Positions 1-35,220 of a DNA stretch of 35,220 nucleotides are shown here, piece by piece. Within the stretch, counting starts at the first letter, position 1, and each line of letters opens with the position of its first letter. Origin of the DNA: Clostridiales bacterium (GTDB lineage Bacteria > Bacillota > Clostridia > Christensenellales > UBA3700); contig JAAVHQ010000029.1 in the NCBI GenBank assembly GCA_014799645.1, positions 29,661 to 64,880 of the forward strand, in the 5' to 3' direction. Both the position numbers and the translations under genes were made by a program. A model generated the notes under the pieces. It was not told where the DNA came from. It saw nothing but the letters and a program-made list of their open reading frames with translations, and did no database searches.

Positions 1-645
1 ACGGGCGCGTGTTGGATATGCTATTTCAAAGCGTTGTCAATAGGCGACGCGTCAAAGGTCGCCGCAGTTGACAAGTCAAGCGTAGCGTTGTCAGTCTTGC
101 TCGCTATTATCATTTTCCCTGACGAGCGTACTCTTTGGTGGGTAAAACTCATTTGTCTTGCAGTAATCATTATTGGCACAATGTTAATGACGGATATTAA
201 GCGCGGCGACGATAAAAAGAAAATCGCGTGGCTTATTTTCGCGTTGCTATCGGCAATATTTTCGACGGCTACTTCCTTGCTTGGCAAGATAGGCACGGAG
301 AGTATTGATTCGGGCGCGGCGACAGCGTTAAGGACGTGCGTCATTTTGGTTATGGCTTGGCTAATCGTATTTTGCAAAAGAGAAGTCAAGTTTGTTAAGC
401 AACTCAATGGCAAAGAGATTTTATTTATCGTACTTTCGGGAATTTCCACGGGCGCGAACTGGTTCTGTTACTATTACGCAATTCAAAAAGGGCAGGTCAG
501 CGTAGTCGTGCCTATTGACAAAATGAGCATACTAGTTACCGTGGTTTTCTCGCTAATCGTATTCAAAGAAAAATTATCCGCAAAGGCGTGGATAGGTCTT
601 GTCTTGTTGACGGCGGGTACTGTTTGTATGGCAGTATTTACTTGA
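1..645 (+). CDS. EamA/DMT-family transporter, 5' end outside window
   Basis: Frame 1 is open from base 1 (TGACWICYFKALSIGDASKVAAVDKSSVALSVLLA...); hydrophobic helices and second EamA repeat ending LVLLTAGTVCMAVFT. Confidence 0.9.
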   Translation, partial: TGACWICYFKALSIGDASKVAAVDKSSVALSVLLAIIIFPDERTLWWVKLICLAVIIIGTMLMTDIKRGDDKKKIAWLIFALLSAIFSTATSLLGKIGTESIDSGAATALRTCVILVMAWLIVFCKREVKFVKQLNGKEILFIVLSGISTGANWFCYYYAIQKGQVSVVVPIDKMSILVTVVFSLIVFKEKLSAKAWIGLVLLTAGTVCMAVFT

Positions 646-660
646 CAATCAATCGACTGA

Positions 661-1085
661 TTAAACGGCTACCGTTACGGCAAGCCAAAGCCCAAGCAGA
701 GCGGAGATAAGAGTAGGTATAGCGATTGTTATACCTATTTTCAAAAAGTCCACGTAGCGGAATTTCACGTCGTACGCGCCCTTTTAAGCGTAGCGTTGGC
801 AAGATAACGGAAAAATCCCAATTCGTCTAAAAAGACTGACAGCACAGTCATAGAAATAAACAAAACGAGAATTTTCAAAGGATTGACGGAGTTGTCAGCG
901 ACAAGCGCGCTTCCCACGCTTTGCATATCTACCTGTCCGAAAATAAGCAAAATTGCAGCGCCGATAAGCGTAATTATCCAATACGTATCCAACTTTATTT
1001 TCCCTATTCTCAGCCTAGGAAAAAATATAATGCTCGCAATCATCGCAAGACATGTAAAACAACAAATCAAAATAGAAGCCAACAT
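661..1085 (-). pseudogene. Internally deleted ArsB/NhaD (SLC13/CitT-like) transporter remnant
   Basis: Minus strand 1085-765 encodes an N-terminal permease segment (...LDELGFFRYLANATLKRA); after a frame change near 785 the sequence reads a permease C-terminus (YDVKFRYVDFLKIGITIAIPTLISALLGLWLAVTVAV*) ending at 661; the middle of the protein is absent. Confidence 0.75.
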
Positions 1086-1185
1086 ATATTTATCTCGTGT
1101 ACGATTAAGTCCTTTTTACGCCGCTACAATCTTATCAAATCGCTATGCTTTTGTCAATGGTATTTAATGGAACAAATTCACTATA

Positions 1186-1341
1186 TTAAAAGAACAAAGT
1201 TGTGTACCAATTCCAAAAATCTTTAAGGTAAATCCAAGTATTATCTCCATGCACTGCGTATATGCAACAAATTTCAATTGCGATTACCGCAACAAACAAC
1301 AATATGCCGACAAATATAAACTTTAATATCTTTTTTTTCAT
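1186..1341 (-). CDS. 51-aa predicted single-TM protein, overlapping the upstream SLOG gene
   Basis: ATGA overlap with the stop of the 1850-1338 gene; translation MKKKILKFIFVGILLFVAVIAIEICCIYAVHGDNTWIYLKDFWNWYTTLFF*; below the ORF-track length cutoff. Confidence 0.55.
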   Translation of the reverse strand: MKKKILKFIFVGILLFVAVIAIEICCIYAVHGDNTWIYLKDFWNWYTTLFF

Positions 1342-1850
1342 TTATCCACTTTGCAAAGGTCTATAAGCAAGATAACTTTATTTTCTTTCTTTGCGTAGTT
1401 TATTGTGTACCACGTTCCGCCTTGTTCGATGCCGTTAAAAGCAGCAATGACAACGTTGCTTTTGTCTACCATATAGCGGTTACGCTTTAACATACATTCT
1501 GGGGTGTAACGCTCAGAAACAAGATTTATTTTATCCGCGCGTTTCAAAATGCTTTCATAGCGTAATTTGTCATAACTGTTCCATTTTAGAGTTTGGTTAG
1601 GGCAAGGAATAGCGCACTCCAAAGTGATAGGGTATTTATTTCGCAGTTTCAAAACAATTTCAGCAAAGTCCAAATCGACACCGATAGCCATGCCCGAAAT
1701 AAAGTTAGTAATTCCGTAATCGGTAATTGCAGACTTTATCTTTTCTTCAAGCATTAATAAATAGGCATTATGCTTTTGTTTATCAATACCATACTGAAAT
1801 GGAAAGCCTTTCGGTCTATGTCCTGTACAACAACAAGTTTGATTATTCAT
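1338..1850 (-). CDS. SLOG/YpsA (DUF1273)-family protein
   Basis: CCCTGHRPKGFPF start, ...FISGMAIGVDLDFAEIVL..., C-terminal GGTWYTINYAKKENKVILLIDL typical of the DprA/YpsA SLOG fold. Confidence 0.85.
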   Translation of the reverse strand: MNNQTCCCTGHRPKGFPFQYGIDKQKHNAYLLMLEEKIKSAITDYGITNFISGMAIGVDLDFAEIVLKLRNKYPITLECAIPCPNQTLKWNSYDKLRYESILKRADKINLVSERYTPECMLKRNRYMVDKSNVVIAAFNGIEQGGTWYTINYAKKENKVILLIDLCKVDK

Positions 1851-1957
1851 ATATTACTTCTTACCAATAGTATTTTATTACATTGTATCAAGTAGTTATT
1901 TAATTGTCAACCATATTAAAATATTAGTGTTAACACATAATATACGTGGGATGAATT

Positions 1958-2272
1958 ATGACGATTCAAGAAAGAATTTTAGAGCTTTTGGAAAAGAAGG
2001 GTTGGTCGAAATATAAGTTGGCACAAGAGGCGGGACTATATCAAACTACCGTCTATGATTGGTTCAATGACAAGAACTATACTCCCGATAGAAAATCAAT
2101 AGAATTGATTTGCGCTGCTATGGATATTTCTTTAACAGAATTTTATAGCGGAATAGATGAAGGCGACCTCGATGGTGAACAGATGCTTGTATTACAGTTA
2201 TTTGCAAAAGTGCCTAACGATAAAAAGAAGTTAGTATTTGAATTATTAAAATCAATGGGACAAGAAAATTAA
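1958..2272 (+). CDS. XRE-family HTH transcriptional regulator
   Basis: HTH_3 pattern: RILELLEKKGWSKYKLAQEAGLYQTTVYDWFNDKNYTPDRKSIELICAAMDISLTEF. Confidence 0.9.
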   Translation: MTIQERILELLEKKGWSKYKLAQEAGLYQTTVYDWFNDKNYTPDRKSIELICAAMDISLTEFYSGIDEGDLDGEQMLVLQLFAKVPNDKKKLVFELLKSMGQEN

Positions 2273-2282
2273 AGTACTCAAA

Positions 2283-2322
2283 TAAAAAAGCAAGAAGTTT
2301 GAAATTTCTTGCTTTTTTTTAA
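2283..2322 (+). terminator. Rho-independent terminator after XRE gene
   Basis: AAAAAAGCAAGAA-gtttgaaa-TTTCTTGCTTTTTTTT. Confidence 0.85.
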
Positions 2323-2411
2323 TTTTTATCCGTAACTTTTTCACTATTCGATATTACTTATTACTTTCCAAAATCAACAAGTGAATAGTGAAGAAGTAAT
2401 AAGTAAAAAGT

Positions 2412-2445
2412 AAATCGACAAGTCTTTTACAAGCCTTGTCGATTT
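2412..2445 (-). terminator. Hairpin downstream of tRNA-Thr
   Basis: Inverted repeat AAATCGACAAG...CTTGTCGATTT just 3' of the tRNA on the minus strand. Confidence 0.5.
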
Positions 2446-2448
2446 TGG

Positions 2449-2521
<73 letters not shown>

Positions 2522-2670
2522 ATATTCTATTGTTAAGTTAGTTATTACAGCGTCCTTGGCGGACGTGCGCTCCCGACTGCAAAAGTAACTTTGATTTTCA
2601 AATATACTTTTCGTCGTTGCAGTTCGCTTAGGCTAAAAACAATTATCAATTGTTTTTTTGACGCCACGCG

Positions 2671-2693
2671 CCTGCTGAGCCATAGCAGCATAT
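2671..2693 (-). repeat. Partial copy of the 5' end of tRNA-Thr (23-bp direct repeat of 2503-2525)
   Basis: CCTGCTGAGCCATAGCAGCATAT identical at both positions. Confidence 0.9.
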
Positions 2694-2792
2694 ATTTTTC
2701 GTTTGCTTAATCATTATAAATGAAAGAGAGTTGAGTGTCAAATATTTTTGCGATTAAATTGAAAATGACTTTTGCAAATCACTTTATAAACT

Positions 2793-2814
2793 AAGGCTCG
2801 CAAACGCGAGCCTT
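2793..2814 (-). terminator. Hairpin downstream of galU
   Basis: AAGGCTCGC-aaac-GCGAGCCTT. Confidence 0.55.
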
Positions 2815-2834
2815 TAATTATCTATATAGGTAAA

Positions 2835-3704
2835 TCACAGTTGAAGACTTTTGATATACGCTTTTAGTCCTTCGCTTAGTTTCTTATCGCGCAGACCGTA
2901 TTCGATTGTCGCTTGGATATAGCCGAGTTTGTCGCCCACGTCGTAACGTCTTCCGTCAAAGGTATATGCGTACGCGCCGGTGGAGTCGGCAATCGTCTGA
3001 ATTGCGTCGGTCAAGCAAACTTCGCCGTTGGGCATAGCGGGGGTCTTTTTCAACACGTCGAAGATGTCGGGCGTGAGAATATATCTGCCTATGCTCGCGA
3101 TAGTAGAGGGGAGTTTGTCGATAGGCGGTTTTTCGACGAGTTTGATTACTTCCGAATACCTGCCTTTCGTCGCGCCAGGTTGGACTATGCCGTACTTAGA
3201 CGCTTCCTCTCTCGGCACTTCTTGACAGCCGAGTATGATTTTGCCCGTGTTGTCATACGCCTCAATGAGTTGTTTAAGACAAGGCTTTTCGGGATTGTAG
3301 ATAATATCGTCGCCGTAGAGTACCGCAAAAGGCTCGTTGCCGACGAACGCTTCGGCTTCAAGCACAGCCATGCCGCTGCCGTTCATTTCCTTTTGACGGA
3401 CGTAATATATGTGCGCCATATTTGATATATCTCTGATTTGTTTGAAATATTCGTCCTTGCCGGCGCGGAGTAGAATTTGTTCCAACTCAACGGAAATATC
3501 GAAATGGTCTTCAATACACTTTTTGTTTTTTCCAAGGATAATAAGAATATCCGTGATACCGCTTTTTACCGCCTCTTCCACAACGTACTGCAAAGTAGGC
3601 GTGTCGACGATAGGCAACATCTCTTTTGGAATCGCCTTCGTCACCGGCAAAAATCTCGTTCCGAAACCTGCGGCAGGAATGACCGCTTTTCTGATTTGTG
3701 TCAT
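2835..3704 (-). CDS. galU: UTP--glucose-1-phosphate uridylyltransferase
   Basis: MTQIRKAVIPAAGFGTRFLPVTKAIPKEMLPIVDTPTLQYVVEEAVKSGI; full length. Confidence 0.97.
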   Translation of the reverse strand: MTQIRKAVIPAAGFGTRFLPVTKAIPKEMLPIVDTPTLQYVVEEAVKSGITDILIILGKNKKCIEDHFDISVELEQILLRAGKDEYFKQIRDISNMAHIYYVRQKEMNGSGMAVLEAEAFVGNEPFAVLYGDDIIYNPEKPCLKQLIEAYDNTGKIILGCQEVPREEASKYGIVQPGATKGRYSEVIKLVEKPPIDKLPSTIASIGRYILTPDIFDVLKKTPAMPNGEVCLTDAIQTIADSTGAYAYTFDGRRYDVGDKLGYIQATIEYGLRDKKLSEGLKAYIKSLQL

Positions 3705-3896
3705 AATTCTCCTTTTTTATTGCAAAAGTTCAATTATTATCGTTATTCTATTATATACTATTATATTGTATTTTACAAGTACATTGTTTATGAATAATAC
3801 AAAAGGAAATATTCATATTGAGCAAAATATAGGCTATGAGTAGATTTAAGCGAGAAATATTTTTTTGAAAATTTATCAAAAACAGTATAAAAACTA

Positions 3897-3949
3897 TTGA
3901 CAAGGGAAAAAATCGTGATATAATAAAACTAAGGTCAAAGAAAGTCAAA
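3897..3949 (+). promoter_or_regulatory. SigA-type promoter with CtsR operator
   Basis: TTGACA (3897-3902), 16 nt, TATAAT (3919-3924); then GGTCAAAGAAAGTCAAA (3933-3949), matching the CtsR heptad direct repeat; a further GGTCAAA overlaps the RBS near 3962. Confidence 0.93.
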
Positions 3950-3968
3950 CTTTTCAAAGGAGGTCAAA

Positions 3969-4424
3969 GTGGCGAATATATCCGACGAAATCGAGCAGTT
4001 TATACTCTCTATATGGAATGACGACGAAGAGCTCAAACTGTCGCGCAACGATTTGGCGCAGTATTTCAGCGTTGCTCCCAGTCAGATAAATTACGTGCTT
4101 GCGACCCGTTTTAGTTTTGACAAGGGCTATATCATCGAATCCAAACGCGGCGGCGGCGGTTGCATAACTTTGGTAAGAATAAGCGACGGCAAGGACGAGG
4201 TCTTGCAAGGTATCGTGCAGGAACTCGAAAGTATCGAGGCGTTGTCGTTCAACAGAGCCTGCAACTTCGTGCAGAGGTTGGAGCGCGAAGAGATAATAGA
4301 CGAAAAAGAGGGGGATATAATCAAGAGCGCGATAAGCGACAAAGCGTTGAGTTTTCCCACTCATTCGGCGAACGTCAGGAAAAACGTATTCAAGGAAATC
4401 CTTATTGGATTGATGAGGAGGTAA
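3969..4424 (+). CDS. ctsR: CtsR transcriptional repressor
   Basis: GTG start; ISDEIEQFILSIW...LSRNDLAQYFSVAPSQINYVLATRFSFDKGYIIESKRGGGGCI; operon context. Confidence 0.97.
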   Translation: MANISDEIEQFILSIWNDDEELKLSRNDLAQYFSVAPSQINYVLATRFSFDKGYIIESKRGGGGCITLVRISDGKDEVLQGIVQELESIEALSFNRACNFVQRLEREEIIDEKEGDIIKSAISDKALSFPTHSANVRKNVFKEILIGLMRR

Positions 4425-4426
4425 AA

Positions 4427-4906
4427 ATGCTGTGCGAGAGATGCCGTAAGAGAATGGCGACCACGTTTATGAAAGTCAATGGTTGCGACATGGAACTTTG
4501 CGAAGTATGCGCCTCGGGACTCAATATTTATTCGCCGATGATGGACTTTTTCGATATGTTGTTCGACTTTGACGACTATATTGACGAGAGGTACGAGGAA
4601 AGAGTTTGCCCCAACTGCGGACTTAGGGAAAGCCAACTAATCGAGGGATACAAATTCGGTTGCAGTAAGTGCTACGACGTCTTTGCCGACAAAGCCGACG
4701 AATATTTCAGAGAATTGCGCGGCGTAGAGTATAGAGGTAGATTTGCCTCGACCGCTTCCGCTCGCAAGCATAGATATTTGAAAGACGCTACGAAAGCCGA
4801 CTTACCGCGCTTGTACGAGATGTTGCAAATTCCGTCAATCAAGTCGGACAGCGCAAAGACGAAACTTATTATCGACAAGATAAAGGAACTCGAGGGGGGA
4901 AGATAG
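4427..4906 (+). CDS. mcsA: McsA zinc-binding protein arginine kinase activator
   Basis: ATG at 4427 after GAGGAGG; CxxC motifs CERC, CEVC, CPNC, CSKC; between ctsR and mcsB. The track ORF from 4160 is an upstream extension. Confidence 0.93.
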   Translation: MLCERCRKRMATTFMKVNGCDMELCEVCASGLNIYSPMMDFFDMLFDFDDYIDERYEERVCPNCGLRESQLIEGYKFGCSKCYDVFADKADEYFRELRGVEYRGRFASTASARKHRYLKDATKADLPRLYEMLQIPSIKSDSAKTKLIIDKIKELEGGR

Positions 4907-4907
4907 T

Positions 4908-5900
4908 ATGGTAAACGCGCATAATACGGTCATTTCCAGTAGAGTTAGATTGGCAAGGAATATCAACGGACTGCCTTTTCCGTCAAGGCTTCGAGGCAAC
5001 GAACCGAAATTGAAAGAACTGTATTCCAAGACGAAAGAAGTATGCGACGAGCGATTCAAAAACAAATTCTTCGGAGTGAGCAGTCTGTCGCCATTGCAAC
5101 TCGGGTCGTTGATAGAAAATCATTTGATTAGCCCTGCGCTGTGCGAAAACGAATTCGGCGCGGTGATCATCAGCGACGACAGGACTCTGTCTATAATGCT
5201 CAACGAAGAAGACCATTTGCGAGAGCAGTGCATACTCGGCGGATACAGATTGGACGAGGCTTATAGGACGGTGGAAAGCGTGGATATGGCTTTGAGAAAT
5301 AAGCTCGACGTCGCTTTCAAAATGCCGTACGGACACCTCACTTCCTGCCCGACGAATTTGGGCGCGGGAATGAGAGCGTCGGTAATGATGTTTTTACCCG
5401 CTATGGCGATAAACCATACGATAGATTTAGAGATAAGAAAGATGCGAGAGCGAGGAATTACGCTTCGAGGCGTCTACGGCGAAGGCTCGACGGCGGACGG
5501 GTATATGTACCAAATTTCCAATCAGTCGGCAGTGGGCATGAGCGAGGACGAAATACTTCAAATAGTAAAGAGCGAAGTCGCTAGGCTTTGCGAACTTGAA
5601 GAGCAAGCGCAACACAGTATTAAGAATGAAAATACGTTCGATAGAATTTGGCGCGCGTACGGACTTTTGAGATATGCGAAACAGTTGTGTCAAAAGGAAT
5701 TTGCCGACAATATCGCGCTTGTCAAACTCGGCGTAATTTACGGCTTGTTCGACATAGACATAGATATGCTCAACAAATTGATAAACGATACTCAAAAAAA
5801 TACGCTTATGCTGAATGAGCGAAGGGAACTCAACGCAAACAAGAGGGATCAAATACGAGCCCAAATGATAAACGAAAAATTGAAATTATACAGAATATAA
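4908..5900 (+). CDS. mcsB: Protein arginine kinase McsB
   Basis: VISSRVRLARNINGLPFPSRL..., LTSCPTNLGAGMRASVMMFLP, phosphagen kinase-like. Confidence 0.97.
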   Translation: MVNAHNTVISSRVRLARNINGLPFPSRLRGNEPKLKELYSKTKEVCDERFKNKFFGVSSLSPLQLGSLIENHLISPALCENEFGAVIISDDRTLSIMLNEEDHLREQCILGGYRLDEAYRTVESVDMALRNKLDVAFKMPYGHLTSCPTNLGAGMRASVMMFLPAMAINHTIDLEIRKMRERGITLRGVYGEGSTADGYMYQISNQSAVGMSEDEILQIVKSEVARLCELEEQAQHSIKNENTFDRIWRAYGLLRYAKQLCQKEFADNIALVKLGVIYGLFDIDIDMLNKLINDTQKNTLMLNERRELNANKRDQIRAQMINEKLKLYRI

Positions 5901-5915
5901 TAATGAGGTGATTTA

Positions 5916-8363
5916 ATGGAAGGATTTGATAGCGAAAGCTCTGAAATTATTGAAGTTGCTAAGGAAGCCGCAAGACGAAGCGGAGGCGTGTTGGGAACGG
6001 AACACATTATTTGCGCAATCTCGCTTTGCCCGAAGACCAACGCAGGCATATTGTTGTCCGAGTACGGTATTGACGACAATATCGTCGACCGCTTGCTCAG
6101 AAGCGACGGCACTATATACGATACCGTAAATTTCTCGCCTAGAGTAATAAGCGCGTTGGATAGAGCGAAGAAACTCAGCGAGGAGTGCGATTACAAGGAA
6201 GTCAAGTCGTTGGCGCTATTGAGCGCATGTCTTGAAGACAGGACTTCAATCGCTTGCAAGAGTTTGAGTTACTTTGGCGTTGACGGCGCAAAGATAAGCA
6301 GAGAAGCGGAGAGAATACTCTACAATACCGCCGTAAGACGCAACTTTGAACAAGCGCGCGCATCTTCTGCGGGCGGCAGTCCAAAGTATACGCCACCAGT
6401 CGAAGAAGAGGAAGATGACGACGATATTTTGGAAGGACTTGGCGAGGACTTGACCCAAAAGGCAAGGGACGGAAAACTCGACCCTGTAATCGGAAGAGAC
6501 AGCGAGATAAACAGAATTATCGAGATACTTTCGAGAAGAAAGAAAAACAATCCGATTTTGATAGGCGAACCGGGCGTTGGTAAGAGCGCGGTTGTCGAGG
6601 GATTGGCGCAAGCGATAGTCGAAGGCACAGTCCCAGAACTTCTCAAAAACAAGAGAGTATTTTCGCTCGATATGGCAAGTTTGCTTGCAGGTACGAAGTA
6701 TAGAGGCGAATTTGAAGAACGTCTTAAAAAAGCTATCGAAACGCTCAACAAAAGAGGGGACACGATACTCTTTATAGACGAAATTCACACGATAGTCGGC
6801 GCAGGCAGTACGGAAGGAAGTATGGACGCAGCGAATATTCTCAAACCTCAACTTGCGAGAGGCGAGTTGCAGACGATAGGCGCGACGACGTTGGACGAAT
6901 TCAGAAAGTATTTTGAAAAGGACAGCGCGTTGGAGCGTAGATTCCAGACTGTCGCCGTAGATCCGCCTTCGGTAGACGATACGATTACCATTTTGCACGG
7001 ATTGAAGAGCAAGTATGAAGAACACCACGGCGTAAAGATAGAGGACAGCGCAATAGTCGCCGCCGCAGTGATGAGCGACAGATATATCAACGACAGATTC
7101 TTGCCGGACAAGGCAATCGACCTCATTGACGAAGCGGCTTCAAGAAAGAGAATCAACGGCACGTTGTTGCCCGAGCATATTCAAGACGTTGAAAAGGATA
7201 TTCAAAGGCTCAACGAGGCTATCGACAGTTACGCAGAAATGAGGGCTTACGATAAGGCTGCCGAACTTGACGTTCAGCTCAAAGCCAAAGAAAAGAAACT
7301 TGCCGATTTGCGTAAAGGTTGGACGAAAGAAAGAGTGCGCGAAAGCCTCGTGATTGACGATTCCGACATCGCGAATATCGTATCTTCTTGGACGAAAATC
7401 CCCGTGACGAAAATCACCCAAACGGAGAGCGAAAAGTTGCTGGGTATGGAAGAAATTCTCAAAAAGAGAGTTATCGGTCAAGACGAAGCCGTCGAGGCTA
7501 TTTCCAGAGCGGTAAGAAGAGCGAGAGTGGGCATCAAAGACCCCAAAAGACCTATCGGATCGTTTATATTCTTAGGACCTACCGGTGTGGGCAAGACCGA
7601 ACTTTCAAAGGCGCTTGCCGAAGCGATTTTCGGCGACGAAAACCTCATCGTAAGAGTGGATATGTCCGAGTATATGGATAAGGTCAGCGTGTCCAAACTT
7701 ATCGGTTCTGCGCCTGGCTACGTCGGATTTGAAGAGGGCGGACAACTTACGGAAAAGGTCAGAAGAAAACCTTACTCCGTAGTCCTCTTTGACGAGATAG
7801 AAAAAGCCGACCCCGAAGTATTCAATTTGCTCTTGCAAATTCTCGACGACGGCGTGTTGACAGACTCGCACGGCAGAAAAGTCGACTTTAAGAATACGAT
7901 TATCATAATGACGTCGAATATAGGCGCAAGCGAGATAAAGGCAATGCCCGCGCTCGGCTTTGGAACTTCCGCCGACAACAGTTATGAGAATATGCGCGAG
8001 AACCAAATGCAAGCGCTCAAAAAGACGCTCAAACCCGAGTTTATCAACCGTATCGACGACATCATCATCTTCCGTCCGTTAGAGGACAAGGATATGTCCA
8101 CGATTTTGTCAATAATGGTAGATTCGCTTATCAAGAGATTGGACGAGAAAGATATCCATATCACCGTAAGCGCAAAAGCGCAAAAACTTATAGTCGAAAA
8201 GGGCGCTAATAAAGAATACGGCGCAAGACCGCTCAGAAGAGCGTTGCAAAGAATGGTCGAGGACGAACTCAGCGAAAGAATTCTCAGAGGCGAATTTGCA
8301 ATCGGCGACAAAATCGCAATCGACGAAAAGAACGGAGCGTTGACTTTTTCACCTGCGAAATAA
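5916..8363 (+). CDS. clpC: ClpC AAA+ unfoldase
   Basis: Clp N-domain, Walker [14 protein letters not shown] and [16 protein letters not shown]-like middle region, ...[20 protein letters not shown]. Confidence 0.98.
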
Positions 8364-8397
8364 TGTAATCAGCACACTACAATTTATTTTCAACAAC

Positions 8398-8428
8398 AAA
8401 GGCGAGGATTTGCAAATCCTCGCCTTTT
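8398..8428 (+). terminator. Rho-independent terminator after clpC
   Basis: AAAGGCGAGGATTTGCAAATCCTCGCCTTTT. Confidence 0.9.
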
Positions 8429-8447
8429 GTCAGTGATTTTTCTATAA

Positions 8448-8486
8448 TGTAAACTAAAGTTGACACTATGTAAACAAAAGTTGACA
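8448..8486 (+). repeat. Paired 18-bp motif, copy A: TGTAAACTAAAGTTGACA / TGTAAACAAAAGTTGACA
   Basis: Two units starting at 8448 and 8469 (21-bp period); same motif pair at 20431-20469. Confidence 0.9.
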
Positions 8487-8543
8487 AGAAGGGACTAGCA
8501 TTTCACGCATTGATGTGATAAAATATATATGGGGAGAGAAAAT

Positions 8544-9068
8544 ATGAAAAAGAAAATAGCAATAATACTTTTAGTAACAATACTTTTGACGTCGTGTATG
8601 GCGATACTTTGCTCATGTGCGCAAGAAGAGCCCGAACCAAGAGAGGTGGAATTGGAACTTATCAATCCGACGACGGGTGAAATAATTAAAGATGGAGATA
8701 CCATAGACTTACCAGAAGAGAAGACACCTATTGAAGTGCGTATAAAAGATAAAGAGACAGGCGAGTATTTGACAGACGACGATTTGCCAGAAAATACGGT
8801 TGATGATAGTTACATTACATCTTTTAATATACTCGATAATGAAGAACATCTTTACTTTGGGCGAGTGTATTATTACTGGCCGACTGTGGAAGATATAGAT
8901 AAAGCTTTTAATTGTAATTATTATGAAATGCAAATTTCTTTTGATTGTAGACCAGACGCCCCTATAAATCCACGCGAGTTTAAACGTAAATATAAAATGA
9001 AAACGGATTATGTAAGATTTTATATCAACAAGCCTTGGAGAGATGGGGACGATAGATATAATCAATAA
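8544..9068 (+). CDS. Putative lipoprotein, unknown function
   Basis: GGGGAGAG RBS then MKKKIAIILLVTILLTSCMAILCSCAQ, signal peptide with lipobox-like Cys; no recognised domain. Confidence 0.75.
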   Translation: MKKKIAIILLVTILLTSCMAILCSCAQEEPEPREVELELINPTTGEIIKDGDTIDLPEEKTPIEVRIKDKETGEYLTDDDLPENTVDDSYITSFNILDNEEHLYFGRVYYYWPTVEDIDKAFNCNYYEMQISFDCRPDAPINPREFKRKYKMKTDYVRFYINKPWRDGDDRYNQ

Positions 9069-9088
9069 TAAATGTGGAGAAAATACAA

Positions 9089-12000
9089 ATGAAAACAATG
9101 AGAAGAGAATTGAAAACAATTTTAGTAATTTGCATATTACTCGTAATATGTTTTTCTATTGTATCAGTTTTTTCTAATGAAATTGGAAATTTTGCACTTG
9201 CGGATACAACTGATACAGTTATAGATGAAGAAATTATCCAAACGCGGTGTAAAGAGTTTACAGAAAATATTTATTTTACTGTAAATGATGAACGGCACAA
9301 TATAATGGAATATAGTGATTATATTGATACGACATTTATGCCCAAAAGAGTTTATGATCAAAATGGTAATACAATAAAAGATAAGGTTGATAATTGGATA
9401 AGAAATATCGTACCTATAGAACTTTTTGAACTAAAAAAAGAAAAATTTCTATATATAGGCAGACAATACGGTTTTTATTTTAATTATGATAAAGAAGAAG
9501 GTACATATTTTGTGTATCTAATGTTGCATGAGTATAACAATGATATTTCTGGACATATAACAAGAACTATTTCTCCTTTGTATTATGAAAAATATGTGTA
9601 CGATAGAGAAAAAGATACAATAGCATTGGAATACATAACCGAAGGTTATGACAATATAAGCGCCAAGCCAATCCGCTATTATCAAAAGTATTCGCAAGAA
9701 AAAAGAATCTTTTTGAAAAACATAGCATTTAATGGTCACTTATTAAATTTTAATGATTATAACGATGGAGAAGACTGCTACATTGGTGAAAGTGATAACG
9801 GAGGATACTTTATTGGTGGAAGTTATAAGTTCAAAGGAGTATCGACTAAAGAAGGACAAGGAGATTTCATTGCAAACCTATTTATAATTGCATGCGGTTT
9901 TCTTCCTTCTCCAATGAGCTATGCATCTGGCATTGTAAGCGCATTAAAGGAATTTGAAAATTTTGCACAAGATGCAAAAAATGAATTTAGAGAGGAGATT
10001 ACCAATGAGAATGATTATTCTTTCAGAATGGTTGATATTGAACGTCAAGCGCAACTTGATAAATATGGTCATCTGCTTAAAGACTACATTACGACGCTTA
10101 ATACGCCAAATAATAAAGATGGGGCTTTGTTCGGTATAAATAGTGATGCCTATATACAGGCGACAATGTATTATAAATTTGCGAATGAAGAAAACAAAAG
10201 CAATACGGGATTTGCCGGAAGAATAATGATGGATATTGTGGAAGAGGAAGAGCACTTTGTATCAGGATCAGAAGTTATTCCTATTGCGACAAATGTTGAA
10301 TCAAATAGTTATGCAGTAGATGTTTATAATGATAAATCCATTGAGGTTATTGAAAATGAAACAACAGATATTTATTCATTAACAGGCAGGACAAGCAAGT
10401 TGTTCTTTACCGCGCCAGAAAATGGTGTTTATACTTTTGAGACGTTCGGGTCAGTAGAAAATGAATTCGTAGATTATTTTGGCAAGGCTACCGAGACGGG
10501 CGATGGATTAAATCAAAAGTTGACTGTAACGTTGCGCAAAGGTCAAGAGTTCATTTTTGGCAGCAAAAATGTATCGGGTAACAAGGGAATTTATCAAATA
10601 AAAGTTGAGTTTACTCCTACCGAAATTAATCTTGACGAAACAAAGAGCCTAATAGTAAAAGCCGGAGAGAGCGAATTCTTTTCTTTCAATAATATGGAAG
10701 GATTAGGCTTCAACTATTCTTTGAACAAGACGGGTGATTATTCTGTAAGTATTGCGCTTGAAGATAGACTTAACGTAATAGATACAGCTGTGATGAATAA
10801 AAAAAATACTAGCGCGCTAGTTCCCAAAGTAAAAGGCAAATATTTTATTAAAATTACAAACAACAGCGCAGTTGACGAAGAAGTAGAGTTCACTCTCATG
10901 CAGGCAAAACAAATGGATGTCGGACAAGCCTACAATATAATAGTAGGACATAGAGCGTTGTATAGAATTACGCCGTTGGCAGTAAGCAGTCTTATGGAAT
11001 TCCAATCTCCAACGTTAAAAGACGTCAAGATAAGTCTTTTGGATGACAACTTCAATATCATAGTAGATAAAGACGATATGGTTTCGGACTTAAAAATACT
11101 ATTCGAAGAGGGAAAGACTTATTATTTGCTTTTTGAAAATAGCAACGAATATAATCAACAAGCAGAATTGGCAATATTATATTCTCCATACAAGGTGTCG
11201 TTGGGACGCAATCCTATTACTAAGAGTTACGATAATATGACTTATGAAATCTCTCTTAACACCGACGCTCAAATTATGCTAGAAGCAACTGGCGGTATAA
11301 TGCTTTCTATCTTTGACAGCGAATGGAATGCAATAGAAGAGCAAGACGGCAAATACGCGTTGTATGGTGAGCAAAGATATTTCATTGTTGCTAGCGGAGA
11401 GACTAGAAATTTCGACTTGACGGTTGACGTAGATTCTACTGACCGCCTTTCGGGAGAGATAGGAGAATACGGATATAGATTTATTAAATTCTCGCCTACG
11501 AAGAGCGATACATATGAAGTCAACGGAATGGATTCATTTGAGTGGTACGACAATTTATTAAGACCGCATAGCGAAAAATTGTACGAGGGAGAAACGTACT
11601 ATCTCAAGATATACGGCGAAAGCAATTCCGCTTATGATATAACGATTTTAAGAAAAGTCACTCCAATACCGCTACGGAGCAGGGTGAATCTTGAAAGCGG
11701 AGTCTATTCAGTGACGATAGACGAGCCGGGCGAATACATAATTAGAATGTCGGGGTCAAATGGTGCAATTGCTAATTATAGCGTATTTGATTCTCAAAAT
11801 GCGCTTATTTCCACGGTTGATTCATGTGGGAAACAAATTTTGCATTTGTATTCCGGTATCTATTATATTGAATTAGAAACAAACAACAACGTGGAATTTT
11901 TGATAAATTTCATAAATGCTGATAATATTGAATTCAACACCGATTTGACAGACCAAAAAAATCACAGTGTCGTATTAGGTAAAAATGTTGACAATACTTT

Positions 12001-14944
12001 TGTGTTCATCGCCCAAGAGACAGATGAATATTATTTGACGGTTACTTATTCAGGCGCAAGATGGAATCTTGAAACGTCTATAATAGATGGCAATAAAAAC
12101 GAGGTGGCAGTCAGCGAAGTATATTTGGATGAAATTTCGCAAGGTGTAATATACAGAGTCAAAATGAATCTCATCAAGGGCAATACTTACAATATCAATA
12201 TTTATTGCTCATATGATGACGTTAGCGTGGTAGAAAACGTGACGGCAGAAGTAAAGATATTTATTCCTACTATTATTAAAGACGTCTATTTGATGTCAGA
12301 AGTCGGAAACGTAAAAATACAAATACTTGACGATAGAAAAACGTATGTAGGTCAAAAAATAGGTATAGGTAGAACCTATGTGTTGTTAGTCAAGGATAAA
12401 AATGGACAGGCGATCGACGTCAATTGGGATATTGCGGATTCTACGTCAGCAGAAGTAACTAAAATCAATAATAAATTACGCGCTGATTACATAGAGGATT
12501 ATACAAAAGAAGCGATTGTCTTAACATTTGTGGACGATGACGGGGATTTGTCGATTAGCATTGGTTTGGAAAAGCCATTTGCAGTCAAACTAAATAGTGA
12601 AATAAAAAATGGTAGCGAATATATAAAATCGAATGATGGATATTACAGAACCGAACTCCAAAATGCAGGAATGTATGATTATAATATTGATGCCGAAATA
12701 TATAGAATGGAAATAAAAGTTGGCGAAGTAGTCCTTGGAGTTGATAGCAATGAGTGTTCGTTTTTCACTATGTTTGAGAACGGATTGCCGATTTTTGATA
12801 GCAATCTTCAAATTAGCAGCATGGTATTTATTAGATTTGTTGACAGTGGCGAGTTTGAGGACGAAATCGAATGTAGAGCAATCATATTTAGACTTTTGCA
12901 ATTGAATGACGTATCAAACGATTCGCTTGCAAATGCTCTTGGGGTCATTGTTGATACAAGAAATAGTGACGTGAGCAATAAGTCTTACGAAGTTTCAGCC
13001 ACAACTCCGAAAGTATTGTTGATAGGTGCCCCAAATAAGACTTTGAGCAGCATTAGATTCAGTTTCGCAAAAAAAGCTGATGATAGTAATAATGACGAAG
13101 TAACGTTATTTTTGAAAGATTATAAGGTCAATGCCAACAATAGCACTGTTTTAGATTTACAGTATGTAAATGAAACGAAAGTATTTTTAATCGGCGACAA
13201 TAAAATTACTGGTAGTAGTTCGAATTATTTAGTGAAAGCGAATAGTATTAAATTCTACGGCGAGGGAAGTTTCGGAATTACTGGTGATAACGGAAAAGAT
13301 GGCAATAGAGGTTATGACGGCGATTCCGAAGACTATGTCCCGGGAGCCGCAGGAGAAAATGGTGGCAATGGTACTAACGGCGGTAATGGAACTAGTGCAT
13401 TGTATTGCACCTATATTTTGAATGCAAGCAACAGCGCTATAAAGCTGGCAGGTGGCTCTGGCGGCAATGGTGGCGACGGTGGCAATGGCGGCGATGGATT
13501 TGGTGGTTATTTCAGTGAGGTGCAAGGCGGTGCCGGTGGAAAAGGCGGTTATGGCGGCAATGGCGGTAATAGCGGAGTTGGCTGTTCGACAACCTCGATA
13601 GAAGGTAACGTTGAAATTTCCAACGGAATTCCAGGTTGCGGTGGCAATGGCGGAAACGGTGGCAACGGCGGTTTTGGCGCAGATGCATTGTATTCTATCA
13701 GTGGCGATACTGTCGACGGTTCAAGTGCTTGTAACGGTGGTAATGGTGGCAATGGCGGAAGTTCCGGTTCATGCGGACAGGGAGAACACGATTGTAAAAA
13801 ACCGCGAGGTGGCGACGGCGGCAATGGCGGACGCGGCGGAAATGGTGCGTCATATCAAACCGGTAAAGATTATTACTCGAGATCTGCTCATAAAGGTGGC
13901 AACGGCGGCGCTGGCGGTAGCGGATATTACGGCGGCGCTGGCGGAAACGGTGGCAATGGTGGCAACGGCGCAAAAGGGAAAAATGCTACTTTGACTTCAG
14001 CCGCCGAAGATGGACTTAAAGGCGGCGACGGTGGACGTGGCGGCAGCGGAGGTAATTCAACTTCTTCCGAGGCAAACGTCGGCAAAGGCGGTTCTGGTGG
14101 AATTGGTGGCAATGGCGGCGCTGGCGGAGATAAAAAAACTGTATATAAAGCTGGTGCAGACGGCGCTGACGGAACAGATGGCACGGGTGGAGAAAACGGC
14201 AAATATCAAGCGCCTGGCACTGGTAGCAGCAGCGGTTCATCATCTTGCGTTGCTTTGGGTACTCTTATCACCCTTGCAGACGGCAGACAAGTGCCGGTCG
14301 AGTCTTTGACGGGCGATGAGATGTTGCTTGTATGGAATATGTTTACGGGCAAGTTTGACGTTGCGCCGATACTCTTCCTTGACAAAGACCCTGCGAGGGA
14401 ATACAAAGTCATAAATCTCTATTTCTCGGACGGAACTTGCGTTAAAGTAATAGACGAACACGGATTTTGGGATTTCAATCTCAATAGATACGTTTTCCTA
14501 AGAGATGACGCGTCGCAATACGTAGGGCATTTGTTCAACAAGCAGATAGTGGACGGAGACGGAAATCTCGGTTACATCAAAGTGCAGTTGACAGACGTTG
14601 TCGTGCAGAACGAATACACGTCTGCATGGAGTCCGGTTACGTATGGACATCTATGTTATTACGTCAACGGTATGCTTTCAATGCCTGGCGCAACGACGGG
14701 ATTGATAAACATCTTTGATGTCAACCCCGACACTATGACAGTGGATCAAGACGCATATCTTGCGGATATTCAGAAGTATGGGTTGTTCACTTATGAAGAA
14801 TTTGCCGAGATTTATCCGATACCGGAAATGATATTCGAGGCATTCGGCGGTCAATACCTTAAAGTATCCATAGGCAAGGGATTGATTACTTATGAAGAAC
14901 TGGAATCCCTAATAGCGAGATATTCGGTATTCTGGGAAAGTTAA
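9089..14944 (+). CDS. Giant secreted protein: signal peptide, PPC-like beta-sandwich repeats, PGRS-like Gly/Asn-rich region, C-terminal Hint domain
   Basis: ATG at 9089 after GGAGA (track ORF starts at a GTG at 9074); modules such as YSLTGRTSKLFFTAPENGVYTFETFG; GGNGGNGG blocks about 13260-14220; CVALGTLITLADGRQVPVESLTGDEMLLVWN Hint start at 14246. Confidence 0.85.
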   Translation: MKTMRRELKTILVICILLVICFSIVSVFSNEIGNFALADTTDTVIDEEIIQTRCKEFTENIYFTVNDERHNIMEYSDYIDTTFMPKRVYDQNGNTIKDKVDNWIRNIVPIELFELKKEKFLYIGRQYGFYFNYDKEEGTYFVYLMLHEYNNDISGHITRTISPLYYEKYVYDREKDTIALEYITEGYDNISAKPIRYYQKYSQEKRIFLKNIAFNGHLLNFNDYNDGEDCYIGESDNGGYFIGGSYKFKGVSTKEGQGDFIANLFIIACGFLPSPMSYASGIVSALKEFENFAQDAKNEFREEITNENDYSFRMVDIERQAQLDKYGHLLKDYITTLNTPNNKDGALFGINSDAYIQATMYYKFANEENKSNTGFAGRIMMDIVEEEEHFVSGSEVIPIATNVESNSYAVDVYNDKSIEVIENETTDIYSLTGRTSKLFFTAPENGVYTFETFGSVENEFVDYFGKATETGDGLNQKLTVTLRKGQEFIFGSKNVSGNKGIYQIKVEFTPTEINLDETKSLIVKAGESEFFSFNNMEGLGFNYSLNKTGDYSVSIALEDRLNVIDTAVMNKKNTSALVPKVKGKYFIKITNNSAVDEEVEFTLMQAKQMDVGQAYNIIVGHRALYRITPLAVSSLMEFQSPTLKDVKISLLDDNFNIIVDKDDMVSDLKILFEEGKTYYLLFENSNEYNQQAELAILYSPYKVSLGRNPITKSYDNMTYEISLNTDAQIMLEATGGIMLSIFDSEWNAIEEQDGKYALYGEQRYFIVASGETRNFDLTVDVDSTDRLSGEIGEYGYRFIKFSPTKSDTYEVNGMDSFEWYDNLLRPHSEKLYEGETYYLKIYGESNSAYDITILRKVTPIPLRSRVNLESGVYSVTIDEPGEYIIRMSGSNGAIANYSVFDSQNALISTVDSCGKQILHLYSGIYYIELETNNNVEFLINFINADNIEFNTDLTDQKNHSVVLGKNVDNTFVFIAQETDEYYLTVTYSGARWNLETSIIDGNKNEVAVSEVYLDEISQGVIYRVKMNLIKGNTYNINIYCSYDDVSVVENVTAEVKIFIPTIIKDVYLMSEVGNVKIQILDDRKTYVGQKIGIGRTYVLLVKDKNGQAIDVNWDIADSTSAEVTKINNKLRADYIEDYTKEAIVLTFVDDDGDLSISIGLEKPFAVKLNSEIKNGSEYIKSNDGYYRTELQNAGMYDYNIDAEIYRMEIKVGEVVLGVDSNECSFFTMFENGLPIFDSNLQISSMVFIRFVDSGEFEDEIECRAIIFRLLQLNDVSNDSLANALGVIVDTRNSDVSNKSYEVSATTPKVLLIGAPNKTLSSIRFSFAKKADDSNNDEVTLFLKDYKVNANNSTVLDLQYVNETKVFLIGDNKITGSSSNYLVKANSIKFYGEGSFGITGDNGKDGNRGYDGDSEDYVPGAAGENGGNGTNGGNGTSALYCTYILNASNSAIKLAGGSGGNGGDGGNGGDGFGGYFSEVQGGAGGKGGYGGNGGNSGVGCSTTSIEGNVEISNGIPGCGGNGGNGGNGGFGADALYSISGDTVDGSSACNGGNGGNGGSSGSCGQGEHDCKKPRGGDGGNGGRGGNGASYQTGKDYYSRSAHKGGNGGAGGSGYYGGAGGNGGNGGNGAKGKNATLTSAAEDGLKGGDGGRGGSGGNSTSSEANVGKGGSGGIGGNGGAGGDKKTVYKAGADGADGTDGTGGENGKYQAPGTGSSSGSSSCVALGTLITLADGRQVPVESLTGDEMLLVWNMFTGKFDVAPILFLDKDPAREYKVINLYFSDGTCVKVIDEHGFWDFNLNRYVFLRDDASQYVGHLFNKQIVDGDGNLGYIKVQLTDVVVQNEYTSAWSPVTYGHLCYYVNGMLSMPGATTGLINIFDVNPDTMTVDQDAYLADIQKYGLFTYEEFAEIYPIPEMIFEAFGGQYLKVSIGKGLITYEELESLIARYSVFWES
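13258..14217 (+). repeat. GGN-codon-rich imperfect repeats encoding GGNGGNGG
   Basis: Recurrent ggtggcaatggcggcaacggtggc-type units, in frame. Confidence 0.85.
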
Positions 14945-15097
14945 TATATCAGCTCATACACACATATGTCTCAGATAAGCCCTAATTTACCTCGTTTAGG
15001 GCAGAGCAATTCGTCGTCCCAAAGGGCGACGTTTTGCTATCTTGACTTTTTTAGCGCGATAATATATATTTATTGTGGATAGATATTGAGGTATATA

Positions 15098-15757
15098 ATG
15101 AAAGAGCTAGGCAAATTGGATTTTTATAATCGAATTGACAATTATTGCGATAGAGATACCGAGGTAGTTTATAAGCATTATACCAAAAGCGCGAAGGGAT
15201 ATTTTCTTGATACGTTTTTTGGTTCAATGTTTTGGAAGTTTATGCTGTTTGAATTGGTGGGCGTGTTACTCTATTTATCAGAGCATTATATATCGCACGG
15301 CGAGTTCAAAGAATTCATATATTTTGACTACGTATTTATGGGACTGGGCGCGTTTTTCTATATAGCCCATTTGTGCATCAAACTATGGTTTTGGAAATAC
15401 TCCAAAAACGTAATTGTGACAAATCATGGCATTTGGATAATGTGGTTCAGCACTTTTTGGTGGAGCAAAAACTTCAAGGGCAAGAAGAGAATGTTCAGCG
15501 CAAGTTGGAGTTTATACGCATGGGAAGAGTTGAGCGGAGTATTTGAGGAAGAATGTAAGATATCCAAAATAACCAAGTTGAAAGATTTTGTAATGAATAG
15601 ATGGGACGGCGAAGAAACAGTGCGTTTTCTCCATAGCGCAGACGTCGACGAAATCATTGAACTAAGTATCAAGCATATCAACCCAAGAAAAAGAAAAAAG
15701 CAAAGAGACCCCAAGCTGAAGCCTTTCGGCAAAAAGAAGACGGATTATTATACGTAA
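15098..15757 (+). CDS. Predicted membrane protein of unknown function
   Basis: Two hydrophobic segments (FMLFELVGVLLYLSEHY; FMGLGAFFYIAHLCIKLWF), then a soluble region and a basic C-terminus. Confidence 0.7.
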   Translation: MKELGKLDFYNRIDNYCDRDTEVVYKHYTKSAKGYFLDTFFGSMFWKFMLFELVGVLLYLSEHYISHGEFKEFIYFDYVFMGLGAFFYIAHLCIKLWFWKYSKNVIVTNHGIWIMWFSTFWWSKNFKGKKRMFSASWSLYAWEELSGVFEEECKISKITKLKDFVMNRWDGEETVRFLHSADVDEIIELSIKHINPRKRKKQRDPKLKPFGKKKTDYYT

Positions 15758-15820
15758 TAATTAATGCGCATTAATTTACACGCGTTTGCGCAATGCATTT
15801 TTTGATAAAAAAGTCAAATA

Positions 15821-15848
15821 AAATGAGGTGAAAAAACCTCATTTTTTT
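15821..15848 (+). terminator. Rho-independent terminator
   Basis: AAATGAGGTgaaaaaACCTCATTTTTTTG. Confidence 0.8.
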
Positions 15849-15860
15849 GTCGAAAAAATG

Positions 15861-15893
15861 TTGACAAGAATTGCTTAATTGTTGTAGTATAAT
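15861..15893 (+). promoter_or_regulatory. Candidate promoter of the 15959 cassette
   Basis: TTGACA (15861-15866) and TAGTATAAT (15885-15893); spacing 18 to TAGTAT or 21 to TATAAT. Confidence 0.55.
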
Positions 15894-15958
15894 TTCCTCA
15901 CCCTTGAAAAAGGGGGTTGAAAATAATTAGGAAAATAACTTAAGAAAGGAGTATAGAT

Positions 15959-17575
15959 ATGTTAAAAGCAACAACAGAATTATTTATGTCGGAATACTTT
16001 TTGACAAAAGCAATTCTCGGCAAGTATTTGGAAAATGACGAAAACTTGTTTTATTCAATGAGCAAGATTTTCTTGATTTCCGAATCTGAGGCAAAAAGAC
16101 TTTACGGCTTGACGAATAACGATATAGCCAAAGGTATAACAACAGCAAAGGATTTTATGCAACATCAGCGTATGGAGAAGTATTCGGCGCTTACCGGTTC
16201 GGCAAAAAACTCTAACGCGGAGTGGGAAGAAGTGGCTAGAATTAAAGGTAACGCTATTCTTTTTGCGACGGCTTCTAAGTTGGTATCCGATGCGGATTCA
16301 TCTAGGAACGTGGTCTACAACGCGCTATCGAATGCGGTGGCAAGCGGACTTGTATTTGCGACGCGTATTATGGGAGTTTTGCAATGCGAGGGGATATTCC
16401 TAGGCAAGAACGAGGAAGCCGGCGTCAAGAAATTGGCGAAGGCTGCGAATTGGAACGATTGCGTAAGCACGCTCGCGCTTTTGCATTATTGCACTGATAA
16501 CAGGGATTATAATATGGCTCGACTACGTCAAGTGGTGGCGGATTCTCCGTTTGAAGAGTTGTACGCGACAGCGCTCGATTGCTATAACGTGAACGGAACG
16601 GCAGAGATCGAGGGAGTAAGGTTGCTGGAAAAAGCATTTAGTTCTGGGGTATTGAAGAAAGAGGTCTACGACCCACAATACGCAAGAATATTGCACAGCG
16701 CCGCGCTCTCTATCAAAGATAAGGAGCGCGTTATTTTTTCGGGCGACAAAGCTCAACTTTCGACGATAGGCGATTTGCCGTTGAAGTTGACGTTGGACAA
16801 AGTCTCCGCCGTGGATACGTCCGAGTTCCCTTCGCTCGCGCTTAGGCGAAACGACGAAAGGCTCAAGATTGAGCGCGCTTTCAAGAACAGCGATTTGCGC
16901 GGATTGCCGTCGTACCGTCCGATTTGTCTTTGTTGCGAATCCAAGTACGTTCTTAATTCGTACGCTAGAACGTTCGCAAACAAAAGAGAGAATACGCACG
17001 TCGAGATAATAGACGTTGCGGAATTGAGTGAATACGATTTAGAGCCGAGCGCAAACAATATCTTTGTAAGATGCGTTGACGAAGACAAGGACAATCGCTT
17101 TTTGCTTTTCTTCAAGGGAGAGATTTCGGATAGAAGAATGGATGCGGTCAAAGGTATTTTGCAAAGCGCAAGGCGCTCGAAATTCCATTTGAATGCGCCG
17201 GGCGTGACGTTGGATTTGAGCGCGGTATTGCCGATATGTTTTTGCGATAAGGAAAATGCGAAGCTATTGAAACCTTATTGCGACGTGATTCAACTTGCCG
17301 AAACGACAGCCGATGAATTTGCGGACGTCGTGGAAGATATTTTTGCAAGCAAGGAAAAAGTGTACGGTATCGGCAAGATTAAACTCGAAGGCGAAGTATC
17401 GGAAGTATTTGACGGCTTTGACGTAGACACCGCCGAAAAACTCATAGATAGCGCGGTGCGCGCCCGTAGAGAGCAAGGCGCAAATATCACGTTGTCGAAG
17501 GAAATTTTGAAGTCATATTCGGCTGACTATAAAATGCCGAAAATAGGTTTTGGAGGAAACGAAAATGGAAGGTAG
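15959..17575 (+). CDS. Unknown protein; N-terminal helical/Sel1-like half, C-terminal region resembling a degenerate AAA+ domain
   Basis: AAGGAG RBS, ATG; C-terminal half (PSYRPICLCCESKYVLNSYARTFA...NRFLLFFKGEISDRRMDAVKGILQ...LPICFCDKENAKLLKPYCDVIQLAETTADEF...) follows an AAA+-like order without Walker consensus. Confidence 0.6.
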   Translation: MLKATTELFMSEYFLTKAILGKYLENDENLFYSMSKIFLISESEAKRLYGLTNNDIAKGITTAKDFMQHQRMEKYSALTGSAKNSNAEWEEVARIKGNAILFATASKLVSDADSSRNVVYNALSNAVASGLVFATRIMGVLQCEGIFLGKNEEAGVKKLAKAANWNDCVSTLALLHYCTDNRDYNMARLRQVVADSPFEELYATALDCYNVNGTAEIEGVRLLEKAFSSGVLKKEVYDPQYARILHSAALSIKDKERVIFSGDKAQLSTIGDLPLKLTLDKVSAVDTSEFPSLALRRNDERLKIERAFKNSDLRGLPSYRPICLCCESKYVLNSYARTFANKRENTHVEIIDVAELSEYDLEPSANNIFVRCVDEDKDNRFLLFFKGEISDRRMDAVKGILQSARRSKFHLNAPGVTLDLSAVLPICFCDKENAKLLKPYCDVIQLAETTADEFADVVEDIFASKEKVYGIGKIKLEGEVSEVFDGFDVDTAEKLIDSAVRARREQGANITLSKEILKSYSADYKMPKIGFGGNENGR

Positions 17576-19259
17576 AAATAACATCCTTGAAGGATATGAA
17601 AATATGAACTACGTTCATTACGCCGATTCGGCAAGTTTGCCGAATACGGTGGCTTACGACGAGCTTGGTAAAAAGGCAATGTCGGGAGTGCTGAAAGCAA
17701 ATTTACATATAGACGGTAGGCTAATTCAAAGCTATACCGCGCAGGAAAATCACGTCGGAGTAATCGCAGGTACGCGTCTGGGTAAGACAACGTCTTACGT
17801 TATTCCCACGATTCTTTCTTTCGCGAAGCAAGCGATGAAAAGAAGTATGATGATTTCCGATCCCAAAGGCGAGATTTACCGTCACACGGCGGAAACTCTT
17901 CGCGAAGAGGGATACAAAGTCATCTTGCTCAATTTCAGAGACCACTTGCATTCCGAGTGTTGGAATATACTTACGCCGATATTTAGGAAGTACAAGAAAA
18001 TCGACAAGCTCCTAGACGAAGTCAGCGTAGTCGAGACGCCCGACGGGGCGAGAAATACGTTCCGCGGACGCGTATATGACAATCAAGAAGAGCTTGACGA
18101 CGATTTGCAACGCGTCAAGGATATGATGCTCGGCGAAGTGGGCAACGATATTGACAATCTTGGCACTATGTTTGTCGATACCGTAAAGACAAGCGACCCG
18201 TATTGGGAAGACGCCGCGCGCGACGTTTTCAAGGCATTTCTATGGGCAATGTTGGAAGATAGCGATCCCGAAAAATGCGCCCAAACGATTACGGAAGATA
18301 CGTTCTCGTTCAACACCATTTTGACGGCGATAGCTTCGTTTAAGGACGACGACGGCGTATATTATAACGACGGCGGATATTTTTCCAACCGCGAGAATAA
18401 TTCCCGTGCATACGCGTTGGCAAAAAACACCCTTATCGAAAACGGAAGGCCGACTAGAAAATGCGTTATGGGTACGTTGATATCCAAGCTGTCCGTATTC
18501 AACGAAATGATAATTCGCCTCATTACGAGTTGTAATTCGTTTGAAATTTCCGAGATCATCGGCGAACCGATAGCGATATTTATCGACTATCGCGACGAGA
18601 TAAAAGCGCACTACAAACTGATAAGTTTGTTTGTTCAAGACGCGTATAGATTTTTGATAGAGCAGGCGAACGCAAAGCCGAACGGCAAATTGGACGTGCC
18701 TTTCTATTTCATTCTCGACGAGTTTGGCAACTTTCCGGCGTTGAGAGACTTTGAGACGACGATTTCCGCTTGCGCGGGACGCAATATCTTTTTTATCTTG
18801 ATTATTCAATCCTACGCTCAACTCGACAGCGTTTACGGCGCGTCGGTAGCGGAGATTATCAGAGACAATTTGAACGTGCATATCTTTTTCGGAAGCAACA
18901 ATCCAAGCACGCTGGATATGTTTTCCAAAGAGTGTGGAATGCAAACGCGAATATCGCCTTTGAGCGCGCTCAACGGCAAGGGCTCTGAAATCGACACTTA
19001 TCATATCGAGACGATACCGCTAGTTCCAAGAAGTATGCTGTCGCACTTCCAACACGGCGAGTGTATAATTACTGAAGCCAACAGCGGCTACGTTATGTTC
19101 TCCAAGCTCGAACGCTACTATTTATGCGACGAGTTCAAAGACTTGAAACTTGCATCCGAAAAAGAATACTTATGCAATATCAATCCGTTCGACAAGCGTT
19201 ATACCTACGTGATGCCAAAGCCTCAACCGAGGAAAGCGCGTAATCCGTTTAGTTTTTAA
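17565..19259 (+). CDS. VirD4/TraG-like (T4CP, FtsK/HerA superfamily) ATPase without N-terminal TM helices
   Basis: GGAGG RBS then ATG at 17565 (track ORF starts 17550); Walker A AGTRLGKT, MISDPKGEIYRHTAETLREEGYKVILLN, Walker B FYFILDEFGNFP, ...FFILIIQSYAQLDSVYGASVAEIIRDNLNVHIFFGSN. Confidence 0.9.
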   Translation: MEGRNNILEGYENMNYVHYADSASLPNTVAYDELGKKAMSGVLKANLHIDGRLIQSYTAQENHVGVIAGTRLGKTTSYVIPTILSFAKQAMKRSMMISDPKGEIYRHTAETLREEGYKVILLNFRDHLHSECWNILTPIFRKYKKIDKLLDEVSVVETPDGARNTFRGRVYDNQEELDDDLQRVKDMMLGEVGNDIDNLGTMFVDTVKTSDPYWEDAARDVFKAFLWAMLEDSDPEKCAQTITEDTFSFNTILTAIASFKDDDGVYYNDGGYFSNRENNSRAYALAKNTLIENGRPTRKCVMGTLISKLSVFNEMIIRLITSCNSFEISEIIGEPIAIFIDYRDEIKAHYKLISLFVQDAYRFLIEQANAKPNGKLDVPFYFILDEFGNFPALRDFETTISACAGRNIFFILIIQSYAQLDSVYGASVAEIIRDNLNVHIFFGSNNPSTLDMFSKECGMQTRISPLSALNGKGSEIDTYHIETIPLVPRSMLSHFQHGECIITEANSGYVMFSKLERYYLCDEFKDLKLASEKEYLCNINPFDKRYTYVMPKPQPRKARNPFSF

Positions 19260-19272
19260 GTGAGGTAATACT

Positions 19273-20058
19273 ATGAATGCAATGGAGATAATCGACTATA
19301 TCAAACAATGTGGCAGGATTGAAATTCCCTCAATGCAGTTGCAGTTGGGCATCACTTATAAGGAAGCGAAATCTATCGTAGACGACTTGCTTGAAAAATG
19401 TCAACTCGTCTATGAGAATGGTTTGAGTTACGTATACTTAGAAACGTTGGACAAAAACAGTGAGGAAAAGTCGGACGAGGAACAAGATAATGACGAGGAA
19501 GATGAAGACGAAGAAGATGAGGAAGAGGACTTTGACGATGAGTATGAATCCGAATTCGAAAAATTCCTTGAAGAGCAAGATGAATACGAGAACGACGACG
19601 AAGAAGATAAGAAGAAATTTAAGGCGCATATTGACGAATCCGAAACTCAAGATATTTATAAAGCGTTTAGAAGGGCGAAGACGTTTAATGATATTGAAAG
19701 TCATATTAGACGTATCTCGGCAAAGCGAAGAGAGGCAATTCAAAATCTTGACAACGTTTTGGATAAACTCATTTTGGAAAAACAAAAACCGATTTCAGCC
19801 AATTACCGTCCTCAGCATACGTTGTGGGAGGATGGCCTTGAGTTTATGGAAGCGGTAGATGAAAGATTGGAAAGGCTAATTAAATCGGATAGGAAGATGG
19901 GAAGAAAAGGCGCGATCAAAAAGGCGTCAGCGTACTTAGAAGCCGTGAAAGACACGTGTGATGGGAAGATGGCGCAAGTCTACGAAAGACTAGTCTACGA
20001 AATCATAAACACGAGCGACTATACTTACGCGCAAATGAAAAAACAAATTTGGGAGTAA
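19273..20058 (+). CDS. Acidic protein with N-terminal winged-helix (FtsK-gamma-like)
   Basis: IIDYIKQCGRIEIPSMQLQLGITYKEAKSIVDDLLEKCQLV resembles FtsK gamma; then a D/E-rich linker and a helical C-terminus; 13 bp after the T4CP-like gene. Confidence 0.65.
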   Translation: MNAMEIIDYIKQCGRIEIPSMQLQLGITYKEAKSIVDDLLEKCQLVYENGLSYVYLETLDKNSEEKSDEEQDNDEEDEDEEDEEEDFDDEYESEFEKFLEEQDEYENDDEEDKKKFKAHIDESETQDIYKAFRRAKTFNDIESHIRRISAKRREAIQNLDNVLDKLILEKQKPISANYRPQHTLWEDGLEFMEAVDERLERLIKSDRKMGRKGAIKKASAYLEAVKDTCDGKMAQVYERLVYEIINTSDYTYAQMKKQIWE

Positions 20059-20061
20059 ATT

Positions 20062-20409
20062 ATGGCTAAGCATTTTATGAAATTAAATTCCGAGCCTTTC
20101 GATAAAATAAAAGACGGCTTAAAGACCTACGAACTTCGCTTATATGACGAGAAACGTAAGCTCATTAAAATCGGCGACTTCATCGAATTCACAAAACTTG
20201 GCAGTACTGAAAAATGTACTGTTAGAGTAACCGATTTACGTCTCTTTGGTAGTTTTGAAGAATTATATGCCACACTCCCTTTACAACAATGCGGTTATAC
20301 ATTGGACGAACTTGAAAAAGCAAGTCCGACGGATATGGAAAAATACTATTCCAAAGAAGAGCAAGCGCGCTATGGCGTAATCGCAATAAAAATTGTCTTT
20401 TATTGTTGA
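20062..20409 (+). CDS. ASCH-domain protein
   Basis: MKLNSEPFDKIKDGLKTYELRLYDEKRKLIKIGDFIEFTKLG typical of ASCH. Confidence 0.85.
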   Translation: MAKHFMKLNSEPFDKIKDGLKTYELRLYDEKRKLIKIGDFIEFTKLGSTEKCTVRVTDLRLFGSFEELYATLPLQQCGYTLDELEKASPTDMEKYYSKEEQARYGVIAIKIVFYC

Positions 20410-20430
20410 AAAAGTCGAAAAATATTGTAA

Positions 20431-20469
20431 TGTAAACTAAAGTTGACGCAATGTAAACTAAAGTTGACA
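20431..20469 (+). repeat. Paired 18-bp motif, copy B: TGTAAACTAAAGTTGACG / TGTAAACTAAAGTTGACA
   Basis: Units start at 20431 and 20452 (21-bp period), same orientation as 8448-8486. Confidence 0.9.
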
Positions 20470-20505
20470 AGAGTTTGCTTGAAATAATTAAGGCGGTTGT
20501 AATAG

Positions 20506-20541
20506 AATTAAGCGGATTGAATTTACCGCTTAATTTTTTTT
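20506..20541 (+). terminator. Rho-independent terminator
   Basis: AATTAAGCGGattgaatttaCCGCTTAATTTTTTTT. Confidence 0.9.
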
Positions 20542-20620
20542 ATGTGTGAAAAATAAAGAAAATAAATTTATTTATGTTTTTGTAAGTCTCTTGCTCGCAA
20601 AGGCATAAGAAGGAGAAAAT

Positions 20621-23600
20621 ATGCAAACCAAAAGAAGAAGCATTACAAGCGTTTTGGCAGTTGTCATAATGCTTGTAGCGACGGTGTTGGGTTTTGCTTT
20701 AAGCAAGACTAATACCGCAAGTGGTAGCGAAGCGTTTGAGCCGGTCAAACTTGACTCGACGAACGTAAGCACTTATGCAACGTCAGGGTATGAAGATTTT
20801 TCTAATTACACGGACAAAGAATTGCCTGACACAATCAATAAGGATAATATAAGCCAATATGTCCCTATTGACAAATTCAACAAAGACGGAACGACGATTT
20901 ACAACGGTCGAAACTACGGTTTTGTTATTTATTCGAGCGCAAAGACAAACCACGTTTTGTTGTTCAAAGAAACGTATAATAAGACAGGTGAGGATCAGTA
21001 TGAAGTCGAATTCAAGGTGTTGTATACCAATTCGTTCTTTAAGAGCGGAAATTCAATATTGAATGCATACAGCCCGTATACTATTGCATTGTCCAACGTG
21101 AATATAAGTGAATTTATTTTGGATGTGGATATGCAAAAGAATATTGTGAACCCGTCTTATAGTGATTCTAATAAAGATTTGAAGAGCGCGTATTTTACTC
21201 ATGCTGGATTGAGCGGTGATGTAAGTTATTTGGACAAAGACAAGACGAGCGACAACGTTTTGATATCATTGATAGATATAGATAGGAACGCGAACTTTGA
21301 CGAAACTCTCGCTTATGATATTGCTGATTTGACGGTCAATGCTGAAAGTTACAAAAACTATCTTGCTAGTACGACTCTCGGACATAGCCCGTATTACTTG
21401 TATTATAATATTAATAGCACTAGAAGAAGTATAAATGTGGCAATGAATGCAGGCGCGGACGACTTTTTGGCGTATAAGAGCGGTAATCAAAATTATCTCA
21501 AAGCGTCATTCAAATTAGTTTCCTACTATAATAATAGTTATTATATTTACAACAATATATCTTTCGACGTATGTCTTTATAATGCATTAACAGTAAGTCA
21601 TAAGGAAAGAATATCTTCTCAAAGCGTATTTTCGCTTAGTGAGGACACGGATTCTAATTACGGCATTTTGGATAGAAGCGGCGACGGCTATACTTTGACG
21701 GAATATCAAAGGTTTACGCCGATGCTCTATAACGACAACGTATTCAAGTTTATGCCCGATAAGGCAAAAAAATACAAGTTCACTACTCCCGAAGGCTATT
21801 ACGCTACGGTTGGAGATAATGCGTCTAATTCTGACAACGTCTTTGCAGTCGGCTCGCAAGGCGGAGTAGTAGGTTTTACTACCGAAGTTGGCGGTAAAAC
21901 AAGCGGAAATCTTCATGGCGAAAGATTGGTTGCGCAAGACTTTATCGGCGGAAATTTCACTTTTGCAAATATCGGTATTGAAAGAGCGCAAGAATTGAAG
22001 TTGGGAGCGACAAATCTTGATTCGGAAATTCCCACTTATAGAGCAGTAAAGACAAGTGAAATTACCAATGACCTTTACGTTTTGGACACGATGGGATACG
22101 TCGATTCAATCGACTTGCATATTCTTGACGAGGATATGAATATCGTGCAAACATCTACGAAATATGGTAAAGACCTTGTCATCAATTATCCAATGTCGGC
22201 AGATAAGAAATACTATATCGTCTGCGACAATGAAGATTACACGGCTCAAGCCTTGAACTTTGCAAACAAAGGCGAGTTGCTTTTGGGCGCAAGCGAATAT
22301 CAAAATATCGAGAACTTGTATTATAAGTACGATGTTCCTAAGTATACGCAATACTATAAGACCTTTGCTAAGCAAATTATTGACAGTCAAGGCGACGTAG
22401 TGGCTATAAATGACGGCGACGCTTTCTTGGAAGCGGGAAAGACTTATTATTTGGAATCGGGCTCTACAAGACTTATGACGAGTATATCCGACTCTTATAT
22501 TAATAAAGTAACCACTTTGGGCGAAACATTTGAATGTTCGGTGAACTACAACGAAGTATTTGAATTTGTCCCAAAAGTAAGCGCGCAATTTAAGTTTGTA
22601 GACGGAACGTACGATATTTATCGCAATTGGACGCTCTTAGCGGAAGACGAGCGTGAATGGTATGTCAATGAGGGCGAAATCCCATATCAATTTGTAAAAA
22701 GACAAAAGGGCGGAGCGTTCACTATGGATATGGAAGCCGAGGAATTAAACTTCGGTCTCAATATTTTGAATTTGACGGCAGTAAACGGAAGAAATCAGTT
22801 CTATTACGATTCCGAAGAGAAGATGAGAATAGATTATACGATTATGCCTTCCAATAACGTTTATATTTATGATTCTACGCTCAACTCTCCAGTATATGAC
22901 CACGGCTATGCGATTTCTAAGGGTAGAATTTATATTATCATAGAGGGAAGCGGAGAATGCGCAATTACGCTTGAAGAGTATTTGCAACCTCTCAACGTAG
23001 AATTGCGTGTAGACGGAGAGAAGTACGATTATGACGGAGTATTCTACTACGGCAAGGATTTCACTTTGCCGGTATTGACAAAAGAGCGTTACGTCTTCCT
23101 CGGTTGGAAGAACGGCGACGAATTCGTCACTGACGCCAACGGTCAAAGCATTGTGGAACTTAAAGACGATGCAGTCTTGACAGCGTGTTTTGAGTTGCGC
23201 GGAGCAGTAGTCCAAGTAAATTCCAACGATAAAACGTTCTGGTGGGACGGTGAAAAAATGACGCTTGATGGAGAGATCAAAGTATTCATGGACTGCGACG
23301 TAGATAGTATTCGTCAAGCGGTGATTGAGACTTTTGAAAATACTCCCGAATGTATAAAGGAAGGATATTACACAAGCAGTTTTGTGTTTACTCTCACTTC
23401 TAGTGACGAAGATACCGATTACTATTCCTTGACACCGACTTGGTCAATAGAAGAGTATAAAGTTACGTTTATTATAAATGGCAAAACTTATGCAATGACG
23501 GAAAGCGTGCAATATGGGGCAACAATTACGACGAAAAATTTCCCCGCAGAGGTATTTGAGACGAGCAATTCGGAATATTATATTGCGGATTGGCAAATCG

Positions 23601-25294
23601 TCGGTAGTGATAAGACCATAACTATCAGTAAAAACGGTAAAGTTGAGGACTATACGCCGAGTGTGGGTAGCGAAGGCGCGTCGGGTTACGTCGAAGTTAC
23701 TATGATTGCAAAGATAGAATACGTACAATATTATTTACGTATTGGAGGTGAATATTATGAAGTGTCAAAAGGCGGTTACTATACGATTCAATCGCTGGAA
23801 TACTACGAATACGATACATATCCGTATATATGTCAAAACGTGTGGTTTGAGGATTATAATGGTAAAAAATACTATATAGGTTCTAAGATTTATTACAGTG
23901 ACGTCAAAGCATTTTGGGTATCCGGAAGACAAGTTGTCAACGTATATCTTAGTTTGAGATCCGAAGACATAACGGTAGGTCTTGTATACAAGGCGTACGG
24001 TGATGATATAGAGCAAACTATTGAAACCAACGCCAATAAGGATACTTATACAATGGGAAATTCGTTCACTTTGAAAGACGTTTACGTAAGGGGTTGGGGA
24101 TTTGACCACTGGGAGTGCAACGGCAATAGGATAAATCAAGTAAATTACTACGATCTCGGAATCGAAACTTATCTCAGTAGTCCGAACGCTGCGATAGAGA
24201 AAGACATTGTCGCCGTATTGACTGCACATAAAATCAAAAACCCTAACGAGACAATTTGCCTTATAGATTCTATAAACGAACACGTAAGAATTTATGGTAA
24301 TGGTTATAGTTGGAATAATGTTGAGTTTGTAATTTATAGTTCCGTAAAAGAGGTGACATTTGTCAACGGTAGGTGGTATAATAGCAATATAAGATGTAAT
24401 AGCAATAACGACAACGTTTGGGCATTGAGTGTAAATTTCGATAACGTTTATATGAAAGCGAAGAATAATCAGTGCGTCCTTGACGCGTCCAACATGATGT
24501 CGCTTTACTCATTTAACAACGTGGAATTGTGCGCAGGAGACGTGACCGAAGCAAATGCTCAACCGGCGATTATAGTCAACTCTCTTATAATGATTGGAGA
24601 GAACTTTACCGTAAGAGGTGGCAATAGTCTTAATCCTGAGCATGACGGCACTGAGGGAATTAGAGCGAAAGGCGAAACGCCCGAACTCAACAAATATGGG
24701 GCAGGCATCGGTGTTGCGCTTAGATCGTTGACGGTATACGGCGGCAACGGTTGCGACGGCAATAATGGCGTTGATGGTACAGATGGCGTTCAGAATGCAG
24801 AGGAAAATGGTACAGACGGCAAAAACGCGACAAACGCAAGCAACGGCGCTTATGCAATACGTCTTTATCAAATAGAAGTGTACAACGCAGTGTACAAAAA
24901 TGCGAAAATCATTTGTTATGGCGGCAACGGAGGCGATGGCGGTAACGGTGGTAACGGCGGTAAGGGTTCTGAAGGTAGAGACGGAGTGTTCCTCGGTCAA
25001 ACTTGTAAAGCTCCCGGTAACGGCGGTAACGGCGGCAACGGTGGTAACGGCGGCGACGGTAAAGAGGGATTAAAATACGGAATAAAATCTTCTTTTACCC
25101 ATTCCGGAGATAATAGCCAAATAATATCGTATGGCGGAAAAGGCGGTTCAGCTGGTTCAGCAGGCGAGGCGGGTAAAGCCGGTGCTACGACCCATACGTA
25201 TAACAAAATTGAAAAGACGGCTCAAGACGGTAATGCGGGCTCGCCTGGGCAAGCAGGAAACTCGTCGGGTGATTTTGTGTGGAAAAATGAATAA
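20621..25294 (+). CDS. Giant secreted protein 2: signal peptide, InlB/Listeria-Bacteroides-type repeats, beta-strand repeats and PGRS-like Gly-rich C-terminus
   Basis: MQTKRRSITSVLAVVIMLVATVLGFALS signal; DGVFYYGKDFTLPVLTKERYVFLGWKNGDEF...VLTACFE; YGGNGGDGGNGGNGG and GNGGNGGNGGNGGDG; no Hint. Confidence 0.85.
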   Translation: MQTKRRSITSVLAVVIMLVATVLGFALSKTNTASGSEAFEPVKLDSTNVSTYATSGYEDFSNYTDKELPDTINKDNISQYVPIDKFNKDGTTIYNGRNYGFVIYSSAKTNHVLLFKETYNKTGEDQYEVEFKVLYTNSFFKSGNSILNAYSPYTIALSNVNISEFILDVDMQKNIVNPSYSDSNKDLKSAYFTHAGLSGDVSYLDKDKTSDNVLISLIDIDRNANFDETLAYDIADLTVNAESYKNYLASTTLGHSPYYLYYNINSTRRSINVAMNAGADDFLAYKSGNQNYLKASFKLVSYYNNSYYIYNNISFDVCLYNALTVSHKERISSQSVFSLSEDTDSNYGILDRSGDGYTLTEYQRFTPMLYNDNVFKFMPDKAKKYKFTTPEGYYATVGDNASNSDNVFAVGSQGGVVGFTTEVGGKTSGNLHGERLVAQDFIGGNFTFANIGIERAQELKLGATNLDSEIPTYRAVKTSEITNDLYVLDTMGYVDSIDLHILDEDMNIVQTSTKYGKDLVINYPMSADKKYYIVCDNEDYTAQALNFANKGELLLGASEYQNIENLYYKYDVPKYTQYYKTFAKQIIDSQGDVVAINDGDAFLEAGKTYYLESGSTRLMTSISDSYINKVTTLGETFECSVNYNEVFEFVPKVSAQFKFVDGTYDIYRNWTLLAEDEREWYVNEGEIPYQFVKRQKGGAFTMDMEAEELNFGLNILNLTAVNGRNQFYYDSEEKMRIDYTIMPSNNVYIYDSTLNSPVYDHGYAISKGRIYIIIEGSGECAITLEEYLQPLNVELRVDGEKYDYDGVFYYGKDFTLPVLTKERYVFLGWKNGDEFVTDANGQSIVELKDDAVLTACFELRGAVVQVNSNDKTFWWDGEKMTLDGEIKVFMDCDVDSIRQAVIETFENTPECIKEGYYTSSFVFTLTSSDEDTDYYSLTPTWSIEEYKVTFIINGKTYAMTESVQYGATITTKNFPAEVFETSNSEYYIADWQIVGSDKTITISKNGKVEDYTPSVGSEGASGYVEVTMIAKIEYVQYYLRIGGEYYEVSKGGYYTIQSLEYYEYDTYPYICQNVWFEDYNGKKYYIGSKIYYSDVKAFWVSGRQVVNVYLSLRSEDITVGLVYKAYGDDIEQTIETNANKDTYTMGNSFTLKDVYVRGWGFDHWECNGNRINQVNYYDLGIETYLSSPNAAIEKDIVAVLTAHKIKNPNETICLIDSINEHVRIYGNGYSWNNVEFVIYSSVKEVTFVNGRWYNSNIRCNSNNDNVWALSVNFDNVYMKAKNNQCVLDASNMMSLYSFNNVELCAGDVTEANAQPAIIVNSLIMIGENFTVRGGNSLNPEHDGTEGIRAKGETPELNKYGAGIGVALRSLTVYGGNGCDGNNGVDGTDGVQNAEENGTDGKNATNASNGAYAIRLYQIEVYNAVYKNAKIICYGGNGGDGGNGGNGGKGSEGRDGVFLGQTCKAPGNGGNGGNGGNGGDGKEGLKYGIKSSFTHSGDNSQIISYGGKGGSAGSAGEAGKAGATTHTYNKIEKTAQDGNAGSPGQAGNSSGDFVWKNE

Positions 25295-25315
25295 GAATTA
25301 TGGGGGAGATAGATT

Positions 25316-28300
25316 GTGTTTGAGATAAAAGACTTGGCAAAAACGTATACGCCCAAGAACGGAGTACCCGTTCAGGCGCTTAAAGGAATAAATTTATCTT
25401 TTGGCGAAACGGGGCTTGTGTTTGTGCTAGGTAAATCGGGTAGCGGTAAATCTACTCTTCTCAACCTTATCGGCGGACTTGATTCCGCCGATAAGGGCGA
25501 GATAGTCATAAAAGGTAAGTCGTCCAAAGATTTCAAGACGGTAGACTACGATGCCTATCGCAATATGTACGTAGGCTTTGTCTTTCAAGAATACAATATC
25601 CTCAATGAATTTACAGTAGGCGAGAATATATCTCTCGCCATTGAATTACAAAACAAGAAAGAAAATAAAGAGTTGCTGACTAGCATACTTAAAGAAGTAG
25701 ACTTAGAGGGCTACGCGGACAGAAAGCCCAACGAGTTGTCGGGCGGACAAAAGCAAAGAGTAGCGATAGCGAGAGCCTTGATAAAAAGTCCGCAAATCGT
25801 CTTGGCGGACGAACCTACGGGAGCGTTGGACAGCAATACGGGCAAGGCAATTTTCGATACTCTTAAGAAAATCTCTAAAGAGAAGTTGGTAATCGTAGTA
25901 TCGCACGACAGGGAATTTGCCGAAGAATACGGCGACAGAGTGATAGAACTTGCCGACGGCGAAGTCATCTCCGATTTGCAAAAGGATAAAGAGGGCAAGT
26001 TTTCGCCTACCGATAATCAAGCGCTTTCAAAAGCCAACGAGAAATACGACGGCAAGGAGAAGTTCGCAAAATCTCGATTGCCGTATAGATACGCGATAAA
26101 GATGGGAGCAAGCAGTATAAAGAGCAAGCCGATTAGATTGGCGGTCACTATACTGCTTTGTTTTGTTACTTTTTCGTTATTTGGCGTCGTTGATATCTTC
26201 AACGCATTCAACGCTCGTAAGATTTTGCTGGACGCTTATACAAATGGCGATTATTCTAATTTTGCTTATACCGCGTCAATGCAAGAAGTTGGTGACGTAG
26301 GATATCGTTTGTATGGAGTCTCTCAACAAGATTTGGATTTTCTCAATACAAAGAGTAGCAACGAATTTTTGGGCGTGACTTATCTTAACGATAAATATGG
26401 AAGATTTGCGGAGACGTCATTAAGCGGTTTCTTGTCGCAAAGAGAACTTGAGGGGAGCAATAATTCCGTCTATTATAGTCAGTGTCTGTACGGTTTTCTT
26501 CCCGCGAGCAAAGAGTTTTTTAGCGCGCAAGGCTTTGAATTGATAGGGGAAGCGCCTGCGAGTGAAGATGAAATTGTTTTGACGCAATATATCTTAGACC
26601 AATTTAATATTGCCGGTATTACGTTGAAAGAGCCAAAAGGACAATTTGAAAAACAAAAGGTTGATATTGTTCCCAATAAAAACAGAACGGCGCAAGAGTT
26701 TGTCGACGGCGGATATTATATTGAGTTGGATGGGCAAGATTTCAAAATCGTCGGCATTGTAGATACAAAAGCAGATCCGCAAGGGAAATTCGATTCTTTG
26801 AAGCCGTCTACTATGACGACGGCGAATAGTAGGGAAAATACTAATCTAATCAGAGAGTGTCAGGAGTATTTTCAATACAGTTATCATTCGTTGGGATATA
26901 TCTTTCCAAAGACTTACGAGAAATTGGTCGAATCTCATAAAGTCGATATGACCTCTTGGAATAGTTTCGGTAGGGCGTTGGAAGGTTCTATTTCATATAC
27001 GAATAAGAGCGATTATAGAGTCGTCGCTTCCGATAAAGATTTGGACAAGACGGCAGGAATATTATGGCTTGACGGCAAGGAGAGAGATTCGTTGCAAGAC
27101 AACGAGATAGTCGTAGGACTTAATTACGGCGTAAAGTTGTTGACGACAAATTATGATAGCAGTCTTACGTATAAGCACTCTAAAAGCGAGTACTTTGACG
27201 GACTCCTAAGGGTGGTAGAAGAAATAAGTTTTTGGGATTTGACGCGAGGCACTCCGCTTGCCTGTATAGAAGAAGCCGAGCGAGTGGATATTGAAAAATT
27301 AGAACCTTTCAAGAGATATTTAATGGATATGGACGAAGTCAATGCCGAATGGGCGTTGAGAACTTGTTATTCCGCGCCATCTAGCTTCTTTTGGTCTTCT
27401 TCTAATTTTATAAGAATCGATTCCTCTCGCCTAGAGTACGATTTTGACAAGATGAGCGAGGAGCATTGGCGATTGGCTTACGCAGGATATTTGGGCATTG
27501 ATGAGTATGGCTTTTATGTAGGTGAGGGAAACAATAAAATCGAATATAGTATTGAAGGCGGACGCTTTAATAATATTACAGGTTTACCGTCGGGAGAACT
27601 GGTCGATAAGATTGGAAATGATAGATTATACGTTCAAGGCAAGATAAGTCTTGGCAACGTTGACGTGATAAATAGCAACAGTATAAATATTACCGCTAGA
27701 GATTTAAGTACGTCCCAACTGTTGTCCGAAGATTATGAGTATTGGAGCATAGTGGGAATATACGTTCCGCGATATGATTATCCGGAATTGGATGAAAAAG
27801 ATACGGTTATTTTCAACAACGCGTTGTATAGAAAAGCAGAAGGCGCGCAGGAAATAATATACAATTATGCCTTGGCGTCTATACCTACGGCAAAAAGCGA
27901 AATTCTTTCTTTAATCGATTTGCACTTAGAAGGTTTCAGTGCGAGAAATTTGAGATTGAACGACAACGCCGCTTACGTTACGAGCAGTTTGAACTCATTA
28001 TTTTATGCGATAAAAATGATTATGCTCATGGCAGGTGCAGGCGTCGCTATCTTCTCGATTTTGTTGATGTCCAATTATATTGCCATGTCAATAAGCAATA
28101 GAAAGCGCGAAATCGGTATTTTGCGAGCATTGGGCGCAAAGACAAGCGACGTGTTCTCAATTTTTGCCAACGAGAGTATTATAATGGCTCTTATCAATAC
28201 CGTTCTATCCGTATTTGTCGCATTGGGCGCGAGCATAGGTCTGAATAAGTTTTTCCAAGCAAAATATTCGGCTGACTTTACAATACTTAGTTTCGGCATA

Positions 28301-28414
28301 AGGCAAGTTGCAATAATCTTGCTAATAAGCGTAGCCACCGCAATACTTTCAAGCCTAATACCTATTTATAGGCTGTCAAAGAAAAAGCCGATAGACTGTA
28401 TACAAGACAGATAA
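25316..28414 (+). CDS. Fused ABC transporter (ATPase plus FtsX-like permease)
   Basis: GTG start; Walker A GKSGSGKST, signature LSGGQKQRVAIARAL, Walker B VLADEP; C-terminal FtsX TM region (NRKREIGILRALGAKTSDVFSIF). Confidence 0.95.
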   Translation: MFEIKDLAKTYTPKNGVPVQALKGINLSFGETGLVFVLGKSGSGKSTLLNLIGGLDSADKGEIVIKGKSSKDFKTVDYDAYRNMYVGFVFQEYNILNEFTVGENISLAIELQNKKENKELLTSILKEVDLEGYADRKPNELSGGQKQRVAIARALIKSPQIVLADEPTGALDSNTGKAIFDTLKKISKEKLVIVVSHDREFAEEYGDRVIELADGEVISDLQKDKEGKFSPTDNQALSKANEKYDGKEKFAKSRLPYRYAIKMGASSIKSKPIRLAVTILLCFVTFSLFGVVDIFNAFNARKILLDAYTNGDYSNFAYTASMQEVGDVGYRLYGVSQQDLDFLNTKSSNEFLGVTYLNDKYGRFAETSLSGFLSQRELEGSNNSVYYSQCLYGFLPASKEFFSAQGFELIGEAPASEDEIVLTQYILDQFNIAGITLKEPKGQFEKQKVDIVPNKNRTAQEFVDGGYYIELDGQDFKIVGIVDTKADPQGKFDSLKPSTMTTANSRENTNLIRECQEYFQYSYHSLGYIFPKTYEKLVESHKVDMTSWNSFGRALEGSISYTNKSDYRVVASDKDLDKTAGILWLDGKERDSLQDNEIVVGLNYGVKLLTTNYDSSLTYKHSKSEYFDGLLRVVEEISFWDLTRGTPLACIEEAERVDIEKLEPFKRYLMDMDEVNAEWALRTCYSAPSSFFWSSSNFIRIDSSRLEYDFDKMSEEHWRLAYAGYLGIDEYGFYVGEGNNKIEYSIEGGRFNNITGLPSGELVDKIGNDRLYVQGKISLGNVDVINSNSINITARDLSTSQLLSEDYEYWSIVGIYVPRYDYPELDEKDTVIFNNALYRKAEGAQEIIYNYALASIPTAKSEILSLIDLHLEGFSARNLRLNDNAAYVTSSLNSLFYAIKMIMLMAGAGVAIFSILLMSNYIAMSISNRKREIGILRALGAKTSDVFSIFANESIIMALINTVLSVFVALGASIGLNKFFQAKYSADFTILSFGIRQVAIILLISVATAILSSLIPIYRLSKKKPIDCIQDR

Positions 28415-28453
28415 AGATTTTATTTCACCATCACAAAAATTTTTAGAAAAATT

Positions 28454-28495
28454 CCTATTAACCTATTGACAAGGTAGGTTAATAGGTGCTATAAT
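28454..28495 (+). promoter_or_regulatory. Promoter of the metY-cysK-rrf2 operon with inverted-repeat operator
   Basis: TTGACA (28466-28471), 18 nt, TATAAT (28490-28495); CCTATTAACC (28454-28463) and GGTTAATAGG (28477-28486) form a perfect 10-bp inverted repeat flanking the -35. Confidence 0.85.
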
Positions 28496-28545
28496 CATAC
28501 CAATCTAGTAGGTAAATACCATAAAAGGTCAAAAAGGTAATAAAA

Positions 28546-28611
28546 ATGCAGAACTATTTTGAAAAACTTGTAAGAGAAAATTTCCGTTTCGGACGAATGT
28601 GTCGATGTTGA
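28546..28611 (+). CDS. Candidate leader peptide MQNYFEKLVRENFRFGRMCRC
   Basis: ATG after AAGGT between the promoter and metY; 21 codons with two Cys codons just before TGA. Confidence 0.55.
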   Translation: MQNYFEKLVRENFRFGRMCRC

Positions 28612-28702
28612 AAAGACAATTTGCAAAAAGACAAACAGTAATTCACATATTATAAATAAAATAAAAATCATATAATAAATCAAGATAAAAGGAGATATAA
28701 AA

Positions 28703-29989
28703 ATGTCTAACAAATATAAATTCGAAACACTTCAACTTCACGTAGGTCAGGAACAGCCTGACCCTGCGACGGACGCAAGAGCCGTGCCTATATATGCGAC
28801 GACTTCATACGTTTTCAAAAATTCCGCTCACGCGGCAGCGCGCTTTGGGCTTGCCGATGCGGGTAATATTTACGGTCGTTTGACCAACTCAACGCAAGAT
28901 GTATTCGAGAAGAGAATTGCCGCTCTTGAAGGCGGCGTTGCGGCTTTGGCTGTCGCTTCGGGCGCAGCGGCTATTACTTATACGTTGCAGGCTTTGGGTC
29001 AAGACGGCGGTCACTTCGTATCGCAAAAGACGATATATGGCGGAAGTTACAATCTTCTTGCTCACACGCTTACGGGCTTTGGCATAACGACGACTTTCGT
29101 TGATATACACAACCTTAAAGAAGTTGAGAAGGCTATAAAGAAAAACACGAGAGCGATTTATATCGAGACGCTCGGCAATCCCAACAGCGACATTCCCGAC
29201 ATTGACGCATTGGCGGAACTTGCTCACAAGCACGGTCTACCGCTCGTGGTGGACAATACTTTCGGTACGCCTTATCTTATCCGTCCTATCGAGCACGGCG
29301 CTGATATCGTCGTGCATTCAGCGACAAAGTTTATCGGCGGTCACGGTACGACGCTCGGCGGTGTAATCGTCGATTCGGGTAAGTTCGATTGGAAGGCTTC
29401 GGGTAAGTATCCCGCTATTGCGGACGCCAACCCGTCGTATCATAACATATCATTCGTAGATGCAGTCGGAGAGGCGGCGTTCGTGACCTATATTAGAGCG
29501 GTCTTGCTTCGCGACACTGGCGCGACAATTTCGCCATTCGCGGCGTTCTTGCTCTTGCAAGGTACGGAAACGCTATCTTTGAGATTGGAGCGTCACGCGG
29601 AGAATACCAAAAAGGTAATTGAATACCTTTCCAAGCATCCGCAGGTAGAGAAGGTCAATCACCCGTCTTTGGCGGATCATCCCGACCACGCGCTCTACGA
29701 GAAGTATTTCCCAAACGGAGGAGGCTCTATCTTTACCTTTGAAATAAAAGGCGGAGAAAAGGAAGCGCACAAGTTTATCGACAACTTGCAAATATTCTCG
29801 TTGCTTGCCAACGTTGCCGACGTCAAGAGCCTTGTTATTCATCCGGCTACGACCACGCACAGTCAGCTCACCGACGAGGAACTCGCCGACCAAGGCATCA
29901 AGAGAAATACAATCCGTCTTTCTATCGGCACGGAGCATATTGACGACATTATCGCAGACCTCGAAAGAGGATTCAAAGCAGTAAAATAA
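28703..29989 (+). CDS. metY: O-acetylhomoserine sulfhydrylase (aminocarboxypropyltransferase)
   Basis: ETLQLHVGQEQPDPATDARAVPIYATTSYVF...; PLP lysine motif VHSATKFIGGHGTTLGG. Confidence 0.95.
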   Translation: MSNKYKFETLQLHVGQEQPDPATDARAVPIYATTSYVFKNSAHAAARFGLADAGNIYGRLTNSTQDVFEKRIAALEGGVAALAVASGAAAITYTLQALGQDGGHFVSQKTIYGGSYNLLAHTLTGFGITTTFVDIHNLKEVEKAIKKNTRAIYIETLGNPNSDIPDIDALAELAHKHGLPLVVDNTFGTPYLIRPIEHGADIVVHSATKFIGGHGTTLGGVIVDSGKFDWKASGKYPAIADANPSYHNISFVDAVGEAAFVTYIRAVLLRDTGATISPFAAFLLLQGTETLSLRLERHAENTKKVIEYLSKHPQVEKVNHPSLADHPDHALYEKYFPNGGGSIFTFEIKGGEKEAHKFIDNLQIFSLLANVADVKSLVIHPATTTHSQLTDEELADQGIKRNTIRLSIGTEHIDDIIADLERGFKAVK

Positions 29990-30006
29990 TTTTGGAGGAC
30001 TAGACT

Positions 30007-30939
30007 ATGTCAAGAATTTTTACTTCGGCAGATCAACTTATAGGAAAAACTCCGCTTTTGGAACTTTCCAACTTGGAGAAAGAATACGGCTTGAAAGCCA
30101 AAATACTTGCAAAACTCGAATATCTCAATCCGGCAGGCTCTGTCAAAGACAGAGTTGCAAAGGCTATGATTGACGAGGCTGAGGCTTCGGGTAAACTCAA
30201 AAAAGGCTCTGTAATCATTGAACCGACTTCGGGTAATACCGGTATAGGTCTTGCGTCCGTTGCGGCGGCAAGAGGCTATCGTATCATTATAGTAATGCCC
30301 GAGACAATGTCTGTCGAGCGCAGACAAATAATGAAAGCGTACGGCGCGGAACTCGTGCTTTCCGACGGCGCAAAGGGTATGAAAGGCGCAATCGCAAAGG
30401 CTGAGGAACTCGCAAATGAAATCCCCAACAGTTTCATCCCCGGTCAGTTTGTCAACCCTGCAAATCCGCAGGCGCACAGACTAAGCACTGGCCCTGAAAT
30501 CTATGAAGATACGGACGGTAAAGTAGATATCTTCGTAGCGGGCGTAGGCACGGGCGGAACTATCACGGGCGTGGGCGAATATCTTAAATCTAAGAACCCG
30601 TCCGTCAAAGTAGTGGCTGTCGAACCGGCTACTTCCGCAGTGCTTTCCACAGGAGTTGCGGGAGCGCATAAGATACAAGGTATCGGCGCAGGATTCGTAC
30701 CCGACGTGCTGAATACAAAAATTTACGATGAGATAATAGCGGTGTCCAACGAAGACGCTTTTGCGATAGGCAAGGCGATAGGCAAGAGCGAAGGCGTGCT
30801 TGTAGGTATTTCTGCGGGCGCGGCAGTCTACGCGGCTATTGAGCTTGCAAAACGTCCCGAGAACGAGGGCAAGACCATCGTTGCGCTTTTGCCTGATACT
30901 GGCGACAGATATTTGTCAACGCCGCTATTTCAAGACTAA
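30007..30939 (+). CDS. cysK: Cysteine synthase A
   Basis: [57 protein letters not shown]. Confidence 0.97.
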
Positions 30940-30953
30940 TTAAGGAGTAACAA

Positions 30954-31409
30954 ATGACGATTTCGACCAAAGGCAGATACGCCCTTAGAATAATGATTGA
31001 CCTTGCGGAGAATTGCAACGGCGCGTTTATTCCAATGAAAACGGTCGCCGAAAGACAGGGATTATCGCTTAAATATATAGAGCATATTTTGTCCGTATTA
31101 AAACAAAATAATTTTGTCGAAGGTATACACGGCAAGGGAGGCGGTTATCGCCTTACGAGAAAGCCCGAAGAGTATACCATCGGCGAAATCTTGCGACTTG
31201 TCGAGGGCGACCTCGCGCCCGTCGCTTGCTTGGAGTGCGGCGCAAAACCTTGTGAAAAAGTCAATCAGTGTCGCACAATATCTATGTGGCGCGACCTGCA
31301 AAACCTAATCGACAATTTCTTCGACGGCATTACAATCAAAGATTTAATGCTCGACGCGTCGAATTGTTCGAGCGGAATAGATATTTCATTTTTAGACGCG
31401 TCGCTATAA
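30954..31409 (+). CDS. Rrf2-family regulator (IscR/CymR-like)
   Basis: MTISTKGRYALRIMIDLAENCNG...LSLKYIEHILSVLKQNNFVEGIHGKGGGYRL; CLECGAKPCEKVNQC. Confidence 0.95.
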   Translation: MTISTKGRYALRIMIDLAENCNGAFIPMKTVAERQGLSLKYIEHILSVLKQNNFVEGIHGKGGGYRLTRKPEEYTIGEILRLVEGDLAPVACLECGAKPCEKVNQCRTISMWRDLQNLIDNFFDGITIKDLMLDASNCSSGIDISFLDASL

Positions 31410-31422
31410 CGGCGCGTCTTTT
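31394..31422 (+). terminator. Terminator overlapping the end of the Rrf2 gene
   Basis: AGACGCG...CGCGTCTTTTC. Confidence 0.6.
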
Positions 31423-31511
31423 CTTACTGTTTTACTGTTTGAATTGCTATTGATTATAGTATTTGACATACCGACGGATTAAAATTATAATTTAAGTAGG
31501 AGATAAATGCA

Positions 31512-31844
31512 ATGGCGATAACAGTAAATATTTATTACCGCGGCAAAGACGGCAACGCGGTTAAATTTGCAAAAGAGATGATTGCGTCCGGTATAGTCGA
31601 TAAAATCCGCAAGGAAAAGGGCAATATTCGTTATGATTATTTTTTGCCTCTAAACGAATCGGATACCGTGCTTTTAATCGACAGTTGGAAGGATCAGACC
31701 GCTCTTGATATTCATCACAAATCGCCCGTAATGGCGCAAATAGTCGCATTGCGTGAAAAATACGATTTGCATATGAAAGTCGAAAGGTATATTTCAGACG
31801 ATAATGAAGTATCCGAGTTGGATAAATCGTTTATTAGAAAATAA
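31512..31844 (+). CDS. Antibiotic biosynthesis monooxygenase (ABM)-domain protein
   Basis: Small dimeric ferredoxin-like pattern: GNAVKFAKEMIASGIVDKIRKEKGNIRYDYF...LLIDSWKDQTALDIHHKSPVMAQ. Confidence 0.85.
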   Translation: MAITVNIYYRGKDGNAVKFAKEMIASGIVDKIRKEKGNIRYDYFLPLNESDTVLLIDSWKDQTALDIHHKSPVMAQIVALREKYDLHMKVERYISDDNEVSELDKSFIRK

Positions 31845-31860
31845 TCAAAAGGAGTTTATT

Positions 31861-32838
31861 ATGGAAAAATTAAACTTGACAAATGAATGGGATAAAGTTT
31901 TCCCGAAAAGCGAAAAAGTAAATCACGAAAAAGTAACGTTTCACAATCGCTACGGCATTACGCTTGCGGCGGATTTGTATATTCCTAAAAACGCAAAAGG
32001 CAAACTATCCGCTATTGCGGTCTGCGGTCCGTTCGGCGCGGTAAAAGAACAGTCGTCGGGACTTTATGCGCAAGAAATGGCGGAACGCGGTTTTCTTACG
32101 ATTGCTTTCGACCCGTCCTTTACGGGAGAGAGTGGCGGTCAGCCTAGATACGTTGCTTCGCCCGATATAAATACCGAGGATTTTTGCGCGGCGGTGGATT
32201 ATCTTTCTTGCCGCGACGACGTAGATTCGAATAAGATCGGTATTATAGGTATTTGCGGTTGGGGCGGTATGGCAATCAATGCCGCGGCTATCGACACGAG
32301 AATTAGGGCTACGGTTGCGTCGACAATGTACGATATGACGAGAGTAAACGCAAAAGGCTATTTTGATTCCGCAGACAGCGAAGAGGCGCGCTATAATATG
32401 AAAAAAGCGTTGAACGCGCAACGCATTGTCGATTATAAAAACGGCAATTACGAATTAGGCGGCGGAGTGGTTGACCCACTACCCGAAGACGCGCCGTTCT
32501 TCGTAAAAGACTATTACGATTATTATAAGACCGATCGCGGTTATCATAAGCGTTCGTTGAACTCCAACGGCGGTTGGAACAAGACTTCCGCGCTTTCGTT
32601 TATCAATATGCCGATACTTGCTTACAGCAATGAAATAAGGAGCGCAGTACTTGTTATGCACGGCGAAAAAGCGCATTCGTGCTATTTCAGCAAAGACGCA
32701 TTCAAGAACTTGAAAGGCAACAACAAGGAATTGCTTATTATTCCCGATGCAGTTCATACCGATTTGTATGATAGAAAGGACGTCATTCCTTTTGAAAAGT
32801 TAGTAGATTTTTTCAAGAAGAATTTCGACGCTGAGTGA
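31861..32838 (+). CDS. Alpha/beta hydrolase
   Basis: ATG at 31861 after AGGAG (track ORF starts at 31804); VTFHNRYGITLAADLYIPKNA..., IGIICGWGG-type elbow, VLVMHGEKAHSCYFS, DAVHTDLYD. Confidence 0.9.
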   Translation: MEKLNLTNEWDKVFPKSEKVNHEKVTFHNRYGITLAADLYIPKNAKGKLSAIAVCGPFGAVKEQSSGLYAQEMAERGFLTIAFDPSFTGESGGQPRYVASPDINTEDFCAAVDYLSCRDDVDSNKIGIIGICGWGGMAINAAAIDTRIRATVASTMYDMTRVNAKGYFDSADSEEARYNMKKALNAQRIVDYKNGNYELGGGVVDPLPEDAPFFVKDYYDYYKTDRGYHKRSLNSNGGWNKTSALSFINMPILAYSNEIRSAVLVMHGEKAHSCYFSKDAFKNLKGNNKELLIIPDAVHTDLYDRKDVIPFEKLVDFFKKNFDAE

Positions 32839-32845
32839 TCTATAA

Positions 32846-32884
32846 AAAAGACCGATATAGATTGATTTTTTATCGGTCTTTTAT
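32846..32884. terminator. Bidirectional terminator
   Basis: AAAAGACCGAT...ATCGGTCTTTT between convergent genes. Confidence 0.8.
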
Positions 32885-32886
32885 TA

Positions 32887-33432
32887 TTACTGATTTTTCG
32901 CTAAATCTGTATATTTCTTTACAAAGTCTGCTTTTGCGTCCGTATAGGCGTCTCGATTATGCTCGTACTTTTTCCAAAGTTGCAATTTCAATTTTTCGTA
33001 CTCTTTTGCGATATCGGGGTGAGTATTTAGATAATCTCTGAAATATATTTCGTCTATATCGTTTTCAAGTCTGATATGCAGATGAAATACCTTTTCGGCA
33101 AATCCGTTTTCGGTATAGCCTTTGTTCAAGGAGACGCGCATGTCGTTTGCTGACATAATTATATATCCGTTTTCTTGCAACGTATCGGCTGTATCTTTTA
33201 GTTGGCGCGCTGATTTTACTACTATTAAAATATCAATAATAGGTTTCGACCAAATATCTTTTATCGCAGTGCTTCCGACGTGGTGATAAATCGTATCTGA
33301 CGGCAGTATGCTTTTAAGTTGCTTTACTTCATCATTATACCAGTCTGCCCAATACGGCTTATGTTCCGTCAAAAATATGGGGAAGAGTTGCCAAAGTTCT
33401 TCAAGTGTCATTTCAGAAAGTTGTTTGCTCAT
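32887..33432 (-). CDS. GrpB-family protein (nucleotidyltransferase-like)
   Basis: YHHVGSTAIKDIWSKPIIDILIVVKSARQLKDTADTLQENGYI. Confidence 0.93.
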   Translation of the reverse strand: MSKQLSEMTLEELWQLFPIFLTEHKPYWADWYNDEVKQLKSILPSDTIYHHVGSTAIKDIWSKPIIDILIVVKSARQLKDTADTLQENGYIIMSANDMRVSLNKGYTENGFAEKVFHLHIRLENDIDEIYFRDYLNTHPDIAKEYEKLKLQLWKKYEHNRDAYTDAKADFVKKYTDLAKNQ

Positions 33433-33459
33433 TGATGTTGTCCTTGCAAATCAATATAT

Positions 33460-33545
33460 AAAAAAACAGGGGTAAGATTGAAGTTAGCATCCGAACAATC
33501 TTTTATGCGAGAGCAGATTCCCTCACGCAACCCCAGTTTCTTTAT
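33460..33545 (-). ncRNA. Structured 5' leader or sRNA ending in an intrinsic-terminator-like stem, upstream of the GrpB-family gene
   Basis: Minus strand AAACTGGGGT-[TGCGTGAGggaatctgCTCTCGCA]-taaa-[AGATTG...CAATCT]-t-ACCCCTGTTTTTTT: two hairpins enclosed by an outer stem and followed by a U tract. Confidence 0.75.
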
Positions 33546-33551
33546 ACAATT

Positions 33552-33581
33552 ATTGTACACAAACAATCAGGGAAAAGTCAA
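33552..33581 (-). promoter_or_regulatory. Promoter of the structured leader
   Basis: Minus strand TTGACT (33581-33576), 18 nt, TACAAT (33557-33552). Confidence 0.75.
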
Positions 33582-33631
33582 CATTATAAAATATAATTGT
33601 AAAAAATCACTTAGTTTGTTATAATAATTCT

Positions 33632-34657
33632 ATGAACATGTTGAGATATAAAAAAGAGAATATAAATGAAGTTGTATCGCTTCTAAAATCTTGCGAAAAT
33701 CTTGTCGACTTGCCGACGAATTCCTTTAAGGACGTAGCCGCACTGCTAAAAGACTCGATTGTCGATAGCGAAAAGATGAGCAAATTGCTAGGCAAGTATT
33801 ACACGATTTTGGCGTGGGAAAACGAAGAGATAATCGGTTTGGCAAGTATGAACGGCGAGGGCGAGATCGGTTGGCTTGTCGTCCGCGAGGGAAACAATGT
33901 TGAAAAGACGGCAAAAGGTCTTTTTCGCGCGGTAGAGCGCGGAGCGGTAAAAAGAAAGATTCCAACTCTTTACGTTTGGAAACTTGACGAGTCGGAAAAA
34001 TTGCTTTCGAAGTGCGGATTTGAATTTGAAAAACTCATAGGCGACGAATACGGCGAAATGGAAAGTTATCTCATGGTAAAGAAATTGACGATAGAAGAAA
34101 AGAAGAAAGTCGAACTTTTGCCAGAGGACGTCAAGCGCTTTCAACTCGATCCGTCCAAGCCTATAAAAGTAGAGGGCAAGGCGAAGTTCTTTCCAATATT
34201 CATTTTTGCGCTGGCTTGCTTTTTTATCGCGTTGCTCATTGGGATAACGATAAATAATTACAATAATTCTCCCGACGGCAAATTAGATTCGAAATTCACT
34301 ATGTTTTTCATAATATTTGGCACGTTCTTCGTCGTTGCTCTTGCGATATTTATCGCTTATATTGCAAAGGGAATACGCTTGAAGAAAGAAGTGTTGACAA
34401 TGAATATAACGAACGGCTTGATAATCGACGAGTTTTCTCACGAGCATAAAGTATATGACGAGGACAGAATAGAAAGAACGAAGTATATAGAAGTGTCGTT
34501 GACTTACGTATTTTACGATGAAGAAATGCAAAAGCGTACGGGAAAGTTCAATCATAAATACGAAAGTCAAACTCCTAAATTTTACGTCGGTCAAGAAGTC
34601 GTCGTCGCATTCTCGCAAGGAAAGTGTTATATTTTGAAGAAGTACACGCTAAGATAG
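33632..34657 (+). CDS. GNAT-like domain fused to a two-TM membrane domain and a C-terminal DUF3592-like region
   Basis: N-terminal acetyltransferase-like half (ILAWENEEIIGLASMNGEGEIGWLVVREG...); TMs FFPIFIFALACFFIALLIGITI and FFIIFGTFFVVALAIFIAYIA. Confidence 0.7.
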   Translation: MNMLRYKKENINEVVSLLKSCENLVDLPTNSFKDVAALLKDSIVDSEKMSKLLGKYYTILAWENEEIIGLASMNGEGEIGWLVVREGNNVEKTAKGLFRAVERGAVKRKIPTLYVWKLDESEKLLSKCGFEFEKLIGDEYGEMESYLMVKKLTIEEKKKVELLPEDVKRFQLDPSKPIKVEGKAKFFPIFIFALACFFIALLIGITINNYNNSPDGKLDSKFTMFFIIFGTFFVVALAIFIAYIAKGIRLKKEVLTMNITNGLIIDEFSHEHKVYDEDRIERTKYIEVSLTYVFYDEEMQKRTGKFNHKYESQTPKFYVGQEVVVAFSQGKCYILKKYTLR

Positions 34658-34693
34658 CGTACTGAAATAATAAAGGTTATCGTTTATAAAAGA

Positions 34694-34727
34694 AGCCGAG
34701 TGAAATTCACTCGGCTTAAAGTTTTTG
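34694..34727. terminator. Intrinsic terminator between convergent genes
   Basis: AGCCGAGTGAAATTCACTCGGCTTAAAGTTTTT. Confidence 0.8.
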
Positions 34728-34737
34728 AAAGAAGTAA

Positions 34738-35220
34738 TCAGTTGGTCAAAAGGAACATTGCAATAAAGAGTATTGTTATTACCCAAGTGACAACGGATAT
34801 TTCTTTAATTTTGCCCGTGCATATCTTTACAAGTACGCAAGAGATAAGTCCTATTCCTATACCGAACGAGATTGAGAAGCCGAACGCCATAACCGTGACA
34901 GTCAAGAAAGCGGGGAGCGCTTTTGCAGGACTTGCCCAGTCGATATTTTTCACTGACGACATCATCAATACGCCTACCCACACGAGCGCGGCTGCGGTAG
35001 CGCAGTCGGGGATAATCTTTGCGATAGGACTTAAAAACATCGCGAAGAGGAAACATATTGCCGAGACGAGAGCGGCAAAACCCGTTCTTCCGCCTGCGGC
35101 AACGCCCGAAGACGCTTCGACGTAAGTCGTTACGGTCGTTGCTCCGCACACAGAGCCGACGCACGTCGCCACCGCGTCCGAAAGCATACATTGATTCATA
35201 CGCAAAGGATTGCCTTCGCT
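34738..35220 (-). CDS. NCS2-family purine permease (AzgA-like), 5' end outside window
   Basis: Frame open to the window edge; SEGNPLRMNQCMLSDAVATCVGSVCGATTVTTYVEASSGVAAGGRTGFAALV. Confidence 0.93.
   Translation of the reverse strand, partial: SEGNPLRMNQCMLSDAVATCVGSVCGATTVTTYVEASSGVAAGGRTGFAALVSAICFLFAMFLSPIAKIIPDCATAAALVWVGVLMMSSVKNIDWASPAKALPAFLTVTVMAFGFSISFGIGIGLISCVLVKICTGKIKEISVVTWVITILFIAMFLLTN

Follow-up and report, generated by a model that had tools for sequence, protein, structure and literature searches.

Conjugation and secretion are the processes in which motors of the T4CP type are known to act. What, then, does a soluble ATPase of this type do on an ordinary stretch of chromosome, and with which partners does it work? 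The DNA analysed here (35,220 nucleotides in all, from a gut bacterium, hereafter the window) raises this question, since an earlier note made from its sequence had described an orphan VirD4/TraG-like ATPase gene (B) between genes for a possible pseudo-AAA+ protein (A) and for a protein with an FtsK-gamma-like winged helix (C). Nothing relevant on this combination of genes was found in open-licence papers. The analysis reported below indicates that A, B and C are a conserved, non-conjugative chromosomal accessory cassette, and suggests that it encodes a novel type of ATP-driven machine, one that may supply a protease.

A conserved accessory cassette on the chromosome

All genes and motifs given below with coordinates lie on the + strand. 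Gene A (15959-17575) encodes a Sel1-repeat and Lon-fold pseudo-AAA+ protein of 538 aa, gene B (17565-19259) a VirD4/T4CP-type ATPase of 564 aa without a TM segment, and gene C (19273-20058) a protein of 261 aa in which AlphaFold2 (AF2) predicted an N-terminal FtsK-gamma-type winged helix, an acidic linker and a helical C-terminus. A and B overlap by 11 bp when B starts at ATG 17565, or by 26 bp from the possible TTG at 17550, and 13 bp separate B from C, in agreement with the layout first described. A Sigma-70-like promoter candidate (15861..15890, TTGACA-18-TAGTAT), called from its consensus match only, precedes A, and a tRNA was the sole match to RNA elements (Rfam). The cassette belongs to an accessory segment (15037..20427) that is missing at the same locus of a close relative, G004: the match between the two sequences stops at 15036 of the window and resumes at 20428, and G004 has 21 bp in place of the segment. 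Exactly this 5.4-kb segment is thus present or absent at one locus in near relatives; no obvious repeats were seen by eye at its ends. It also encodes a predicted membrane protein of 223 aa (15086..15757), without homologue in the compared loci, and an ASCH-domain protein (20062..20409; PF04266, 9e-10). The latter is probably a passenger of the segment, as no homologue of it was seen when the first cassette loci were compared.

The co-occurrence in other genomes on which the earlier note had made its reading depend is strong. Among 396 genomes of the order, A was present in 35 of the 35 that carry B (Fisher p ~ 2e-49, for genomes that are phylogenetically not independent). Apparent absences of A or B at several loci disappeared when all ORFs rather than only the longest ones were scanned. 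A lies immediately upstream of B for 35 of 39 B copies, with a gap of -8 to +47 nt; the other four belong to four genomes of one genus, where both genes are present yet unlinked. B was indeed always accompanied by A or A-prime. B and C stay together at three loci with A elsewhere (L070, L073, L075), and a further locus, L064, apparently corresponds to record G374:C19, the A gene of that genome lying on another contig. The cassette occurs in about 9% of the genomes of the order, its homologues being only about a third identical inside one genus. DUF1292 is also frequent in the cassettes, and a simpler sister pair exists, without C.

A mobile origin was considered and rejected. No conjugation gene was found in the window, as the earlier note had reported, or around it, and the cassette showed no association with ICEs, plasmids or phages, so that neither of the findings named in the earlier note as refuting its reading was obtained. 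Ordinary chromosomal genes flank the cassette on both sides of the contig, no mobile-element family recurred among cassette neighbours, and no PF03432 relaxase was found in the genome, statements on the whole genome resting on targeted searches. A had no match in plasmid and phage collections, and the best plasmid T4CPs among the matches listed were less than 30% identical to B.

A VirD4-like ATPase without a membrane anchor

The assignment of B to the VirD4/TraG type was confirmed by matches to T4SS-DNA_transf (PF02534, 4e-51) and TraG-D_C (4e-25). It carries Walker A (AGTRLGKT, 17766..17789) and Walker B (FILDEF, 18708..18725) motifs, with GKT or GKS in the Walker A of 52/52 B homologues, and the protein is presumably hexameric, as expected from its family. 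No hydrophobic segment precedes Walker A, before which a median of 74 residues is found; a second, ICE-type T4CP of the same genome has such a segment (2.85 on the same scale) and aligns with B over the whole ATPase at 31% identity. In the tree, B falls within a supported, separate clade of TM-less VirD4-like ATPases. It scored 240 bits against NF045973 (CD1115-family conjugal transfer protein), under the curated cut-off of 250. Automatic annotation is likely to label members of this clade as conjugal transfer proteins. Even if the link to ClpP discussed below is wrong, the cassette defines a clade whose TM-less VirD4-like ATPases no longer belong to conjugation and are inherited together with a single partner.

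A degenerate Lon-like partner with a conserved tail

Protein A combines a Sel1-like repeat region (16307..16459, residues ~117-167; profile 7.7e-7) with a Lon/ClpX-like AAA+ domain lacking Walker A (16850..17521, residues ~298-521), delimited by AF2, Foldseek and alignment. The AF2 model (pLDDT 89.6) matched Lon with a Foldseek E of 4e-6 and a TM-score, by target length, of 0.54 to the Lon AAA+ domain 6n2i. Both the P-loop and the Walker-B Asp are absent from the A family in an alignment of 47 sequences; it is because of this Lon-type fold without either element that A is called a pseudo-AAA+ protein, as the earlier note had suspected. A single GxxxxGK[TS] match occurred among A homologues, at L022, and reads by eye as part of the C-tail. 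The A profile also hit ORFs that were assigned, by size only, to ClpX and Lon.

The C-terminus of every A is a disordered tail bearing an [I/L/Y/F]-G-[F/Y] motif, which in the window is IGFGG (17543..17557, residues 529-533), resembles the ClpP-docking loop of ClpX and ClpC, and lies in a tail predicted to be disordered (pLDDT < 50). Gly530 and Phe/Tyr531 were each conserved in 47/47 sequences, with variable flanks. In Clp ATPases, by comparison, the docking motif is located in a loop within the motor and not in a C-tail; the window's own ClpC carries ALGFGTS. The (L/I/V)-G-(F/L) loop of Clp ATPases binds the H-pockets of ClpP (PMC8745299), and the IGFGG of the window fits this pattern within a flexible element. 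Some other tails fall outside it through an aromatic first position, such as FGYGG at L053-L056. It should be noted that the tail of A could equally bind B.

A winged helix related to FtsK

The winged helix of C (19279..19437, residues 3-55) is supported by AF2 and by the family profile. Its resemblance to FtsK-gamma, proposed in the earlier note, is strong at the level of the family, in which 19/33 members match (best 1.6e-23) and the profile of which matches FtsK-gamma structures; the copy of the window itself scores 14.3 bits, which is sub-threshold. The C proteins of L033 and L036 contain a complete FtsK motor with intact Walker motifs, in a full alpha-motor-gamma architecture at L033 and as motor plus gamma at L036. 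The motor is degenerate at L043 and L046, and a RecA-type motor domain is absent from C in the window. That C might be the sole FtsK of the cell was rejected, other copies occurring in the genomes tested; a normal FtsK-sized protein with gamma is encoded elsewhere.

A cassette-encoded ClpP with an altered pocket

In 26/52 loci, or about half, the gene immediately upstream of A encodes a ClpP; the cassette of the window has none. These proteins bear the family signature (PF00574, 1.6e-54) and an invariant catalytic Ser/His/Asp. Genomes with a ClpP-bearing cassette also carry a housekeeping ClpP, and the idea that the cassette ClpP is the sole ClpP of the cell was rejected, other copies being found in the genomes tested. 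The Tyr of the docking pocket (H-site) is replaced by Gln in 28/29 cassette ClpPs and retained in 7/7 housekeeping copies. The corresponding residue of SaClpP is Y63, the Ala mutant of which has an open gate (PMC9035409). The class of the A tail was compared with the presence of a cassette ClpP, which gave 30 aromatic tails with ClpP, 21 aliphatic without, 6 aromatic without and none aliphatic with ClpP, the sequences of L022 and L030 ending too close upstream of A for the absence of ClpP to be certain. A paired test gave 2.9 concordant and 0 discordant pairs, which is not significant, independent events being few. The earlier note had remarked on neither the frequent ClpP and DUF1292 nor the resemblance of the A tail to a Clp docking loop, the C forms with an FtsK motor or the sister pair.

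Proposed mechanism and alternatives

From a mechanistic point of view, the best model, which we infer from sequence and hold tentatively, is that A docks the motor of B onto ClpP while C targets the machine to DNA. A, as the fixed partner of B, would be a Sel1 and pseudo-Lon scaffold, and its flexible C-tail ([I/L/Y/F]-G-F-G-G) would bind ClpP in the manner of the ClpX and ClpC IGF loops, the target being the dedicated ClpP where the cassette encodes one and otherwise, as in the window, the housekeeping ClpP. C, an FtsK-derived winged-helix protein, would bring the complex to DNA or to DNA-bound targets, and the ATP-driven translocation of B would strip or thread DNA-associated proteins into ClpP. 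To our knowledge, every described ATP-dependent ClpP machine uses an AAA+ unfoldase, and we know of no T4CP-type motor that unfolds proteins into a peptidase. A bolder form of this model, in which a VirD4 motor was rewired via a dead Lon-like scaffold to power ClpP, with an FtsK-gamma-type guide to DNA, and in which the dedicated ClpP and the scaffold tail co-evolved until their docking was orthogonal to that of the housekeeping pair, is possible but doubtful. As to what the cassette may do for the cell, defence and the removal of DNA-bound proteins stand foremost among the possibilities.

The same parts could instead make up a DNA-processing machine without proteolysis, resembling a split FtsK/HerA, in which B would be a cytosolic translocase loaded and steered by the winged helix of C on chromosomal or foreign DNA, A an assembly scaffold, and ClpP, where present, a regulator of turnover only. 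The membership of B and C in the VirD4-FtsK motor world, the two C proteins that are complete FtsK motors and the three loci where B and C remain together with A elsewhere all suit such a machine; it would, however, not account for a Lon-like domain that is dead, for a tail of the IGF kind or for the recurrent ClpP with its altered docking pocket, and the sister pair does without C, and we regard it as rather unlikely. Somewhat doubtful as well is an anti-phage or anti-plasmid defence module of whatever biochemistry, patchy, horizontally moved and variable in its parts. The low frequency in the order, the presence/absence between near relatives and the divergence inside one genus are in line with defence, as are TIR, BspA-LRR, AAA+, trypsin-like or PADLOC-listed neighbours of some cassettes and a weak match of B to mad8 (MADS8, 3.7e-6) in PADLOC 2.0.0, but most neighbours are housekeeping genes and no cassette protein matched a known system with a convincing score, A and C being matched by no PADLOC model.

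T4CPs can recruit protein substrates, and B might accordingly drive the export or processing of the adjacent giant surface proteins, a link that the earlier note had envisaged and of which little remains. The only Hint-domain giant of the genome does lie one gene upstream of the cassette, with Hint giants just upstream also in two other genomes (L054, L055). Yet giants of at least 1000 aa are common (1.75 per 100 kb of the genome part that was sampled), and both giants are retained in G004, which lacks the cassette; a general link to giant surface proteins was thus rejected. As, in addition, B has no membrane anchor and such a giant is not found near most cassettes, an export role seems very improbable. 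Least probable of all, and scarcely credible in our opinion, is an ICE remnant or mobilisation helper, that is, a class-iii T4CP without a TMD serving a T4SS located elsewhere. Such T4CPs do exist, for example TraJ of pIP501, which pairs with a membrane partner (PMC7431656), and the genome encodes another, TM-bearing T4CP on contig C25. Against this stand the supported separate clade of B and its obligate partner A, together with the missing relaxase, the lack of recurrent mobile-element genes and the absence of A from plasmids and phages.

Comparison with known systems

With VirD4/TraG T4CPs (CD1115 family, NF045973, PF02534), B shares the nucleotide-binding domain and both Walker motifs, but it lacks their TM domain, T4SS and relaxase, and stands in its own clade just below the family cut-off. 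Class-iii TMD-less T4CPs such as TraJ of pIP501 are soluble like B and may need a partner protein (PMC7431656); they belong, however, to conjugative plasmids, and their partner may be a membrane protein of the T4SS, whereas that of B is a Sel1 and pseudo-Lon protein. MADS8 resembles the cassette weakly through B only, A and C giving no PADLOC match. The gamma-type winged helix links C to FtsK/SpoIIIE, as does the motor of the L033 and L036 versions, but C has no membrane domain and in most C proteins, that of the window included, the motor is decayed or absent. Lon and ClpX unfoldases share the fold of the C-terminal domain of A, and their docking loop is similar to its tail motif; by contrast, A lacks the P-loop, the Walker-B Asp and a protease domain, has Sel1 repeats, and carries the motif in a C-tail. 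Finally, the cassette ClpP differs from ClpP working with Clp ATPases in having Gln for Tyr in the H-site and in sharing its operon with a T4CP-type ATPase rather than with an AAA+ unfoldase; its catalytic triad and family signature are retained. If the proposed model is true, this would be a third use of the T4CP motor class, and the evolutionary wall between motors for transfer and motors for proteolysis would fall.

Composition of the Cassette

The three ORFs lay where the earlier note had placed them: in the window, A at 15959-17575, B at 17565-19259 and C at 19273-20058, all on the forward strand. B is a VirD4/TraG-type ATPase (Pfam, 4e-51), scoring 240 bits against the NCBIfam CD1115 family, slightly below the cut-off of 250. 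Only about 70 residues precede its Walker A motif, with no hydrophobic segment among them, and the 19-residue hydropathy maximum was at most 1.32 in the 52 B homologues examined, versus 2.85 on the same scale for an ICE-type coupling protein (T4CP) on another contig of the source genome, bearing out the suspected lack of an N-terminal transmembrane (TM) anchor. In the tree, the TM-less clade containing B comprised 36 rows (support 99/98). A TM-bearing T4CP occurs next to a 1618-aa ORF on contig C25 of the source genome (L018:11636-13858), in a region which is possibly an integrative conjugative element (ICE); despite this T4CP, no PF03432 relaxase was found in that genome.

A gave no match of useful score in Pfam, NCBIfam or PADLOC. 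Its AlphaFold2 model, built with 47 homologues, was confident (mean pLDDT 89.6). Within its helical N-terminal half lies a Sel1-like repeat (7.7e-7 by profile against Sel1 proteins of the PDB); the alpha/beta domain that follows finds its closest PDB counterparts in the AAA+ domains of Lon (E 4e-6). The beta1-alpha1 turn, the expected P-loop site, has three residues in the window A model; across the 47-sequence alignment, Walker A is absent from this turn, the Walker-B Asp is lost and the sensor-2 Arg is retained in 37 sequences. A Lon-like fold lacking both Walker features thus makes A a Sel1 plus pseudo-Lon/ClpX protein, as had been guessed in calling the upstream product a possible pseudo-AAA+ protein. 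Past residue 526, the tail is predicted to be disordered and holds a nearly invariant hydrophobic-G-F-G-G motif (Gly530, 47/47; Phe/Tyr531, 47/47).

For C, nothing exceeded the thresholds of Pfam, NCBIfam or PADLOC. Its proposed FtsK-gamma-like winged helix (wHTH) stood at the family level, where the profile matched FtsK-gamma in the PDB (1.6e-5) and Pfam FtsK_gamma was found in 19 of 33 members; the N-terminal winged helix of window C itself is well predicted, but matched the FtsK-gamma structure with generic wHTH quality. In loci L033 and L036, C continues past the N-terminal wHTH into an FtsK motor and a gamma domain, the Walker motifs being intact; L043 and L046 have a degenerate motor, and window C is reduced to the wHTH and helices. 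C plausibly descends from an FtsK-type protein whose motor was lost beside B.

Distribution and Linkage

Scanning GTDB contigs with the B alignment yielded 51 loci, of which uncultured Clostridia-type MAGs account for nearly all. In 48, the gene immediately 5' of B is A, and in most loci B is closely followed by a gene whose product has an FtsK-gamma-like wHTH at its N-terminus and usually an acidic linker. Among 396 evenly drawn genomes of the order, A was found in 36 and B in 35, all B genomes carrying A; in G391, at first the sole A-only genome, a divergent B was found adjoining A. A is immediately upstream of 35 of the 39 B copies (spacing -8 to +47 nt). The remaining four all belong to one genus, in which both genes are kept but lie apart; this favours a functional tie over linkage alone. 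Among 399 genomes sampled phylum-wide, the window's genome was the only match, which places the cassette largely within this order. In six genomes (G067, G263, G374, G174, G354 and G123), A has one internal stop codon, reflecting pseudogenes, frameshifts or assembly errors. The unfamiliar three-gene layout is real, a conserved and non-conjugative cassette, of which no description was found in the literature searched; these gene-level claims are strong.

In G004, a close relative of the source (ClpC 98% identical), the neighbourhood is the same but 15037-20427 is missing, 21 bp replacing the window's 5.4 kb. The module is therefore accessory, either gained in the window genome or lost in G004.

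The TM-less clade also includes ATPases of about 600 aa (B-prime) beside Sel1 proteins of about 300 aa (A-prime), at L122:5998-8786, L123:6368-9113, L124:4256-6994, L125:6769-9515, L126:6963-9704, L127:5406-8157, L129:2568-5377 and L130:5468-8391. A-prime is homologous to the N-terminal half of A (hhalign, 7e-14) and carries I/L/V/A-GF at or near its C-terminal end, while the AAA+ domain, C and an operonic ClpP are absent from the pairs compared. B-prime occurred in 13 of the 396 genomes of the order, each with an A-type match. This composition indicates a core of a soluble VirD4-like ATPase and a GF-tailed Sel1 protein, to which the AAA+ domain, ClpP and C are additions. Two divergent ClpP-like genes adjoin the pair of L126.

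Neighboring Genes

ATGTAAACTAAAGTTGACA occurs in tandem pairs at window 8447-8486 and 20430-20469 (4 matches versus 0.01 expected by chance), preceding the lipoprotein/Hint-giant genes and the second giant gene, and also in G004; the pairs are a putative shared operator-like element for the giant surface proteins. The 1956-aa secreted Gly-rich giant at 9074-14944 has a C-terminal Hint-like domain (CVALGTLITLADG), named by eye and without a Pfam match; it is the only copy in the source genome, and in L054 and L055, too, a Hint-like giant lies directly 5' of the cassette. RuvB-like AAA+, trypsin-like and other proteins encoded near several cassettes (L053:1873-3453, L033:17766-18788, L045:579-2120, L072:11596-14720) carry at their N-termini helical regions of about 100 aa that look alike, as though an adaptor domain were common to a set of effectors. 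Ten loci share, upstream of the cassette, a conserved protein of about 250 aa that belongs to no recognised family (L045:6602-7378, L053:6582-7286, L054:6656-7333, L055:6566-7276 and six more); two members had no Pfam match. A TIR protein with a ThsB-like domain lies near a sister pair (L122:2835-3653), and a PDC-S53 predicted defence helicase follows the cassette at L052:12733-16026.

Cassette ClpP and Proposed Mechanism

A ClpP gene lies directly upstream of A in 26 of 52 loci, often overlapping it, and a DUF1292 gene is nearby in 16, mostly upstream of ClpP. The catalytic Ser, His and Asp of these cassette ClpPs are invariant, and tested genomes carrying one also had a second, housekeeping-type ClpP. 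In the LY-INSPGG strand, all seven housekeeping copies keep the H-site Tyr, which is Gln in 28 of 29 cassette ClpPs and Phe in the exception. Matched through the Y63-I64-N65 strand register, this Tyr is Y63 of S. aureus ClpP, within the ADEP-binding site, where Y63A opens the gate (PMC9035409).

The tail of A is mostly IGFGG or LGFGG without a cassette ClpP and mostly YGFGG, FGFGG or FGYGG with one. Aromatic tails with ClpP numbered 30, aliphatic without 21, aromatic without 6 and aliphatic with 0, counts weaker by two since L022 and L030 end close upstream of A; seven tails were read by hand, owing to overlapping matches. ClpP presence changed at least 7 times on the A tree, and the tail followed ClpP in 2.9 independent pairs and did the opposite in 0, too few for significance. 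L041, which groups with L033, L036 and L043, has no cassette ClpP and reads IGFGG versus their Y/FGFGG. Window 3954-8363, which precedes the cassette by a few genes, has ATP:guanido phosphotransferase and ClpB-type AAA matches and, with the other genes named by eye, looks like a ctsR-mcsA-mcsB-clpC heat-shock operon; its ClpC bears a ClpP-docking-like LGF.

The tail of A, or of A-prime, may bridge B to ClpP, B would supply ATP-driven threading, and C would direct the complex to DNA. We offer this as a testable proposal, to which we give somewhat less than an even chance. The tail of A might bind B and not ClpP. A defence role would also fit, given the patchy spread of the cassette and neighbours including TIR, LRR, AAA+, trypsin-like and Sel1 proteins. 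The YgjP/SprT-like metalloprotease gene found between ClpP and A in the divergent cassette L076 (8606-9583), a single case, would fit protein removal from DNA. Docking on ClpP would also oblige the half of the cassettes that encode none to rely on housekeeping ClpP, which the aliphatic IGFGG tail of window A would suit; Clp ATPases dock on ClpP through flexible (L/I/V)-G-(F/L) loops (PMC8745299), and the ClpC encoded in the window reads ALGFGTS.
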